In this document: one piece after another, positions 1 to 49,711 of the stretch | How positions within the stretch are numbered: the stretch's first letter is position 1 | How the letters are laid out: the number at the start of each line of letters is the position of its first letter | Origin: a virus | Direction: 5' to 3' (one strand) | Length of the DNA stretch: 49,711 nt | IMG/VR virus record: IMGVR_UViG_3300046824_000111 | Location: 1-49,711 of that record | Program-made: the position numbers and the translations under genes | Notes under the pieces: model-generated | Database searches by the model: none | The model's input: only the letters and a program-made list of their open reading frames with translations | Told to the model about the DNA's origin: nothing

Positions 1-602
1 ACAACCCTTTGTGTGAAGGCTGCCGCAATAGGTCTAAGAGGGAATTGAATCTTCTCCGCTATGACTATGTGGACCTTTCGCAGCTCATTGCTAAATCGGG
101 TGGGTTGTCGGAGGCGAAGATTTCCCGGCCGAAGCCGGAGAGCTCCCCGACGGTGGACCTGAGCATCCTCACTCTGCGTAGCGAGATTTGGGGTACGGCG
201 GCGTGGGCGGAGAACGCCCTGCGGACCCACCTGGGGATGCTCCGGGTGCCGACGAAGGTTCGGGAGGGCTACGGGCTCTCTGACGCCGTTTTCTACCTGG
301 AGCCTCGGGTGGATGCCCTGGCGCGGATGCCGGCCGTTGACGGGGATCTGAGCGGGGCGGAGCTGCTGTTGATGCTGGGGGAGCTGCATCGGCGGGCCCG
401 GCGGGTTTGTGGACTGGATCCGAGAACCATTCAGGTTCCGGGGTGGTGCCCTTCATGTTCGGTGCCGTCTTTGCGCCGCCATGACGACGACCCGGAGCGG
501 GTGTGGTGCGCGGCCTGCAACCTGCAACTTGCAAAGGAGGACTACTACGCGGCTCAGCGGATGCAATTTGCGCCCGTAACCCCGGCGTCGGAGGCTCGTT
601 GA
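1..602 (+). CDS. Zinc-binding protein of unknown function, 3' part of a gene that wraps across the window ends
   Basis: The reading frame is open from base 3. Because the window is a closed circle, the real start is the ATG at 49459; the wrapped product is about 224 residues. The N-terminal part (at the far end of the window) carries two Cys pairs around a short loop, ending CEGC at bases 12-23. The C-terminal third has a second ribbon, WCPSCS followed about 20 residues later by WCAAC. This looks like a protein with two zinc ribbons flanking a helical middle. It follows the putative replication protein with an ATGA overlap, so it belongs to the same early operon. Function is not recognised; nucleic-acid binding is an inference from the Cys pairs. 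Confidence 0.8.
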   Translation, partial: NPLCEGCRNRSKRELNLLRYDYVDLSQLIAKSGGLSEAKISRPKPESSPTVDLSILTLRSEIWGTAAWAENALRTHLGMLRVPTKVREGYGLSDAVFYLEPRVDALARMPAVDGDLSGAELLLMLGELHRRARRVCGLDPRTIQVPGWCPSCSVPSLRRHDDDPERVWCAACNLQLAKEDYYAAQRMQFAPVTPASEAR

Positions 603-661
603 GACCTGCAATGGCGCACACCCGGGTACCACTTGGGCGCCATTGATTGAATGGAGTTCAT

Positions 662-970
662 GTGGCTACCCTGAGAGCAGCCGACATTACCTACAGTGAG
701 GAGAGCGTGTATGCAAGTAGGACCGTCTGCATCCGCTGCCGCCGCCCCGTCCTGTGGATGATCACCAACCGCAGTGGACAACCACTCCCGTTCGACCCCC
801 ACGCGCTGCCCGTCATCTACGACGCGCAGCACACCGGCTGGGCGCCCGGAATGTTCCCCATCGGCGGTAGGCAACGCCGGTGCATGGCCCCCTGGACCGA
901 ATTCCCGGCGCACCGGCGTGCATCGATCGCCAACGTCCTCACCCTGCACACCTGTCGGAGAGCGGCATGA
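662..970 (+). CDS. Small CxxC protein, unknown function
   Basis: A 102-residue protein. The GTG at 662 is chosen because GGAG lies about 5 bases upstream; GTG 707 is an alternative with a poorly spaced AGGAG. The N-terminal half has a CIRC motif followed by RRPVLW and further on single Cys residues (RRCMAPW, HTC), so one zinc site is possible. It ends inside the start of the next gene, suggesting translational coupling. No family recognised. Confidence 0.65.
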   Translation: MATLRAADITYSEESVYASRTVCIRCRRPVLWMITNRSGQPLPFDPHALPVIYDAQHTGWAPGMFPIGGRQRRCMAPWTEFPAHRRASIANVLTLHTCRRAA

Positions 971-1188
971 AATTCCCCATCAGACTCGCCACACTCCTCG
1001 CCGGGATCGCCTGGATCGCCACCGGGATCACCGCGCTCATCACCAAGGACTACCTGCTCGCCCTCGTAGCCCTATCCAGCGTCGGCTACTGCTTCCAGAT
1101 CGCCATCCACCTGCGTGAAGAAGACCGCCTGCGCCGCCTCATCCACCAAAGCCAAACCCGCACCGACAAGAAAGACCCGCACCTGTGA
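967..1188 (+). CDS. Small membrane protein (two TM segments)
   Basis: 73 residues, starting at an ATG that overlaps the preceding stop by four bases. Two hydrophobic segments (about residues 5-25 and 30-48) are followed by a charged Arg/Lys/Asp tail, predicting an inner-membrane hairpin with a cytoplasmic C-terminus. The following gene starts on its GTGA. The pair may act together at the membrane, but no function is recognised. Confidence 0.7.
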   Translation: MKFPIRLATLLAGIAWIATGITALITKDYLLALVALSSVGYCFQIAIHLREEDRLRRLIHQSQTRTDKKDPHL

Positions 1189-1436
1189 ACAGCCGCCACT
1201 TCCCCGTCATCTACTGGGCGCCCCTAGCAAGCGTCTGGATCGCACTGAGCGCCCTCGCCGCCATCTCCGGCGACCCGTACCTGGCAGCCGCCGCCCTCGC
1301 CGGCTTGGGACTGCTGATCCTGTCGGTGCGCCTCGATGTCGTTCAGCGGCGCCGCTACTCGAGTCTCGCTGCCACCGTCAGTCACATCGACGCCAAAGTG
1401 GAGGCCACCCGGAGGTACTCCCGTGATCGGCACTGA
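1185..1436 (+). CDS. Small membrane protein (two TM segments)
   Basis: 83 residues with a GTG start overlapping the previous stop. Hydrophobic stretches at about residues 8-28 and 32-50 are followed by a basic RRRY segment and a short amphipathic tail. It resembles its upstream neighbour in plan (two TMs then a charged tail), so the two may form a hetero-oligomer or be ancient paralogues. Function unknown. Confidence 0.65.
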   Translation: MNSRHFPVIYWAPLASVWIALSALAAISGDPYLAAAALAGLGLLILSVRLDVVQRRRYSSLAATVSHIDAKVEATRRYSRDRH

Positions 1437-1710
1437 CCTGGCCATGCCGGTGCAGACAGCCTACGAAGACCGCACCGGTTTGGTCTACGAACTCGAAGAC
1501 GGCGGCGTCTACTTCTACAAGCCCGCCGCTGTGTTCTTCGTCGACGGGATCCGCTACGACCCCCACCGGCGGGGGAAATGGTCGCGGCCGATGCTGGAAA
1601 TCTTCGACGACGACAATTGCGGCGGATTCACCTCCATGGTTTTCTCCACCCCGATGAGTGAAGCCGACCTCGACGCGTGGGTGGGGTTACGTGGGTGGGG
1701 TTATGAGTGA
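1423..1710 (+). CDS. Unknown protein, first of a tandem paralogue pair
   Basis: 95 residues. The GTG at 1423 is chosen because GGAGG at 1411-1415 sits seven bases upstream. The sequence has a tyrosine-rich first half (YELEDGGVYFYKP), then FFVDGIRY, RPMLEIF and a final SEADLDAWV. The next gene repeats the same order of motifs (FIVDGIS, RPMIELVY, TDAELDRYV), so the two are diverged copies. No known domain recognised. Confidence 0.7.
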   Translation: MIGTDLAMPVQTAYEDRTGLVYELEDGGVYFYKPAAVFFVDGIRYDPHRRGKWSRPMLEIFDDDNCGGFTSMVFSTPMSEADLDAWVGLRGWGYE

Positions 1711-1942
1711 CGAACTGCGCTACCGGTTCCACAACGACCTGCGGTATTACGGCGCCTACAACCCGTTCATCGTCGACGGGATCTCCTGCAGCCGCTACGC
1801 AGACGGCGGGGTCAACACCGTCCGACCCATGATTGAGCTCGTGTACTCCGGCAGCGACCCCGCCGAAATGTTCCACTCCGACCCGCCTACCGACGCCGAA
1901 CTCGACCGGTACGTGTGGCACGGCATCCTCCCCTCCACCTGA
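1703..1942 (+). CDS. Unknown protein, second of a tandem paralogue pair
   Basis: 79 residues, starting at the ATG at 1703 that overlaps the end of the preceding paralogue. Shares the FxVDGI, RPMxE and (S/T)xAxLDxxV motifs with it, in the same order and spacing. Small acidic soluble protein without Cys pairs or TM segments. Function unknown. Confidence 0.7.
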   Translation: MSDELRYRFHNDLRYYGAYNPFIVDGISCSRYADGGVNTVRPMIELVYSGSDPAEMFHSDPPTDAELDRYVWHGILPST

Positions 1943-1955
1943 AAGGACCCCAGCC

Positions 1956-3278
1956 ATGGGATCAAGACTTGCCGATAGTGAACAGCTCGCAGACCGGTGC
2001 CGCCGGGCCGGGTGGCGTGTCGAAACATCCCCAGCCGGCAAAGGCTACAAAGTGTGGGCCCCCAACGGGAAAATCCATCCGATCCACCTCACCTACTCCG
2101 CCATCGGCAGCCTCAACCGGTGCCGCGAAGGGCTCGAAAAGGCCGGGCTGCTCGAAGCGGAAAAGGCCATCGCCAACGCCCGGCTCACCGAATCCCGCTC
2201 CCGCATGGATGTCGCCCGGGAAGTCGCCGAAAACCTCGCCAAGAAGATGGCCAACGGCACCAGCATCGCCCGAGCCGCCGGGCCGTACCTGACCGACGCC
2301 GAAGAAGTACCCGTCGACTGGTTTACCACCCCACACCCGAAACCCTGGATGCGGTGGGCGTACATCACCCCCGCCATCGCCGCCAAGATTTTGAAAGACC
2401 ACAACGGAGACAACCGGCCCCTCGACCCGGCCACCGTCCAGTGGTACCGCGACATTATTCTCGCCGGCATGTGGCACCTCACCCACCAAGGGTGGGCGTT
2501 CGACACCCGCGGCCTGCTCCAAGACGGACAACACCGGGCGGCTGCCATCGTCGACGCCGGTGAACTGTCCGAAGAACCCATCCAAGTACCCTGCGCCGTC
2601 TTCGTCGGAATGCCCGAAGAAAACTTCAAAGCCATCGACGAAGGCCGACTACGCAACGCCCGGCAGCTCTTCGCCAAAGGCGGCGAAAAGTATGCGTCAC
2701 CGATGCAGACAGTGGTACGGCTCGTCTACTACCTCAACGACGTCGACGCCCGCCGCGCCTCCCGGCTGCGCCTACCCAACCAGGTAGTCCTGGATCTGTT
2801 CGAAACAGACCCGGACGCCTACCGCACCAGCGTCCAATACGGCGCCATGAACTACCGGAAAATCCCCGGCATCTCCAACCCGGCACTCGGCGCCGCCCAC
2901 TACCTGATCCGCCGGGTCAACGGCAACAACAACGCCTACGTCGAACAGTTCTTCGATGCGATCACCTCCGGGCTCATCCCCGGAACCCGCATGATCCTCA
3001 ACGACGACGACCCCCGCACAGCGCTGCGTTCCCGGATGCAAGGCATCAAAGACGCCGTCGCCGGGGGCCGCAAAGGCGAACGGCGCAGCTCCCTATCCCA
3101 AGTCGGCATGGTGATCGCCACCTGGAACAACACCGTCATGGGCCGCCACATCCGCAAGCTGTACTTCAACGAAGACACCACCATCCCCACCGTGCTGAAA
3201 TGTCTCCCCGGTGACGGCGGCGTCCCCGACATGTTCCTCTCCCCGGCCGCCATCGAGAACATGGCCGCCGACGTATGA
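1956..3278 (+). CDS. ParB/sulfiredoxin-like DGQHR-domain protein with HicA-like N-terminus
   Basis: 440 residues; ATG at 1956 after GAAAGGA. Residues about 8-60 (LADRCRRAGWRVE, GKGYKVWAPNGK, IHLTYS) resemble the compact double-stranded-RNA-binding-like fold of HicA toxins. After a helical linker, residues about 140-215 form a ParB/Srx-type domain with the LLQDGQHR motif around residue 190. The C-terminal half is helical (MQTVVRLVYYLNDVD, QFFDAITSGL). DGQHR proteins are frequent in phages and are thought to act in DNA transactions or modification. The HicA-like reading rests on pattern only. It is the largest gene of the distal early operon. Confidence 0.75.
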   Translation: MGSRLADSEQLADRCRRAGWRVETSPAGKGYKVWAPNGKIHPIHLTYSAIGSLNRCREGLEKAGLLEAEKAIANARLTESRSRMDVAREVAENLAKKMANGTSIARAAGPYLTDAEEVPVDWFTTPHPKPWMRWAYITPAIAAKILKDHNGDNRPLDPATVQWYRDIILAGMWHLTHQGWAFDTRGLLQDGQHRAAAIVDAGELSEEPIQVPCAVFVGMPEENFKAIDEGRLRNARQLFAKGGEKYASPMQTVVRLVYYLNDVDARRASRLRLPNQVVLDLFETDPDAYRTSVQYGAMNYRKIPGISNPALGAAHYLIRRVNGNNNAYVEQFFDAITSGLIPGTRMILNDDDPRTALRSRMQGIKDAVAGGRKGERRSSLSQVGMVIATWNNTVMGRHIRKLYFNEDTTIPTVLKCLPGDGGVPDMFLSPAAIENMAADV

Positions 3279-4033
3279 AAGGAACCTGGCCGTTCCCCGG
3301 GGACTCGCCAGTGGCCCGCGCTCGGAAAATGTGCGGCGCATACCGCCAGGTCGCCCAACAGCAACACCAGGCCGCCTGCGAACTCCGGGACGCCTACCTC
3401 AACCAGCACAAAGCGGCGGCGGCACTACGCGAAGCCCTCGACAAAGCCGACACCCGACTGTTGTCCTACGACAGCCCCGCCACCCTGGAACTGATCAAAA
3501 AAGCGTTGAAGGAACTCGACGCCGAGCAGATCCCCGCCGCATTCGACCCCACCGACCCGGTAGCCGAACTCGACGAAAGGTTCTCCTCCTGGGGGGAGTC
3601 CTTTCACGCCGAACAGGTTGACCACTACGAGATGGACGACTGGGTGAAAGCCTCCGTCGCCGCCAGCCTCATCCACGTCTCCCACAAAACCATCAACACT
3701 CTGCGGATCCAAGGCAGGATCAAAGGGCAGTGGCATCAAACGCTGGGCCCGTCCGGCGGCTACCTCTACCTTGTCGCCGACGTCTACAAGCTTTCGGAGA
3801 CCCTCCGCAGCCGAACCTGGCAAAAAAAACCTACCGTAGATACCCTCAACGACAGCGGGAGAGGTGACTCCAAATCGCCCCCAGAGGACGCGAAAGCTGG
3901 CCCCGACACCAGTGGCACCCCGCCTACGAGAGTTTTAAAGATTGGCTCGACGGCGAAGCGCCCCAACCGGCGCCCCCTCGCAAAAAGACCCCGCCGGCCA
4001 AAACCCGCCGACCCGCCCCCGGAGACTGAATGA
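3275..4033 (+). CDS. Coiled-coil and helix-turn-helix DNA-binding protein
   Basis: 252 residues, ATGA overlap with the DGQHR gene. Residues 20-90 are Gln/Ala-rich and helical (coiled coil likely). Residues about 120-175 carry an excisionase/MerR-like winged helix: DDWVKASVAASLIHVSHKTI, RIQGRIKGQW, then GGYLYLVADVYKL. The last 60 residues are basic and Pro-rich, suited to non-specific DNA contact. Its position suggests a regulator or partner of the ParB-like protein. A recombination directionality factor is a conceivable but unsupported alternative. Confidence 0.7.
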   Translation: MKGTWPFPGDSPVARARKMCGAYRQVAQQQHQAACELRDAYLNQHKAAAALREALDKADTRLLSYDSPATLELIKKALKELDAEQIPAAFDPTDPVAELDERFSSWGESFHAEQVDHYEMDDWVKASVAASLIHVSHKTINTLRIQGRIKGQWHQTLGPSGGYLYLVADVYKLSETLRSRTWQKKPTVDTLNDSGRGDSKSPPEDAKAGPDTSGTPPTRVLKIGSTAKRPNRRPLAKRPRRPKPADPPPETE

Positions 4034-4224
4034 CGATGGGCCCGTGGCGGTGGATGCTCGTCAACCTGGCCATAGCCGCTCCGATCGCTTACGCCGGTGC
4101 CTACTTCCTCAGCCCGCCGCTGGGCGAATGGCAGGCATCCGCCATCGGGTTCCTGTGCGCCGTCCTCGCCATCGAATACGTCGACCACCGCCGTGACATC
4201 CACGACAGACGGAAGAAACCATGA
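4030..4224 (+). CDS. Small membrane protein (two TM segments)
   Basis: 64 residues, ATGA overlap with the preceding gene. Two hydrophobic helices (about residues 8-27 and 34-50), then a charged tail EYVDHRRDIHDRRKKP. Likely inserted as a hairpin with the basic tail in the cytoplasm. No family recognised. Confidence 0.7.
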   Translation: MTMGPWRWMLVNLAIAAPIAYAGAYFLSPPLGEWQASAIGFLCAVLAIEYVDHRRDIHDRRKKP

Positions 4225-4451
4225 ACGACAACGACGACGTAGCCATGCAAAACAGGTGCGTGAAGTGTCTGACGGAGCATTACGCGTTCGCCGTCATCGC
4301 CGTCTCCTACGGCGAGATCGCCTGCCCCCACTGCGAACACCTGTCGAAGCGGATGACCAGGGAGGAATACTACGAAGCCCTGAGCAAAGCCCGGGAGGCC
4401 CGACAGGAGCGGTGGATGACCCCACCCCGGCAACGACGAGGCTCCGAATGA
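4221..4451 (+). CDS. Zinc-ribbon protein
   Basis: 76 residues, ATGA overlap. CVKC near residue 13 and CPHC near residue 35 make a classical four-Cys zinc ribbon; the C-terminal half is a charged helix (MTREEYYEALSKAREAR). Likely a small nucleic-acid-binding or adaptor protein. Function not assigned. Confidence 0.75.
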   Translation: MNDNDDVAMQNRCVKCLTEHYAFAVIAVSYGEIACPHCEHLSKRMTREEYYEALSKAREARQERWMTPPRQRRGSE

Positions 4452-4651
4452 CCCGCGACCGGATGTGCGGGCGATACCCGACGGCGAAAGGCTACGACCC
4501 GTACTGTCCCGTCTGCACCCGGCTCGGGGAGCTCGCCCAGGAATGGGACTGCACCAGCGACTACGCCGACGTCGAAGCCCTCCGCGAACCCATCCTCGCC
4601 CAAGCCGACCGGACCACCCGCATTCACCGGGCATACCGCCGCCGGCAATAG
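4448..4651 (+). CDS. Small Cys-containing protein
   Basis: 67 residues, ATGA overlap with the zinc-ribbon gene. Contains MCGRYP, CPVC and a later WDC, consistent with one zinc site, and a C-terminal basic helix ending HRAYRRRQ. A GC-rich imperfect inverted repeat follows at about 4650-4695, possibly ending or attenuating this transcript. Confidence 0.65.
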   Translation: MTRDRMCGRYPTAKGYDPYCPVCTRLGELAQEWDCTSDYADVEALREPILAQADRTTRIHRAYRRRQ

Positions 4652-4717
4652 GCTCTCCCGCCCGCCGTCCTCCACCGTCGTAGGGCGGGAGCCGCAGCCG
4701 GGGGAGGGGGCACGCTA

Positions 4718-5071
4718 GTGGTGACCACACGCCCACTCAAGCCGTGCACCTCCCCCGGCTGCCCCAGCCGGGTCACCGGCGGCCGATGCCCCCGACACCA
4801 GAAACTTGCCGGGCAGCAACGAACCCACTGGCGCCAAATCTACGGCGACGACTGGCCCCGCATCCGCCTCGAATACCTCACCCGGAATCCCTGGTGTGCA
4901 CTGTGCGGCCGAATGGCCTCCGTCGCCGACCACCACCCCCGCGGCATTCACCTGCTCAACAAGCAGCGCAACCCCGACCCCCACGCAGACCGGCACCTGC
5001 GGCCCCTGTGCGCCTCCTGTCACTCCACAGAGACCGGGAAACACCAGCCCGGCGGATGGAACGCCCGCTAG
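4718..5071 (+). CDS. HNH endonuclease
   Basis: 117 residues with a GTG start. The N-terminus has CTSPGC and CPRH (a small zinc knuckle); the core is WCALCGRMASVADH, RHLRPLCASCHSTETGK, the beta-beta-alpha metal HNH signature with CxxC pairs. Such proteins nick or cut DNA; next to terminase genes they assist packaging in many HK97-like phages. Here the gene is about 7.6 kb upstream of TerS at the end of the early operon, so a packaging role is possible but not implied by adjacency. It converges on the next, leftward gene with a four-base overlap. Confidence 0.85.
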   Translation: MVTTRPLKPCTSPGCPSRVTGGRCPRHQKLAGQQRTHWRQIYGDDWPRIRLEYLTRNPWCALCGRMASVADHHPRGIHLLNKQRNPDPHADRHLRPLCASCHSTETGKHQPGGWNAR

Positions 5072-5283
5072 ATCAGCTTGATTGTCCTCAGCTTGCCGTC
5101 GGCGGCACCCCTGATGGCGAGCTTGTCACCGGCGGCCTGTGCCTGGCACAACATGTCGTAAATCTGAATCGCCCGGTTCACCGACTCCGTCTTCGTATCC
5201 TCCGTCAACTGGTTCACGTTACGGAGCGCCGCCACCGACTTCGGAGTCAAATTCACAGTCAACCGCGTCAACGGAACAGTCAT
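5068..5283 (-). CDS. Ribbon-helix-helix protein
   Basis: 71 residues from the ATG at 5283. Residues 3-45 (TRLTVNLTPKSVAALRNV, then ESVNRAIQIYDML) match the beta-alpha-alpha ribbon-helix-helix fold of CopG/Arc-type DNA-binding proteins. It stands alone, without an adjacent toxin-like gene, so an orphan antitoxin or a small repressor are both possible. An upstream start at 5307 would add eight residues. Leftward, in the accessory region. Confidence 0.7.
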   Translation of the reverse strand: MTVPLTRLTVNLTPKSVAALRNVNQLTEDTKTESVNRAIQIYDMLCQAQAAGDKLAIRGAADGKLRTIKLI

Positions 5284-5326
5284 ACGCCGACCATACGGCG
5301 CCACCATCCTTGATCGGAACAAAGAA

Positions 5327-5350
5327 GCCCCGGCGGTCACCCGCCGGGGC
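5327..5350 (-). terminator. Rho-independent terminator of the AMIN-like gene
   Basis: Perfect 10-bp GC stem (GCCCCGGCGG / CCGCCGGGGC) with a 4-base loop. Read leftward it is followed by TTCTTTGTT at 5326-5318, so it terminates the leftward secreted-protein gene. Nearly identical in stem to the terminator at 6611-6634. Confidence 0.8.
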
Positions 5351-5368
5351 CTCCCGTGCCGAGAGCCG

Positions 5369-5872
5369 TTACCGCTCGACGTCCACAATCAGCCGGTTGC
5401 CGCGCTCGAAAACGTTGATGTCATCCGGGCGGTTCCGCAGGCCCAGGGCCACCCGCACCACATCGTCGTCCCGGCCATCGTCGACGAGCCGAATCGCCCG
5501 CACATTGCGCAGGTCATCGGTGTCGATCTGATCCGAGTCGAAACCCCGGGCCTGAGCGTCGGCGAACCGCAACACCAGGAACCGCCGGCCATCCAGACGC
5601 ACCCGGTCACCATCCCGGTTACGAACCACCCGCACCAGCCGGGCCGAAACGTCATCCGGGACACCACCGCGGAACTGGAAGATAATCCGGTCCACATTGC
5701 GACGCCGATCGAAATCGACATCCACTAGACGCGGCTCGGCAACCGGACGGGTCGAAGCAATCGTCACCGGCGCCGCCGCAGACACCGGCGCCGCCAGGGC
5801 AGGACTAGCACCGACACCAATAGTGGCGGCAGTGGCAAACGCGAGAAGCGTTCGCCCAACAAGCTGAAGCAT
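5369..5872 (-). CDS. Secreted AMIN-like domain protein
   Basis: 167 residues. Residues 1-27 are a Sec signal peptide (hydrophobic core LLAFATAATIGVG, cleavage likely after ALA). The mature part begins in an Ala/Pro-rich linker and then a beta-rich domain: RLVDVDFDRRRNVDRIIFQF, VRLDGRRFLVLRF, DDVVRVALGL, ending NRLIVDVER. That strand pattern is typical of actinobacterial AMIN-like secreted proteins, which are thought to bind cell wall. It faces away from the neighbouring plus genes and has its own terminator, the arrangement of a moron. A surface role in lysogens is inferred, not shown. Confidence 0.75.
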   Translation of the reverse strand: MLQLVGRTLLAFATAATIGVGASPALAAPVSAAAPVTIASTRPVAEPRLVDVDFDRRRNVDRIIFQFRGGVPDDVSARLVRVVRNRDGDRVRLDGRRFLVLRFADAQARGFDSDQIDTDDLRNVRAIRLVDDGRDDDVVRVALGLRNRPDDINVFERGNRLIVDVER

Positions 5873-5961
5873 TTCCGTGCCTCCTCAAAAGGGGGGTAGA
5901 GGTACGCCGTACAGCATGCCCCCTCCCACCGAAACCGCCAGCCCCGACCCAGGAAGAAACG
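5873..5961. promoter_or_regulatory. Divergent promoter region
   Basis: An 89-base gap separates the leftward secreted-protein start (5872) from the rightward start at 5962, so both promoters must lie here unless transcription reads in from outside. No convincing -35/-10 pair was identified by eye. Confidence 0.4.
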
Positions 5962-6156
5962 ATGAACACCAACCCCGACAACACCACCAGCGACGACATC
6001 GACCGGGCCGCCGACGGACTCCGCGACGCCCTCGAACTTGTCCACCAGCTCATGCGCGAAGCCTGCCCCGGCCCCCACCGGGTCATGCAACACCGCGACA
6101 ACCGGCCCCCCTGGTGCCGCTACTGCCGCCGCCTATCAGACGGACGCCACATCTGA
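5962..6156 (+). CDS. Small protein with CxxC, unknown function
   Basis: 64 residues; ATG at 5962 after AGGAAGAAACG. Helical first half (DDIDRAADGLRDALELVHQL) and a Cys/His-containing tail (CPGPHRVM, WCRYCRRL) that may bind zinc. The stop overlaps the next start (TGATG). Confidence 0.7.
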   Translation: MNTNPDNTTSDDIDRAADGLRDALELVHQLMREACPGPHRVMQHRDNRPPWCRYCRRLSDGRHI

Positions 6157-6599
6157 TGGGGCAATGGCGCGTCGGCAACCACCAACCCCGCAACATCTAC
6201 TACGACAACCACTTTGTGGCCGTCACACTCGGATGCGACACCCAGGCCGCAGTCCAAGCCGCCGGGATATGCGCCATCCTCAACAACCAAGGAATCGATG
6301 TGTTTAAGAAGAAGATCAAGCTCGGTGATGTCGTCCTCTACCGGCTGTCCGCCTACGACGTCGACATCATCCAACGAATCCGCGACACCAAAGGCGCCAA
6401 GGGATACCAGGCCAACGACGTACACGCCGGGCAGACATACCCCGCGCAGGTAGTCCGCACCTTCGACACCGGCGACACCGGCACCGTCGACGACAACACC
6501 GGCACCGTCAACCTGCAAGTGAACCTCGACGGAGATGACACCTACTGGGCCACCAGCCGGCAAATCGGCGACGTCGACGGCACCTACAGCGTGGACTGA
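6156..6599 (+). CDS. Unknown protein with beta-rich C-terminus
   Basis: 147 residues from the ATG at 6156 (TGATG overlap). The middle contains KKKIKLGDVVLYRLSAYDVD and the second half alternates Asp/Thr/Gly (DTGDTGTVDDNTGTVNLQVN, then YWATSRQIGD), suggesting a small beta-barrel or SH3-like domain. No known family recognised. It is the last rightward gene before the VapBC pair. Confidence 0.65.
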   Translation: MGQWRVGNHQPRNIYYDNHFVAVTLGCDTQAAVQAAGICAILNNQGIDVFKKKIKLGDVVLYRLSAYDVDIIQRIRDTKGAKGYQANDVHAGQTYPAQVVRTFDTGDTGTVDDNTGTVNLQVNLDGDDTYWATSRQIGDVDGTYSVD

Positions 6600-6610
6600 G
6601 GGCACAAAAA

Positions 6611-6634
6611 ACCCCGGCGGTCATCCGCCGGGGT
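6611..6634 (-). terminator. Rho-independent terminator of vapBC
   Basis: 10-bp stem (ACCCCGGCGG / CCGCCGGGGT) with loop TCAT; read leftward it is followed by a T-rich run (6610-6604). It lies 3 bases beyond the VapC stop side and also separates the convergent plus gene. Confidence 0.8.
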
Positions 6635-6637
6635 TCC

Positions 6638-7069
6638 TCAATCAATGGCGCCTCTCGGTACCACCCACATCTGCCGTTGCCCCGTCACTGAGGCGATGTG
6701 CTCAAAGTCCGCGTCGTAGTGCAGTACCGTCGCGTGATGCACCTCCGCGATAGCGGCCGTCAGCAAGTCGAAAGCCCCCGCCGCCCGATGTAGGCCCCTT
6801 TCGGCCATCAACACTTGCACCTCCCTGGCCCGCGCCGCCGCCAGCTCCGTCACCGGAAATGTCGTCATGAACTCGGATCTGGCCTTCAACACCCGGGCGA
6901 CGTAATTCGGATGCTGCACCGAATACCCGGCCTCAAGATCGACGGTGATGCACGTCGCGGCGACCCCGTCATCAATCAGCGACTCAATCAGCGACTTGAT
7001 CTTCGGGTTTTTCTCCATCCGCGCCGCTGCGGAAGTGTCGATCAGGAACAGAGTCCCGGGGGCAGTCAC
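6638..7069 (-). CDS. vapC: VapC-type PIN-domain toxin
   Basis: 143 residues. The GTG at 7069 overlaps the antitoxin stop (GTGA). PIN-domain acidic residues are visible: FLIDTS (Asp11), an Asp-Leu-Glu around residue 43, AFDLLTAAIA and LHYDADFEHIA near the C-terminus. VapC proteins are Mg-dependent ribonucleases, often cutting tRNA or rRNA, neutralised by VapB. In a phage the pair may stabilise the lysogen or block superinfection; both are inferences. Confidence 0.88.
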   Translation of the reverse strand: MTAPGTLFLIDTSAAARMEKNPKIKSLIESLIDDGVAATCITVDLEAGYSVQHPNYVARVLKARSEFMTTFPVTELAAARAREVQVLMAERGLHRAAGAFDLLTAAIAEVHHATVLHYDADFEHIASVTGQRQMWVVPRGAID

Positions 7070-7272
7070 CGTCGCGCCTGCTTCATGATCTCCGGATCGG
7101 CGACGTCTCGACCCCAAAAGTCATAGGCGCTATTGATCTGCTGGACTGCCCGTTGCCCCCGCTGGGCGACATACGCTAGAGCCGCATTGATCGTGTCTTT
7201 CTTGGTAGTGGTACCCAGCTCCCGCTGCGCGGCGGCGAGGGCCTCATCATCAACATCTACGCTTGTCAACAT
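7066..7272 (-). CDS. vapB: VapB-type antitoxin
   Basis: 68 residues from the ATG at 7272. N-terminal MLTSVDVDDEALAAA and TTTKKDTINAALAYVA match the ribbon-helix-helix of VapB antitoxins; the C-terminal DFWGRDVADPEIM would wrap the toxin. Stop and vapC start overlap by four bases. A TATGCT box ends six bases before the ATG, so the mRNA may be leaderless, and an imperfect palindrome covers the start codon (7262-7280), consistent with autorepression. Confidence 0.82.
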   Translation of the reverse strand: MLTSVDVDDEALAAAQRELGTTTKKDTINAALAYVAQRGQRAVQQINSAYDFWGRDVADPEIMKQARR

Positions 7273-7284
7273 ATGGCAAGCATA
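7262..7284 (-). promoter_or_regulatory. vapBC promoter -10 box and candidate autoregulatory operator
   Basis: Leftward -10-like TATGCT at 7284-7279, start ATG at 7272-7270. Palindrome CTTGTCA / TGGCAAG at 7262-7280 straddles the start codon. No good -35 box is seen. Confidence 0.5.
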
Positions 7285-7327
7285 CCACGCTATATATGAG
7301 GTCACCTCAGCACCACACCACCAACCC

Positions 7328-7384
7328 TCCCCGCGCCTGCCCGGCTCCGTGCCCCCCATCACGAACTACCAGCGGGCGCGGGGA
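7328..7384 (-). terminator. Possible terminator/stem after the HTH gene
   Basis: Perfect 10-bp inverted repeat TCCCCGCGCC (7328-7337) and GGCGCGGGGA (7375-7384) with a 37-base loop, just beyond the stop of the leftward HTH gene. It has no T run, so it is at best a weak terminator or a structural element. Confidence 0.35.
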
Positions 7385-7387
7385 GTA

Positions 7388-7633
7388 TCACTCCTTCTTC
7401 AAATCCGAGCGATACCCGGCACCCTTACGGCCCCGCAACTTGAACTCACGCACCGTCGACACCCGCCACCGAGGCGTCCGACGATTCACCGGACCCTCGC
7501 CCGGATCATCCGCAGCCGGCGCATACCCCTTCGACACTGCCTTACGCCACGCCCCCGGCGTCATCCCCAACGACGCCGCCACCTGAGGCCCCGTCAACAA
7601 CCTCTCCGGATCCGCCACCACATCACCCCGCAT
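7388..7633 (-). CDS. Small helix-turn-helix protein
   Basis: 81 residues from the ATG at 7633. Residues 10-40 (LLTGPQVAASLGMTPGAWRK, then AVSKGYAP) form an HTH of the excisionase/AlpA or site-recognition type, followed by a basic wing (NRRTPRWRVSTVREFKLRGR) and a Lys/Arg tail. Probably a DNA-binding regulator. A start further upstream (GTG codons) cannot be excluded. It is the last gene of the leftward accessory operon. Confidence 0.65.
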   Translation of the reverse strand: MRGDVVADPERLLTGPQVAASLGMTPGAWRKAVSKGYAPAADDPGEGPVNRRTPRWRVSTVREFKLRGRKGAGYRSDLKKE

Positions 7634-7687
7634 TAGCCCGCCCCGGAACGGCACCACCACCCGGTCAACCGTCACCCCATCAGAGCC

Positions 7688-7716
7688 GCACCGGGGCGTG
7701 TCGGGCGCCCCGGTGC
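7688..7716. repeat. Perfect 11-bp inverted repeat (hairpin)
   Basis: GCACCGGGGCG (7688-7698) and its exact complement (7706-7716) flank a 7-base loop between two leftward genes. It has no T run; it may be an attenuator or mRNA-stability element. Confidence 0.4.
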
Positions 7717-7724
7717 GCACCACC

Positions 7725-7853
7725 TCAGCGCCCACTGTTCGGCCGCGCCAGAATAAACGCCACCACCAGCAGCGGCCACGCCAGAATGTGCGCCCAACCC
7801 GGCACCACATCAGGCGAACCCGTAGCCGACGCGAAAAAGTTTCCGAAACTCAC
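7725..7853 (-). CDS. Very small single-TM protein
   Basis: 42 residues, GTG start overlapping the upstream stop (GTGA). The first 20 residues are soluble; a hydrophobic helix (about residues 20-36, ILAWPLLVVAFILA) precedes a short RPNSGR tail. Support comes from the coupled start and clean TM. Function unknown. Confidence 0.5.
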   Translation of the reverse strand: MSFGNFFASATGSPDVVPGWAHILAWPLLVVAFILARPNSGR

Positions 7854-8059
7854 CTGCCACCACTCCAATCGATAACCTGAAACCGCTTCTCGGAATCGCA
7901 GACAAAATCGGATCCACCCTGCACCAACACCCGGACCCGGCGCTTACCCGGGAACCGAGACACCACCGGCTCAACACCCACCCACAACAGCGGACTACCG
8001 CCGTTGTGGGTGCGGAACCACATGCCCGGCTCAAACTCCGCCGGAGACGCGAACATCAC
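7850..8059 (-). CDS. Small beta-rich protein, unknown function
   Basis: 69 residues beginning MMFASPAEFEPGMWFRTHNG. Alternating hydrophobic/charged strands (GVEPVVSRFPGK, VRVLVQGGSDFV) suggest a small SH3-like barrel. Overlaps both neighbours by a few bases in the leftward operon. No family recognised. Confidence 0.6.
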   Translation of the reverse strand: MMFASPAEFEPGMWFRTHNGGSPLLWVGVEPVVSRFPGKRRVRVLVQGGSDFVCDSEKRFQVIDWSGGR

Positions 8060-8283
8060 TGCGCAGCCTCATCAATCAAAGCGCCCGCAGCCTCCACACC
8101 AACCCGGCCCACCAGAAACGCCACCTGGCTCCGGACCCCACCGTTATTCACCTCAGACGCCAACCGCGACGCCACCTCATGCACAGCCTCATCCAAGTCC
8201 AGATCCGAAACCCCGGCATCCGCAGCCCGCGCCACCAACACGTCAACCACCTCCGACGAAACCGCCCCGCCCATCACGCCCAA
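8056..8283 (-). CDS. Small helical protein, unknown function
   Basis: 75 residues, acidic and Ala/Val-rich with two predicted amphipathic helices (EVVDVLVARAADAG, DEAVHEVASRLASEV). No Cys or TM. Overlaps both neighbours, supporting translation in the leftward operon. Confidence 0.6.
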   Translation of the reverse strand: MGVMGGAVSSEVVDVLVARAADAGVSDLDLDEAVHEVASRLASEVNNGGVRSQVAFLVGRVGVEAAGALIDEAAQ

Positions 8284-8381
8284 CGCCCAATCAGGTAATC
8301 CGCCACCCGGGCCGCCGTCGCCACACGACGCGCCACCCGAACCCGCCGCGCCACCATCGGCCGCACACGCCTAACCCTCAT
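8274..8381 (-). CDS. Very small Arg-rich protein
   Basis: 35 residues; ATG at 8381 preceded by GGAGGAG at good distance. Extremely basic (MRVRRVRPMVARRVRVARRV), suggesting nucleic-acid or phosphate binding. Overlaps the next gene. Small size keeps confidence moderate. Confidence 0.5.
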   Translation of the reverse strand: MRVRRVRPMVARRVRVARRVATAARVADYLIGRWA

Positions 8382-8467
8382 GACCACTCCTCCACACTCC
8401 ACCAGTGACGCCGTGCCACCTCCGCCGGGCACCTCCGAAGAGATGCACGACGGGCCAGACACGGGGC

Positions 8468-8842
8468 CTACTCGTCGTCCTCGTCGGCGGGCCAGTCGTC
8501 CTCCTCCGGCATGAAATGCTCGCCGAACATTTCCTGCTGCACCCGGTCGCCCAGGTCCAGGAGATCGCCCAACATCTGGTGCAGGGGATCCGTCAAGTCC
8601 AGCCAATCGCCGATGACCTCACACACCGCGATCCCCACCACCAACGCCACCTCGCTGCGATCCGTCTGCCCCCGGCCGTTCAACATCATTAGGAAGTCGT
8701 CCCGGTCCCACCCGGTGCCCATGTCATCCTGGACCGCATCGATAGCAGCCCGCTTGACCGGCCAATACAGGGATTGCGTGTTGACGATGATCAAAGTCGC
8801 CTTGCGCACCACAAACTCACGAACCGCCTGCACGTCACTCAC
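8468..8842 (-). CDS. Unknown protein with acidic tail
   Basis: 124 residues; GTG at 8842 with GGAGG six bases upstream. N-terminal half mixed alpha/beta (VQAVREFVVRKATLIIVNTQ), C-terminal half helical, ending in a run of Glu/Asp (MPEEDDWPADEDDE). The acidic tail recalls DNA-mimic proteins but is too short to argue that. Unknown function. Confidence 0.6.
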   Translation of the reverse strand: MSDVQAVREFVVRKATLIIVNTQSLYWPVKRAAIDAVQDDMGTGWDRDDFLMMLNGRGQTDRSEVALVVGIAVCEVIGDWLDLTDPLHQMLGDLLDLGDRVQQEMFGEHFMPEEDDWPADEDDE

Positions 8843-8921
8843 TGCTACCTCCACATAGCCACCTGCACGGACACCTACGGCCCCGGGCGAACCCGGCACC
8901 GATAGAACCCCAACAAGAGAC

Positions 8922-9335
8922 CTAGTACGCGGCGCCCTTAAGCGCCGGAATCATCGACGAATTGAGCACATACGCACGCCGGGGCAAAAGCACCTGCCGC
9001 TCATACATCGGGTGCAGAAGCACATAGCCATCCGTGGCCCGCTCGAACGGCTTAAGGGCACTGGTGCGAAACCCGGCCACAAACATGCCGACGCCGTCGA
9101 CAACGAAACTCGCCCTCTCCACCTCGCGCAGCTCATCACCCGGCCACAACATGATGCATACACCGCGCGACTCGTCCGTGTACCGGACCGCATGGCCGTA
9201 AAACATGGTCGGGTTATCCTCCCGGCCACCCGACGCGCCCGACAGGCCCGTCACCCGGACCTGCCCCACATTGCCGCCCTCATCCAACATGCGCGCCGCA
9301 TCGCGGGCCACACTCAAAGTCTCAGCCGTTTGCAT
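8922..9335 (-). CDS. Unknown protein
   Basis: 137 residues; ATG at 9335 with GGAGGGTTTGAA upstream. Begins with a helix (TAETLSVARDAARMLDEGG) then beta-rich segments (VCIMLWPGDELREVERASFV, YVLLHPMYERQVLLP). No motif recognised. Confidence 0.62.
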   Translation of the reverse strand: MQTAETLSVARDAARMLDEGGNVGQVRVTGLSGASGGREDNPTMFYGHAVRYTDESRGVCIMLWPGDELREVERASFVVDGVGMFVAGFRTSALKPFERATDGYVLLHPMYERQVLLPRRAYVLNSSMIPALKGAAY

Positions 9336-9408
9336 TTCAAACCCTCCACTCGAATTGCGTCGCCAGCTACGGCACCCGGCGAACCGGGTACCGACACAAG
9401 CAGCACAA

Positions 9409-9834
9409 TCAGGCCGGGAGCGGGTACCGTTGGCGCACCAGGCGGCGCACAACATCGGCCAACATTTCCGGCGACGCGCCCTCCACATGGGCCGCCATAT
9501 GCAATTCAACACCCGTATACGCTGAGTCATACGGGCCAGTCGGATCGGCCGCGTAAAACGTGCCGCCCCACATTCCGAGGACATCCTCAACCCGAATGCC
9601 GTTCAAACGATTGTCGAGACGCTCCACAATCCACTCAATCATCGGGCCGTCATCGGCGCACCAAACATCGGGCCGAACATCCTCCCGCAGCTCCCGCACC
9701 TCGCCCAGAGACCAATCCGGATCAACCCACCCGGACGTCAGATCGGCGCCGTGCCCCTCCTCGCAGCCCTCGCCATAGATGCTCACGTCAGAACCGTTCG
9801 GGACAATCAGGTCGCCCGTGTAGTAAATGCGCAT
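9409..9834 (-). CDS. Unknown acidic protein
   Basis: 141 residues starting MRIYYTGDLIVPNGSD. Acidic, Trp-rich middle (SGWVDPDWSLGEV), then a helix (MIEWIVERLDNRLNG) and a C-terminal strand-helix unit (TGVELHMAAHVEGAS). No Cys pairs or TM. Starts two bases after the previous gene ends. Unknown function. Confidence 0.62.
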   Translation of the reverse strand: MRIYYTGDLIVPNGSDVSIYGEGCEEGHGADLTSGWVDPDWSLGEVRELREDVRPDVWCADDGPMIEWIVERLDNRLNGIRVEDVLGMWGGTFYAADPTGPYDSAYTGVELHMAAHVEGASPEMLADVVRRLVRQRYPLPA

Positions 9835-9836
9835 GA

Positions 9837-10226
9837 TCAGAGCCGCGCATCCATAGCGGACCGCAAATCTTCCGCCGCGATATATGCATCCATGTTCGCG
9901 CCACCCTTAAGCCACCCGGTGATCGGATCCGGCAGCCACTCACGGTCCGACTCTTCGTCGCTGAGTTCGTCGCAGACGCATTCAAGAGCACGAGCCGCCG
10001 CGTGGGTCCAGTCGGAGCCCATCACCGTCACAAAACTGTCCTCAGAGGCCCACGAGCCAACCCCGGGAACGTCGACAAACGCGCGGAAATGGGCACGGCC
10101 GTCAGACTCCAACCCGTGCGCCTCGACACTCACATAGCCGTCCCCGACTTTGATAGCGGGCACCAGACGGGTACCAATCACCATCGGCGTGCGCAGCTTG
10201 TACGTAGGCTTGCTATCGGTAATCAT
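9837..10226 (-). CDS. Unknown protein
   Basis: 129 residues; ATG at 10226 with GAAGGTGGAGAA upstream. N-terminal half beta-rich (YKLRTPMVIGTRLVPAIKVG), C-terminal half acidic and helical (HAAARALECVCDELSDEESD), ending MDAYIAAEDLRSAMDARL. No known family. Confidence 0.62.
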   Translation of the reverse strand: MITDSKPTYKLRTPMVIGTRLVPAIKVGDGYVSVEAHGLESDGRAHFRAFVDVPGVGSWASEDSFVTVMGSDWTHAAARALECVCDELSDEESDREWLPDPITGWLKGGANMDAYIAAEDLRSAMDARL

Positions 10227-10302
10227 TTCTCCACCTTCGCTATGGGTAAATCCATGGCAGCCATCGGACGTAGGCCCGATGGTCACCATGGGTCGGCCCG
10301 GA

Positions 10303-10650
10303 CTAGCCGTCGATGCGGCGACCCCGGTAATCCCGGATCTCCCCGTGTTCCTGCCACGACCTCCACGCATCTTGGATCGGGGGACGGGAGCCCATGCCGC
10401 CCGACTGCCATTCGAATTTCGCGGCTACCGTGCCATAAGCCCATCCGAACTCAGTCGATCGTTGCGTGTCCCTGACCTCTCCGCCAGCGTCCTGGAACCC
10501 CCATACGTAGGCGATAGCCTGGTCAGTAAGGGTTCGTACCGTGGCCCGTGCGTGCTCCGGCACGAGAGCAACGGAGGCCAGATGGCGGTTATACACGCTG
10601 AAGTCCTCGCGTACTGCGAATGCGTCGATGGTGGTGGGTTGGGTAGTCAT
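10303..10650 (-). CDS. Unknown protein, first gene of the leftward accessory operon
   Basis: 115 residues starting MTTQPTTIDAFAVREDFSV. Mixed helix and strand, with FGWAYGTVAAKFEWQSGG in the middle and a charged C-terminus (RSWQEHGEIRDYRGRRIDG). It is promoter-proximal: the upstream gap at 10651-11122 must supply the promoter for this operon, possibly the leftward TAATAG box near 10720. Function unknown. Confidence 0.6.
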   Translation of the reverse strand: MTTQPTTIDAFAVREDFSVYNRHLASVALVPEHARATVRTLTDQAIAYVWGFQDAGGEVRDTQRSTEFGWAYGTVAAKFEWQSGGMGSRPPIQDAWRSWQEHGEIRDYRGRRIDG

Positions 10651-10744
10651 GGCGGGGCCTCTCAGTCAAGCGAACCAACTAACAGGGCAAACCTACTCCT
10701 CTGCGTGACTAGGTGCCAGTGTTCTATTACACAGCACCCCACCA

Positions 10745-10773
10745 TTGACATATGCGCACACCATGCGAATAAA
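10745..10773 (+). promoter_or_regulatory. Sigma70-type promoter
   Basis: TTGACA at 10745-10750, a 17-base spacer and AATAAA at 10768-10773. The -35 is perfect and the -10 matches four of six. It points rightward into the operator cluster and antisense to the XRE gene; no rightward ORF follows until 11388. Confidence 0.55.
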
Positions 10774-11015
10774 GCCTTGAGGTGATACCGGCCCTCATGT
10801 CCGAATTAATGTCCGATTCGATACTCGGGGCCAACAGGTCCAATCTAGACTCCAAACCGGACGGCTATTTACATTCACGCGCGACAATGTCTGGTTACCG
10901 ACAGTGACGGCGGAATGTCCGGTATGGGGAGGGGTGTCCAGATCCAAAGTGGACGAATCGGACAAGGGAGCGCGGAGCGCCACGAGCCCGAAAAAACCGA
11001 ATAAAGAATGCATTT

Positions 11016-11032
11016 GCGTCCAGTGGCGTCCA
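11016..11032. repeat. 17-bp operator-like site, copy 1
   Basis: GCGTCCAGTGGCGTCCA, differing by one base from the site at 13519-13535 upstream of the second XRE gene. Each copy contains two GTCCA cores nine or ten bases apart. Confidence 0.5.
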
Positions 11033-11122
11033 AGTCGGACAGAGGGCATTTACCCACGACAATGCGCCTATTGCTCTCCGCCGTATCCATTCGGGCTCCA
11101 TCCCCGTTCGGCACGGGGCCCA

Positions 11123-11359
11123 TCATTCGAGCGGCTCGATCGCTATTCTGATCCGGTAGCCGACTGCTTTGGCATATCGTTCCATGGTGGGGACGGTCCA
11201 TAGGGAATAGCGTCTTTCGAGGTTTGCGACGCCACTTTCGCCGATTCCTATCCGTTTTGCGACGTCTTTTTGTGTTAATCCTTGCGTTCGGCGCAAATCG
11301 ATGAGGTTTTTCATGGTTTTCCAGGCTTCTTCGGACCCGGAGTCGAGCTGTTTCACCAC
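11123..11359 (-). CDS. XRE-family helix-turn-helix regulator
   Basis: 78 residues from tandem GTG codons at 11359; an internal ATG at 11314 would give 63 residues. Residues 20-65 (LIDLRRTQGLTQKDVAKRIG, then ESGVANLERRY) are a canonical Cro/CI-type HTH, and VPTMERYAKAVGYRIRIAIE completes the fold. Too short for a repressor with an autocleavage domain, so a Cro-like or antitoxin-like regulator. A TAATAC box lies four bases before the GTG. It borders the TGTCC-motif cluster, its likely target. Confidence 0.75.
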   Translation of the reverse strand: MVKQLDSGSEEAWKTMKNLIDLRRTQGLTQKDVAKRIGIGESGVANLERRYSLWTVPTMERYAKAVGYRIRIAIEPLE

Positions 11360-11387
11360 GTATTAGCCTTTTCCCCTACGGAGTGTT

Positions 11388-11609
11388 GTGGATCTTGAGT
11401 TTCCTAACCCGATCAACGCTGAGCGGCGGCTAAGCGATTGGCCGCCGAAGCACGACATTGGGCTGTATCTGTCCGTCGGCGATACGTTAATGCTCGCCGG
11501 CACCGCGGCGGGCCACGAAGATTTACGTACACTTTTCCTCGCGTTGGCGCACGAGTGGGAGCGTCTGGCCAAAGAGGACCCGCACTGGTTCTTCGAAGAC
11601 ATCACCTAG
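11388..11609 (+). CDS. Small helical protein divergent from the XRE gene
   Basis: 73 residues, GTG at 11388. Segments DIGLYLSVGDTLMLAGT and EDLRTLFLALAHEWERLAKE suggest a compact helical domain ending in aromatic residues (DPHWFFEDIT). The 28-base gap to the divergent XRE start means shared regulation is likely. Unknown function. Confidence 0.55.
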   Translation: MDLEFPNPINAERRLSDWPPKHDIGLYLSVGDTLMLAGTAAGHEDLRTLFLALAHEWERLAKEDPHWFFEDIT

Positions 11610-11635
11610 CTGGACCTCCGGGGTACGTGTGGGGT

Positions 11636-11860
11636 TTAGGGCTGGCCTGGCTCTCGGTATGGGCGCTTCTCGTCGGTGCCGTGTTTCAGTTTTTCGAGTA
11701 GCTGCAACAGTTTCAGCCGATCCAAGCTGAGTACGACCTGGTTCCGCGGGCCGGGGTGGTAGCGGGCTTTGGTGACGGGGATCAGGGCGCCTTCGACGTC
11801 GACAACAACGTCGGCGTCATCCTTGCTCTGGTACATCCCGAACAGCCTCCCGGCTTTCAC
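11636..11860 (-). CDS. Unknown small protein
   Basis: 74 residues; GTG at 11860 overlapping the upstream stop (GTGA). Begins with strands (GRLFGMYQSKDDADVVVDV, ALIPVTKARYHPG) then a leucine-rich helix (LSLDRLKLLQLLEKLKHG) and a basic tail. No family recognised. Confidence 0.6.
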   Translation of the reverse strand: MKAGRLFGMYQSKDDADVVVDVEGALIPVTKARYHPGPRNQVVLSLDRLKLLQLLEKLKHGTDEKRPYREPGQP

Positions 11861-12078
11861 TGGCCGAACCCCTGGCGGTGCAGCGGGCACAGGACATCTT
11901 CGATGTGAACGCCTGGGGGGTCGCTGGGGCGGTGGCAGGTGCAGCCGAAGGCCACCATGACCGAGTCTCGGACGATGACCCCGAGGCCCTCGACGGCGTC
12001 ACCCCTGAAGTTGGCGACGGTGTGGACGGCGGCCTCCGCGGCGACGGCTTCGGCGAAGTCGAGTAGTGGGCTGCTCAC
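11857..12078 (-). CDS. Small Cys/His-rich protein
   Basis: 73 residues; GTG at 12078 overlapping the upstream stop. N-terminal helix (SPLLDFAEAVAAEAAVHTVA), then FGCTCHRPSDPPGVHIEDVL and CPLHRQGF, giving a CxCH...H...CxxH set that probably binds zinc. Unknown function. Confidence 0.6.
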   Translation of the reverse strand: MSSPLLDFAEAVAAEAAVHTVANFRGDAVEGLGVIVRDSVMVAFGCTCHRPSDPPGVHIEDVLCPLHRQGFGQ

Positions 12079-12479
12079 TCGCCCTGCCCGTCGGCGACAG
12101 AGTCGATGTGCTTTTGGACGGCTTCGGTGGCGGCTTTGGCGGTGGTGAGGCCGACGGAGTACCCGCACCGGCAGTCGGCGCCTACGAGCTCGGTGGTCAT
12201 TCCCTGGGCGTGGCGGAACCGGATGTGGTGGGCGCCGACGACGGGGGTCTTCTGGAGTTCTTCAACGGAGCGCAGGGTGTCTAGTCCGACGCCGATGACG
12301 TAGTTGAGGGCTTCTTCGTAGGTCCAGCCGTGTTGGTGGGCGACGGCCAGGATTTTCTCCTGGTGGGGGGCGCTGAGGTGGGTGTTGCGGTTCCGGCTTT
12401 CGAAGAGGGCTTTGGTGACCCAGTCTTCGTCGCGGTTGGTGCGGGCGTCTTCGGCCCATTCGTCGCCGATCTCGGGCAT
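12075..12479 (-). CDS. Unknown protein with Cys/His C-terminal motif
   Basis: 134 residues; ATG at 12479 after GAAAGAGG. N-terminal half acidic and helical (PHQEKILAVAHQHGWTYEEA, then LNYVIGVGLDTLRSV), resembling an RHH or helical dimer. The C-terminal DCRCGYSVGLTTAKAATEAV followed by QKHIDS has a CxC...A...H pattern related to the small CCHC family found elsewhere in this genome. Divergent from the terminase operon. Confidence 0.6.
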   Translation of the reverse strand: MPEIGDEWAEDARTNRDEDWVTKALFESRNRNTHLSAPHQEKILAVAHQHGWTYEEALNYVIGVGLDTLRSVEELQKTPVVGAHHIRFRHAQGMTTELVGADCRCGYSVGLTTAKAATEAVQKHIDSVADGQGE

Positions 12480-12717
12480 CTGGGGGACCTCTTTCGTCGT
12501 GATGTGTACCGTCCCGGCCTGCGGTGACCCGGTCCCTCGATTGCGTGGAGAGGCTGGGGTGGTGCGGGCCGGGACGGCAGCCCTCGAAGTTCCGCCAAAG
12601 GAAGAGGGCCGACCCATTCTTCCACACCCGGGCGCAACTAGACACCATTGGGTGTTTGGGGCAATTCCCGAATGGTATTCACGTGCCCTCTCACTACTGC
12701 CCGCAAAGGAGACTGTC
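12480..12717. promoter_or_regulatory. Intergenic region upstream of TerS with long inverted repeat
   Basis: 238 bases between the divergent unknown gene and TerS. It holds a 14-bp inverted repeat with one mismatch, CCGTCCCGGCCTGC (12509-12522) and GCGGGCCGGGACGG (12564-12577). This is the usual place for a cos or pac/TerS-binding site and for the late promoter, but no sticky-end sequence can be identified by eye. Confidence 0.45.
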
Positions 12718-13185
12718 ATGCCGTCTGGACGCCCGAGGGGCACCGGCGCCCCCACCGCACTGAAGCTGCTGAAGGGGGAACGCAACGCCCGGCTCAACCA
12801 CGATGAGCCCATCCCCGACGACGGGATACCCGAATGCCCCACCGACGACCCTGACGTCAAGGAAGTGTGGGACTACACCATCGGGCAGCTTCTGCAGATG
12901 CGCACCGTCACCATGGCCGATCGGGATGCCCTGCACACCTACTGCGAGCAGGTGGTGCAGTACCGGCAGGCGGCGCAGATGGTGCGCGAGGATGGGCCCA
13001 TCGTGGAAAGCCGGTTGGGGCCGAAGCGGCATCCGGCGTTGAGCATCATGCGGGAGTCCGCGGCGATTATCAAAATGTTCGGCCGGGACTTCGGGCTGAC
13101 CCCGTCGGCCCGGTCCGCGATCAAGGTGTCCGATCAGCGTCCGAAGCAGACGGAGGCGGGGGCTTCCCGGCTGTTGTCGGGCTAA
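12718..13185 (+). CDS. terS: Terminase small subunit (P27 family)
   Basis: 155 residues; ATG at 12718 with AAAGGAGA upstream. The start MPSGRPRGTGAPTALKLLKG and GERNARLNHDEP is the typical beginning of P27-like small terminases, followed by helices (VWDYTIGQLLQMRTVTMADR), HPALSIMRESAAIIKMFG and the GLTPSARSAI motif near the end. It recognises packaging DNA and recruits TerL. First gene of the late operon; a leftward XRE gene separates it from TerL. Confidence 0.9.
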   Translation: MPSGRPRGTGAPTALKLLKGERNARLNHDEPIPDDGIPECPTDDPDVKEVWDYTIGQLLQMRTVTMADRDALHTYCEQVVQYRQAAQMVREDGPIVESRLGPKRHPALSIMRESAAIIKMFGRDFGLTPSARSAIKVSDQRPKQTEAGASRLLSG

Positions 13186-13499
13186 ACGTTGTCGTCTTCA
13201 ACGTCGTCGCCGCCTACCAGGGCGGCGCTGGTGTATTCGCCGTCGATGATGACGTAGACGCCGAACTCTTGTACCCCGGCACCGTTGCAGTAGAGGGCTA
13301 GTCGGCCAACGGACGGGTTGAGGCCACCTTTGCCGGATTCGAGGTCGGTGGCCCAGGTGCGGCTCATTCCGGCGGCCCGGGACACTTCGCCGGCGCTGAG
13401 GTGGTTGGCTTTGCGGTGGGTGCGGATGGCGTCGATGACTGGCCTGAGCTCTTTATTGAAATCCATCTGTTTTGCCCGTCTCGTCGCTTTCGTTTTCAT
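13182..13499 (-). CDS. XRE-family helix-turn-helix regulator between terS and terL
   Basis: 105 residues from the ATG at 13499 (ATG 13469 would give 95). Residues 25-75 (AIRTHRKANHLSAGEVSRAA, GMSRTWATDLESGKGG, NPSVGRLALYCNG) form an XRE HTH, followed by a beta-rich tail (FGVYVIIDGEYTSAAL) and an acidic end. It is opposite to the flanking terminase genes and converges on terS with a four-base overlap. The operator-like repeat at 13519-13535 lies just upstream of its start. An inserted regulator or moron is likely. Confidence 0.75.
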   Translation of the reverse strand: MKTKATRRAKQMDFNKELRPVIDAIRTHRKANHLSAGEVSRAAGMSRTWATDLESGKGGLNPSVGRLALYCNGAGVQEFGVYVIIDGEYTSAALVGGDDVEDDNV

Positions 13500-13518
13500 C
13501 CGCTCAACGTGAGTGTTG

Positions 13519-13535
13519 GCGTCCAGTGACGTCCA
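13519..13535. repeat. 17-bp operator-like site, copy 2
   Basis: GCGTCCAGTGACGTCCA, one base different from 11016-11032. It sits about 20 bases upstream of the leftward XRE start and about 50 bases before the terL start, so it could control both. Confidence 0.5.
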
Positions 13536-13582
13536 GTGTCGACCATTCACTCGTTCGTGGATCAGGTGTGGGGGGTGAACCC

Positions 13583-16240
13583 ATGCCGAAACGGCTACCT
13601 GCTTGCGGGAAAACCTTCGACGACATGGAATGCACCGAGCGGGGAGACCACACCTGTAAGCCCCGCTCGGCGCACATTCAGGCGTTCTTCTCGGAAATTC
13701 TTGTCCACACCAAGGGCCGCTGGTCGCGGACGCCGTTCCACCTGCTCGACTGGCAGGTGAACGACATTATGGAGCCGCTGTTCGCCGAGGTGACCTGGTC
13801 TACGGAGTCTGAGCGGTATGTCCGTCGTTACCGTCTTGCGTGGATTGAGGTTGCCCGTAAGAACGGCAAGGCGCTCGACGTTGACACCCCCATCCTCACC
13901 GACCGGGGACCGGTACCGATGTGGGACATCCAGGTCGGCGACAAGGTGCACTCCCCGGACGGCAGCCAGGTCCCGGTTATCGCGGTAGGCCCGGTGCATC
14001 GCCGCCAGTCGTACCGGGTGCAGCTCGCCGACGGACGCAGCGTCGTCGCCAGCGACGAGCATGAGTGGCTTGTCATCGACCGGCTGCGCAGCAACAAGGC
14101 CCGCATCGTCACCACCGCCGAACTGATGGCCACCCATCGGTGCGGCGCCCGGGGTGATACCCGCTACCGGGTGCCGGTGCCGAATGAGCTCGACCGTCAA
14201 ACACCCGCCGCCCTGCCCCTGGACCCGTACCTGCTGGGTCTGTGGCTCGGCGACGGCACCACACTCCGCGGCGAGATCACCACCATGGACCCGGAAATTG
14301 TTGCCGCCATCGGCGACGCCGGCTTCCGCACCTCGTACGTCTACCAGCGGGGCCGGGCCGCCACCTACGGCATTCCCGGACTCGGAACCGTTCTCCGCCG
14401 GGTGGGGGTGCTGGGCAACAAGCACGTGCCGGACCTTTATAAGTACGCCGACGCGAAAACCCGGGCGGCTGTCCTCGCCGGGCTGATGGACACCGACGGC
14501 GGTGTAGGTGACGCCGGCAGCGTTCCTCAGGCGGACTTCTGTGGCACCCGGCGTCTCGTCGACGACATGATCTTCCTGGCCCGCTCGTTGGGCTACAAGC
14601 CTGGCCCGGCCCGGCCACACAACGGATCTTGGCGGACGACGTTCAACCCGTGCGTCACCGACGGGGTGTTTCGGCTGCCCCGCAAAAATTCCCGACTGTC
14701 CGCTGAGGCCCGGCAGGGCCGCTCGACCACTATCGCTGTGTCTTCCGTCGAACCTGTCGGTGAGCGGGACGTGCGCTGCATTCAGGTGCAGGGGGGAATG
14801 TTCCTCGCCGGACTGGATTTGGTACCCACCCACAATTCAGAGCTACTGGCTGGTATCGCCCTGTATCTATGCGTAGCGGACGACGAGGACGGGGCCGAAA
14901 TCTACGGCTGCGCCGTCGACCGCGACCAGGCCCGCAAGGTCTACGACGTCGCCGAACGCATGGTCCAGTTGAGTCCACTTCTGAGCTCCCGCCTCAAAAT
15001 CAACAAGCAGGCCAAGCGGATCTACGACACCAGCACCGGCTCCTACTACGAGGCCCTCGCCTCCGACGCCAGCGGCAACCTCGGCCACAACCCCCACGGC
15101 ATCGTCTTCGACGAAGTGCTCACCCAGAAGAACGCCGACCTGTGGAACGCCATGCGCACCGGCATGGGCGCCCGCGACCAGCCGCTGATGGTCGCTGCCA
15201 CCACCGCCGGCGCCGACCCGCAGTCCTTCGGCAAAACCGAACACGACGAGATGCAGAAGATCGCCGACGACCCGGAACGGGCCCGGCACATTTTCGTCTA
15301 CCTGCGGAACCTTCCCATGGACGCCGACCCCTGGGATGAAACCCTGTGGCCCCTCGCCAACCCGGCTCTCGGACAGTTCCTGTCGCTGCAATCACTACGC
15401 GACGAAGCCCAGGAGGCGAAGAACGATCCGGGTAAGGAGAACGCCTTCAGGCAGTTCCGGCTCAACCAGTGGGTGTCGCAGTCATCCAGGTGGATGCCCA
15501 TGCACCTGTGGGATAAGTGCACCGGGGACCTGTGGCTGAACCCGCAGTGGCACAACCGGGAACTACGGGGTCGGACCGCCTATGCGGGGTTTGACCTTGC
15601 AGCTAAATTCGACCTCACTGCATGGGCGCTGGTCATCCCAGGAGACGAGCCGAAAGAGGACCCGGCTCACATCATGTGGCGGTTCTGGCTTCCAGAGTCC
15701 GGACTGGAACGGCTTGATCAGTTTCACGACGGCAAGTTCACCCGGTGGGCCCGTCAAGGTTGGCTGACGGTGACTTCCGGCAGCGTCATCGATTACGACA
15801 AGGTGATCGACGACATAGCCGAGGATGCCAAGGAATACCGCATCGTCGCTGCCGACTGCGATGAGTGGTCCATGTGGCCCATCATCAACCGGATCGGCGA
15901 CGCGTTGAACCTCAGCATCGATGAGGGCGAACTCACCGCATACCGCAACACGTACGATCGCATGAGTCCCGGGATGACAGACCTCATGGGCACCGTCAAA
16001 CGAGGACTGCTGCGGCACCATGGCAACCCGGTTGCCCGCTTCTGTTTCGACCAATGCGAAGTCCGTATGGCGCCTTATGATCCCAACCTCATTCGTCCGG
16101 AGAAACCTGAACGGGCTCGCGACAAAGCCCGTATCGACGCCGTCCCGGCAGCGGCGATGGCCGTCAACGCCTGGAAGAGCCGCGAAGGCGTCGACCAATA
16201 CCGCAGCGCATACGAAGACGGCAACCTCATGGTGATTTGA
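13583..16240 (+). CDS. terL: Terminase large subunit, interrupted by an intein
   Basis: 885-residue precursor from the ATG at 13583 (GTG 13568 is an alternative); 563 residues after splicing. The ATPase Walker A (ARKNGK^S, where ^ marks the intein) is rebuilt on splicing; Walker B is GIVFDEV around 15100-15120, after GNLGHNPH. The nuclease part carries YAGFDLAAKFDLTAWALV and VAADCDEWSM, whose Asp residues fit the RNase H-like metal site. It is the packaging motor: ATP-driven translocation and DNA cutting at the portal. The intein sits between the catalytic Lys and Ser of Walker A, so unspliced protein cannot package. Confidence 0.95.
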   Translation: MPKRLPACGKTFDDMECTERGDHTCKPRSAHIQAFFSEILVHTKGRWSRTPFHLLDWQVNDIMEPLFAEVTWSTESERYVRRYRLAWIEVARKNGKALDVDTPILTDRGPVPMWDIQVGDKVHSPDGSQVPVIAVGPVHRRQSYRVQLADGRSVVASDEHEWLVIDRLRSNKARIVTTAELMATHRCGARGDTRYRVPVPNELDRQTPAALPLDPYLLGLWLGDGTTLRGEITTMDPEIVAAIGDAGFRTSYVYQRGRAATYGIPGLGTVLRRVGVLGNKHVPDLYKYADAKTRAAVLAGLMDTDGGVGDAGSVPQADFCGTRRLVDDMIFLARSLGYKPGPARPHNGSWRTTFNPCVTDGVFRLPRKNSRLSAEARQGRSTTIAVSSVEPVGERDVRCIQVQGGMFLAGLDLVPTHNSELLAGIALYLCVADDEDGAEIYGCAVDRDQARKVYDVAERMVQLSPLLSSRLKINKQAKRIYDTSTGSYYEALASDASGNLGHNPHGIVFDEVLTQKNADLWNAMRTGMGARDQPLMVAATTAGADPQSFGKTEHDEMQKIADDPERARHIFVYLRNLPMDADPWDETLWPLANPALGQFLSLQSLRDEAQEAKNDPGKENAFRQFRLNQWVSQSSRWMPMHLWDKCTGDLWLNPQWHNRELRGRTAYAGFDLAAKFDLTAWALVIPGDEPKEDPAHIMWRFWLPESGLERLDQFHDGKFTRWARQGWLTVTSGSVIDYDKVIDDIAEDAKEYRIVAADCDEWSMWPIINRIGDALNLSIDEGELTAYRNTYDRMSPGMTDLMGTVKRGLLRHHGNPVARFCFDQCEVRMAPYDPNLIRPEKPERARDKARIDAVPAAAMAVNAWKSREGVDQYRSAYEDGNLMVI
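13871..14836 (+). other. Class 3 (WCT) intein with LAGLIDADG homing endonuclease in TerL
   Basis: 322 residues, beginning Ala1 (ALDVDTPILT) rather than Cys/Ser and ending Thr320-His321-Asn322, with Ser as +1 extein residue. Block B has DEHEW (Trp66), block F VRCIQV (Cys303), block G VPTHN (Thr320): the Trp-Cys-Thr triad that defines class 3 inteins, in which the block F Cys attacks first. The endonuclease has LLGLWLGDG (Asp128) and LAGLMDTDG (Asp209), both catalytic Asp present, so it may still be mobile. Class 3 inteins are known in actinophage terminases (for example mycobacteriophage Bethlehem). Confidence 0.92.
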
Positions 16241-16409
16241 CCTCGATGTGCAGGTGCGGGCTGTCGCAGCATTCATCAAACCCGCCGTGGGCCATGCACT
16301 CGTACTGGCCGGAGGTGGGGCAGAAGTAGATGCGGCACTTCATCTCCTCGAAGTGCCGCAGGAGAACCTGAACGTCCTCGTCCTCTTCGAAAAAGTCGTC
16401 GCCGGTCAC
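16227..16409 (-). CDS. Small Cys-rich protein
   Basis: 60 residues; GTG at 16409, AGGTGAACC upstream. Acidic N-terminus (TGDDFFEEDEDVQVLLRHFE) then six Cys and several His (MKCRIYFCP, YECMAHGGFDECC, SPHLHIE), likely a structural zinc site. Last gene of a leftward cassette inserted between terL and portal; its end overlaps the terL 3' end by 14 bases. Confidence 0.6.
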   Translation of the reverse strand: MTGDDFFEEDEDVQVLLRHFEEMKCRIYFCPTSGQYECMAHGGFDECCDSPHLHIEVKSP

Positions 16410-16549
16410 CGGTTCACCTTCCCCCACACAATCACCAGCAGGTACACCCCAGTGATGACAATGACGACCGCGGCGGCGGTGGCGACCAGGCGCAAGTCCA
16501 CCGCCGACAACGCCACCGCCAAACACAGGGCGCACAGCAGCAGGCCCAT
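16406..16549 (-). CDS. Small membrane protein (two TM segments)
   Basis: 47 residues from the ATG at 16549. Almost entirely hydrophobic: GLLLCALCLAVALSAV, a short turn with LRL, then VATAAAVVIVITGVYLLVIV, ending WGKVNR. A holin-like topology, though it lies far from the lysis genes. No Shine-Dalgarno is visible; coupling to the upstream gene is likely. Confidence 0.5.
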   Translation of the reverse strand: MGLLLCALCLAVALSAVDLRLVATAAAVVIVITGVYLLVIVWGKVNR

Positions 16550-16565
16550 GCCGACGAACAGCAGA

Positions 16566-16748
16566 TCAACGACGTCGGACCTTCTTTCGTTTCCGTTCAA
16601 CGGGCGCCGGCTGCGGAATGTGCGGGTTCGCCGTTTCACAGTCGGTGCAGCAGTGCAGGCACTCCACCTGCGGGTGCCGACCCCGGTGCCATGCTGTTGC
16701 CGCCCGAAGTATCTTGTCGAGCTTTTCCGCCCCGGTGAGATCTTCCAT
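16566..16748 (-). CDS. Small Cys-containing basic protein
   Basis: 60 residues starting MEDLTGAEKLDKILRAATAW. ECLHCCTDC gives a compact Cys cluster, and the tail (PVERKRKKVRRR) is strongly basic, so nucleic-acid binding is plausible. Leftward cassette member. Confidence 0.55.
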   Translation of the reverse strand: MEDLTGAEKLDKILRAATAWHRGRHPQVECLHCCTDCETANPHIPQPAPVERKRKKVRRR

Positions 16749-16766
16749 GGGCCCATTCTGCTGGGG

Positions 16767-17027
16767 TCACCGGAAGTCCTTGACGTTGCCGATCAGCCGG
16801 TCCGCTGTCACCTTCGTCGCCGCGCAAGGGATACATAACGGCACTACCCGCTTGCGCAGGATGATCCGGAAAGAGTCGGTGTCGAGCCAACACCAGTGGC
16901 TGCATCCTTTGCACCGGGTTTGGCCGGCAACCTCGAAGTCGGGCTTGCCGTCGTCGACAAGCTGGACAACGACTACAACGCTCACGGCCGGGCACTCCTC
17001 AAGGTCAGCATTTACATCTCTCCGCAT
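16767..17027 (-). CDS. Small zinc-ribbon-like protein
   Basis: 86 residues from the ATG at 17027. Contains TRCKGCSHWCWL and later LCIPCAATK, giving a four-Cys ribbon, preceded by a hydrophobic strand (AVSVVVVVQLVDDGK). Overlaps the upstream gene by 23 bases. Unknown function. Confidence 0.55.
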   Translation of the reverse strand: MRRDVNADLEECPAVSVVVVVQLVDDGKPDFEVAGQTRCKGCSHWCWLDTDSFRIILRKRVVPLCIPCAATKVTADRLIGNVKDFR

Positions 17028-17196
17028 GCTCGGTGGCCCGGCCGTTGACCTGCACCAGGTCCATCGGGGCTTCGACTTCGACCATCCACATGCACCGGGT
17101 GCATTCGATGGCCAGGAACACCGCATGGTCGGTGGCGACCACATCAATAAGGAACTGCGGCTCATGTTCCGGCTCCGGCGACAGCGTGTCAGTCAT
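17005..17196 (-). CDS. CCHC small zinc-finger protein (phage family, copy A)
   Basis: 63 residues from the ATG at 17196. FLIDVVATDHAVFLAIEC, CTRCMW, then about 19 residues and ATEHAERC: the CxxCxW...A(T/M)(D/E)HxxxC arrangement also seen in the adjacent gene and in 45875-46345. Single zinc site predicted. Function unknown; see findings. Confidence 0.62.
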   Translation of the reverse strand: MTDTLSPEPEHEPQFLIDVVATDHAVFLAIECTRCMWMVEVEAPMDLVQVNGRATEHAERCKC

Positions 17197-17380
17197 GGGT
17201 GCACACCTTCGCGTGGTCGGTGGCCTTCCTCGCCAGATCGAACAGGTTGTACGGGGGATCGACCCCGCCGATCCAGTTGCAGACCTTGCACTGGATGACA
17301 AGGAACTCTTTAGCGACGACGACAGCCTGGAAGCCGGTCAGGAAGACCATGCCGACAGGGCCCTCCGGCTCTCCGCTCAT
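17189..17380 (-). CDS. CCHC small zinc-finger protein (phage family, copy B)
   Basis: 63 residues from the ATG at 17380. AVVVAKEFLVIQCKVCNW then ARKATDHAKVCTHD repeats the CxxCxW...ATxHxxxC signature of its neighbour, so the two are tandem paralogues. Starts overlap neighbouring genes, supporting expression as an operon. Confidence 0.62.
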   Translation of the reverse strand: MSGEPEGPVGMVFLTGFQAVVVAKEFLVIQCKVCNWIGGVDPPYNLFDLARKATDHAKVCTHD

Positions 17381-17640
17381 CGGTTGGCCTTCGCGTCGTG
17401 GATGACCCAGGCGACCAGGATGAACCCGACGACGAAAACCCAGAAGCCGATCTTGGCCGCATCCCACCACAACACCCAGTACGCCTTACGCAGCGGACTC
17501 ACCTTGCCTTTCGTGTCCTTGTAGTCAGCGTTGGCCCGGCTTACCTTCGCCTTCAGGACACCGAAGGAGAACACCGTCGAGCTGATCAGGATGGCGATCA
17601 GGGTGCCCACCAGGACCGGGCTGGAATCACCCCCGCTCAC
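17377..17640 (-). CDS. Membrane protein (two TM segments)
   Basis: 87 residues; GTG at 17640. TM1 about residues 8-28 (VLVGTLIAILISSTVFSFGV), a charged cytoplasmic loop (KAKVSRANADYKDTKGKVSP), then TM2 about 60-80 (IGFWVFVVGFILVAWVI). Overlaps both neighbours. Function unknown. Confidence 0.62.
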   Translation of the reverse strand: MSGGDSSPVLVGTLIAILISSTVFSFGVLKAKVSRANADYKDTKGKVSPLRKAYWVLWWDAAKIGFWVFVVGFILVAWVIHDAKANR

Positions 17641-17837
17641 CGGCGCCGAGCCGGGGTGTTCGCCGCCAGCCAGGCGGTGATGATGCACTCCGCTAGCCCG
17701 ATGACGGTGATGAACAGACCGGAGCCGTTGAAGTCCATCAGCAGGTCAATCACCCCCGCCGCCAGCAGGAACACCCCGATGAAGCCGGAGAGGCCCAGGA
17801 GGACCCGCCGGGATGCTCTGTATTGGTCCACTGGCAT
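17637..17837 (-). CDS. Membrane protein (two TM segments), first gene of the cassette
   Basis: 66 residues from the ATG at 17837, GGAGAG directly upstream. Two hydrophobic helices (LLGLSGFIGVFLLAAGVIDL and FITVIGLAECIITAWLA) separated by MDFNGSG, ending NTPARRR. The promoter of the leftward cassette should lie in 17838-18187. Confidence 0.6.
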   Translation of the reverse strand: MPVDQYRASRRVLLGLSGFIGVFLLAAGVIDLLMDFNGSGLFITVIGLAECIITAWLAANTPARRR

Positions 17838-18187
17838 CTCTCCACCGTAGATGACTAGGCCGCTACTGCGCGCCACATGTACGCCATTTGGGGTGTGGGG
17901 GTGCCGTCGACCTGTGCCATAAACAGGCCCACCAGAGTCTCCGGCCCACGGCGATCCCTGGTGGGGCTGCGACGACGGCACCCCCCATACGCGCAGGAGG
18001 CACCAAGCTCCGCGCTCGACTTACGGGGCGACCGGGGCGACCCTGAAGCATTCGCGCCCAACCAGCCCGGCGCACTCGCCCCGGTTCTTACCTGGCTGTC
18101 CAGGCCCCAAGATTTGTTCAGGATGCGCGGCGGGCCGGAAGACGGTGCCTGCGGTAAGTCTTCCGGTAGCCGCCGCGCCCCTAAGTG
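17838..18187. other. Intergenic stretch without a convincing gene
   Basis: ORFs exist on both strands (17877-18188 plus, 17855-18217 minus) but both are compositionally poor, Arg/Pro/Ser-rich and lack domain signal. A strong hairpin, CCGGAAGAC / GTCTTCCGG with a 14-base loop at 18135-18166, is followed closely by a rightward terminator, so a small structured RNA transcribed rightward is possible. Confidence 0.35.
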
Positions 18188-18208
18188 ACACGGCACTGCC
18201 GTGTTTTT
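18188..18208 (+). terminator. Rho-independent terminator
   Basis: 7-bp stem ACACGGC / GCCGTGT with loop ACT, followed by TTTT. It faces rightward with no clear rightward gene before it. Confidence 0.65.
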
Positions 18209-18307
18209 CCTCCCCAACCGTGCAGGCCGGGTCTTGACGGAGACCGCCCGCTCCTTACACCCTCGCCGGGCTGAGTGGTCGGCGGAGGGGTGCGAGCGGT
18301 CTCCCTG

Positions 18308-18379
18308 TTGCGCGGGCCGGATTCGAACCGGCGGCCTCCGGATTATGAGTCCGACGAGCTACCTCTGCTCCACCGCGCG
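18308..18379 (-). tRNA. Initiator-like tRNA-fMet (anticodon CAT)
   Basis: 72-nt cloverleaf on the minus strand. Acceptor CGCGCGG pairs with CCGCGCA at six positions, leaving a C1-A72 mismatch, the hallmark of bacterial initiator tRNA. D arm GAGC/GCTC with a 7-base loop, anticodon arm TCGGA-CTCATAA-TCCGG, variable AGGCC, T arm GCCGG-TTCGAAT-CCGGC, discriminator A73; CCA not encoded. It aligns closely to E. coli tRNA-fMet apart from a shorter D loop and an A-T pair replacing the third G-C pair of the anticodon stem. It lies opposite to the late operon. Confidence 0.88.
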
Positions 18380-18549
18380 CCACACGGAACCCTCCGCGCC
18401 GGTAGGGCGGAGGGGTCCGTTGCGAGGGGCAGCCGCCAGAGAACGGGCCGCTGTGGGGTGGCCGTATCTCCTGAACTGCTTCCGGGTCAAAGCATGCAAT
18501 GCGCAACCCGGGGACCGCAAATCCTGTCACCCATTTGGAGCAACCCGAC
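18380..18549. other. Intergenic leader between tRNA and head genes
   Basis: 170 bases with no convincing gene. It contains an imperfect stem around the tRNA end (CCTCCGCGCC ... GGGCGGAGGGG at about 18391-18415). The promoter for the tRNA and possibly one for the head operon should lie here; none was clear by eye. Confidence 0.3.
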
Positions 18550-18774
18550 ATGCTCTCCCGCTGGCCCGTCTACGAACGGGTCCTGGTCAACCTCCTAGAG
18601 GGCACCGCCATCGACGGTGTCCTGGTCCGCAAGTCCGGGCCGCTGATCGTCCTGTCCGACTGCACCATGTACTCGCGTGGGGCGGAGCCGACCCGCCTCG
18701 ACGGGAACATCTACATCGAACGCGACCAGGTTTTGTATTTGCAGACGGCGCCCGCCAAGACGCCGGTCACCTAG
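18550..18774 (+). CDS. Small Sm-like-fold protein upstream of portal
   Basis: 74 residues from the ATG at 18550. RVLVNLLEGTAIDGVLVRKS, GPLIVLSDCTMYSRG and LDGNIYIERDQVLYLQTA give the strand-turn pattern of an Sm/SH3-like barrel. Small genes of this type often precede portal in actinophage head operons. The function in assembly is not known. Confidence 0.65.
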   Translation: MLSRWPVYERVLVNLLEGTAIDGVLVRKSGPLIVLSDCTMYSRGAEPTRLDGNIYIERDQVLYLQTAPAKTPVT

Positions 18775-18794
18775 TCACCCGGAAGGAGTACGGG

Positions 18795-20096
18795 GTGCCT
18801 TTCGTGTTGAGTCAAGGTGCCATCAAGCGGGCCCAACCCGCCCCGTCCATGCTGGGCTTCGCCATGCCGTCCTACATGCAGATCGGCGAGGACCAGTACC
18901 GCAGCTATGAGCAGATGTGGAAAACCCAACCGGCCCTGCGCACCGTCATCGAGTTCCGGGCCCGCAACATTGCCCAGCTCGGCCTGGACGTTTTCGAACG
19001 CACCGGGGAGACGGACCGGAAAAAGGTTCGCGACCACCCACTGTCGAAAATGCTCAACGATCCGTGGCCCGGCAGCAAGTGGACGAAATACCGGCTGATC
19101 AACTGGACGGTGCAGGAATTCTCCATCTTCAACTCCGCGTTCTGGGTCAAAGGCCGGGCCCCGGACGGCACCAACGGGGTGCTGCCGATGCCGCGCCGGT
19201 TCATCCAACCCGTCGGCCCCAGCCTGTACTTCCCCGACAAGTACCGGATCACCGGGTCGCGGGGCACCCGCGACATCGACCCGGACCAGGTTGTCCACTT
19301 CTACGGCTACAACCCGGACAACCCGGCGGACGGCTGGTCACCGATCGAAACGCTGCGGCAGATCCTCGCCGAGGAGTCCGCGGCAACCCAGTACCGGGAA
19401 CAGATGTGGCGCAACGGGGCCCGGATCTCCGGCTACATCACCCGGGGAGAGAAAGCCCCCCGCTGGTCCGACACCGCCCGGAACCGGTTCAAGACCGACT
19501 GGGGTGCCTACTCCTCCGACATGGCCGCCGGCGGGACACCCGTCCTCGAAGACGGCATGGGCTGGCATGAGGGTGGCATCACCCCCAAAGACGCCCAGTA
19601 CGCCGAAGGGCGCCAGCTCACCCGCGAAGAAGTCGCCTCCGCCTACCACATCGACCCGTCCATGGTGGGCCTGTCGAAAAACGCCACCCAGTCGTCGCTG
19701 GGGGAGCTGCGGCAGATGTTGTACGCCGACGCCCTGGGCCCGCTGCTGGAAATGCTGCAGCAGGACATCGAACTGCAGCTCCTGCCCGACGTCGACCCAT
19801 CCGGGGCGAAGAAGACGTATGTGGAGTTCAACCTGCGCGCCAAGATGCAGGGCTCCTTCGAAGCCCAGGCCGCCGCCATCTCCGCATCCGTTGGTGGCCC
19901 GTGGATGACCCGCAACGAAGGCCGGGCCCTGTACAACCTGTCCGACCTGAAAGAAGCCGAAGAGCTCATCACCCCGCTGAATGTCACCCAAGGCGGTTTG
20001 GCGTCCCCGCGCGACACCGCCCCGAACAACCCGTCCAACGAAGCCTCCAACGGCAAACCCCCCGGACCGAAGAAACCTGTCGGGAGTGGCCCATGA
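18795..20096 (+). CDS. Portal protein (HK97-like)
   Basis: 433 residues. GTG at 18795 preceded by GGAAGGAG (18781-18788). Typical portal motifs: QMWKTQPALRTVIEFRARNI near residue 50, WGAYSSD and GGTPVLEDGMGW, EVASAYHIDPSMVGL, QSSLGELRQMLYADALGPLL. It forms the dodecameric ring through which TerL pumps DNA. The gene overlaps the protease start (ATGA). Confidence 0.93.
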   Translation: MPFVLSQGAIKRAQPAPSMLGFAMPSYMQIGEDQYRSYEQMWKTQPALRTVIEFRARNIAQLGLDVFERTGETDRKKVRDHPLSKMLNDPWPGSKWTKYRLINWTVQEFSIFNSAFWVKGRAPDGTNGVLPMPRRFIQPVGPSLYFPDKYRITGSRGTRDIDPDQVVHFYGYNPDNPADGWSPIETLRQILAEESAATQYREQMWRNGARISGYITRGEKAPRWSDTARNRFKTDWGAYSSDMAAGGTPVLEDGMGWHEGGITPKDAQYAEGRQLTREEVASAYHIDPSMVGLSKNATQSSLGELRQMLYADALGPLLEMLQQDIELQLLPDVDPSGAKKTYVEFNLRAKMQGSFEAQAAAISASVGGPWMTRNEGRALYNLSDLKEAEELITPLNVTQGGLASPRDTAPNNPSNEASNGKPPGPKKPVGSGP

Positions 20097-20737
20097 AATT
20101 CAAGACGATGCCGGCGACGGTGACGCAAAAGGCCGACGACGGGATCTTCGAAGCCGTCGTCTCCGTGTTCAACAACCGGGACCACGGCGGCGACATCGTC
20201 CGGCCCGGCGCTTTCAAATCCTCACTAGAGCATTGGGCGAAAGCTGACGCCCCCATCCCCGTCTACTGGTCGCACCGCCTCGATGACCCGAACATGAACA
20301 TTGGTGAAGTCCTCGAGGCCGAAGAACTCGAAGGCGGCTCCAAGTCCATCCCCACCTGGGCGAACAACTGGGTGCAGGAAAACGGCGGCCTGTACATCAA
20401 AGGCCAGCTCGACGACTTCGGCATGGGCGCCCAAGTCCGGCACCTGATGAAACGCCGCCGGGTGAAGCAGTTCTCGTTCACCTACGACGTCATCAACGAG
20501 CAGCGTTCCAAGGACGACACCGCCAACGAACTCCTCGACGTGTTCCTCCACGAAGTGGGCCCGACCCCGCTGGGGATGAACCCGATGACGGAACTAATCT
20601 CCGCCAAACAGGCCCCACCCGCTATTGACGACCCACCCCCGGATTTATCCACCGACACCACCAACCGCCGAGAGGCGGTTTTTTTGTGCCGTCACCGGCT
20701 CGCAATGGCCGATCTGATGGCCGATCTCACCGAATGA
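20093..20737 (+). CDS. Prohead protease (HK97 S78 family)
   Basis: 214 residues. GIFEAVVSVFNNRDHGGDIV and RPGAF at the N-terminus; catalytic His in VYWSHRLD (His61) and catalytic Ser in KQFSFTYDV (Ser128), as in herpesvirus-like S78 proteases. It matures the prohead by cleaving scaffold/delta segments. The C-terminus is a short Pro-rich tail, then FLCRHRLAMADLMADLTE, possibly an own cleavage region. Confidence 0.92.
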   Translation: MKFKTMPATVTQKADDGIFEAVVSVFNNRDHGGDIVRPGAFKSSLEHWAKADAPIPVYWSHRLDDPNMNIGEVLEAEELEGGSKSIPTWANNWVQENGGLYIKGQLDDFGMGAQVRHLMKRRRVKQFSFTYDVINEQRSKDDTANELLDVFLHEVGPTPLGMNPMTELISAKQAPPAIDDPPPDLSTDTTNRREAVFLCRHRLAMADLMADLTE

Positions 20738-20768
20738 CCGCCAGGTCACGAGAGGACGAAGGAAATCC

Positions 20769-22049
20769 ATGCGTAAGACCATCCGAGACGCGATCCTGGC
20801 GGAAACCAACGCTGCCAAGGGGATCCTCGACACTGTAGAACGTGAAGAGCGCGGCATCACCGACGTCGAGAAGGACACCATCGACGGCCACATGAAGAAG
20901 GCCGAAGATCTACGGTCCGGCGCCGCCCGAGAAGCCGCCTTCAAGACCCAAATGACGGACCTGTCCACCGGGCTGGGCCTGGGCGACGACCCGACCAAGA
21001 CCGATGAGGAGACGATCCGCCGGGTCGGCAAGGCCCTGTCGGCGGGCGAGAAGTTCACCACCTCCACCGAGTACAAGTCGCTGATCGGTTCGGTCCCCAA
21101 CGGCTCCTTCGGCGAGAAGTACCGGGTCCAGAGCCAGCCCATGCAGATCGGCTCGATGAAGTCGCTGCTGACCTCCGGCGACCACACCGTCTCCGGTGGT
21201 ATCACCATCAACCCCGACCACCAGGGTCTGCTGTCGCCGTTCTACGAGCGGCCCCTGACGGTCCGGGGGCTGTTCCAGTCGGGTAGCACCACCTCGGACA
21301 CCATCGACTACGTCCGGATGATCAACACCGTCAACAATGCGGCGCCGGTCAAGGAAGCCACCAGCTCCGCCTTCGTCGACGGCACCACCGTCACCCCCGT
21401 CATGGGCGGCGTCAAGCCCGAGTCGGGCTTCACCTTCCAGCGCGACTCGACGACGGTGAAGACCATCGCGCACTGGATGCCGATCACCAAGCGGGCCCTG
21501 TCCGACGTCGGGCAGATCCGCACCATGATCGACTCATTCCTGCGGTACGGCCTCGAAGAGGAACTCGAAGACCAGCTCTTGACTGGGACAGGCGCCGGTG
21601 AGAACTTCCTTGGCCTCAACAGCACCCCCGGCATCCAGACCCAGGCAGCCGGCACTGACGCCCTCGACACGACCCGCAAGGCCCGCACGAAGGTCCAGAT
21701 TGGGGGCCGGGCGCAGCCGACGGCGTATGTGATGAACCCGCTGGACTGGGAGGCGGCCGAGCTGCTTCGCGACACCACCGGCAACTACTACGGCGGGGGC
21801 CCGTTCGCCCTCACCACCCCCCGCCTGTGGGGCCTGCCGGTAGTCCAGTCCGAGGCTGTTCCGCCGAAGACCGCCTGGTGTGCCGCCTGGAATTGGGGAG
21901 TCGTCTACGACCGGGAACAGGCCACCGTCACCGCAACAGACAGTCACGCCGACTTCTTCGTCAGGAACCTCGTCGCAATCCTTGCCGAGCTCCGCTGCGC
22001 ATTCGCCGTCCTGCGCCCGTCGGCATTCGTGAAGATCACCCTGCCGTGA
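20769..22049 (+). CDS. Major capsid protein (HK97 fold)
   Basis: 426 residues. Residues 1-65 are a helical, Glu/Lys-rich delta domain (scaffold) and the body carries SGDHTVSGGITINPDH, GVKPESGFTFQRDSTTVKTI (E-loop and P-domain), AHWMPITKRALSDV and LLTGTGAGENFLGL, all usual in this family. The C-terminal DREQATVTATDSHADFFVRN plus LVAILAELRCAFAVLRPSAF ends the A domain. Most abundant late gene product. Confidence 0.94.
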   Translation: MRKTIRDAILAETNAAKGILDTVEREERGITDVEKDTIDGHMKKAEDLRSGAAREAAFKTQMTDLSTGLGLGDDPTKTDEETIRRVGKALSAGEKFTTSTEYKSLIGSVPNGSFGEKYRVQSQPMQIGSMKSLLTSGDHTVSGGITINPDHQGLLSPFYERPLTVRGLFQSGSTTSDTIDYVRMINTVNNAAPVKEATSSAFVDGTTVTPVMGGVKPESGFTFQRDSTTVKTIAHWMPITKRALSDVGQIRTMIDSFLRYGLEEELEDQLLTGTGAGENFLGLNSTPGIQTQAAGTDALDTTRKARTKVQIGGRAQPTAYVMNPLDWEAAELLRDTTGNYYGGGPFALTTPRLWGLPVVQSEAVPPKTAWCAAWNWGVVYDREQATVTATDSHADFFVRNLVAILAELRCAFAVLRPSAFVKITLP

Positions 22050-22258
22050 CCCACCCGAACACCCAAGCCCTACTCGACTACTTCTCCTACGAACACCTAC
22101 CCGCCGGATCTGCCATGCGGGAAACGTCCGCCATCTGCGCCGACGTCGCCCAAACAATGGTCCGGCACCTACCACCCGGCCCCGAAGTTACTGCCGGGCT
22201 GCGCAAGCTCCTCGAAGCTAAGGACTGTTTCGTCCGCGCCAGCCTGCCGAAGAAGTGA
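22046..22258 (+). CDS. Acb2/Tad1-hairpin-like small protein (candidate anti-CBASS)
   Basis: 70 residues; GTG at 22046 overlapping the capsid stop (GTGA). The sequence LLDYFSYEHLPAG, then AQTMVRHLPPGPEVTAGLRK and LLEAKDCFVRASLPKK matches the short actinophage family built around P(G/N)PExTxxLRKLLEAKDxxVRA, which belongs to the Acb2/Tad1-type helical hairpin proteins. Acb2 binds cyclic-nucleotide signals and blocks CBASS (and in related cases Thoeris) signalling. Placement after the capsid gene is common for the family. Ligand binding here is inferred only from the sequence pattern. Confidence 0.65.
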   Translation: MTHPNTQALLDYFSYEHLPAGSAMRETSAICADVAQTMVRHLPPGPEVTAGLRKLLEAKDCFVRASLPKK

Positions 22259-22740
22259 ACGTCTACTGCCGAATCTGCGGTGCGGCAGGGGCAGCGTGCG
22301 GTGACAGCCACCAAAGCCTGCCCCTGCTCACCGCCGACGCATTTTTCAGAGGAGCGAGAATGACCGACCCGCAGAAGACCGCCCAGCCGTCCATGAAGGG
22401 CGACGAGAAGGCGGCACCGCAGGAGGTTCCGGCGGACGAGCCCATTCCGCTGGAGGAATACCACTACTACGTCGGCTACATGGAAACCACCGCCATGATG
22501 ACCCCCGAAATGGCCGAACAGGTCGGTGCCGTCCCCATCGACGAGCCCCTCGACGAGCCCGACGGCGGGAAGAAGGGCAACAACGAGGCGAACCGGCTCT
22601 CCACCCGCAACCGGGAAGCCGACGACGCCGGGGTCACCAACAAGGACAACGAGGACGCCCGGGACAAGGCCCGCAACGCCCGCAACAAGCGGGCCACCGG
22701 CAGTGGCGGGCCCGGCGACTCCGGCGACCGGCAGCGGTAA
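22255..22740 (+). CDS. Head protein with N-terminal Cys motif and charged low-complexity tail
   Basis: 161 residues from GTG 22255, overlapping the previous stop. CRICGAAGAACGD resembles the CRxCGAxxAACG start of actinophage head-region proteins. An internal ATG at 22360 with GAGGAGCGAGA could produce a second, 126-residue form lacking the Cys motif. The rest is Pro/Glu-rich (EKAAPQEVPADEPIPLEE) and a charged RDKARNARNKRATGSGG tail, likely disordered. Role in the head is unknown. Confidence 0.65.
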   Translation: MNVYCRICGAAGAACGDSHQSLPLLTADAFFRGARMTDPQKTAQPSMKGDEKAAPQEVPADEPIPLEEYHYYVGYMETTAMMTPEMAEQVGAVPIDEPLDEPDGGKKGNNEANRLSTRNREADDAGVTNKDNEDARDKARNARNKRATGSGGPGDSGDRQR

Positions 22741-22745
22741 ACCCT

Positions 22746-23276
22746 ATGGATCCGCTCGCCACCGTCAGCGAGCTGGAGATCTACCTAGGGCGGACCCTCG
22801 ACGACCAGGTGCAAGCCGAAGCGGCACTAACCCTGGCGTCGGGGGCCGTCCGCGCCTACTGCGGGTGGGATCTCTCGTTCCAAGCCGAAACGATGCATTT
22901 CGAAGGTGCGAAGAACTCCCTGATCACCTTGCCCACCCTGGAACTGCTCAACATCATCGAAACCCGGGCCGACGGGATCATCCTCGACCCCGCCGAATAC
23001 CCCATCAACTACTCCCGCAAAGGTCAGGTGTGGGGGTGCTGGGGATACCGCACCCAATACGAATTCGATGTCGAACACGGATACGACCCGGTACCCGACG
23101 TTCTCAAACTCGTCACCATGGATTTGACGCAGCGGCAGCTCAGCAACCCGGAAGGGCTGCAATCGGCCACCGTCGGGCAGGTCACCAAAACCTGGGGCTC
23201 ATCGTCGACAACCGGCGGCAGCACTTCCGGCATGTCGACGTTGCATTCCGCCCTCCTCGATCGTTACAGCATTTGA
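22746..23276 (+). CDS. Head-tail connector (HK97 gp6-like adaptor)
   Basis: 176 residues. The first 60 residues (SELEIYLGRTLDDQVQAEAA, LTLASGAVRAYCGWDL) are the typical helical start of adaptor proteins that dock on the portal; ILDPAEYPINYSRKG, FDVEHGYDPVPDVLKLVT continue the family. The C-terminal Ser/Thr-rich segment (WGSSSTTGGSTSG) is a flexible loop. Confidence 0.85.
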   Translation: MDPLATVSELEIYLGRTLDDQVQAEAALTLASGAVRAYCGWDLSFQAETMHFEGAKNSLITLPTLELLNIIETRADGIILDPAEYPINYSRKGQVWGCWGYRTQYEFDVEHGYDPVPDVLKLVTMDLTQRQLSNPEGLQSATVGQVTKTWGSSSTTGGSTSGMSTLHSALLDRYSI

Positions 23277-23294
23277 GAGAAAGGGGCGGGGCTG

Positions 23295-23630
23295 TTGATA
23301 CCACTGTCGATCACCACCATCAGTGTGCTCCGCATCCCACCCGACACCGACTACGACGAACCCTATGGCGGCGACGACGACACCACCCGTGACGTCGCCG
23401 CGCAAGGAGTCCGGGCTGTTGTCGACTACCCCACCGGAAACGTTGACCTGCAAGGCGGACAGCAAAACGTTTCCGACTACGGCCTCAAATGCGATCCCAT
23501 CCCCGGCGGCCTGGTCCACACCGACTGGATCAAAGACGAAAAGTCCGGCAGGGTATACCGGATTGTCTGGTACCTCGACTTCTACACCCACCTAGAAGCG
23601 CGGATGCGCGACACCGAAGGGGAAGTGTGA
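23295..23630 (+). CDS. Head closure (stopper) protein
   Basis: 111 residues, TTG start at 23295. A beta-rich protein with TDWIKDEKSGRVYRIVWYLD near the C-terminus, in the usual place between adaptor and the HK97 gp10-like gene. Assigned mainly by synteny; the N-terminal Asp-rich DTDYDEPYGGDDDTTRD is unusual. Confidence 0.7.
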   Translation: MIPLSITTISVLRIPPDTDYDEPYGGDDDTTRDVAAQGVRAVVDYPTGNVDLQGGQQNVSDYGLKCDPIPGGLVHTDWIKDEKSGRVYRIVWYLDFYTHLEARMRDTEGEV

Positions 23631-23965
23631 TGGCGAGGAAACGGCCCTACACCACCAAAAACGCCTACCGCACCATCGAGCGGATCCGGAAGAAAGCCGA
23701 ACAGCGGTCCGAAGACATCGCCCAGGACATCGTCGACTTCATCCACATCAACGCCCCCCGCGACATGGACCGGCGACCCGATCGAGAAGGCGGCCCGCAC
23801 CTGTCCGAAAGCTACTACGTGCGCCAAGACCCCGACACCGGCGACTTCCTCGTCCGGACCCGCCGCCGCTACTGGGCCTTCGTCGAATTCGGCACCCGAG
23901 AACATGGCCATGCCCAACCCCACATCCGCCCCGCCATCGAAGCAGTCCGGCGGTACTACCAGTGA
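23630..23965 (+). CDS. HK97 gp10-like head-tail/tail-completion protein
   Basis: 111 residues; ATG at 23630 overlapping the previous stop. The C-terminal YWAFVEFGTREHGHAQPHIR, then PAIEAVRR is diagnostic of gp10-like proteins (the FVEFGTxxxxAxPFxRPA signature). Basic N-terminal helix. It helps join tail to head. Confidence 0.87.
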   Translation: MARKRPYTTKNAYRTIERIRKKAEQRSEDIAQDIVDFIHINAPRDMDRRPDREGGPHLSESYYVRQDPDTGDFLVRTRRRYWAFVEFGTREHGHAQPHIRPAIEAVRRYYQ

Positions 23966-24378
23966 TCGTCTACGCCGACACCGAAGCCATCATCAAAACC
24001 TGGCTCCTCGACACCGAAGTCGCCCCGCTCCTGCAGCGACCCGACGGCAACTTCTCCATCTACAACGCCATGCCCGCCAAATCGCCGATCCCGGCCCTGA
24101 TCGCCTGGCAGGTGTCCGGCGGCCCCGCCCCCCGCAAAGACCTCCCCGAACAGCAAGTTCGGATGCAGTTCGACTGCTGGGGCAAAACCCGGGCACAGGC
24201 CGGCGACATCGCCCGCACCCTGATCGCCGAACTTGAGGACTGCGCCCGCACCGGCGGCCGGGTCATCAACGGCACCTATTTGGGGGCCGCCGCCACCACC
24301 AGCATGCGGTGGCTACCCGAACCTGACTCCGACACCCCCCGCTACATCGTGGACGCGTTGATCACCACAGTCACCTAA
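23962..24378 (+). CDS. Tail terminator protein
   Basis: 138 residues; GTG at 23962 overlapping the previous stop. IYNAMPAKSPIPALIAWQVS, VRMQFDCWGKTRAQAGDIA and a final RYIVDALITTVT fit the alpha/beta tail terminator family that caps the tail tube. Position before the major tail gene supports it. Confidence 0.82.
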   Translation: MIVYADTEAIIKTWLLDTEVAPLLQRPDGNFSIYNAMPAKSPIPALIAWQVSGGPAPRKDLPEQQVRMQFDCWGKTRAQAGDIARTLIAELEDCARTGGRVINGTYLGAAATTSMRWLPEPDSDTPRYIVDALITTVT

Positions 24379-24396
24379 GCGCCCCACCCACCCTTC

Positions 24397-24425
24397 AGCC
24401 CCGCCATTGACTGGCGGGGCTTTTC
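24397..24425 (+). terminator. Rho-independent terminator inside the late operon
   Basis: GCCCCGCCA / TGGCGGGGC (9-bp perfect stem, loop TTGAC) with TTTTC following, between the tail terminator and major tail genes. Likely partial, adjusting late expression. Confidence 0.75.
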
Positions 24426-24445
24426 TCGTATGGAAGGAAAATCCC

Positions 24446-25036
24446 GTGGCTGACTTCAACGCCGCCGCAGTCCGATTCGGAAAGCCGGGCAAGCTGTACA
24501 TCGCTCCGACCGACACCCTCGGAGTACCCACCGTCGAACCCGCCACCTGCATCGCCGCCTGGGGCACCGAATGGGTGCCCCTCGGCTACACCGATGAGGG
24601 TTCCGTCTTCAACTACGAGGTAAGCACCGACAACGTAGAAGTGGCCGAAGAACTCGACCCGCTCGCCCGGGTTACCACCGGCCGCGACGCCAGCATCGAA
24701 TTCGCCCTCGCCGAAATCACCCTGAAGAACCTGACGATCGCCTTCAACGGCGGCATTATCGACGACACCGACACCGGCACCGCCTGGGATTTCGAACCCC
24801 CAGACCTCGGCAACGAACAGCGCGTCATGATCGGCTGGGACGCCATCAACGACGTCACCAAGAACGACCTCCGAATCATTTTCCGGCGCTGCCTCCAAGG
24901 CGGATCCATCGGTATGGAAAACCGTAAGGGTGTGCAGAAGTCGCTCATCTCCGCGAACTTCCAACTCGAAAAGCCCCTCGACGGCCGCCCACTGCTGAAG
25001 ATCCTCGGTGGTGCCAACCTCAACCCGGCGCCGTGA
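24446..25036 (+). CDS. Major tail (tube) protein
   Basis: 196 residues. GTG at 24446 with AAGGAA upstream, immediately after the terminator. VRFGKPGKLYIAPTDTLGVP, GTEWVPLGYTDEGSVFNYEV, VAEELDPLARVTTGRDASIE match actinophage major tail proteins. Forms the tube through which DNA and tape measure pass. Confidence 0.88.
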   Translation: MADFNAAAVRFGKPGKLYIAPTDTLGVPTVEPATCIAAWGTEWVPLGYTDEGSVFNYEVSTDNVEVAEELDPLARVTTGRDASIEFALAEITLKNLTIAFNGGIIDDTDTGTAWDFEPPDLGNEQRVMIGWDAINDVTKNDLRIIFRRCLQGGSIGMENRKGVQKSLISANFQLEKPLDGRPLLKILGGANLNPAP

Positions 25037-25158
25037 TGAAACTGATCACCGGAATGGTCGCAGGGGCCGCCGGTGCCGCAGTCGCCGTCTGGCTGTGGAT
25101 CGTCTACCAGGAACAGAAAACCAACCCGCAGCCCGCCGCCGACCCGGAAGAGGACTAA
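25036..25158 (+). CDS. Very small single-TM protein
   Basis: 40 residues; ATG at 25036 overlapping the tube-gene stop (TGATG). KLITGMVAGAAGAAVAVWLW forms one TM helix, then IVYQEQKTNPQPAADPEED. Coupled start and clean composition support it. Function unknown. Confidence 0.55.
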   Translation: MKLITGMVAGAAGAAVAVWLWIVYQEQKTNPQPAADPEED

Positions 25159-25164
25159 CACCTG

Positions 25165-25587
25165 ATGGTTACCCGCGACTTCGATGCGATGCTCGCCGAA
25201 CAGGCCGGTATTCGCCCGACCTTCAAAGTCGGTGGGCAGGAATTCACACTGAGGGCGAAGCTGCCCTACAAGAAGTGGAATGAGCTGCTGGCGGTCATGC
25301 GCTCCGACGACACCGGCGCCGATGAAGCCACCGAGGCTTTCTTCAACACGGTGCTGATCCGCGCAGACCGCCAGCGTTTCCTGGAACTCCTCGACCACGA
25401 CGACGACGATGACGACGACGAAAACGTTGTCGGCCTGGAACAGATGGACGGCCTCACCGACTGGGTGATGGAACACTTCACGGGAAAACGCAAGACCAGT
25501 TCCGATGGCTCCTCACCTGGTGCGAACGGAACTGGCCCTGCGCCGAATCTCGTCTCCTTAGGGTCCAAGCGGGCGGCCAACGCCTAA
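25165..25587 (+). CDS. Tail assembly chaperone (zero-frame product)
   Basis: 140 residues. Begins VTRDFDAMLAEQAGIRPTFK, with FKVGGQEFTLRAKLPYKKWN like other siphophage G-type chaperones, and an Asp run DDDDDDDENVV in the middle. It coats the tape measure protein during tail assembly. Around 5-10 percent of ribosomes are typically expected to shift to the longer product in this family. Confidence 0.85.
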   Translation: MVTRDFDAMLAEQAGIRPTFKVGGQEFTLRAKLPYKKWNELLAVMRSDDTGADEATEAFFNTVLIRADRQRFLELLDHDDDDDDDENVVGLEQMDGLTDWVMEHFTGKRKTSSDGSSPGANGTGPAPNLVSLGSKRAANA

Positions 25588-25826
25588 CAATCCGCCAAGC
25601 CATGAACGTCCTGTGGGAAGCCATGGTCGAAGAGATGCGCCTGACTCGGCTCGAACTCGACACCCGCAGGCATTTCACCGAAGAGAAACAGCCGATCGAA
25701 CTCGCCCGGGATTTGATCGCCAAGTGGACCGAACCGTACGAGCCGGTCGCCCCCGAAGTGCTCGCCGCACAAAACGCGATGGCGTTCCGTAAGGCCGCCA
25801 GTCACAACCTTGTCGAAGTGGGGTGA
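25165..25826 (+). CDS. Tail assembly chaperone, -1 frameshift product (G-T fusion)
   Basis: About 220 residues, joining 25165-25488 to 25488-25826 by a -1 slip. The downstream frame has no stop between the slip and 25826 and reads TQDQFRWLLTWCERNWP, ending FRKAASHNLVEVG. A start at 25602 alone would remove the joining segment, so the fusion is the natural product. The product overlaps the tape measure start by four bases. Confidence 0.85.
25482..25488 (+). promoter_or_regulatory. Programmed -1 ribosomal frameshift site
   Basis: GGGAAAA in frame ACG GGA AAA, i.e. X XXY YYZ heptamer, in the 3' part of the chaperone ORF. Same position as in lambda G/GT and actinophage tail genes. Confidence 0.85.
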
Positions 25827-28800
25827 CCTCCGTGGCCAACGACGAAGACGTCATCGATTCAGCGGTAGTCCGCATCGGACCCGACCTTTCCAAGTTCCGG
25901 GCCAAGCTCGAAAAGGACCTTGTCAAAGCCGTCAAAGGTATCGAGGCGAAGGTTGCCGTCGTCGCTGACGGCACCGGGCTGCGGAACTCGGTCAAAGAGG
26001 CCGTCGCGAAGCAGTCGGCGCTCCGTGGCCAGCCCGTCTACAAGGTCAAAGTGGTTGCTGACGGCACCGGGCTGCGCCAGTCGGTGCGCCTTGTCGTCAA
26101 GGAACAGATGGCCCTGGGCAACCAGCCCGTCTACAAGGTCAAAGTCGTCGCCGACGAACGGGGCTTGAAAAACTCCATCGCCAACGCCGGGAAGTCCGTC
26201 GTCCAGGCCACCCAGCGCACCGAGAACGAGATGGACCGGGTCCGGGCGGCAGCGACCATACGTCGGCAGCGGGGTGAAGAGCAGGCCGCCCGGGACCGGG
26301 TCCGAACGGCGGAACGGGCCGCCCGGGACCAGGCGAGGGCCGAAGAGCGGGCCGCCCGGGAACAGGTCAAGCAGCGCAACAAAACCCTGTTCACCTCCCA
26401 GCGGCTCGTCGACTTCGGCGGCGAAGGCATCAGGCCGATGAACCTGCTGTACGGGACTGTCGTCGCCATGACCCCGGCCCTGTTCGCCATGGGCTCATCC
26501 GCCGTCCAAGCGTCCACCTCCATTGCCGCCCTGGGCTCCGCCGGCATCGGTGCCGCCCTGGGGTTGTCCGCTATCGGCATCGCCTTCAAGGGCATCGGCG
26601 ACGCACTGACTCTGCGTAAGACAGTGCTGGGGCAGGAGACTACCTCCGCCGCGAACTCCGCCCGGGATGCTGTCAACGCCGCCGACGACCTGGCCCAGTC
26701 CAAGCGGGCCCTCGCCAATGCGCAACGCGACGAGGCCCGCGCCGGCGAAAAGGTCCACGACGCCCGCCGCGAAGCCATCCGTGACCTTGAAGACCTGCGC
26801 AAGGCGGTTCGCGACCTCGACAACGAATACAAGTCGGACACTCTGTCCGTTGCTGAAGCCCAGCAGAATTTGGATGCCACCAACGCCAACTACTTCGCTA
26901 ACGCCCTCGACCGGGCTAGGGCCGTCCAAGACCTCAACGACGCGAAGACCCGCCTCGCCGACACCGCCCTGGAACGGAAGCGGAAAAAGGAAGACCTGAA
27001 GATTTCGGTGTCCAAAGGCATCGAAGGTTCCGACAAAGTCCGCGACGCGAAAGAGCGGGTCCGGGATGCCCGGGACCAAACCCTCAACGCTCAAGCGGGT
27101 CTGCAGAAATCCACCGCCGGCACCATCGACAAGACCACTTCCGCTGCCGCGCAGTTGGAGCAGAAACTCAAGGACATGAGCCCGGCCGCCCGGGACATGT
27201 ACAACTGGTTCGTCAAAAACGAGGACCTGTTCAAGCGCCTCCAACGGCAGATCAGCCAGAAAACCCTCCCCGGGTTCAACACCTTCCTCAAGGCGATTAC
27301 CGCGGCACCGAAGGGCGGCAAGTCCACACTGCAGCTCGCCGCGGAATACGCCGGGCAGCTCGGATCCATCATCGGCAAGTACATCGGGAAGCTCGGCGAA
27401 TGGACAAAGAGTCCCCTGTTCCGCGACTCGATGGCCCGCATCCAGGAACGCAACGCGGCAGCATTCGACAAGCTCGGCCAGGCCCTGCTGATCCTGGCCG
27501 ACCCGATCACCCGGATCCTGGACAAGGCGTCACCCGGGTTTGAGTCCCTGTCCGACACCATCCTGAAGCTGTCGGACAGCTTCGCTAAATGGATCAAGAA
27601 GTTGGACGAAAACGGCGGCCTCGCCCAGTGGTTCGAGGACTCCCGGGTTGAGGCGAAGAAGTGGTACGACATCGCCTCCAACATCCTCACCCTGTTGAAG
27701 AACCTCTTCACCGCCGCCCTGCCTGCGGGCGGCTCCCTGGTGTCGAGTTTCCGGGACTTCACCAAGAGCCTCGCCGACTGGTCATCGTCGCCGGAGGGCA
27801 CCAAGCAGATCAGCTCCTTCTTCGACAAGATCAAAAACCTGCCCTACGCAGACATCATCGACTTCTTCAAAAACGCCGCCGTCTTCTTCACCGTCTGGCG
27901 CACCGTCAAATTCCTGAAAACCCTCAACCCGTTCTTCGCCGCCCTCGGAGCATTCGCCAGCTCAAACCCCGCCGCCGCAGCCGCCGCAATGGCCGGCATC
28001 TCCGACGCCCTCGTGTACGTCATGAAGTACGCCGCCGACAACCCGAAATCCATCACCGCCCTACTCGCCCTCGTCGCCGGATACAAGGGCCTCAAAGCGG
28101 TCGGGTTCAGTCTGAAACTCCCCGCCGTCACCGCCCTACAGACCGCCCTCACCAGCAAGTTCAAATTCCTCGACAAGTTCATCGGCGGCGCCAGCACGGC
28201 CACCATGACCGTCCACGCCGGAGTCGTCAACGTCTACGGCAAAGCCCTCGGCGGGACTGGCGTCGACCTCGGTGGGGGGAAGAAGCCTGGCAAGATCACC
28301 AAGCCCGGGGGACTGCCAGGGAGGGCCATCCCTGGGGCGCTGCCAATGCTCGGCTCCGCGCCCAGCGCCATCGGCACCCTTGCCGTTGGTGCCCTGACCG
28401 TCGCCGGTGGCCTTATCGCCGCATCCATCATCGTCGACACCGTCCTCGGCAAGCCCGGCACCGCCCTCGAAGGATTTAAAGCCCTCGCCATGGGCCCGCA
28501 GGCGTACTCGGAGTGGTCGAAGGAGAACGCCCCAGGCTTCAAGCGGTTCTTCTCCATGACCTTGCCCGGGTGGATCACCGCCGGGGGTAAGCAGGGCTGG
28601 TCATCGTTCAACGACGCCTTCAAAAACGACGTCGGTGACATTGAACGGTTCTTCTCCCACACCATCCCCGAGTTCCTCACCGCCGGCGGCAAAAACGGAT
28701 GGTCTTCGTTCAAAGACGCCTTCCTCAACGACATCGGCCTAGGGGGCGACGCCGCCGGCAGCAAAATCCCCAACTTCGCCGCCCCCGCCCTCGCCCTGGA

Positions 28801-30553
28801 AAAGAACGCCTACGACCGACTGTCCAAAGACCTGTTCCTCACCGGCGGCTTCAACAACGCCGTAGCCCAAGACTCCCTCAAGGTCTACATTCAGCGCCGC
28901 AAAGAAGCAGTCAGCGCCTACGTCCGCTACATCCGGTCCCAAGAGGGACCCATCGCCGCAACAAAGGCCGAGAAGGACGAAACCGAGAAGTCAAAGACGG
29001 CCCTGAAAAACCTCTACCTTCAGTACGGCGAAACCGCGACGAACGCCAAGAAGTACGCCGATGAAGCCTACGGAGTCGCCGCGCAAACACAGACGGCATC
29101 CGACAAGACCAAAAACCTCAACGCCGACCTCGGCACCCTGTCAGAGCGCCTCGACGCCGTCACTGGCGTCAAAAAGATCATCCTCACTATCTCCGGCGAA
29201 GAGAAGGTATTCAACAACCTCGAAACCGCCGTCGCTTACCAGCAGCTCATCCGGACGGGACAGCCGGCCACCACGGCAAACCTGAACAGATATCGGCTGC
29301 AGTTCGAAAAGCAAACCTACGCGGGCGGCGGCAGGGTCACCGGCTACTCGCCGCACGACAAAGCCGACAACATTCCCGCCTGGTTGACCGCCAACGAATA
29401 CGTGCAGCCGGTAGCTGCAGTCAAGCACTACGGCACCGACTTCATGGAAGCCGTCCGAACCCGAAGGTTCCCGAAATACGCCGAAGGTGGCCAGGTTGAC
29501 TCCTGGCCATTCAAGGTGCTCATGCCGCAGGACGCCGCCGACGTCGTATCGCCGCCGGCCTACGGGGCGCCCGGCGGCGGCAAAGCCACCGGCAGCATCC
29601 AAGTTGCCGAGATTGCGGAAGCCACCGCCAGAAGCATGGGGGCCACCCAGAAACAACTCATCGCCCTCATCGCCGCTGGGCTTGTCGAATCCGGAATGCG
29701 GAACATCAACTACGGTGACCGAGACAGCGTCGGCTTCCTCCAACAGCGACCGTCGCAAGGATGGGGGTCCGTCGCCCAGCTCCTCGACCCCGCCTACGCC
29801 ACCCGAAAATTCATCCAAGCCGCACGACGCATGGACTCCGGGAAGATCAGCGCCGGGGAACTCGCCGCCCGGATCCAGCGCCCCGCCAAGCAATTCCGAG
29901 GCCGATACGCCCAACGCGAAGACGACGCCGTCGCCGTCCTCAACCGGCTCGCCCCCTACATCACCGTCGGCACCGGCGGCGCAGGCGGCACCAAAGCCGC
30001 CCTGATCGCCTTCGGGCGCTGGCTCCAAGTCCGGGGCTACGACGTCTCCGAACACCCCGCCTTCGGTGGCGTCACCAAGGGCGGCCACGTCAGCAACTCC
30101 CAGCACTATCGGGCCAGCGCCATCGACGTCAACCACGGCGCGGGAACTTCCACTCGGGAACAGAACTACCTGCGGCAGATCATTCCCGAAGGCCACCGCC
30201 GCGGACTCCGATCCATTTTCATGACCGCCGGGCACTACGACCACGCCCACTTCGATTTGGGCGCCGGACACAAAGACGGCGGCCTTGTCCCGCGCAAGTA
30301 CGACAGCGGGGGGATCCTGCCGCCCGGCTACTCCCTGGCCTTCAACGGCACCGGGAAAAACGAAACCGTCCGCACCAACCAGCAAGAGCAGGCCATCACC
30401 AGCCCCGGCATCACCCGTCTCGACCGCCGAGACCTGGCCTTGCTCGCCCAGTACATGGCGCAGGTCGTTGGCACCCCGGCAATCACCATGGACGGACGCC
30501 GGGTCGCCGAAACCACCAACCGCTACAACTACCTGCCGGCGGGGGTGCAATGA
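25823..30553 (+). CDS. Tape measure protein with two embedded cell-wall hydrolase domains
   Basis: 1576 residues from GTG 25823. Residues 1-160 include a three-fold repeat of 'VxKVKVVADGTGLRxS'-type units, then coiled coil (170-480) and hydrophobic membrane segments around 190-270 and 840-890. Residues about 1257-1388 resemble a transglycosylase/lysozyme (LIALIAAGLVESGMRNINYG, Glu near 1289, VGFLQQRPSQGWG). Residues about 1389-1480 resemble an M15-like zinc peptidase (HYRASAIDVN, HYDHAHFD). The end is a typical TMP tail. It sets tail length and helps DNA cross the wall. Confidence 0.92.
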   Translation: MTSVANDEDVIDSAVVRIGPDLSKFRAKLEKDLVKAVKGIEAKVAVVADGTGLRNSVKEAVAKQSALRGQPVYKVKVVADGTGLRQSVRLVVKEQMALGNQPVYKVKVVADERGLKNSIANAGKSVVQATQRTENEMDRVRAAATIRRQRGEEQAARDRVRTAERAARDQARAEERAAREQVKQRNKTLFTSQRLVDFGGEGIRPMNLLYGTVVAMTPALFAMGSSAVQASTSIAALGSAGIGAALGLSAIGIAFKGIGDALTLRKTVLGQETTSAANSARDAVNAADDLAQSKRALANAQRDEARAGEKVHDARREAIRDLEDLRKAVRDLDNEYKSDTLSVAEAQQNLDATNANYFANALDRARAVQDLNDAKTRLADTALERKRKKEDLKISVSKGIEGSDKVRDAKERVRDARDQTLNAQAGLQKSTAGTIDKTTSAAAQLEQKLKDMSPAARDMYNWFVKNEDLFKRLQRQISQKTLPGFNTFLKAITAAPKGGKSTLQLAAEYAGQLGSIIGKYIGKLGEWTKSPLFRDSMARIQERNAAAFDKLGQALLILADPITRILDKASPGFESLSDTILKLSDSFAKWIKKLDENGGLAQWFEDSRVEAKKWYDIASNILTLLKNLFTAALPAGGSLVSSFRDFTKSLADWSSSPEGTKQISSFFDKIKNLPYADIIDFFKNAAVFFTVWRTVKFLKTLNPFFAALGAFASSNPAAAAAAMAGISDALVYVMKYAADNPKSITALLALVAGYKGLKAVGFSLKLPAVTALQTALTSKFKFLDKFIGGASTATMTVHAGVVNVYGKALGGTGVDLGGGKKPGKITKPGGLPGRAIPGALPMLGSAPSAIGTLAVGALTVAGGLIAASIIVDTVLGKPGTALEGFKALAMGPQAYSEWSKENAPGFKRFFSMTLPGWITAGGKQGWSSFNDAFKNDVGDIERFFSHTIPEFLTAGGKNGWSSFKDAFLNDIGLGGDAAGSKIPNFAAPALALEKNAYDRLSKDLFLTGGFNNAVAQDSLKVYIQRRKEAVSAYVRYIRSQEGPIAATKAEKDETEKSKTALKNLYLQYGETATNAKKYADEAYGVAAQTQTASDKTKNLNADLGTLSERLDAVTGVKKIILTISGEEKVFNNLETAVAYQQLIRTGQPATTANLNRYRLQFEKQTYAGGGRVTGYSPHDKADNIPAWLTANEYVQPVAAVKHYGTDFMEAVRTRRFPKYAEGGQVDSWPFKVLMPQDAADVVSPPAYGAPGGGKATGSIQVAEIAEATARSMGATQKQLIALIAAGLVESGMRNINYGDRDSVGFLQQRPSQGWGSVAQLLDPAYATRKFIQAARRMDSGKISAGELAARIQRPAKQFRGRYAQREDDAVAVLNRLAPYITVGTGGAGGTKAALIAFGRWLQVRGYDVSEHPAFGGVTKGGHVSNSQHYRASAIDVNHGAGTSTREQNYLRQIIPEGHRRGLRSIFMTAGHYDHAHFDLGAGHKDGGLVPRKYDSGGILPPGYSLAFNGTGKNETVRTNQQEQAITSPGITRLDRRDLALLAQYMAQVVGTPAITMDGRRVAETTNRYNYLPAGVQ

Positions 30554-31503
30554 ACACCGACCGGAAACCGGCCGAACTGAAACTGATCAACGGTGCGGAA
30601 ACGATCACCCTGCGCCCGCTCGTCCCCGGCGGCGCCGACCCGATCATCTGCAAATCCTGGGATCTCGGGTCACCCGAATTTCGGTACACGACAGTGGCGA
30701 ACCCGGGCACCGACGGCACCTCCTACTCGGACGGTTTCGTCGGTGCCCGCACCGTCACCTTCGAACTGGCCATCATGGGCGGGCTCAGCCCCGACGACAC
30801 GTTGCGGCACGACGCCTACTGGTACGCCAACCGCCTCGCCGCGATGGCCCACCCCATGGTCAAACCCCGCCTCACCATCCGCCGCGACGACGAAACCAGC
30901 TCGGCAGCCAACACCAACCCCGACAACGCCCAACCCATCGTCTACACCATGGACCTGCGCGGCAGCCCCTACAGCCTGCCCTACACCGCCCGGTCCGCCG
31001 CCCTACTCGAAATGCAACTCGTCTTCGTCTGCCCTCTCGGACTCATCGACGGGCCACTACTGACCTACCTCACCGAAGACGTCCTCTCCGACGACACCGG
31101 CTCCGAATGGGTGTTCCCCGCCAAATTCGACAAAAAGTTCGGGCTCCTCGACGGCCCCTACCCCCGACTGATCATCAACGTCGGAGGAGACGCCGTCGTC
31201 GCCCCCGTCCTCTACTTCAACGGACCCTCCACCAACCCTGAAGCTGTCTGCGGCGACGACCGGTTCCGGTTCACCGGCCTCACCCTCGAAGCCGGCCAAA
31301 CCGTCCAAGTCGACATGGGCACCGGCGATGTGCGACTCGGCACCAACACCGGCACCATCCTCGACGACATGACCGTCTACAACACCGTCGACTGGTCCGT
31401 ATCCACCTTCTGGCGCTGGCTACCCGGAGTCCACGACCTCTACTACATGAACGCCCACGGAACCCTCGCCATCCAATTCAACGAGCGCCGGCTCACCATC
31501 TAG
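30550..31503 (+). CDS. Distal tail (Dit-like) protein
   Basis: 317 residues; ATG at 30550 overlapping the TMP stop. The N-terminal half (CKSWDLGSPEFRYTTVANPG, ARTVTFELAIMGGL) and the following strands fit siphophage distal tail proteins located right after the tape measure. C-terminal beta-rich domain ends FWRWLPGVHDLYYM, NERRLTI. It forms the hub that joins tube to tip. Confidence 0.82.
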   Translation: MNTDRKPAELKLINGAETITLRPLVPGGADPIICKSWDLGSPEFRYTTVANPGTDGTSYSDGFVGARTVTFELAIMGGLSPDDTLRHDAYWYANRLAAMAHPMVKPRLTIRRDDETSSAANTNPDNAQPIVYTMDLRGSPYSLPYTARSAALLEMQLVFVCPLGLIDGPLLTYLTEDVLSDDTGSEWVFPAKFDKKFGLLDGPYPRLIINVGGDAVVAPVLYFNGPSTNPEAVCGDDRFRFTGLTLEAGQTVQVDMGTGDVRLGTNTGTILDDMTVYNTVDWSVSTFWRWLPGVHDLYYMNAHGTLAIQFNERRLTI

Positions 31504-31515
31504 GAGGGAGCCGAC

Positions 31516-32397
31516 GTGGCTACCACAGAAATTGACATCCCCGACTACCCGTTCTTCCTCCAAGCAAACCCGGCCTCCACCAACCCCATCTACTACAGCG
31601 CCGCCGACTTCCGCGCCTACACCACCGCATTCCAACGCCGCATCGGCATCCTCGGCGGCGGCCACTTCGGCGTCACCCAAGCAGACAATGTCGGCTTCAA
31701 AGTCAAAGTCAAAGCGGGCTACGCCAACGCCGGCGGCTACATCGTCCACCTGCCCACCGACACCGAAATCCCCATGCCCTGGGCCAAACCCGCCAGCGGC
31801 AGCATCACCCACAAAATCTATATCGCCGTCTACGACGAATACGTTGCCGGCGCCGTCAACAAAGCCAAACTCGTCGCCGTCCAAGGCACCGGAGGCTCCG
31901 GCTCACCCCCACCCGCAGGCGCCGCCACCACCCTGCTCCTCGCCACCATCGACGTCTCCGCCAGCAGCCCCAACATCCAAGCCAAAGACATCACCAACGT
32001 CGCCCAACACGGCGGCACCCCCGGCGAATACTTCGACCTCAGCACCAACCCGTTCCTCATGTTCGGCTACTCACCGGCGGGCAGCACCGGCGGCACCAAC
32101 AACCCCCGCGCCATCTACAACAACGGATTCGTGCACCTCTCCGGACGGCTACGCCAATCCAACTCCAACCCGTTCCCCGCCGACACCGAGATCTACTTCA
32201 TGAACCTGCCATCGCAGTTCATCCCCAAATACAACCGCTACCTCACCGGCGTCTGCTCCGCCAACAGCGGCGCCGCCGGACAAGGCATGACGTTCCGGCT
32301 CACCATCCCCACCGACGGCCACTGCACCGCCCGGATCCCCACCGGCTACGCACCCGTCTACCTGACCCTCGACGGCATCATCTACGACCTGGACTAG
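31516..32397 (+). CDS. Minor tail protein
   Basis: 293 residues; ATG-like GTG at 31516 after AGGAGGGAG. Begins TTEIDIPDYPFFLQANPAST and has beta-rich parts (GYANAGGYIVHLPTDTEIP, THKIYIAVYDEYVAG). The C-terminal third (YNNGFVHLSGRLRQSNS, ARIPTGYAPVYLTLDGIIYD) looks like a tail-tip or receptor-contact domain. Assigned by location and composition. Confidence 0.75.
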   Translation: MATTEIDIPDYPFFLQANPASTNPIYYSAADFRAYTTAFQRRIGILGGGHFGVTQADNVGFKVKVKAGYANAGGYIVHLPTDTEIPMPWAKPASGSITHKIYIAVYDEYVAGAVNKAKLVAVQGTGGSGSPPPAGAATTLLLATIDVSASSPNIQAKDITNVAQHGGTPGEYFDLSTNPFLMFGYSPAGSTGGTNNPRAIYNNGFVHLSGRLRQSNSNPFPADTEIYFMNLPSQFIPKYNRYLTGVCSANSGAAGQGMTFRLTIPTDGHCTARIPTGYAPVYLTLDGIIYDLD

Positions 32398-32408
32398 GAG
32401 GCCGACGC

Positions 32409-32837
32409 ATGGCCAACGCAAGCTACACCAGCTTCAAGGACGGACTCCTCAACGGCGACTACGACCTGAGCGTTGCCACCCTCAAGGTCGCTCTCGTGCG
32501 CACCTACACCTACTCGATCACCCACACCAACATGGCCCAGGTCACCGCCGCCGGTGGAGTCATGAACGGCACCCCCGCCACCCTGGCCAACAAAACCGTC
32601 TCCGGGGGAATCTTCGACGCCGACGACGCCACCATCACCACCACCGCCGACGCCAACACCCACATCCTGATCGTCTACCAATCCTCAGCGGTCACCGGCG
32701 GCGCCGACGTCGCCGCCGCCAACCAGCTCCTCTGCTGGTACTTCGACACCGGCACCGGCCTACCCCTGACCCCCGGCGCCGGTGTTGTCACCGTCACCTG
32801 GCCCAACACCGCCGCGAAGATCTACAAACTCGGCTGA
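32409..32837 (+). CDS. Minor tail/tip protein
   Basis: 142 residues, ATG at 32409 shortly after an AGGAGG. ASYTSFKDGLLNGDYDLSVA and TLKVALVRTYTYSITHT match the short family of phage proteins that start 'xxSFKxxLLxGxIDL' and form a beta domain. Probably a decoration or tip component; precise role unknown. Confidence 0.7.
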   Translation: MANASYTSFKDGLLNGDYDLSVATLKVALVRTYTYSITHTNMAQVTAAGGVMNGTPATLANKTVSGGIFDADDATITTTADANTHILIVYQSSAVTGGADVAAANQLLCWYFDTGTGLPLTPGAGVVTVTWPNTAAKIYKLG

Positions 32838-32857
32838 CGTAGAGAGGGGCAGCCCAG

Positions 32858-35800
32858 GTGGCACTACTCGAAGCCCTCTCGGACGACTTCAGCGACCCCA
32901 CCGCCAGCGCCTCCAAATGGACCACCGTCGGCAACGTCACCTTCACTGACGGACAGGCGGCACTCAATGGCGGTAGCCCCTCCACTATCACCATGTCCTC
33001 GACGGCGGTCTACACCCTCGGCCAGAACGCGAACGCCTCCTACCTCCTGGCGAAGGTCGCCTCCTTCGCCGGGGCCTCCTCCTTCGAAATGCGCGTCCAG
33101 GACACCACCGGCTCCGTCGCCTACACCATCGTCCTGGGGAGCAACCAGCTCACCTTCCGGCGAACCACACCCGCGATCACCAACACCAGCATGGGAGCCT
33201 ACGACGGCTACAACGACGCCTGGTGGCGGATCAAAGTCGTCGGCGGCACCATCTACGCCGGAACGTCGGTTGACGGCATCACCTGGCCCAACGAATTCAA
33301 CTACAGCTACCCCTGCGCCTTCGTCAACGAAAACAGCATCCAGGCCAAGTTCACTGTCACCTCCGGTGCCTACGGCGCTGGTTTCTACGTCGACAACGTC
33401 AACCTCATCCCCCCGTACGTCACCCTCAACCCCAACGGCGTCACCGACGCGGAAACCGTCACCGGACCTACCGGCACCCAGGCCCTCACCGTCAACCCGG
33501 GCAATGTCACCGACCCGGAAACCGCCACCGGGCCCACCATCACCCAAGCCCTGCAAGTGCTCCCCACCACTGTCACCGACCCCGAAGCGCTCGGCACCCT
33601 AGCCACCACCATCGCCGCCACCGTCTACCCCAGCAGCGCCGCCGACCCGGAAACTGTCGGCAACCCGAACATCAGTCAACCCGTACCCCTGGCGCCGGGC
33701 TCCATCCTCGACCCGGACACCGTCGGCGCCCCCACCATCGCCACACCCGTCACCCTCGCCGCCAGCCCCGACAACATCACCGACCCGGAAGGGTTCAGTC
33801 CCCTCACCGTCACCTTCGTCGCAGCCCCCAAGCTGGCATCATCCATTCAGGATGAGTTCCTCGGCACCGCCCTCAACCCCAACGTCTGGCGCGTTGACAG
33901 GTCCAACACCGGCGACGCCACCGTTTCCGGCGGAAACCTGAACCTGACCCTCACCAACTCGGCAACGAGCAACGTTGTTCAAGTCGCCACCATCGACGCC
34001 AACTACATCCTGTCCAACGACACCTTCTACATCAAGATCAACCCGAACCGGAAAAACAACACCACCACCGAGCTGTGGGTACAAAACAACACCGTCGGCC
34101 GCTACGCCCGGTTCACCCTCGGCGGCGGCAGCACCAACGTCATCATGTACGCCCTGAACGACGCAGGCGGCATCGCACTCAACACCGGCCAAGCCTGGAA
34201 CGCCGTCAACTGGAACTACTGGCGATTCCGCATGTCCGGCACCAGCCTCTACTTCGACCGCAGCGACAACGGCACCTCCTGGACCCAAGCCGCCGTCGCC
34301 AACAACATCACCTGGGGCGGAAGCGTCCTCTTCTACTTCAGCCTCAGCGTCACCAACCAAACCAACACCCCACCACACCTGACCCAAATCGACGCCGTCA
34401 ACGCCGCCGGCGGCGCCATGCAAATCGTCCCCATCACCCTCACCGACCCGGAAACCATCAACAACCCCACACTCACCCTCACCCCGTCCGAGATCACCCC
34501 CAACCCGATCGTCGACCCGGAAGCCCTGAACGGCCCCACCGTCACCGCATCCATCGACACCACCACCTACCCCGACACCATCACCGACCCGGAAACCCTC
34601 GACGCACCCACCATCACCCAACCCCTATCCGTCTTCCCCGACGAAACCCTCGACCCGGAAACCCTCGACAGCCCCGACGTCACCCAAGCCCTCGACGTCT
34701 ACCCCGACGCCATCCTCGACCCGGAAACCCTCGACGACCCCGCCATCACCACCGCCGGGCCGATGGAAGTCGAACCCGACAGCATCACCGACCCGGAAAC
34801 CCTCGGCGCCGGAGTCAAAACCGCAGCCATCGCCTACCCGGACCAGATCCTCGACCCGGAAGAACTCGGCCAACCCGACGTCGTCTGGATCCGCGAGACA
34901 GACAACTGGAACTACGGCGCCGGCATCTACACCCACGGCCCCTACTACGGCTACATCGTCCCGGTGCCCGGCTGCATCCCCAACCCCACCTACGGCTCCG
35001 GCACCTACGGCTGCGGCGTCTACTACGGATACAGCATCCCCACCATCGGCGACCCCGAACTCTTCGCCGACGTCGCCGCCTACGGCCCGCCACTGCACAT
35101 CCTCGGCATCGGACCCTGGACGCCCGCCATCGACTGGCGCGGCGCCCCCAACTACGGCGTCAAACCCGGACCGCTACCACCAGCAGTCACACCACCAGCC
35201 ATCGCCACCCTCGCCGCGGACAACGAAACCGTCACCGCCATCGGCTCCTCCCGGCCCGTCCTCGCCCTGCCCCCCACCACCAGCAAAGGGTTCACCCTGC
35301 GACTCGACGGGGGATCCGAGGCCCGCACCGACCTGCAGATGCGGCGCGGCGAAGCAGTCATCATCGACGAAATGGACACCGACCTGTGGTGGCGCCGCAA
35401 AGACCCACGCACCAAAAAGCTCGAAGTCATCGGCCGGTTCAACTCCAACAACGTCGAGCTGGCCACCTCCGACACCGGCGTCAACCTGTCCGCACACTGG
35501 GAGGACTACGCCACCGTTCTCGGCAACCGGCTCATCCTGGAATACCTGAACCCGAAAGCCCTGCCCGACCCGACCACCATGTGGCCGATCAACACCCCCG
35601 TCACCCAAATCCTGGCGTGGGCACTACCCAAAAACACCGGCCTCGACCTGTCTGAAGTCACCGGCCCCAAGCCGTACCCGCTCGGCGGCATCTCCCAGGC
35701 ATACCACCTGCCACCCGGCACCCTCATCGCCGACGTCTTCGACAACCTCGAAGCCCTCAGCATCAACGACTGGGAATGGTGGATCGAAACCCCCAACGAC

Positions 35801-36433
35801 GTCACCGCCGCACCCAAACTCCGATTCGTCATCGGGAAACGAGGCACCGACAGAGGAGTCACCCTCGTCGACGCAGGATCCGGACCCACCCCCATCGCGT
35901 CCTGGACCCGCGCCGGCGCCACCGACAACTACGCCAACACCCTCTACTACACCGGCAGCGGCACCGGAGAAGGCGCCAACGCAGGCGGAGGAGTCGTCGA
36001 AGACATCCCAGACGAAGTCCAGCGATACGGCGAACGAGACGCCCAAGAAGGCTCCGCAACAATGGGCGGAGACATCAACCAAATCCGCGCCGGCGCTATC
36101 AAAAAACTCAACAAGCTATCCGACCGCAGACCCGGCTACACCATCGTCCTCACCCAAGGATTCTGGCGAGGCCGCAGCCACATCGACATCGGCGACTACA
36201 TCCGCCTCGTCCTACGACTCGGCAAAGAAACCCTCAACGAAAAATACCGAGTCACCGAAATCAACGTCGACATCGACGAAAACAACCACGAAACCGTCAC
36301 CCTCACCCTCGGCAAACCCCAAGCCTCCGCCGACCCCCGCAGCCGCCGCAGCCCCATCCTGCGTTTGGTGCGCGCCCTCAAGAACTACCAAATCCCCGAC
36401 AAGGCACTCGACGTCCCCCCCGACGACGACTAA
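32858..36433 (+). CDS. Large minor tail protein with DPE repeats and two LamG-like domains
   Basis: 1191 residues, GTG at 32858 with AGAGAGGGG upstream. Two lectin/LamG-like beta domains (about residues 5-185 and 330-520) are each followed by a set of about seven short repeats of the form xxITDPETLxxPxIT (about 190-325 and 525-680). The C-terminal half is a baseplate/tip module with GFTLRLDGGSEARTDLQMRR and LSDRRPGYTIVLTQGFWRGR. Likely glycan binding and an extended stalk. See findings for the repeats. Confidence 0.82.
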   Translation: MALLEALSDDFSDPTASASKWTTVGNVTFTDGQAALNGGSPSTITMSSTAVYTLGQNANASYLLAKVASFAGASSFEMRVQDTTGSVAYTIVLGSNQLTFRRTTPAITNTSMGAYDGYNDAWWRIKVVGGTIYAGTSVDGITWPNEFNYSYPCAFVNENSIQAKFTVTSGAYGAGFYVDNVNLIPPYVTLNPNGVTDAETVTGPTGTQALTVNPGNVTDPETATGPTITQALQVLPTTVTDPEALGTLATTIAATVYPSSAADPETVGNPNISQPVPLAPGSILDPDTVGAPTIATPVTLAASPDNITDPEGFSPLTVTFVAAPKLASSIQDEFLGTALNPNVWRVDRSNTGDATVSGGNLNLTLTNSATSNVVQVATIDANYILSNDTFYIKINPNRKNNTTTELWVQNNTVGRYARFTLGGGSTNVIMYALNDAGGIALNTGQAWNAVNWNYWRFRMSGTSLYFDRSDNGTSWTQAAVANNITWGGSVLFYFSLSVTNQTNTPPHLTQIDAVNAAGGAMQIVPITLTDPETINNPTLTLTPSEITPNPIVDPEALNGPTVTASIDTTTYPDTITDPETLDAPTITQPLSVFPDETLDPETLDSPDVTQALDVYPDAILDPETLDDPAITTAGPMEVEPDSITDPETLGAGVKTAAIAYPDQILDPEELGQPDVVWIRETDNWNYGAGIYTHGPYYGYIVPVPGCIPNPTYGSGTYGCGVYYGYSIPTIGDPELFADVAAYGPPLHILGIGPWTPAIDWRGAPNYGVKPGPLPPAVTPPAIATLAADNETVTAIGSSRPVLALPPTTSKGFTLRLDGGSEARTDLQMRRGEAVIIDEMDTDLWWRRKDPRTKKLEVIGRFNSNNVELATSDTGVNLSAHWEDYATVLGNRLILEYLNPKALPDPTTMWPINTPVTQILAWALPKNTGLDLSEVTGPKPYPLGGISQAYHLPPGTLIADVFDNLEALSINDWEWWIETPNDVTAAPKLRFVIGKRGTDRGVTLVDAGSGPTPIASWTRAGATDNYANTLYYTGSGTGEGANAGGGVVEDIPDEVQRYGERDAQEGSATMGGDINQIRAGAIKKLNKLSDRRPGYTIVLTQGFWRGRSHIDIGDYIRLVLRLGKETLNEKYRVTEINVDIDENNHETVTLTLGKPQASADPRSRRSPILRLVRALKNYQIPDKALDVPPDDD

Positions 36434-36445
36434 GGAAGGCAACCC

Positions 36446-37264
36446 ATGGCATTGATCCTGCCGGACATCAACGGCTCGTCGGGCGTATGGGGAACCATCC
36501 TCAACGACGCCCTCAACGGCATGGACGTCAGAATCACCGACAACACCAACGCCGCCAGCACCAACACCGGCGCCATCGCCACCAACACCAACGCCATCAA
36601 CGGACTCAACACCCGCGTCACCACCATCGAAGGCGCCGCCGGATCCGCCACCCCCGGCATGAAAGCCTTCACCAGCGTCGCCAACCGGGACGCCACCATC
36701 CCCAACCCCACACCCGGCATGCAATGCATCACCACCGACACCAACGTCCAATGGGTCGGCGTCACCATCACCGGCACCAGCAAATGGGTACCCGTCCCCG
36801 GACAGATGCTCGGCTCCCTCTGGCAAAACACGCCCCAAAACATCCCCGACTCCACCACCGGCACCGTCATCAACTTCTCCACCCCCGACATCACCTACAA
36901 CCCGCTGAACTGGCTGGACCCCACCGCCAACCAGTTCAAACCCACCGCCCCCGGCTGGTACGAACTCTCCGGCGGCGTCTCCTTCGAAATGGGCACCGGC
37001 ACCGCCACCACCACCGGCATCCGCCTCTGCTACTTCCGCCTCAACGGCTCCGGATCACTACCCGGAACCGCCGGCTCACCCACCCTCAACGCCCTTACCG
37101 GAACCGTCCTGTCCCTGTCCTCCGCCACCTACTACCTCAACGGCGTCTCCGACTACATCGAGCTGTTGGCGGCACAAAACAGCGGGCAAGCCCTGGCGAC
37201 AATGACCGGGCAGGGATACCAGCGACCACGCCTGAGCGCCAAATACGTCGCCGCCCCCCACTAG
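36446..37264 (+). CDS. Tail fibre-like protein
   Basis: 272 residues. Begins ALILPDINGSSGVWGTILND; residues 30-60 are Asn/Thr-rich with heptad spacing (ASTNTGAIATNTNAINGLNT), a short triple-stranded coiled coil as in fibre necks, followed by a C-terminal beta-jelly-roll-like part (GWYELSGGVSFEMGTGTATT, ATYYLNGVSDYIELLAAQNS). Last gene of the late operon; candidate receptor-binding protein. Confidence 0.78.
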   Translation: MALILPDINGSSGVWGTILNDALNGMDVRITDNTNAASTNTGAIATNTNAINGLNTRVTTIEGAAGSATPGMKAFTSVANRDATIPNPTPGMQCITTDTNVQWVGVTITGTSKWVPVPGQMLGSLWQNTPQNIPDSTTGTVINFSTPDITYNPLNWLDPTANQFKPTAPGWYELSGGVSFEMGTGTATTTGIRLCYFRLNGSGSLPGTAGSPTLNALTGTVLSLSSATYYLNGVSDYIELLAAQNSGQALATMTGQGYQRPRLSAKYVAAPH

Positions 37265-37535
37265 ACCTTGCAAGTTGCAGACGGCCAAGCCCGAATGTGC
37301 GCCACGAAGCGGGACCATAGACACCGCGGAACACCCGACCCCATCCTGAAAACAGCTCCCCGGGTAAGGCGACAGAGAGAATCACCCCCGGGAAGAGCAC
37401 CCCGGGGCGCCCCTCCGTCCGCCCCCGGGAACCCCCCACCCTCTTGCCGGAGGGTGGGGGAATCACCCATTTAGGGGAGCGGCCCAGTCGTTGGCAAGCG
37501 CGGTTACTCGCGTTTGCGATCCATAGTTTGATCAC
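37265..37535. other. Intergenic region after the late operon
   Basis: 271 bases without a convincing gene. It contains GC-rich runs and the stem at 37433-37460, and near the right end the short inverted repeat CGCGGTTACTCGCG (about 37499-37512). A -10-like CATAGT (37522) could serve the small downstream ORF. Confidence 0.4.
37433..37460. terminator. Strong hairpin, likely late-operon terminator
   Basis: CCCCCACCCTC / GAGGGTGGGGG, a perfect 11-bp stem with a 6-base loop. No T run follows, so termination is probable but not certain. Lies between the fibre gene and the convergent integrase. Confidence 0.5.
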
Positions 37536-37754
37536 ATGACCTGGGAAGAAGCCTTCGCGTACGTCGACTCCGTAATCGAGCAGGAGTGCGCGGAACAAGG
37601 CATCACCGTCGCCATCACCGACCCGGTCATCCTCGCGCTATCCATCAACCTGATGGGCATCGGCAAACGTAACCACGACGCGCCTCTGGTCAAAGCGGGG
37701 CCCACACCTGCCCGAAGGAAGAACCGTAGCCCTCGCAATGTGCGCACCCACTAG
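37536..37754 (+). CDS. Small protein convergent with integrase
   Basis: 72 residues from the ATG at 37536, overlapping the 3' end of the leftward integrase by 117 bases. The first 45 residues (TWEEAFAYVDSVIEQECAEQ, GITVAITDPVILALSINLMG) look like a genuine compact domain; the tail is Arg-rich. Little Shine-Dalgarno is visible and a leaderless mRNA is possible. Function unknown. Confidence 0.45.
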   Translation: MTWEEAFAYVDSVIEQECAEQGITVAITDPVILALSINLMGIGKRNHDAPLVKAGPTPARRKNRSPRNVRTH

Positions 37755-39170
37755 CTTCCGCTGCTGGGTCAAGGCGAGAGCCTCGAACCACCCGTGCAGG
37801 TCGTCATAGTCGCGCCCGACTGGGTGGGGGACGGCCATCCGCTGAGTTAAGGATTTGATCAAGCCCTTGGCCTGATCGTGCCGCTCGTGTACCGGCTTCT
37901 TCAAGCTCAGATATTCCCGGAGCGACATCCGGTTCGCCTTATCCTTGTACGCCTCTTCGAGTTCCAGCAGCTCACCCTCACAGAGATCCAGTTCGGCGCC
38001 GACCTGCTTGATCTGTTCGTGCAGCCCCACCTCGCTAGACATCGTCGCCCCGAACTCCCGGGTCTGAATCAATCGGCGGAAGATCCGCGCGATAACCAGC
38101 TTGTCCACCGGCCCCGCCAAAACGCCGAGCCTCCCGCATGACCCGCGCTGCTTGGCCTCCAACCCTGAGGAACAGGCATAGCCGGGTTTCGCAACCCTCA
38201 CCCCACCTGTCGCCTTGATCTTTCGCTGAGCTCCCTTCAAGGGCCGCTTGCATATTCCGCACAGCAGCACTTCGGTCAGCAGGTATTTGTTGTTGGGACC
38301 GCGCGGCTTGGTTCGCTTCTTCCCAACCTTCAGCAGCTCCCACGTGGCCCGCTCAAGGACCGGCTCCCACGTAGCATCCGCAGTGTCGTACGTCTTCACG
38401 CCCGTCTCCTCGTCCACCACGCTGAATATCTGCTGGCCGACCATTCGCGGGTTCGTCAGAACCTTCTCCAGAGTCGTAGGACTCCAGGGGGCACCGCTCG
38501 CCCCATAGATCGGCGGCGACCTCGAATGCCAATCGCGAACAATATCCGCGTACGACTCCCCGGCGACGATCCGCTCCGCCGCTTCCCGGAGGTTCTCCAC
38601 CTCCTCGGGTATATGGGCAATTCCGGGGCGCCCGGGGTTCAACAACTTCTTCTTCTGGTCGCGCTTGGCGCCCTCAAAGCCGTAGGGACGCCTCCCGCCT
38701 TGATACGTGCCTTTCTCTCTCCGCAGGCCCGAGTTCGCCTTGATGCGGATCTTCATGTTGCGAATTTCCTTCTCCGCCATCATGACGTTGAACTCCATCA
38801 GGAAGCGCTGGTCCTCGTTGTCGCTACGGTGCCTTTCGTCGGCGCTGATGATAACCGCGCGGCCCTTGCGAGCCGCCCGGATACAGCGATGCCATTCACT
38901 GCTCAGTCGGGTCAGTCGGTCAACGCGGTAGACCACAACGCCTGCGTAAAGCCCCGCCGCAAGATCCACCAGCATCTGCTCGTACTCCTCGCGCCAGACG
39001 GCTTCGTCGGCGGCGGTGACGTTCGGGTCGTCGAACCACCTGCCGATGACTTCGCCGTCAGCCTCCGTGCACTTGACGATGCTCTTCGTCTGCACCTCCG
39101 TCCCAAGCTTGTCGCCGTCGCGGTCATTGGAGAGCCGGCGGTAGCCGCAATACGGCCTTGAGCTGGGCAT
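37638..39170 (-). CDS. int: Large serine integrase
   Basis: 510 residues. The ATG at 39170 has AGGAGG seven bases upstream. Resolvase domain residues 1-150 with nucleophile Ser14 (YRRLSNDRDG) and VVYRVDRLTR; recombinase domain (GRRPYGFEGAKRD, SPTTLEKVLTNPRMVG) about 180-290; zinc ribbon (LLCGICKRPLKGA ... CSSGLEAKQRGSC) about 320-375; coiled coil (IKQVGAELDLCEGELLELEE) about 405-450. Directional integration and excision with an accessory factor. The attP lies 39 bases upstream. Confidence 0.95.
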   Translation of the reverse strand: MPSSRPYCGYRRLSNDRDGDKLGTEVQTKSIVKCTEADGEVIGRWFDDPNVTAADEAVWREEYEQMLVDLAAGLYAGVVVYRVDRLTRLSSEWHRCIRAARKGRAVIISADERHRSDNEDQRFLMEFNVMMAEKEIRNMKIRIKANSGLRREKGTYQGGRRPYGFEGAKRDQKKKLLNPGRPGIAHIPEEVENLREAAERIVAGESYADIVRDWHSRSPPIYGASGAPWSPTTLEKVLTNPRMVGQQIFSVVDEETGVKTYDTADATWEPVLERATWELLKVGKKRTKPRGPNNKYLLTEVLLCGICKRPLKGAQRKIKATGGVRVAKPGYACSSGLEAKQRGSCGRLGVLAGPVDKLVIARIFRRLIQTREFGATMSSEVGLHEQIKQVGAELDLCEGELLELEEAYKDKANRMSLREYLSLKKPVHERHDQAKGLIKSLTQRMAVPHPVGRDYDDLHGWFEALALTQQRKLVGAHIARATVLPSGRCGPRFDQRRVVVTFADAHQVDG

Positions 39171-39208
39171 ATGTCCTCCTGGGGCGCTGGGTCTACCAGC
39201 CTACAGTA

Positions 39209-39260
39209 GGTGCCACCTAACTCAGCCTTCGACTCGACGAAGTGCGAGTTAGGTGGCACC
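39209..39260. other. attP: attP candidate, 52-bp inverted repeat
   Basis: Perfect 15-bp arms GGTGCCACCTAACTC (39209-39223) and its complement (39246-39260) with a 22-base centre that is itself partly symmetrical. The centre of symmetry falls on the non-palindromic dinucleotide TC (39234-39235). Length, symmetry and position just upstream of the serine integrase are what serine-integrase attP sites look like. Confidence 0.8.
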
Positions 39261-39286
39261 AAGCCGGTGGCCCGCAACCACCCCCC

Positions 39287-39577
39287 ATGCGGGTCGTTGA
39301 GCCCAGCATGATGCTTCAAATGCTGGACATGCTGCGAAAGATGCAGTCGCCGGAGACGACGATCGGGGAGTTCGTCGCGACCCTTGAGCGGATGGTCGCC
39401 CACGCCGAATGCCGCTACTGCCACCAGCCGATCAGCAGGGCGCAGGTCTCGGAGGACCAAGACTGGTTCCACGACGACTCCGGGCGAATGCGGGGTTGCC
39501 GCGCAGCCAGCTACGGCGAGGACGGCTGGAACGAAAAGCTGGACCGGAAGTGGAGAGCCACCCCGGAAACTGAATAG
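39287..39577 (+). CDS. Small zinc-ribbon protein next to attP
   Basis: 96 residues from the ATG at 39287 (ATG 39308 is possible). A helix (SMMLQMLDMLRKMQSPETTI), AHAECRYCHQPISR and a later RGCRAASYGEDGWN suggest one zinc site. Starts just outside attP, so integration would separate it from any promoter in attP. Location would suit a directionality factor but nothing in the sequence shows that. Confidence 0.6.
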   Translation: MRVVEPSMMLQMLDMLRKMQSPETTIGEFVATLERMVAHAECRYCHQPISRAQVSEDQDWFHDDSGRMRGCRAASYGEDGWNEKLDRKWRATPETE

Positions 39578-39593
39578 CTTTCACCTAACCATC

Positions 39594-39623
39594 AGGGCCG
39601 TCCCATCCGGGGCGGCCCTTCTT
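39594..39623 (+). terminator. Rho-independent terminator
   Basis: 10-bp stem with one G-U pair, AGGGCCGTCC / GGGCGGCCCT, followed by TCTT, just after the gene beside attP. Confidence 0.65.
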
Positions 39624-39645
39624 CATGCCCGGAAAGGGGCCTGCA

Positions 39646-39828
39646 ATGGGAAAGACCGAGCGCCAGCGCAACCAGCAGCCGGAGGACCCGAACGCACCGG
39701 TGGAGGACCCGAACGCCACCCAGCCGACGACGTACAACCCGACGACGGCGAATGACCCGAATGCCGACCCGAACGCCGACCCGAATGCCACGCCGCCGGC
39801 GGAGGGCACCGAATCGGGCCAGCAGTGA
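39646..39828 (+). CDS. Small disordered protein with DPNA repeats
   Basis: 60 residues from the ATG at 39646 with GGAAAGGGGC upstream. The body repeats (E)DPNA (EDPNAPVEDPNATQP, then NDPNADPNADPNATPP), a low-complexity acidic region. It precedes the lysin, a place where small antiholin/lysis regulators occur, but no such motif is present. Confidence 0.55.
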   Translation: MGKTERQRNQQPEDPNAPVEDPNATQPTTYNPTTANDPNADPNADPNATPPAEGTESGQQ

Positions 39829-39974
39829 CGGAGCCGACAGAACCGCCTGTCGATGAGGAGTTGGAGGCGGAGATTGTCCGCGCCATTCTCATCCTCGACA
39901 TCGAGCCGGTACCCGATCTGGGGGACGCCCCGGAGAACGAGCCGCAGGAAGAGTACGTGGAGGCGCCGGCATGA
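39825..39974 (+). CDS. Very small acidic protein
   Basis: 49 residues; GTG at 39825 overlapping the previous stop, stop overlapping the lysin start. Very acidic (VDEELEAEIVRAILILDIEP, then EPQEEYVEAPA). Expression is supported by tight coupling on both sides. Unknown function. Confidence 0.55.
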   Translation: MTEPTEPPVDEELEAEIVRAILILDIEPVPDLGDAPENEPQEEYVEAPA

Positions 39975-40729
39975 GTACGATCGCCACCAGCCAGGTTAAA
40001 GGTTTGGCGTCGAACTGGCAGAACAAGTGCGGGTATAAGTCGGCGAAGCTGTCCGGGATCGTTCCGGATAAGTCGCACCTGTCTAGGGGGGGCTACCACT
40101 GCTCACGGGAGGATCAGCCCCGGAAGGACAACTATTCGGTGGTGCGCCCGGACGACAAGGGCGGGCCGTCGAATGCTGCGGCTGCGATCGACATGACGAT
40201 GAATTCGGCCGACATGCGGTTGTGTACATCCAGGCTGGCTGTTGCCTACAACAACACGAAGGATGTGCGCCGCAAGTACATCAACGCGTTCAACGGGTGC
40301 ACGGATGGGAAGAACGCGACCCGGTACGACGTCTACGCCCGGAAGAAGGCGTCGGCGTCGAAGGATCACGTTTGGCACGTCCATTTGTCGATCCGCCGCA
40401 AGTACACCCAGAGCGCAACGGCCATGACAGCCATGTTTTCTCTCCTGCGGGGGGAATCACTCAGCAGCTACCTCAAGTCCGTCGGCGGGACAGCGGCGAC
40501 CCTGCCGTCTACTTCGGGAAAGCCGTCGTTCCCGGGGGAGCTGAAGCGCAACGACAAGCAGACCTCACCGAATTCGAACGTGAAGAAGGTGCAGGAGAAG
40601 CTGAAGGTGACGGCGGACGGGTACTTCGGCGCCGGCACCGAAAAGGCAGTGAAGGCTTTCCAGAAGAGCAAGGGGCTGGACCAGGATGGGAAGGTCGGCC
40701 CGAAGACGTGGCAGGCCCTTTGGGGCTGA
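39971..40729 (+). CDS. Endolysin: M15-like peptidase plus peptidoglycan-binding domain
   Basis: 252 residues, ATG overlapping the preceding stop. Residues 30-145 form an M15-like zinc peptidase: RGGYHCSRED with His43, AIDMTM with Asp74, DHVWHVHLS with His136/His138 as candidate metal ligands. Residues about 195-252 are a PG_binding_1 domain (VKKVQEKLKVTADGYFGAGT, VKAFQKSKGLDQDGKVGPKT). It cleaves peptide stems of the host wall. Adjacent TM peptide may be the holin. Confidence 0.9.
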   Translation: MSTIATSQVKGLASNWQNKCGYKSAKLSGIVPDKSHLSRGGYHCSREDQPRKDNYSVVRPDDKGGPSNAAAAIDMTMNSADMRLCTSRLAVAYNNTKDVRRKYINAFNGCTDGKNATRYDVYARKKASASKDHVWHVHLSIRRKYTQSATAMTAMFSLLRGESLSSYLKSVGGTAATLPSTSGKPSFPGELKRNDKQTSPNSNVKKVQEKLKVTADGYFGAGTEKAVKAFQKSKGLDQDGKVGPKTWQALWG

Positions 40730-40734
40730 AGGAC

Positions 40735-40812
40735 ATGATGTTGGGCGGCCTGATCGGGGCGGCTGTCGCCACCCTGCTGGGCGGCCTTCTGATTGTTCTG
40801 CTGATCGGATAG
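40735..40812 (+). CDS. Tiny hydrophobic peptide, holin candidate
   Basis: 25 residues, ATG at 40735 with GAAGGA upstream, four bases after the lysin stop. Sequence MMLGGLIGAAVATLLGG and LLIVLLIG is one TM helix rich in Gly/Ala, with GxxxA-type packing. Position right after the endolysin fits a pinholin-like role, but it is much shorter than known holins. Confidence 0.5.
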   Translation: MMLGGLIGAAVATLLGGLLIVLLIG

Positions 40813-40906
40813 GCTCCGGGTATCGGAAATCCGTTCGCGGATCTCCGACCGGATGAGGTTGGGACGCAGGGTTGCTGGGGAGCCCCTGGGTTCGTGGGTA
40901 ATGGCG

Positions 40907-40949
40907 AAAAGTGCGGGTCATCCTTTCGGGGGTGGCCCGCACTTTTTTT
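40907..40949. terminator. Bidirectional terminator between lysis and leftward genes
   Basis: AAAAGTGCGGG / CCCGCACTTTT with a 18-base loop, with T7 following on the plus strand and T4 on the minus strand. Ends the lysis operon and the convergent leftward gene. Confidence 0.85.
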
Positions 40950-41220
40950 GTGCCCCAAGCGGCCTGGGGTCGCCGTAGGGCAGGTGGTCCCGGTATTCCT
41001 GCACCATCCGTAGGTGGTGCAGTGGGGTGTCTGTGGGCGGGAGTAGTCGGATGAAGTTCCCGTCGTCGGTGACTTCGCGGATTCGCCTGTCGATCTCTTC
41101 GGCGAAGTGGTGGCAGGTTTGGATCCAGATGGGATCGTCTTCGGTGGCGACGGGGCAGGGCCAGGCGCCGACTTCGGTGCCGGGGTTGCCGTGTTCGGGG
41201 CAGTAGCGAATCTCTTTCAC
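40918..41220 (-). CDS. Unknown protein
   Basis: 100 residues starting MKEIRYCPEHGNPGTEVGAW. Cys/His near the N-terminus (YCPEHG, WPCP) and QTCHHFAEEIDRRIREV suggest a zinc site. Its last codons run into the bidirectional terminator stem. Lone leftward gene between the lysis module and the tRNA-like element. Confidence 0.6.
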   Translation of the reverse strand: MKEIRYCPEHGNPGTEVGAWPCPVATEDDPIWIQTCHHFAEEIDRRIREVTDDGNFIRLLPPTDTPLHHLRMVQEYRDHLPYGDPRPLGAQKKCGPPPKG

Positions 41221-41221
41221 G

Positions 41222-41266
41222 CGGCCGGTGCGGGAATCGAACCCGCACTCCCGTCTGTCTGGTTAC
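41222..41266 (-). other. tRNA-like 3' half (T arm and acceptor)
   Basis: On the minus strand GCGGGTTCGATTCCCGC is a perfect T arm, preceded by GGAGT and followed by the acceptor-like ACCGGCC. A distant GGCCGG (about 41295-41300) could pair with it, but no normal D arm or 7-base anticodon loop exists between, so this is a fragment or a highly degenerate tRNA. Confidence 0.45.
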
Positions 41267-41386
41267 GGGGATACCTGATTTGTGGGGACGCCGAGTCCGG
41301 CCGGGGAGGCACCTGCGTGCCTGCCGTCGTCGACTATATGCTCTGTCATTGCCACGCCATTGGCCCACCACTCGAAAGAGGTTGTT

Positions 41387-41935
41387 GTGATCCCCGACCC
41401 CGAAGACATGATCGAAATGGCGAAGACGGTGGAGCGGACATTCGATGATCACGGCTGGGACTGTGCCCCGCTGCTCGGGACCATCGCCGACGTCGGAGAC
41501 TCCTACCAGTCCCGGCCGTTCCCTATCCAGCCCTGGGACGTTGACCCTGACGACCCGGCGGGGGCGCTGGTGAGCATCGCCACCGAGATGATGAAGCAGG
41601 CCCGCCTACACCACAGGCTCACCGACGCGATGGGGGTCTCTCACCTCTCGGACCTCACCGTCGGAGTCTGGTTCACCTTCGAAGCGTGGGCGGGCGTCAT
41701 GGGTGAGGAAGAAACCCGGCTGTGCGTTCTGCTGGACTGCGGCGGCTGGGTCCACGAGGTGGTTCGGCGCCGCGGAGAAGAACCGAAGATCGCCTGCTTC
41801 GGGCCCGGAGAAGACGCCCAGTGGGGTGGAATCCTCGACGGGCTGAGGCGAATGCTGCTCGCTATAGGCTCCGGCATGTCGACGGGGACGATCGACATGG
41901 AGAAGGTGGGGATGGCCGGCGTTGGGCGGTCGTAG
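41387..41935 (+). CDS. Unknown protein
   Basis: 182 residues; GTG at 41387 after AAAGAGG. Acidic, mixed alpha/beta: EDMIEMAKTVERTFDDHGWD, LTVGVWFTFEAWAGVMGEEE, TRLCVLLDCGGWVHEVVRRR. Ends in Met/Gly-rich GSGMSTGTIDMEKVGMAGVG. No known family recognised. Confidence 0.65.
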   Translation: MIPDPEDMIEMAKTVERTFDDHGWDCAPLLGTIADVGDSYQSRPFPIQPWDVDPDDPAGALVSIATEMMKQARLHHRLTDAMGVSHLSDLTVGVWFTFEAWAGVMGEEETRLCVLLDCGGWVHEVVRRRGEEPKIACFGPGEDAQWGGILDGLRRMLLAIGSGMSTGTIDMEKVGMAGVGRS

Positions 41936-42188
41936 GGACAGGTGGGCTACCGGCTGGGTGATTCTCCCGGCGACCAAACTCACCCCGCAGGAATGCCAGC
42001 ACCGGCCGCATCCGAGCCGCCCCCAGGTGACAGTCTGCGATCGGATCATCGGCGACCATCCGGTGGTCCGCCTTCCCCATCTACAGGTGCGGCTCTGTGC
42101 CCGGTGCGAGCACACCGTTGCCCGGTCTCGGCGCTGCCAGATCGACGCTGCCCGCCGGGAGCTGGGCAAGCGCCGGCAGAGTGTGTAA
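41922..42188 (+). CDS. Small Cys/His-rich protein
   Basis: 88 residues from TTG 41922 (GTG 41958 gives 76). TPQECQHRPHPSRPQVTVCD, then LQVRLCARCEHTVARSRR and CQIDAARRELG give several Cys/His that may form a zinc finger. The start overlaps the previous gene and the terminator at 42198 follows directly, supporting the ORF. Confidence 0.5.
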   Translation: MGGRRDRWATGWVILPATKLTPQECQHRPHPSRPQVTVCDRIIGDHPVVRLPHLQVRLCARCEHTVARSRRCQIDAARRELGKRRQSV

Positions 42189-42197
42189 AAGGACTTA

Positions 42198-42228
42198 GGC
42201 GGGGCCGTCATTGCGACGGCCCCGCCCT
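42198..42228 (+). terminator. Rho-independent terminator
   Basis: GGCGGGGCCGTC / GACGGCCCCGCC, a perfect 12-bp stem with a short ATTGC loop, then CTATTCGTTTT. It separates convergent genes. Confidence 0.85.
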
Positions 42229-42406
42229 ATTCGTTTTCCAGCCAGCGAAGAACTTTGATCAGGGTGCGTACGTCGCACCCTTCCCCGTACCCGTTCTCGA
42301 TGCGGCCCAGCATGGACGTCGGTACCCCGGCCTGCCCGGCGGCCCCACCGAGGGTGAGTTTGCGTCGTCGCCGGGAGGCGGCGACGATCAGCGGCAGGTC
42401 ATACAT
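42227..42406 (-). CDS. Small XRE helix-turn-helix protein
   Basis: 59 residues; ATG at 42406, GAAGGG upstream. The whole protein is a minimal XRE HTH: DLPLIVAASRRRRKLTLGGA, AGQAGVPTSMLGRIENGYGE, then RTLIKVLRWLENE. Leftward, downstream of the membrane-anchored GntR-type gene; candidate lysogeny or Cro-like regulator. Confidence 0.75.
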   Translation of the reverse strand: MYDLPLIVAASRRRRKLTLGGAAGQAGVPTSMLGRIENGYGEGCDVRTLIKVLRWLENE

Positions 42407-42432
42407 GAGCCCTTCGAGGGCTGATGAGGTCC

Positions 42433-43008
42433 CTATGTGCGGTAGAACGTGGCCCCCTCCCGTCGTAGTACCCCTCGGCGGGTGAGGTCGGAGACGACCC
42501 GGTGCACGGTGGAGTTGCTGACTCCGCAAACATTCCGGAGCTCCGCAAAGGGGGGTAAATGTTCCCCGGGGGAAAATGTTTTCAGCAGGTGCCATTCGAG
42601 GCGTTCCCGCGGCAGGTCCCCGTGTTTTGCGCCAGGGATGAAAGATCCTCGCCCAGGGTGAACTTCGATCAAGCCTTCCTCTTTGAGCAGGGTCAGGGCC
42701 TTGGTGACCGTCCTTGGGGTGACGTTGTACTTTTCGGCGATTTCTCTCGTGCTGGGGAGCCTCTGTCCAGGGCTCATGCTTTCCTCTTTGATTTCCCATC
42801 GGAGCCTCATCGCCAGGCTTAGGTAGTTGATTGGGTTCCCCTCCATCTCTTCCGCGTCGTCGTGGAAATGCAGCCATCCGTAGGTACTGAGGGCCGCCCC
42901 GATGAGCCCGGACAGGAACATGAACGGGTCGGTGGTGGCGGCGGCGATGTACATGCAGGCGATGTTCACTACTGCGGCGGCGATGGCGAGGTAGCGAACG
43001 ATGGTCAC
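42433..43008 (-). CDS. Membrane-anchored regulator with two GntR-type winged helices
   Basis: 191 residues; GTG at 43008. Residues 1-50 hold two TM helices (VRYLAIAAAVVNIACMYIAA and FMFLSGLIGAALSTYGW). Residues about 58-125 are a GntR winged helix (LSLAMRLRWEIKEESMSPGQ, RLPSTREIAEKYNVTPRTVT, EGLIEVHPGRGSFIPG) and 130-191 a second, more diverged one (PPFAELRNVCGVSNSTVHRV, RRGVLRREGA). Such an architecture implies DNA binding tethered at the membrane. It sits in the control region divergent from the early operon, so a lysogeny regulator is a reasonable guess. Confidence 0.78.
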   Translation of the reverse strand: MTIVRYLAIAAAVVNIACMYIAAATTDPFMFLSGLIGAALSTYGWLHFHDDAEEMEGNPINYLSLAMRLRWEIKEESMSPGQRLPSTREIAEKYNVTPRTVTKALTLLKEEGLIEVHPGRGSFIPGAKHGDLPRERLEWHLLKTFSPGEHLPPFAELRNVCGVSNSTVHRVVSDLTRRGVLRREGATFYRT

Positions 43009-43169
43009 TGGCGTCGTGGGGGCTCCTCTACACACACCCGGTGCGCGAGTCCGGGGTTGGGCTGGGTGACCCAGCGGGTGTCGTCTTCGGCGAAAATGCT
43101 GCACCAGCAAATCTTGCAGGTGGTCCGGGGTGGACGTTGCCCGCTGGGGGCACCTGATTTGGCGTCCAT
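43005..43169 (-). CDS. Small Cys-rich protein
   Basis: 54 residues; ATG at 43169. TTCKICWCSIFAEDDTRWVT and AHRVCVEEP form a probable zinc finger. Overlaps the GntR-type gene start by four bases (GTGA), so it is cotranslated with it. Confidence 0.55.
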   Translation of the reverse strand: MDAKSGAPSGQRPPRTTCKICWCSIFAEDDTRWVTQPNPGLAHRVCVEEPPRRQ

Positions 43170-43300
43170 CAGCGCCTCCCACGCAGCGGGAGCGGGACGC
43201 GAATCCATTTCACGGCGGGCTCCCATCGGCTGTTGCGTCGATGTACTCCGCCTGTCCTTTTGCGGTAGTCGGGGTGGGTACTGGCGATGTAGAGGGTCAT
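43169..43300 (-). CDS. Very small basic protein, first gene of the leftward control operon
   Basis: 43 residues; ATG at 43300 after AAAGGAAG. Contains TLYIASTHPDYRKRTGGVHR and a basic end KWIRVPLPLRGRR. Its good ribosome-binding site and the start directly downstream of the divergent control region support it. Unknown function. Confidence 0.5.
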   Translation of the reverse strand: MTLYIASTHPDYRKRTGGVHRRNSRWEPAVKWIRVPLPLRGRR

Positions 43301-43615
43301 GTCTTCCTTTCGGTGGTTGCTGGGCCCAACGGAGCAGGTGGCGGGTCGGATGTGCCCGGTCCGCGTTTTTCCTCTGCTGATGCGATCGGCCACTTTCGGG
43401 TGACACGTAGGCGAGCGACTCTCACATAAATCCGGACGTTTAGGACCCAGTGGCGTGTGAGTGCGGGGCTGGTTGCGGAGCAGTCAGAATGGTCCGGGCA
43501 CCAGTCAGAATGGTGCTCGTTGCCGATGTCGTAGCCCCGTGATTGTGTTTAACCAGTCGCCACCGAAACACTCCGGCCGGCGACTCACCAGCCATTTCAC
43601 AGGGGGATCGTCGCC
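43301..43615. promoter_or_regulatory. Divergent control region upstream of the early operon
   Basis: 315 bases separating the leftward control operon from the rightward early operon, with no convincing gene. It holds two identical 13-bp direct repeats CAGTCAGAATGGT at 43481 and 43502, exactly two helical turns (21 bp) apart, the second inside the palindrome GCACCA...TGGTGC. A Shine-Dalgarno-like AGGGGGAT precedes the GTG at 43616. Promoters could not be assigned with confidence. Confidence 0.6.
43481..43514. repeat. Tandem 13-bp operator-like repeats
   Basis: CAGTCAGAATGGT at 43481-43493 and 43502-43514. Identity and helical-phase spacing suggest cooperative binding by a regulator encoded nearby. 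Confidence 0.6.
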
Positions 43616-43999
43616 GTGAACCAGGAGACTCTCTACACCGTTCGGGAAGTCGCGGACATGCTCGGGATCAGCCGCTACCAGGTCTACCGGCGCATCGTCC
43701 GCGGTGACCTCCGGGCCATCGAATACCGGCAGGGCAACATCCACTACATGATCACCGAGAAGGCCCTGCAGGAGTACCGATCCGCAGGTGGGGGCGATGT
43801 TCTCTCCGCGCCTCGGCCTCCCGACCCTCGGATGATGCGGGTGTCGCAAGTGGCCATCGAAACCGGGTACTCCGTCGAAACGATCCGGCAGATGTGCCAC
43901 GAAGGTCGCATCCCGTGCACGAAGGGCCGGGGCGACAAGGGCCACTACCGGATTCCCCGCGCGGCGGTCGAAGACATGCTCGCCGGCATTCCCCGCTGA
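43616..43999 (+). CDS. Tandem excisionase/MerR-like HTH protein, first gene of the early operon
   Basis: 127 residues; GTG at 43616. Two HTH units of the same kind: residues 5-52 (YTVREVADMLGISRYQVYRR, GDLRAIEYRQGNIHYMIT) and 73-122 (RVSQVAIETGYSVETIRQMC, HEGRIPCTKG...HYRIPRAAV). A double excisionase-like protein could act as Cro-like regulator or as an architectural factor for integrase. It faces away from the GntR-type gene across the operator region. Confidence 0.78.
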   Translation: MNQETLYTVREVADMLGISRYQVYRRIVRGDLRAIEYRQGNIHYMITEKALQEYRSAGGGDVLSAPRPPDPRMMRVSQVAIETGYSVETIRQMCHEGRIPCTKGRGDKGHYRIPRAAVEDMLAGIPR

Positions 44000-44024
44000 C
44001 CTAACCCTCACGTAACGCCTTACA

Positions 44025-44045
44025 GTTCCCGACCCCATCGGGAAC
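44025..44045. repeat. Perfect 8-bp inverted repeat
   Basis: GTTCCCGA / TCGGGAAC with a 5-base loop in the 81-base gap between the HTH and exonuclease genes. It could be an operator or an mRNA hairpin. Confidence 0.4.
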
Positions 44046-44080
44046 CGATCCTTGGCGCCCTCAGGAAGGCGTATCTCCCT

Positions 44081-44878
44081 ATGTCAATCCGACGTATTCA
44101 ACGCGGTCGAAATCACGCCTACACCATCAACGGCCACACCGCTGTCGGGGTTACGACAGCCATCAACAAAGGACTCCCGAAGCCCGCCCTGGTGCCCTGG
44201 GGTGCCCGCTGCGTCGCCGAAGAGGCCGCACCTCTAATGATGGGCTCCGATGCCCTGGTCCGGGAGTACCTCGACGAGCACCACATCACCACCGACCGGG
44301 ACCTCATCGAATACCTGAAGAAAGCTCCGAGCCGGATCCGCGACGGCGCTGCGGTACGGGGCACCAAAGTGCACAAGATCGCCGAGCAGCTCGTCTTCGG
44401 CCGGGACGACATTGACGTGCCGGAAGAACTCCAAGGCCATGTCGAATCCTGCATGTTGTTCATCAACGAGTGGAAGATCCGCCCCCTGCTCGTCGAACAC
44501 ACCGTCGGCTCCTACCGGTGGGGATACGCCGGCACCTTCGACCTCATCGCCGAACTCCCCGACGGAAGGCGAGTCCTTTTCGACTATAAGACAGGAGCGT
44601 CAGGGGTGTGGCCGGAGACTGCCCTACAACTGGCGGCGTACCGCTATGCCGATGCCTACGTCGCACCGGACGGCACCGAGATCCTCATGAAAGACGTCGG
44701 CGTCACCGAATCCAAAGCGGTCTGGGTCCGCGCAGACGGCTACGACGTTATTCCCCTCGACACGGGCGGCCACGTCTTCAAAGTGTTCCTCCACGTCCTC
44801 CAGGTCGCGAAGGGCGTCGACGAGATGAAGTTGTGGAAAGGCGAAGCGGAGAGGGCGCCGTGGATGAAGACGTTCTGA
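44081..44878 (+). CDS. PD-(D/E)XK exonuclease (Cas4/RecB-like)
   Basis: 265 residues. Core motifs: GTKVHKIAEQL (His98), GYAGTFDLIAEL (Asp154), VLFDYKTG (Asp168, Lys170) and ALQLAAYRYA (Gln183), the H-D-(D/E)xK-Q series of RecB/Cas4-type nucleases. It probably resects DNA ends to make ssDNA for the RecT-like protein encoded just downstream, forming a two-component recombination system. Confidence 0.88.
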   Translation: MSIRRIQRGRNHAYTINGHTAVGVTTAINKGLPKPALVPWGARCVAEEAAPLMMGSDALVREYLDEHHITTDRDLIEYLKKAPSRIRDGAAVRGTKVHKIAEQLVFGRDDIDVPEELQGHVESCMLFINEWKIRPLLVEHTVGSYRWGYAGTFDLIAELPDGRRVLFDYKTGASGVWPETALQLAAYRYADAYVAPDGTEILMKDVGVTESKAVWVRADGYDVIPLDTGGHVFKVFLHVLQVAKGVDEMKLWKGEAERAPWMKTF

Positions 44879-44937
44879 TGGTGTGCGTCGGCTTCGGCGC
44901 GCTCCTACTCATGTGCGCACTCGCATTCGTTGTCTAA
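44878..44937 (+). CDS. Tiny membrane peptide between exonuclease and RecT genes
   Basis: 19 residues from the ATG at 44878 that overlaps the exonuclease stop (TGATG); GTG 44860 would give 25. MVCVGFGALLLMCALAFVV is one hydrophobic helix. Conservation would be needed to be confident. Confidence 0.4.
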   Translation: MVCVGFGALLLMCALAFVV

Positions 44938-44951
44938 CAGAAAGAACACTC

Positions 44952-45878
44952 ATGTCTGAGCTGGCCATCCGCACCACCACCGACCTCGGCAACTTCGTCG
45001 AAGAAGCCCGCCAAGTCCACCAGATCGCCGTCGCCCTCGCCGACACCGCCTTCGTCCCCACGTCGATGCGGGGTAAGCCACAGGAGATCACCGGGGCCAT
45101 CCTCTTCGGCAGGGAACTCGGCCTCGACCCGATGACCGCCCTGCAAACCATCAACCTGATTCAGGGCCGCCCCACCCTCACCGCCAACGCCATGCGGGGC
45201 CTCGCAATGGCCGCCGGGGTCCGGTTCCGCCTCGATGAGTCCACACAGACCCGCTGTGTCATGTCCGCGGCAGCCCCCGGCATGGAGCGATGGACAACCA
45301 TCACCTGGACCCTCGATCAAGCCCGGAACCTGGGGCTGCTCACAAAAGACAACTGGAAGAACCAGCCCGGCGCCATGCTCATCGCCCGCGCGACCTCCCA
45401 GCTCTGCCGCCTCGTCGCCGCGAACATCCTCATCGGTGCCCCGTACAGCACAGAGGAGGTCCGGGACCTTCCCACCGAAGAGGTGGAGGCCCCGCCGAAG
45501 CCGAAGAAGCAGGTAGCCCAGTCGCCGAAGTACGACGAGCCGGAGCTGACCCCCGACAACGACGTCCCGGACTTCACCCAGCCCGCCAACGAGCCATCGA
45601 AGGAGATTGGCTACGACACAAGGGACGACGGCCGCACCGCACCGGAGGCGCCCATTGACCGGGAAGGGAAGGTGACGACGAAAACCCGCAATGCGTTGAT
45701 GGCCGCATTCGCTGACGCCTCCATCAAGGATCGCACCGTCCGCAACGAGACGGTGTCGAAGATCCTCGGCCGCGAGGTCCACACCGTCAACAACCTCACC
45801 GAAGCCGAAGCACAGTCGGTGCTCGCCGTCCTGTCGATGGATCCAGAATGGCCGCCGGTTGCTGGGGTGCAGTCGTGA
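44952..45878 (+). CDS. recT: RecT-like single-strand annealing protein
   Basis: 308 residues; ATG at 44952. Residues 20-180: AVALADTAFVPTSMRGKPQE, AILFGRELGLDPMTALQTIN, LIQGRPTLTANAMRGLAMAA, then RATSQLCRLVAANILIGAPY, a pattern recurrent in actinophage RecT-type recombinases. The C-terminal third is acidic linker plus a small helical domain. Pairs with the upstream exonuclease. Confidence 0.82.
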   Translation: MSELAIRTTTDLGNFVEEARQVHQIAVALADTAFVPTSMRGKPQEITGAILFGRELGLDPMTALQTINLIQGRPTLTANAMRGLAMAAGVRFRLDESTQTRCVMSAAAPGMERWTTITWTLDQARNLGLLTKDNWKNQPGAMLIARATSQLCRLVAANILIGAPYSTEEVRDLPTEEVEAPPKPKKQVAQSPKYDEPELTPDNDVPDFTQPANEPSKEIGYDTRDDGRTAPEAPIDREGKVTTKTRNALMAAFADASIKDRTVRNETVSKILGREVHTVNNLTEAEAQSVLAVLSMDPEWPPVAGVQS

Positions 45879-46345
45879 GCGTGACGATCGAGACTTTCAC
45901 CTTTGATATCAACAAGTTCTCGGTCGGCGGCTACGAGGACATCAAGTCGGGAGTCACTACGGTCTGGCTCCGGTGCTTCGACTGTGAGTGGGCCAGCGAC
46001 TCGTTATTTTCTTTCGCCCTCTCCGACATGGCCGATATGGCGATGGAGCATTCGGCCACTTGCAGCCTTGTCGATCCGGAGCGTCAGGCCGAAGGCTGGG
46101 GAGTGAAAATCGAGTCGTATGCGTTCGATGTCGACAAGATCCACGTCCACAACACCGATTACGACGGGGAGGATTTCATCCTTCTAACTTGCGTCGACTG
46201 CAATTGGGAGCCTCCCCTCGACATGAGCCCCACCCTCTCTGGGCTGGTCGAAGATGCGATGGAGCACGCCACCACCTGCACCCGCGTTGATCACGAGTAC
46301 CGGGACTTCCCCATGGGATCTTCCGAAGTGACGGTGGGAGTATGA
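45875..46345 (+). CDS. Protein with two CCHC zinc-finger repeats (phage family)
   Basis: 156 residues; GTG at 45875 overlapping the previous stop. Two internal copies of the same unit: VTTVWLRCFDCEW...AMEHSATC and FILLTCVDCNW...AMEHATTC, each preceded by an FDxxK(F/I) segment. The signature CxxCxW...AMEHxxxC is that of the single-copy genes at 17005-17380. Likely zinc-binding; function unknown. Confidence 0.7.
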   Translation: MSVTIETFTFDINKFSVGGYEDIKSGVTTVWLRCFDCEWASDSLFSFALSDMADMAMEHSATCSLVDPERQAEGWGVKIESYAFDVDKIHVHNTDYDGEDFILLTCVDCNWEPPLDMSPTLSGLVEDAMEHATTCTRVDHEYRDFPMGSSEVTVGV

Positions 46346-46866
46346 GCCCCTTTAGTCCCGAAGTTCGGGAATGGATGAATAGAGACGCTCAGCGCGCAGC
46401 CGAGCAGCGGGCTAGGGCACCGATGCGAATCGGCCTAACGATCGACAATCACGTGCCCATCGGCCTTATTCGCGAGGCAAGAGTTGGTGTGCAGACCGAG
46501 TTCGACGGCGAGCGATTCTACGAGATGGAGTCGGTCCCGCTGTACTACTTCCAGCCCCGCTATGACTCTGAGCGTAGTGAAACCGTATTCGTCATGGTCT
46601 TCGATGCTGACCGAGTTCTCGACATCCCCGAGGATGCCGAGGGGGGATACGAGAGTCTGGCGCAGCGCATCTACAGGGACTGTCCGGATACGACGAAGCT
46701 ATGGGTCGCCGCGCGACCGGGGACAGTCGGCAGACTGGAGTGGCTGTCGGAGACCCGTTCCTCGTATTCGGGCTCCGTCTTCGGCAACGCGGAGATACGG
46801 CTTCACTGCGTTGTCAACATCAAGCAGCATCGACGCGGTGTGATCGTCTTCCGGGTGCAGCGGTGA
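46342..46866 (+). CDS. Unknown protein
   Basis: 174 residues; ATG overlapping the previous stop (ATGA). N-terminal helix (EVREWMNRDAQRAAEQRARA), then a beta-rich domain (FYEMESVPLYYFQPRYDSER, TVFVMVFDADRVLDIPEDAE). The end (IRLHCVVNIKQHRRGVIVFR) is beta. No family recognised. Confidence 0.68.
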   Translation: MSPFSPEVREWMNRDAQRAAEQRARAPMRIGLTIDNHVPIGLIREARVGVQTEFDGERFYEMESVPLYYFQPRYDSERSETVFVMVFDADRVLDIPEDAEGGYESLAQRIYRDCPDTTKLWVAARPGTVGRLEWLSETRSSYSGSVFGNAEIRLHCVVNIKQHRRGVIVFRVQR

Positions 46867-47249
46867 CCTCCCCATACTTCTACCGCCTGGAGATCCTCGC
46901 CGGTGGGCTTGGGTGGTTGAACGAGAACCAAAAGCTTCCGTGGTGGATCCGGGCCCAAAGAGTCCAAGGGTGGCGCCTGGCCGCCGGATGGTCGGCTAAG
47001 CAGGAACGGCTCCCGAAGCTCTACTACGCCCGGATCGTCTGCGAGCTCCGCTTCACCGACAACCGGCGCCGGGATCCGAACAACTGGGCGCCCACCGCGA
47101 AAGCATGCCTGGATGGCCTTGTCGATGCCGGGGTGTTCGCCGACGACGATTCGACCCATGTGATTGGACCCGACATGAGGCTCGGGCCGAAAGTTCCCCT
47201 CGCCTGGAAAGGCGTTCATCTTCTTATCTACCCGTTGGAGGATCGATGA
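46863..47249 (+). CDS. rusA: RusA-like Holliday junction resolvase
   Basis: 128 residues; GTG at 46863. Catalytic region RRDPNNWAPTAKACLDGLVD, AGVFADDDSTHVIG carries Asp71, Lys80 and the Asp94-96 cluster, as in RusA (DxxN...K...D...DD). It resolves four-way junctions formed during recombination or packaging. Fits the exonuclease and RecT genes upstream. Confidence 0.88.
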   Translation: MTSPYFYRLEILAGGLGWLNENQKLPWWIRAQRVQGWRLAAGWSAKQERLPKLYYARIVCELRFTDNRRRDPNNWAPTAKACLDGLVDAGVFADDDSTHVIGPDMRLGPKVPLAWKGVHLLIYPLEDR

Positions 47250-47428
47250 AGGTGGTAACAGTGGTGTGGAAAACCTGCCCCGTCTGCGACGCCCAACGAA
47301 TGCGGCCCCTGCCGGACGGATGGTCGTACACGGTGAAGGCCACCAAGTACGGGGTCTCCCACGTAACCCCGCACCTGGGCTCCTGCCCGGCGGGTTTCCA
47401 GGCAGTGGAGTTGCCCGATGATGAGTGA
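47246..47428 (+). CDS. Small CxxC protein
   Basis: 60 residues; ATG overlapping the previous stop (ATGA). TCPVCDAQRMRP, then later SCPAGFQAVELPDDE give a zinc-ribbon-like half-site set (three Cys). Unknown function. Confidence 0.65.
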   Translation: MKVVTVVWKTCPVCDAQRMRPLPDGWSYTVKATKYGVSHVTPHLGSCPAGFQAVELPDDE

Positions 47429-47663
47429 GGAGTTGGATCCGGCAACCCTCGCCGCCTACGACCAGGCTTTGGCCGCCTCGATGGAGTACGTCGACGGGCT
47501 GATCGGCGCGTATCTGCTCGGGGTTGAAGACGCCGGCGGGGAGCCGGGCGACGCCGCCAATGTGGTCATGTGCGCTGCCGCCCTTTCGGCGGAGCTGCCC
47601 CGCCAGGCGATGGCCGGTGCTCTTGCTGTTGCGGTGATGCGGTTGGCGAGGGCGGGGGCGTGA
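47418..47663 (+). CDS. Small helical protein
   Basis: 81 residues, ATG at 47418 overlapping the previous gene. Helix-rich and Ala-rich (PATLAAYDQALAASMEYVDG, AALSAELPRQAMAGALAVAV). Resembles its downstream neighbour in being all-helical. Unknown function. Confidence 0.62.
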   Translation: MMSEELDPATLAAYDQALAASMEYVDGLIGAYLLGVEDAGGEPGDAANVVMCAAALSAELPRQAMAGALAVAVMRLARAGA

Positions 47664-47866
47664 TGGACCCGGATTCCCTGGACATCATCGAGGCGGGCCT
47701 GGGCGAGCTGATGAAGGCCGCCGAGCGGGCGATGGCCATGTATGCCGGGGACATCCACCCGGCGATGCGGGCGGTCCTGGATTTCCTCCTGCGGGCGTGT
47801 GAAACCGATGAGGAACTCGCGGGTATCTGCGCCTTCCTGGTGATGCGACTCAAGGGGTACGTGTGA
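47663..47866 (+). CDS. Small helical protein
   Basis: 67 residues; ATG at 47663 overlapping the previous stop (GTGATG). Entirely helical: DIIEAGLGELMKAAERAMAM, MRAVLDFLLRACETDEELAG. Unknown function. Confidence 0.62.
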   Translation: MDPDSLDIIEAGLGELMKAAERAMAMYAGDIHPAMRAVLDFLLRACETDEELAGICAFLVMRLKGYV

Positions 47867-48048
47867 TGGAGATCTTCAGGACCACCGACTATGACGGCGA
47901 TTCCATCAACGCCTTCGCATGCGATGACGAACTACTGGTGGAGGTGGTCAACGGGAAGGGCGACTACGAGCCCACCCAGTGTGTGGTCCTCACCCGGGCC
48001 GATGTGGAGTGGCTCGTGACGGCGCTCCGGGATTGGCTGCGCCAGTGA
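47863..48048 (+). CDS. Small protein, unknown function
   Basis: 61 residues; start overlaps the previous stop (GTGATG). EIFRTTDYDGDSINAFACDD, LLVEVVNGKGDYEPTQCVVL and RADVEWLVTALRDWL suggest a small alpha/beta fold. No family recognised. Confidence 0.65.
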   Translation: MMEIFRTTDYDGDSINAFACDDELLVEVVNGKGDYEPTQCVVLTRADVEWLVTALRDWLRQ

Positions 48049-48284
48049 GCGCCCCGCTGCCGGGGATGCCGGTACCGCCGAAGAGAACCCCGAAGAAGGC
48101 GCAGAAGCCGGGGGTGCGGGCGACCCGGATCAAAGCCGGCCGGTTGTGCGAACGGTGCTGCCGAAACATTCACCTCTTCGGAGTGTCGGTGGCCCCGTAT
48201 CCGAGGCCGGCACGGTGGCGGGTTACCGAGGGTGATGTCGCCGAGAGATTGTGCGAAGGCCACAAGGATGACCGATGCCGATAG
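48045..48284 (+). CDS. Small Cys-rich basic protein
   Basis: 79 residues; GTG at 48045 overlapping the previous stop. N-terminal Lys/Pro-rich segment (PVPPKRTPKKAQKPGVRATR), then LCERCCRNIHLFGVSV and LCEGHKDDRC, a probable zinc finger. Unknown function, possibly nucleic-acid binding. Confidence 0.62.
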   Translation: MSAPLPGMPVPPKRTPKKAQKPGVRATRIKAGRLCERCCRNIHLFGVSVAPYPRPARWRVTEGDVAERLCEGHKDDRCR

Positions 48285-48487
48285 CGGTAGGGATCAACGA
48301 CTTCTGGGTGGCGGCGGACCGCGACGGTGATCTGTTTCTGGACTGCCCGATTGGCGGCTGCTGGGAGTCCCTGGCGATCGACATGGACGTCCTTACCACT
48401 CTCCGTGACCTGCGAGTCAGGGCAGCGGAGCACCTCGACGAGAAGCACCGGTCCCCGACAGGGGACGGGATGGAGGTGGGCAAGTGA
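48275..48487 (+). CDS. Small Cys/His protein, distant member of the CCHC family
   Basis: 70 residues. LFLDCPIGGCWESLAIDMDV, then RVRAAEHLDEKH has a CxxxxCW...AAEHxxxxH arrangement, a variant of the CxxCxW...AxxHxxxC signature in other genes of this phage. Overlaps both neighbours. Unknown function. Confidence 0.6.
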   Translation: MPIAVGINDFWVAADRDGDLFLDCPIGGCWESLAIDMDVLTTLRDLRVRAAEHLDEKHRSPTGDGMEVGK

Positions 48488-48714
48488 TGCCCTCCAATAT
48501 GCATGAGTGTCCCATGTGCTACCGGGGGCGTATCCCGATCTGGCGTCCGCTGTGTACCCGGTGCTATTCGATCCTGCCGCACATCTGGCGGCTGAACTAT
48601 TCCCACGCGTACCGGTGCCGGGTTGTTGATCCGGTGGCGTGGCAGGAGAAGAAAGTGGAGGGCCGGCAATGGTTCCTCGGAAGGAATATCAATGATCACC
48701 AAGGAGACGAATAG
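48484..48714 (+). CDS. Zinc-ribbon protein
   Basis: 76 residues. ECPMCYRGRIPIWRPLCTRC is a complete CxxC...CxxC ribbon, followed by an aromatic-rich segment (PHIWRLNYSHAYRCRVVD) and WQEKKVEGRQWFLGRNI. Probably nucleic-acid-associated. The next gene's ATG at 48692 lies inside it. Confidence 0.68.
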   Translation: MMPSNMHECPMCYRGRIPIWRPLCTRCYSILPHIWRLNYSHAYRCRVVDPVAWQEKKVEGRQWFLGRNINDHQGDE

Positions 48715-49462
48715 CATGCCGCCGGGAGCGAATGGGATCCAGTCGTGGTTCCGGCTGCCCTACAACTGGGACATGGACGAGACCCTCATCGGGGTACCGG
48801 AGGGCACCAAGTTGCTCTTCGCCAAGATCATTGAGTTCTGCCACTCGATGGGTTCCGACGGGACCCTAACCATCGCTCAACTTAAGTCTCTCAGTGAGCG
48901 GTACACACGCGGTAAGCAGTCCGTTGACAGGCTTCTAGCATCCGGTGCGCTGTTGGTGAACAGTCCGTTGTCGCCCGGTGGATGGTCCGTCAGCAGCCCT
49001 GCGCAGTCGGTGAGCATTGCTAACGCAGTCCGTTGGCTCCCGGTGAACAATGCATCCAAGTCTATACCGCCAGTTCAGAACCACAATCGGGCGCCGAAAG
49101 AGCCGGATTCGGTGCCTCGCGGGGGCGCGCGCGTAAAGAAAGAGAGAGAGATAGAGAGAGAAGAAGAACGAACCCCTTCGGGTTCGGTTCGTTCTTCTTC
49201 CGCGCCGGCTGCGCCGCGCGTCGCCGGGGGCGCCACGCAGCCGTCCCTTGAAGATCAAGAAAAGTCGGGGGTTGCGCCGGGGAAGAACGGGGGTACGCTG
49301 AGCCGATCTGCCGCCATCGCCCTAGCCAAAGAGAACATCGCCAAGGGTCGGAAGAATAATCCGGCGGCAACGGGAATTGATACCAAATTCTCAAGGTACG
49401 ACCCGGACCGACCGATCACACCGATTACCTCGGCGATGACAATGGACTGGGATCCGGAATGA
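48692..49462 (+). CDS. Putative replication/DNA-binding protein with low-complexity linker
   Basis: 256 residues from ATG 48692 (GGAAGG upstream); ATG 48716 would give 248. Residues 14-90 resemble the winged-helix start of phage replication or initiator proteins: SWFRLPYNWDMDETLIGVPE, AKIIEFCHSMGSDGTLTIAQ, LKSLSERYTRGKQSVDRLLA. Residues about 145-190 are a charged linker (KKEREIEREEERTPSGS) encoded by a GA-rich tract and a 15-bp hairpin. The C-terminal part contains RSAAIALAKENIAKGRKN and ends DRPITPITSAMTMDWDPE. Replication role is inferred from architecture and position. Confidence 0.55.
   Translation: MITKETNSMPPGANGIQSWFRLPYNWDMDETLIGVPEGTKLLFAKIIEFCHSMGSDGTLTIAQLKSLSERYTRGKQSVDRLLASGALLVNSPLSPGGWSVSSPAQSVSIANAVRWLPVNNASKSIPPVQNHNRAPKEPDSVPRGGARVKKEREIEREEERTPSGSVRSSSAPAAPRVAGGATQPSLEDQEKSGVAPGKNGGTLSRSAAIALAKENIAKGRKNNPAATGIDTKFSRYDPDRPITPITSAMTMDWDPE
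49125..49200. repeat. GC-alternating run, purine tract and perfect 15-bp inverted repeat inside a gene
   Basis: GCGCGCGCG at about 49125-49133, then a nearly pure GA tract (49134-49168), then GAAGAAGAACGAACC (49160-49174) and its exact complement (49186-49200) around an 11-base loop. It lies in the linker-coding part of the putative initiator gene. Confidence 0.6.
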
Positions 49463-49711
49463 TGTTCTGTATCCTCGCCGAGAATTGTTCAGTATTCGAT
49501 CGGAATACGAAAACGTCCGGACTTTCCCGTCACAACCCTTTGTGTGAAGGCTGCCGCAATAGGTCTAAGAGGGAATTGAATCTTCTCCGCTATGACTATG
49601 TGGACCTTTCGCAGCTCATTGCTAAATCGGGTGGGTTGTCGGAGGCGAAGATTTCCCGTCCGAAGCCGGAGAGCTCCCCGACGGTGGACCTGAGCATCCT
49701 CACTCTGCGTA
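49459..49711 (+). CDS. Zinc-binding protein of unknown function, 5' part of the wrapping gene
   Basis: ATG at 49459 overlaps the previous stop (ATGA). Encodes MMFCILAENCSVF and continues without a stop past 49531, where it meets the copy of base 1 onwards. The first Cys residues (FCILAENC) pair with CEGC to complete a zinc site. The rest of the product is described at 1-602. Confidence 0.8.
   Translation, partial: MMFCILAENCSVFDRNTKTSGLSRHNPLCEGCRNRSKRELNLLRYDYVDLSQLIAKSGGLSEAKISRPKPESSPTVDLSILTLR
49532..49711. repeat. Terminal redundancy from circular assembly
   Basis: 180 bases equal to bases 1-180 except for one difference (T at 49659, G at 128), a synonymous Arg codon change. It shows that the sequence closes on itself with a unit length of about 49531 bases. 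Confidence 0.97.

Follow-up and report, generated by a model that had tools for sequence, protein, structure and literature searches.

Inteins in the large terminase (TerL) genes of mycobacteriophages were catalogued by Kelley et al. in 2016 (PMC5050341). One of these is TerL1-a, inserted after the invariant P-loop Lys and before the Thr that follows it, which the authors regard as a classic P-loop insertion. A TerL intein that is 39.9% identical to TerL1-a is found in a Kocuria prophage (PMC5050341). Five TerL inteins other than TerL1-a, including Baka TerL1-b and Bethlehem TerL1-c, were assayed and all spliced; the Baka and Bethlehem inteins also cut empty sites (PMC5050341). Class 3 inteins are defined by a W/C/T triplet, the block F Cys being the first nucleophile (PMC5050341; PMC7664689; PMC7891396), and a Cys-His-Thr triad is seen in the structure of MchDnaB1 (PMC7664689). 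A total of 1701 class 3 inteins have been reported, 82.5% of them with LAGLIDADG motifs (PMC7891396).

We analyzed a stretch of viral DNA of 49,711 nucleotides (IMG/VR record IMGVR_UViG_3300046824_000111), here called the window. The TerL Walker A motif of this uncultivated tailed phage, which encodes a serine integrase, is almost certainly interrupted by a cis-splicing intein of class 3 that also contains a homing endonuclease of the LAGLIDADG type. Splicing, cleavage, and a recent gain are the parts of this reading that we infer.

Extent and insertion point of the intein

The TerL frame is open throughout, from the ATG at 13583 to the stop codon ending at 16240 on the + strand (885 residues), and is divided as follows.

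13583..13870, + strand: N-extein of the large terminase, 96 aa (MPKRL...EVARKNGK), ending at the Walker A Lys; frame open
13871..14836, + strand: class 3 (WCT) intein, 322 aa, HINT domain with an inserted LAGLIDADG endonuclease
14837..16240, + strand: C-extein of the large terminase, beginning with the Walker A Ser (+1) and containing the remaining ATPase domain and the nuclease domain

The intein corresponds to terminase residues 97-418 and is inserted exactly between the Walker A Lys and Ser (ARKNGK before it, SELLAG after it). A C-extein search of IMG/VR recovered many relatives, 21 of which (L004-L024) have C-exteins 68-96% identical to that of the window. All 21 lack the insert and read ARKNGK followed directly by SE, L or I, and LAG; therefore, excision of exactly 322 codons restores a normal P-loop. 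Because these relatives have empty sites, the N-terminal boundary of the intein was set at Ala1. The nearest of them is L011, with a C-extein 96% identical and the same MPKRL start. These results bear out the first-pass annotation, which had described a 322-residue intein at 13871-14836, beginning with Ala and placed precisely between GK and S, and which had suggested looking for intein-free homologs with a matching P-loop. The placement, between the P-loop Lys and Ser of a terminase_1-type TerL with empty sites in relatives, is of the TerL1-a type, and three other loci (L025, L028, and L092) bear inteins at the identical point after GK.

One IMG/VR contig, L003, is identical at its positions 1-5104 to window positions 12253-17356, over 5104 bases. 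It may come from the same virus or sample, and its identity means that the only further copy of this exact intein that was found is the same sequence. When viral contigs were queried with the single protein, only the identical L003 was returned, and a query with an alignment was needed. A 412-aa antisense open frame (window 13595-14833, − strand) lies opposite the N-extein and intein and is probably a chance product of GC-rich DNA.

Class 3 signature and predicted splicing pathway

We aligned 167 inteins, drawn from named phages as well as from related loci of viruses and bacteria; the set is biased towards relatives of the window intein. Position 1 is Ala in the window intein and in 126 of the 167. 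The first-pass annotation had named a conventional Cys1 nucleophile as grounds for doubting its class assignment; Cys is absent among the position-1 residues listed for this alignment. It had also placed the class-defining residues at Trp66, Cys303, and Thr320, where they indeed lie, in near-invariant columns.

14060..14068, + strand: block B His64-Glu65-Trp66; H and W each in 166 of 167 rows, with one gap
14777..14779, + strand: block F branch cysteine Cys303 (F:4); C in 167 of 167 rows
14828..14836, + strand: block G Thr320-His321-Asn322 (Thr at G:5); T in 166, H in 162, and N in 167 of 167 rows

His64 is at B:10 and Trp66 at B:12, and His64 is presumed to be the His of the Cys-His-Thr triad. 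Judged by these residues (Ala1, WCT, and the B:10 His), the window intein belongs to class 3.

After translation, Cys303 would attack the peptide bond between Lys(-1) and Ala1, assisted by His64 and Thr320. The resulting branched thioester would then be transferred to the hydroxyl of the +1 Ser, and cyclization of Asn322, aided by His321, followed by an acyl shift, would release a ligated terminase with a predicted length of 563 residues (885 − 322), the size given by the first-pass annotation.

Fold and endonuclease

An AlphaFold model of the intein, run on alignment A3 (43 rows), has a pLDDT of 95.9 and a pTM of 0.92 and combines a HINT fold with a LAGLIDADG endonuclease. In a Foldseek comparison with the PDB the top match was PI-SceI (E 1.2e-18, query TM 0.79); two DnaB inteins of class 3, 6bs8 and 6rix, matched across the splicing domain (target TM 0.80-0.85, and 0.83-0.85 for 6bs8). 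A profile search also recovered 6rix and 6bs8 (E ~1e-41), as well as the endonuclease of PI-SceI across profile positions 121-265. Pfam matches to Hint_2 and to homing endonucleases were sub-threshold only; thus, family libraries on their own would leave the intein doubtful.

14231..14254, + strand: LAGLIDADG motif 1, LLGLWLGD, residues 121-128; Asp128 column D in 161 of 167 rows
14477..14500, + strand: LAGLIDADG motif 2, AGLMDTDG, residues 203-210; Asp209 column D in 166 of 167 rows

Asp128 is in block C (LWLGDG) and Asp209 in block E (LMDTDGG), and these two acidic LAGLIDADG motifs are those of a homing endonuclease. That both Asp residues are intact had been noted from the start, and the accompanying view that the endonuclease looks functional agrees with the motifs and the predicted fold, both of which appear to be kept. 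The endonuclease domain presumably cleaves intein-free terL genes at the codons for GK and S; since the cut gene would be repaired from the intein-containing copy, the element would spread.

Divergent features of the intein

The window intein has several peculiarities. Its block F turn (CIQV-QGG-MFLAG) is 2 residues shorter than that of the NelitzaMV intein, and the C2:13 His is missing. The same short turn (C-x3-GG) is found in 10 of the 166 other class 3 inteins, including L121, L139, L168, L230, and L250. By alignment, Baka TerL1-b has Gly in place of the C2:13 His, and the Baka intein splices. Relative to NelitzaMV, ~8 residues are deleted from the second half of the endonuclease, in which residues 241-280 are 26-31% identical to TerL1-a relatives. 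Because of this deletion and low identity, we are less sure of endonuclease activity than of splicing.

The same two features would fit an intein that still splices while its endonuclease decays, leaving the element to be passively inherited with no active homing. We consider this unlikely, since the fold is retained along with Asp128, Asp209, and Lys184 of block D, the reading frame is intact, and the empty sites of sister terminases are consistent with a recent arrival.

It is more doubtful still that the intein is a mosaic, with N-terminal two thirds of TerL1-a type and a C-terminal part whose short GG turn is that of a different group of class 3 inteins. The best identity to TerL1-a relatives does drop from 57% over residues 1-210 to ~42% over residues 211-322, but the identity comparison along the intein gave no clear candidate for a second donor, and a DNA-level search of phages with the 3'-terminal 357 bases of the intein gave 0 matches. 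If the intein were a mosaic, its splicing and target range could depart from those of known TerL1-a inteins.

The interrupted terminase

Pfam identified TerL_ATPase and TerL_nuclease domains in the host protein; matches to the C-extein were PF03354 (E 2.3e-13) and PF20441 (E 9.2e-28). Between the C-exteins of the window and L011, dN is 0.035 and dS is 0.64 (dN/dS ~0.05). The large terminase is under strong purifying selection, and therefore the terminase protein has been kept working. For this reason we presume that the intein splices.

This bears on whether the intein is dead and the terminase inactive, as in a defective phage or an assembly chimera. An insert left unspliced between the Walker A Lys and Ser should abolish ATP binding, but every splicing residue is intact, the C-extein is strongly constrained, and 5104 bases of the sequence recur unchanged in another record, L003 (which may come from the same virus or sample), so that we regard a dead intein as highly improbable. 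Even less credible is an intein of class 1 or 2 with a misplaced nucleophile, or a non-splicing HINT domain (a bacterial intein-like domain), for although the absence of an N-terminal Cys or Ser would also suit class 2 or a degenerate intein, the WCT set is complete and near-invariant among the 167 relatives, the terminal His-Asn and +1 Ser are intact, the best splicing-domain structures are class 3 DnaB inteins, and the Ala1 boundary is fixed by the empty sites.

Upstream of the large terminase gene are a small terminase gene (Terminase_4; window 12718-13182) and, between the two, a helix-turn-helix gene (HTH_31; 13185-13550, − strand). Small minus-strand genes likewise lie between the terminase genes of the cluster E mycobacteriophages NelitzaMV and Phrux. 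A serine integrase with Resolvase and Recombinase domains is encoded at 37641-39170 (− strand); thus, the phage is probably temperate.

Distribution and history

The first-pass annotation had stressed that class 3 inteins are the rarest splicing class and are concentrated in actinophages. Judged by class 3 alone, this emphasis is not supported, because 1701 class 3 inteins are known (PMC7891396), because this class at this site is known as TerL1-a, and because the hosts are diverse. The commonest insertion point in the 167-intein alignment, biased as it is towards relatives, is GK followed by S, T, or C (127 of 167), and the bacterial relatives belong to Actinomycetota, Planctomycetota, Nitrospira, Bacillota, Bacteroidota, Chloroflexi, and Proteobacteria, in addition to the phages. 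Escherichia phage MIZ4 (Krischvirus; L086, 493-1485) has a class 3 intein between the terminase P-loop Lys and Thr, where LGK is followed by ALDVNTPIPT.

In the terminase tree the window adjoins the empty L011 and is the sole intein carrier within its clade; carriers are scattered, with 6 changes of state. Other carrier and empty pairs at the same site are L025/L038 and NelitzaMV/Phrux, the latter two having near-identical cluster E terminases (NelitzaMV with the intein between GK and T). The simplest reading of this pattern is that the intein was gained recently in the window lineage, probably by homing. The window has a long tip branch (0.76) and no firm position in the intein tree. In a comparison for a possible co-conversion footprint, the 30-base flanks on each side of the junction are 80-87% like those of L011, slightly below most neighboring bins, but bins of 73%, 77%, and 67% also occur farther out. 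Repeats near the insertion site fell into weak, chance-like families only. The GC content is 67.6% in the intein, 62.2% in the C-extein, and 63.5% in the window; as a sign of foreign origin this composition is not diagnostic, as the NelitzaMV intein is also 67.6% GC.

Comparison with known inteins

The window intein shares the HINT plus LAGLIDADG architecture of PI-SceI (the VMA1 intein), its top Foldseek match, but PI-SceI is a class 1 intein of yeast in a different host gene and is only 19% identical. The splicing-domain fold and the presumed Cys-His-Thr arrangement are like those of MchDnaB1 (6rix) and M. smegmatis DnaB (6bs8); unlike the window intein, these mycobacterial class 3 inteins are endonuclease-less mini-inteins in a cellular helicase. 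Baka TerL1-b, for which splicing and cleavage are experimental (PMC5050341), is also a class 3 intein with a LAGLIDADG endonuclease in the TerL P-loop region, but its reported site is offset by one residue from site a, and it is ~35% identical to the window intein.

The nearest inteins found in named phages are the TerL1-a inteins of cluster E (NelitzaMV, Eureka, Toto, and others). They are in the same gene family and follow the same P-loop Lys; the site occupied in the window is that of the known TerL1-a inteins. Both have A1, W, C, and T, a start of the form ALDV(D/E)TPILT, and a LAGLIDADG endonuclease; identity is 43% by tblastn over the full length and 47-50% in pairwise and multiple alignments. 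The window intein differs in its +1 residue (Ser instead of Thr), its shorter block F turn, and its endonuclease deletion, and it resides in a distinct phage whose terminase C-extein is 47% identical. Because a like insert at the identical spot has already been described in mycobacteriophages, the window intein is an ordinary new example, which leaves what is known of class 3 inteins unchanged. Together with L011 it provides a clean carrier/empty pair from uncultivated phages for work on the homing of class 3 inteins and on packaging that depends on splicing.

Follow-up and report, generated by a model that had tools for sequence, protein, structure and literature searches.

What does a tailed phage gain from a very small helical protein whose gene overlaps the stop codon of the major capsid gene? 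We examined this question for a gene in a virus record of IMG/VR that is 49,711 bases long, comes without a host genome and is called the window here. Our analysis places the gene product in a sister branch of the Acb2/Tad1 hairpin superfamily, one that is large, has no annotation and is present in phages of many bacteria. The gene probably helps the phage to silence host defenses, which makes counter-defense its candidate function.

Gene, operon and genomic context

The frame at 22046-22258 (+) encodes the product VTHPNTQALLDYFSYEHLPAGSAMRETSAICADVAQTMVRHLPPGPEVTAGLRKLLEAKDCFVRASLPKK. A previous description of this DNA, made from its letters and open reading frames (the sequence-only reading), had reported a 70-residue protein with an LRKLLEAKDxxVRA signature, translationally coupled to the capsid gene. 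Translation bears out the protein, with LRKLLEAKDCFVRA at residues 52-65. The end of the capsid gene, with its TGA, and the start of the hairpin gene, with its GTG, have 4 bases in common, and the upstream ORF encodes a capsid protein of the HK97 type (Table 1). The profile matches nearby comprise terminase, portal, head maturation protease, head-tail adaptor, neck, tail terminator and tail protein. With terminase-to-tail matches on both sides, the hairpin gene is thus part of a tailed-phage late structural operon.

Table 1. Positions of the hairpin gene, its neighbors and its predicted elements in the window
Feature	Position	Strand	Basis
Hairpin-protein gene, 70 aa, GTG start, TGA stop	22046..22258	+	Translation, relatives, dN/dS
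GTGA, hairpin-gene start overlapping capsid stop	22046..22049	+	Sequence; compared with L001, L003, L005 and L006
HK97-type major capsid protein gene (context)	20769..22049	+	Pfam PF05065, 7e-37; phrog_10
Next operon ORF (context)	22255..22740	+	GTGA overlap with hairpin stop; Cys-rich start
Head-tail adaptor gene (context)	22746..23276	+	phrog_442, 3.7e-25
Predicted short N-terminal helix, residues 4-13	22055..22084	+	Model
Predicted first long hairpin helix, residues 23-41	22112..22168	+	Model
Predicted second long hairpin helix, residues 46-66	22181..22243	+	Model
Signature LRKLLEAKDCFVRA, residues 52-65, including K59 and R64	22199..22240	+	Alignment of 208 sequences

The ORF behind the hairpin gene begins with a Cys-rich stretch, NVYCRICGAAGAACGDSH (22255-22359, +), which starts at the GTGA overlap with the hairpin stop and continues in frame into the next gene. 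The latter has its own AGAGGAG-ATG at 22360, in frame with the Cys-rich start, and this start is retained in loci L001, L003, L004 and L006. The single frame 22255-22740 possibly gives two products.

The hairpin ORF is a real conserved gene and not a chance ORF, as is evident from its many relatives, its selection and the retained order of capsid and hairpin genes. Relatives are encoded by 510 of 517 pattern-matched IMG/VR stretches and by at least 587 stretches from a second pattern search (599 listed); the species genomes contributed 65 loci with relatives. Purifying selection on the gene is strong: relative to the nearest relative (96% protein identity), most differences are at silent sites (dN 0.026, dS 0.548, dN/dS 0.048). 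In each of the six closest loci, L001 to L006, the capsid gene comes before the hairpin gene. The two genes meet in GTGA in L001 and L003, as they do in the window, and in ATGA in L005 and L006.

Could the protein then be a minor component of the virion or a head-completion protein? Its gene lies between the capsid and head-tail adaptor genes in the window, L001, L003, L004 and L006, and Gordonia phage Ruthy has a family member between its capsid and connector genes. However, Gordonia phage Jumbo and Brevibacterium phage AGM2 have their members amid lysis genes. Other members are flanked by minor tail genes in Gustav, sit amid small hypothetical genes close to repressor or RNase E in BigNuz and Nigel, and adjoin the DNA topoisomerase gene in the T4-like Acinetobacter phage ZZ1. 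Moreover, at the tblastn sensitivity used (E up to 0.01), just 347 of 50,697 phage records have the gene. We consider a virion role quite improbable. A jumbo Erwinia phage carries its member amid hypothetical genes. Because the family occurs in unrelated phages at differing places, these shifting positions fit the behavior of a phage cargo gene. The signature is not specific to actinophages, as the sequence-only reading had it; it is present in phages of Vibrio, Erwinia, Acinetobacter, Alteromonas, Ochrobactrum and others.

Two further observations concern individual members. In Brevibacterium phages 1T, 4T, 1C and AGM11 (around 24530-24754) the matching stretch exceeds that of AGM2 in length and overlies an annotated repeated sequence. 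Stenomitos rutilans, a cyanobacterial genome bin, has two copies (L127 and L129) about 100 kb apart on one contig.

Direct searches and remote homology

The window protein matched no Pfam or NCBIfam model and had no credible match to a solved structure by sequence search; in PHROGs it matched phrog_5120 (2e-25) and phrog_1761 (7e-20), both of unknown function. A search with the Pfam model of the Acb2/Tad1 hairpin, PF24729 (Acb2_Tad1_hairpin), had been suggested as a check of an Acb2/Tad1-type identity. This model matched neither the protein itself nor any of its 34 close members. At E up to 1 it matched 3 of 67 broad members (best 0.011), from which unrelated models collected equally many weak matches (Occludin_ELL 5 members, HEAT_2 3). 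The best match seen, that of the AGM2 member, is in register (E 0.011, 16.4 bits) and falls below the curated cut-off of 27 bits. Positive controls behaved as such, T4 Vs.4 (an Acb2) scoring 71.4 bits and all 48 sequences of alignment A6 matching. PF24729 also matched in 1 of the 39 genomes that carry the window family and in 8 of 349 genomes from the phylum to which G030 belongs (the genome with the Acinetobacter locus L123). Among 346 genomes from the phylum of G020 (Mycolicibacterium locus L107) it was silent, and since the controls were silent too, this set is uninformative on absence.

The homology is seen through profile-profile comparison and broader alignments, not through searches with the single protein or its near relatives. 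The alignments used, A1 (34 sequences), A4 (95), A5 (67), A6 (48) and A7 (39), are chosen subsets of the fetched loci. L104 and L144 (too short), identical copies and L146-L148 were excluded, and A4 is without L057 (which has a stop codon), L096, L097, L098, L110 and L137. The PF24729 proteins, 48 of which make up A6, were gathered from genomes and then by similarity from viral contigs. Compared with these stand-alone PF24729 proteins in hhalign, the window family reached a probability of 91.4%. The value was 91.8% for A4, 93.3% when the broader A5 was used and 94.5% for A7, the branch that an Ochrobactrum-phage protein had brought up. Against PF24729 sequences led by T4 Vs.4, the probability was only 58%.

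The aligned core is short (29 to 38 columns) and full of common helix residues, and the likeness to PF24729 might accordingly be read as convergence of two short amphipathic helical hairpins. Yet the controls score lower: the best of 200 (199 column shuffles and one reversal) gave 19.8 and the reversal 13.7, against 34.7 for the real alignment. Thirteen other ORF clusters compared with the PF24729 family also stayed lower (best score 23.1), which is a weaker control because 8 of these clusters consist mainly of family genes read in other frames; the remaining 5 are largely independent and reached 11.5. Reciprocal matches point the same way. They were obtained over 13,554 ORFs from the fetched loci, with family labels assigned by place; many of these ORFs are spurious frames and not real helical proteins, so the search is not equivalent to one of real proteins. 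At E up to 1, the family profile matched every one of the 126 family ORFs, 56 of the 76 PF24729 ORFs (best 4.5e-5) and four others, namely, one decoy at 0.76 and three broken or divergent copies in the family loci L057, L104 and L144. The PF24729 profile in turn matched all 76 of its own ORFs, 68 of the 126 family ORFs (best 7.5e-5) and three others, one of which is the ORF in L104. In both directions, the other family is thus the first to come up once a profile's own members are passed. The AGM2 member as an intermediate sequence and the predicted fold (see below) argue against convergence as well, and we regard it as highly improbable. As judged from the profiles, the window family is homologous to the PF24729 hairpins, in one register.

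The PF24729 hub profile in turn leads further, to Tad1 (E 0.001) and to Acb2 homolog 43, a PDB entry of 76 aa in six chains (E 0.0014). Window-family profiles, including A7 alone, found no Acb2 in the PDB, and the mixed profile A5 reached Acb2 homolog 43 at an E-value of 1.3 only.

Predicted structure

The AlphaFold2 monomer model of the window protein has a mean pLDDT of 93.4 and consists of the three helices listed in Table 1. Acb2 is described as a short N-terminal helix followed by two long antiparallel helices (PMC12043709), and the predicted fold of the window protein has this arrangement. Among predicted viral structures, 9 of the 50 matches listed bear Acb2/Tad1 hairpin names. The first of these, at rank 7, belongs to Providencia phage PS3 (probability 1.00, TM 0.65/0.69, E 0.093). 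Ranks 1 to 6 look like members of the protein's own family, and rank 3 (Ochrobactrum phage OH) is the one among them tied to it by sequence.

With solved structures, Foldseek returned generic helical proteins for the window model and no Acb2 among the best 50 of 73 matches. VIA-align likewise gave no Acb2 among the 50 entries listed of 266 chains with Z of 2 or more; the Z scores of up to 7.0 are within the level given by the tool for models that lack a clear match. A control model of the stand-alone PF24729 family placed Vs.4 first, with Acb2 among the matches listed; the solved Acb2 structures 7UQ2 and 8H2J were listed for this control but not for the window model. The control model, built from a trimmed alignment, shows the hairpin only, whereas the window model includes the N-terminal helix. 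Hence, the proposed Acb2/Tad1-type identity stands as a remote superfamily relationship, carried by the profiles, the helix architecture and the viral structural neighbors, and it does not extend to a direct PF24729 match.

Comparison with known systems

Window-family and stand-alone PF24729 phage proteins are alike in length (about 60 to 70 aa), in forming a helical hairpin and in being phage cargo. Their common spacing runs from an aromatic start to a helix in which LA precedes a Pro by eight residues, after which E, S/T, A/G, L, K, L, E and A follow at fixed steps (P-x-x-x-E-x-S/T-x-A/G-L-x-K-L-x-E-A). They differ at their ends: the stand-alone proteins have a YHPP-Q-RY-R start and a VMWANAAIAR end, the window family instead F-x-Y-x-HLP and KDxxVR. 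Unlike the former, the window family scores below the Pfam cut-off. To the C-terminal hairpin of Tad1 (7UAV, 8KBG) it is connected via the PF24729 hub profile. Tad1 is described as a fusion of an N-terminal beta-sheet domain to the hairpin (PMC12043709); such a domain is absent from the window protein.

We considered filing the protein as Acb2 or as Tad1 and rejected both, the first because it falls short of the 27 bits of PF24729 and the second because the model of its 70 residues is all-helical and has no N-terminal beta-sheet domain.

Actinophage genes have been annotated as Acb2 before, namely, Statler gp57 (PMC13348362) and genes of Xandras and BigBubba (PMC11953737). We assume these to be of the stand-alone PF24729 type. 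Searches of open-licence PMC papers by family signature and by PHROG and Pfam numbers returned no paper on the window family, and general searches for Acb2 and sponges in the same literature listed no title naming it. None of the 60 + 60 tblastn matches listed (overlapping sets) is named a sponge or Acb2; the names among them include hypothetical protein, a bare gene number, occludin homology, Rz and anti-TRAP.

Conserved residues and the putative ligand site

The sequence-only reading had associated LRKLLEAKDxxVRA with Acb2/Tad1-type sponges. We found it to be the hallmark of the window branch instead, as the T4 Vs.4 and Tad1 hairpins read differently there. K59 is present in 208 of 208 aligned sequences and R64 in 206, counts that are inflated for the signature because sets W and P were fetched partly by patterns within LLEAKDCF or LESKDAAV. 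In 13 phage proteins hand-picked from the tblastn match lists, K59 is kept in all and R64 in 12, and positions C61 and F62 are variable.

In T4 Vs.4, residues Y8, H11, K23, R79 and F82 are reported to contact cGAMP, the S74N exchange to disturb binding, and L29, A66, A73 and A77 to hold the hexamer together (PMC10097602). The Vs.4 alignment spans residues 19-58 only, and the later correspondences, K59 and R64 included, are an ungapped extension. Read in this way, the window protein shares with Acb2 the predicted helix layout, the arginine at R79 (R64) and small residues at two hexamer positions (A66 is G51, A73 is A58). It differs in that K23 is replaced by S28, F82 by L67 and A77 by F62, in being shorter and in having no direct sequence match. 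S74 corresponds to K59, so that both S74 and R79 are represented by invariant or near-invariant basic residues, and Y8 may correspond to Y15, which was matched by eye; H11 is without an assigned counterpart. Positions 51 and 58 are highly conserved as Gly and Ala; one branch often has Ala at the former and Ser at the latter. In the Ochrobactrum-phage-type branch, Ala stands at the position of F62 in 60 of 63 sequences and, as in Vs.4, at position 51 in 58 of 63. H17, S28, K59 and R64 are invariant or nearly so in the family.

The proposed likeness to the cyclic-nucleotide sponge Vs.4 is therefore partial, extending to R79 but not to K23 or F82. The retention of K59 and R64, also in the 13 tblastn-derived phage members, makes a basic ligand site on the second helix plausible, with details unlike those of Vs.4. 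As K23 and F82 are replaced, the ligand may differ from that of Vs.4.

Partial retention of these residues also suits a different reading, in which the protein is a true superfamily homologue that does not bind immune nucleotides and acts as a regulator or host-takeover adaptor by binding protein or RNA. The RKLxEAKD run is exceptionally conserved across the family, and some members are fused to other regions, both of which would agree with such a function. In Ochrobactrum phage OH gp62 (L254:765-1133) the hairpin is joined to a DnaJ/Anti-TRAP-like zinc ribbon (sub-threshold in Pfam) and in Gordonia phage Clawz gp27 (L248:2198-2710) to an unrecognized N-terminal region. However, 13 annotated examples show no common named neighbor, the neighbors often being hypothetical, and Tad1, a known sponge, likewise combines the hairpin with another domain (PMC12043709). 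In our estimate a regulator or adaptor is unlikely.

Proposed role

We modestly favor the reading that the window protein is an oligomeric hairpin protein of this sister branch which sequesters a cyclic nucleotide alarm molecule. Most likely, it would be an oligomeric sponge for a nucleotide signal, made late together with the capsid. We hypothesize that it assembles into an oligomer, probably a hexamer, via the small second-helix residues G51 and A58, and that pockets between the subunits, lined by Y15, H17, K59 and R64, would hold a phosphate-bearing signal. Sequestration of the alarm molecule would then keep the host's suicide effector off. The ligand would most likely be a CBASS product, with the cyclic ADPR of Thoeris as a possible second guess. 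Translation presumably coupled to that of the capsid gene would supply the sponge in stoichiometric amounts, that is, those a sponge needs, at the time when the capsid is made. Some defense systems are triggered by capsid proteins.

It is also possible, though doubtful, that the family forms a further major branch of hairpin sponges, with a pocket re-shaped (K59, R64, H17 and S28) to trap an immune signal that differs from the cyclic di- and trinucleotides to which Acb2 binds, perhaps one yet undescribed, and with some members carrying extra domains. If the sponge reading is correct, hundreds of phage genes, most of them called hypothetical protein, turn into candidates for counter-defense, and the sponge superfamily extends over more sequence diversity and more hosts than its Pfam model shows. 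From a pocket that is conserved and yet different, one might then learn which immune signals are important in the bacteria that these phages infect.

Other features of the window

Two features upstream of the capsid gene were observed in addition. The large subunit of the terminase (13472-16240, +) is apparently split by an intein-like insert: its terminase matches cover residues 44-135 and 455-916, and residues ~124-350 also match terminase, primase and helicase-loader profiles, which may hold inteins themselves. Between the terminase and portal genes, and opposite in direction to the late operon, lie two minus-strand ORFs (17005-17470, -) that overlap as called, look like paralogues by eye and have a CxxC...HxxxC pattern.

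Follow-up and report, generated by a model that had tools for sequence, protein, structure and literature searches.

Genes of a divergent control region

The analysed DNA, here called the window, is an IMG/VR virus record of 49,711 bases with a GC content of 63.5%. It carries genes for a terminase, a portal, a major head protein, an endolysin, an exonuclease, a RecT-like protein and a RusA-like protein, and the portal has its best match (47%) to an Arthrobacter phage. Judged from its sequence, the window is a temperate siphovirus of actinobacterial type. When 30.0-49.7 kb was compared by megablast with 50,697 phage records, nothing matched. At 18201-18795, a tRNA-Met (18307-18379, minus strand) lies inside the longest portal ORF; the best tblastn matches to phage portals begin near residue 190-201, and the true portal start is probably located downstream of the tRNA.

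ORF 42433-43008 (minus strand; 191 aa counted from a GTG at 43008, an uncertain start codon) encodes a predicted tandem GntR winged-helix protein with a two-helix anchor. It belongs to a leftward operon ordered as a 43-aa protein, a 54-aa Cys-rich protein, ORF 42433-43008 and a 59-aa Cro/C1-type helix-turn-helix (HTH) protein, all on the minus strand. The 43-aa protein (43169-43300) is basic by sequence. The Cys-rich protein (43005-43169) appears zinc-ribbon-like by eye, with a Pfam match only below the cut-off. The Cro/C1-type gene (42227-42406) matches HTH_31 below the cut-off in the window and above it in the relatives L022 and L023, with no Pfam match for the L002 homologue, and a terminator-like hairpin (42197-42227, minus strand) closes the operon. 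The plus strand carries the divergent early operon, which starts with a double HTH_17 gene (43616-43999, excisionase/regulator-like) followed by the exonuclease and RecT-like genes (44081-45878). A serine integrase gene (37638-39170, minus strand) is also present. ORF 42433-43008 lies opposite the early operon, as the sequence-only reading had placed it, in the divergent control region of a temperate phage, where an immunity repressor would be sought. The double HTH_17 protein also matches PADLOC mad1 (mads_1) with an E-value of 8e-16 (best stretch 72-119), which probably reflects just the common HTH_17 fold.

Direct scans for ORF 42433-43008 revealed one relative, L002 (the same contig as L021, 78%), and a scan with the neighbouring exonuclease revealed six contigs, L021-L026. 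Full-length homologues including the anchor are encoded by L021 (78%), L023 (50%) and L022 (47%). L024 has the winged-helix part alone (44%), with its own ATG and no fused anchor, and L025 and L026 were checked and have no homologue. With the window counted, the anchor is fused in four of the five phages having the winged-helix part. All five genomes are IMG/VR contigs, and we know of no isolate of this phage group. The Cys-rich and double-HTH neighbours accompany the gene in all five phages and the Cro/C1-type gene in four. An integrase is found in each of the five records, of the serine type in three and of the tyrosine type in two, indicating that the control module persists across a change of integrase type. 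A ParA-type ATPase (PF13614) is absent from all five records, and a partition role was discarded.

Scans with the four-sequence alignment and with the Cys-rich gene yielded no additional contigs of this type, and tblastn of the double-HTH and Cys-rich proteins against the phage records gave no match. A GntR-weighted alignment scan found five further viral contigs with GntR ORFs, none strongly hydrophobic (highest 1.04), and a single genome scan found three relatives matching from residue 62 onward only. Seven of the 50,697 phage records match, each over 34-39% of the query and in the first winged helix, and 178 of 72,556 plasmid records match the winged-helix protein. In the ten plasmid matches examined, the N-terminal portion of the coding sequence is free of strongly hydrophobic stretches; in L035, a plasmid match, such a stretch lies just upstream of the annotated start, outside the coding sequence.

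Predicted architecture and known systems

The sequence-only reading had described two transmembrane helices followed by two GntR-type units within 191 residues, and Pfam, hydropathy and AlphaFold2 agree on this predicted arrangement. Membrane helix 1 (residues 2-25; 42934-43005, minus strand) is predicted by hydropathy and AlphaFold2, together with conservation at the protein level. Its hydropathy maximum over 19 residues, 2.05, ranks second among 35 picked ORFs of the window, with only the 1576-aa ORF 25823-30553 above it. Helix 2 (residues 28-55; 42844-42927, minus strand) is predicted by AlphaFold2, and its hydrophobic part stops near residue 48. Helix 2 reaches lower hydropathy values than helix 1 in the window (1.24) and is likewise only moderately hydrophobic in the relatives (0.99, 1.51 and 1.63). 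An invariant TTDP stands just before helix 2 and an invariant STYGWL within it. The first 59 residues gave no match when searched against Pfam.

Winged helix 1 (residues 62-124; 42637-42825, minus strand) is supported by Pfam, AlphaFold2 and structural alignment, and winged helix 2 (residues about 133-190; 42439-42612, minus strand), which is GntR-like, by AlphaFold2 and by Pfam on the second unit alone. The whole ORF scores 90.5 bits against GntR (PF00392, cut-off 27) in two stretches, the best being 62-124, and the C-terminal 66 residues alone score 31.7 bits, placing both units above the cut-off of the family. Among the best 25 of 35 Pfam matches, no FCD, UTRA, aminotransferase-like or YtrA-helix effector domain was present, and the modelled chain terminates with winged helix 2. 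AlphaFold2 with four sequences gave helices 2-25 and 28-55 followed by two complete winged helices (mean pLDDT 77.9, pTM 0.46), and with two sequences it gave two long helices and then two winged helices (pLDDT 72.0). Structural comparisons of the model with GntR structures by VIA-align showed Z scores of 10.4-13.1 among the best 50 rows, with an r.m.s.d. of 1.4-3.7 Å over 63-76 residues, except for one row of 6.3 Å over 77 residues. These rows span winged helix 1 only, and winged helix 2 was barely probed by them. By prediction from hydropathy and AlphaFold2, transmembrane segments and a DNA-binding domain are thus joined in one chain. A defence library gave weak generic HTH matches only.

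The protein resembles the GntR superfamily (YvoA, DasR, YtrA) in that both units score as GntR. However, it has two winged helices per chain and an N-terminal membrane hairpin, and no C-terminal effector domain was seen. The tandem-GntR regulators of Streptomyces and Kitasatospora plasmids likewise have two GntR stretches (L008, L009, L010, L012), and when the winged-helix profile was run on the loci searched, its best matches beyond the phages of this group were tandem-GntR proteins on Streptomyces plasmids (L010, 4e-32; L012; L009). In contrast to ORF 42433-43008, the plasmid proteins are soluble, have no hydrophobic anchor within the N-terminal portion of their coding sequence and are longer (259-291 aa). 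ArnR/ArnR1 of Sulfolobus acidocaldarius is described as a membrane-bound one-component regulator that has an HTH domain and two transmembrane segments in one chain and binds promoters (PMC6396743). As described there, however, its HTH domain is N-terminal, HAMP-like and sensing domains are present and the two transmembrane segments are C-terminal; moreover, the protein is archaeal and not from a phage. Regulators of the CadC/ToxR/TcpP type have an N-terminal winged helix and a periplasmic domain, unlike ORF 42433-43008. As described, these transmembrane transcription regulators (PMC5430869, PMC7496328, PMC10269533) are alike in working only, with a DNA-binding domain held at the membrane; the words GntR and phage are absent from the text of PMC10269533. 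PhiC31 gp26, listed by Foldseek, was rejected as a counterpart, being a single GntR protein with no anchor by eye.

The combination of an anchor with tandem GntR units was found in no annotated phage record, in none of the ten plasmid matches examined and in no paper among those that the open-access searches brought up. Neither a membrane-bound GntR protein nor a membrane-anchored phage repressor was seen in these search results, which for phrases on such repressors comprised the first 20 of 2,661 entries. Membrane-bound one-component regulators and tandem GntR proteins on Streptomyces plasmids are already established; what appears to be new, as far as sequence comparison indicates, is their combination in a phage.

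Conservation and translation of the membrane hairpin

The conservation of the anchor was assessed by placing the same substitutions randomly in five of the six pairs, all but window-L021. Residues 5-28 are conserved as protein in all five tested pairs (p 0 to 0.0008, 5000 trials). The randomized substitutions gave p 0 to 0.0124 for residues 5-18 in the five pairs and weaker values (0.022-0.104) for residues 19-28 alone, and the two other frames over residues 5-28 gave p 0.095-0.95 in three pairs. Codon-position counts and pooled pN/pS alone do not mark helix 1 as coding: the third-position excess over residues 5-28 is only slight, and pN/pS, which is near saturation, is 0.74 for residues 2-18 vs. 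0.55, 0.56 and 0.71 for three segments within 28-191. Comparison of the window with L002/L021 gave a dN of 0.125 and a dS of 0.464 (dN/dS 0.27) for residues 19-60, 0.203 and 0.527 for residues 61-125, and 0.132 and 0.617 for residues 126-191. The four fused proteins share R5, A8, A11, A12, N15, TTDP, STYGWL, A52 and E53 without exception. On the basis of these sequence comparisons, translation of the hairpin is very probable in the window, L021, L022 and L023. A true start downstream of the membrane part, which the sequence-only reading had named as fatal to it, is unlikely because the anchor is conserved as protein in these four phages, odd as the start codon is.

That ORF 42433-43008 encodes a soluble double winged-helix repressor, with the hydrophobic stretch untranslated or partly translated, is accordingly improbable. 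L024 does have a soluble form that begins at its own ATG, all four fused proteins keep M67, and residues 1-18 of the window and L021 show five coding differences, 4.5 of them non-synonymous, which would suit an untranslated stretch but are too few to judge. However, the conservation of residues 5-28 extends across the more distant pairs, residues 28-60 have a dN of 0.162 vs. a dS of 0.573 between the window and L002/L021, and a start at M67 would cut the first helix (62-76) of winged helix 1.

The start of the anchor differs among the phages. GTG 43008, which shares bases with the TGA of the Cys-rich gene upstream, occurs in the window only, the aligned codon being ATA in L021 and CTG in both L022 and L023. 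The frame is open upstream of 43008, where the next in-frame start triplet is GTG 43035-43033; about codon -8 (nine codons upstream), the window has GTG and L021 has ATG. No ATG, GTG or TTG occurs from codon -32 to 19 in L023 or from codon -40 to 31 in L022, a startless stretch from the far interior of the upstream gene to the middle of the anchor. NTG triplets recur in the anchor frame of all five phages at about codons -36, -32, -21 and -8 (window numbering); at least some of them coincide with conserved Cys or Trp codons in the upstream gene and are hence partly forced. At the nearest of these positions, the window reads GTG, L021 reads ATG, and L022, L023 and L024 read CTG. In addition, an ACG at codon -1 or -2, 7-8 nt past a purine run (by eye), is found in four of the five phages, L024 being the exception. 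As read from sequence, the recurrent NTG and the ACG are no more than candidates for the true start. Translation may start by non-canonical initiation coupled to the upstream gene in some phages or follow a -1 shift, or the irregular starts may be assembly errors.

A -1 frameshift near the end of the Cys-rich gene would yield a single Cys-rich/anchor/double winged-helix protein and explain the absent start codons, L022, L023 and L024 having no ATG, GTG or TTG near the beginning of the anchor. In all five phages, the anchor frame is offset by -1 from that of the Cys-rich gene and runs through this gene with no stop codon. Synonymous shuffling keeps it open with a probability of 0.25-0.47 in each of four tested phages, which are related and not independent, and the -1 relation is also the outcome of any 4-base stop/start overlap. 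However, start triplets lie nearby at codon -8 in the window (GTG) and L021 (ATG), and in the window at codon 1 as well (GTG). Between the conserved EE and the stop there is no common slippery heptamer by eye, and none at all in L021, and a scan with the Cys-rich gene gave no in-frame fusion. Inside the Cys-rich gene, the anchor frame (p 0.001, 0.104, 0.434, 0.011, 0.116 and 0.046 in six pairs) is not clearly more conserved than the third frame (p 0.000, 0.213, 0.181, 0.013, 0.356 and 0.205). Since the third frame scores alike, dual coding deep in this gene is not convincing, and on all these grounds we consider the frameshift very unlikely.

Two further hydrophobic sequences were observed. 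In L024, the two-helix frame is again -1 to the Cys-rich gene and has no ATG, GTG or TTG within the stretch checked, while the winged-helix gene lies in another frame; this arrangement (L024:3391-4192), with the startless frame between the Cys-rich and winged-helix genes, may reflect a split gene, a frameshift or an assembly error. The anchor profile fails to recognize the two-helix frame. The best outside match of that profile (E 0.16, not significant) is a stand-alone protein of 98 aa encoded near HTH genes in L026, a more distant relative (L026:2462-2758, minus strand). This protein has two hydrophobic stretches, and its motif ALSTAGWVFF can be compared with ALSTYGWLHF.

Candidate operators and possible roles at the membrane

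Several conserved elements lie between the two operons. The direct repeat ACCATTCTGACTG occurs twice, 21 bp apart, in the window (43481-43514, minus strand) and is common to the window and L021; repeat pairs elsewhere are 35 bp apart in L023 and 11 bp apart in L022, with none in L024. The GAATGG core starts exactly 12 bp before the start of TTGCC in the window, L021, L022 and L023. The conserved block CCGTGATTGTGTTT (43537-43550, plus strand) is probably part of the rightward promoter or an operator, and CCGTGATTG(T/G)GTTT starts 17-18 bp after the TTGCC start. A second candidate operator, the conserved GTGACAC box (43400-43406, plus strand; GTGACCC in L023, absent in L024), is positioned 111-133 bp before TTGCC. 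L024 has a variant of the CCGTGAT block only and does not share the other conserved elements. A sigma-70 promoter scan found none.

Any of the three DNA-binding proteins might use these sequence elements as sites. Between the window and L021 the repeats do not change, whereas 6 of the 13 residues in recognition helix 1 do; the repeats were therefore not assigned to ORF 42433-43008. The asymmetric repeats were not taken as the mark of a pseudo-dimer, the 21-bp pair being found in the window and L021 only and the cases too few. Recognition-helix hypervariability as an immunity signature was also rejected, as eight differences in the most variable 13 residues are not significant (scan p 0.11). 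The earlier identification of the protein as the repressor is not supported, with a Cro/C1-type HTH gene adjoining it and a double-HTH protein opposite.

Taking sequence and structure models together, ORF 42433-43008 may be a membrane-tethered single-chain GntR pseudo-dimer that regulates the lysis/lysogeny control region, a reading that we believe and doubt in equal measure. The hairpin, with both ends cytoplasmic and about four residues outside, would fix the protein to the membrane from the cytoplasmic side, and the two non-identical winged helices would engage an operator of the control region in the manner of a pseudo-dimer within one chain. The control region would then be bound at the membrane and early transcription tuned there, by repression or, less likely, by activation, probably in concert with the Cro/C1-type HTH protein encoded next to it. 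The anchor would be translated in coupling with the Cys-rich gene, and a non-standard start codon seems to be used in some relatives, which would keep the level low. With a predicted loop, TTDP, of about four residues, an outside domain is unlikely to serve in sensing, and the protein may possibly sense the state of the membrane or act purely as a tether. Counting against the regulator are the two other HTH proteins, which are candidates for the repeats, the constancy of these repeats despite the changed recognition helix 1, the L024 gene without a fused anchor, the irregular start codons, the cruder coding measures for helix 1 and the only moderate hydrophobicity of helix 2.

The same hairpin, with almost no outside domain, fits tethering better than sensing, and transcription could be left to the module's other two HTH proteins. 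The protein might thus be a membrane tether for the incoming or replicating phage genome or for superinfecting relatives, with a function like that of phi29 p16.7, and not a transcription regulator. We consider this unlikely though worth weighing, since both DNA-binding units belong to a transcription regulator family, the gene is located in a divergent control region and among the plasmid kin the annotation reads transcriptional regulator or winged-helix protein. The DNA-binding fold of phi29 p16.7 is other than that of ORF 42433-43008, and p16.7 has a replication role with single-stranded DNA and terminal protein. Phi29 p16.7 is described as a phage-encoded integral membrane protein that binds DNA, and together with p1 it has been proposed as a membrane anchor of viral replication (PMC4974454). 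The comparison concerns working only.

A bolder form of the membrane-held regulator, which we regard as a long shot, is a switch working at the membrane. In it the anchor would be made deliberately at a low level, through a non-canonical start or a frameshift coupled to the Cys-rich gene, and tethered and untethered forms would determine the state of the switch or trap superinfecting relatives where they enter. If this were true, the split arrangement of L024 and the two-helix protein of L026 would be variants of one modular design. To our knowledge, the well-studied phage repressors are soluble. If ORF 42433-43008 does encode a membrane-held GntR regulator, lysogeny in these phages could depend on the state of the membrane or on the location of the phage DNA, and the gene offers a small system in which this can be tested.
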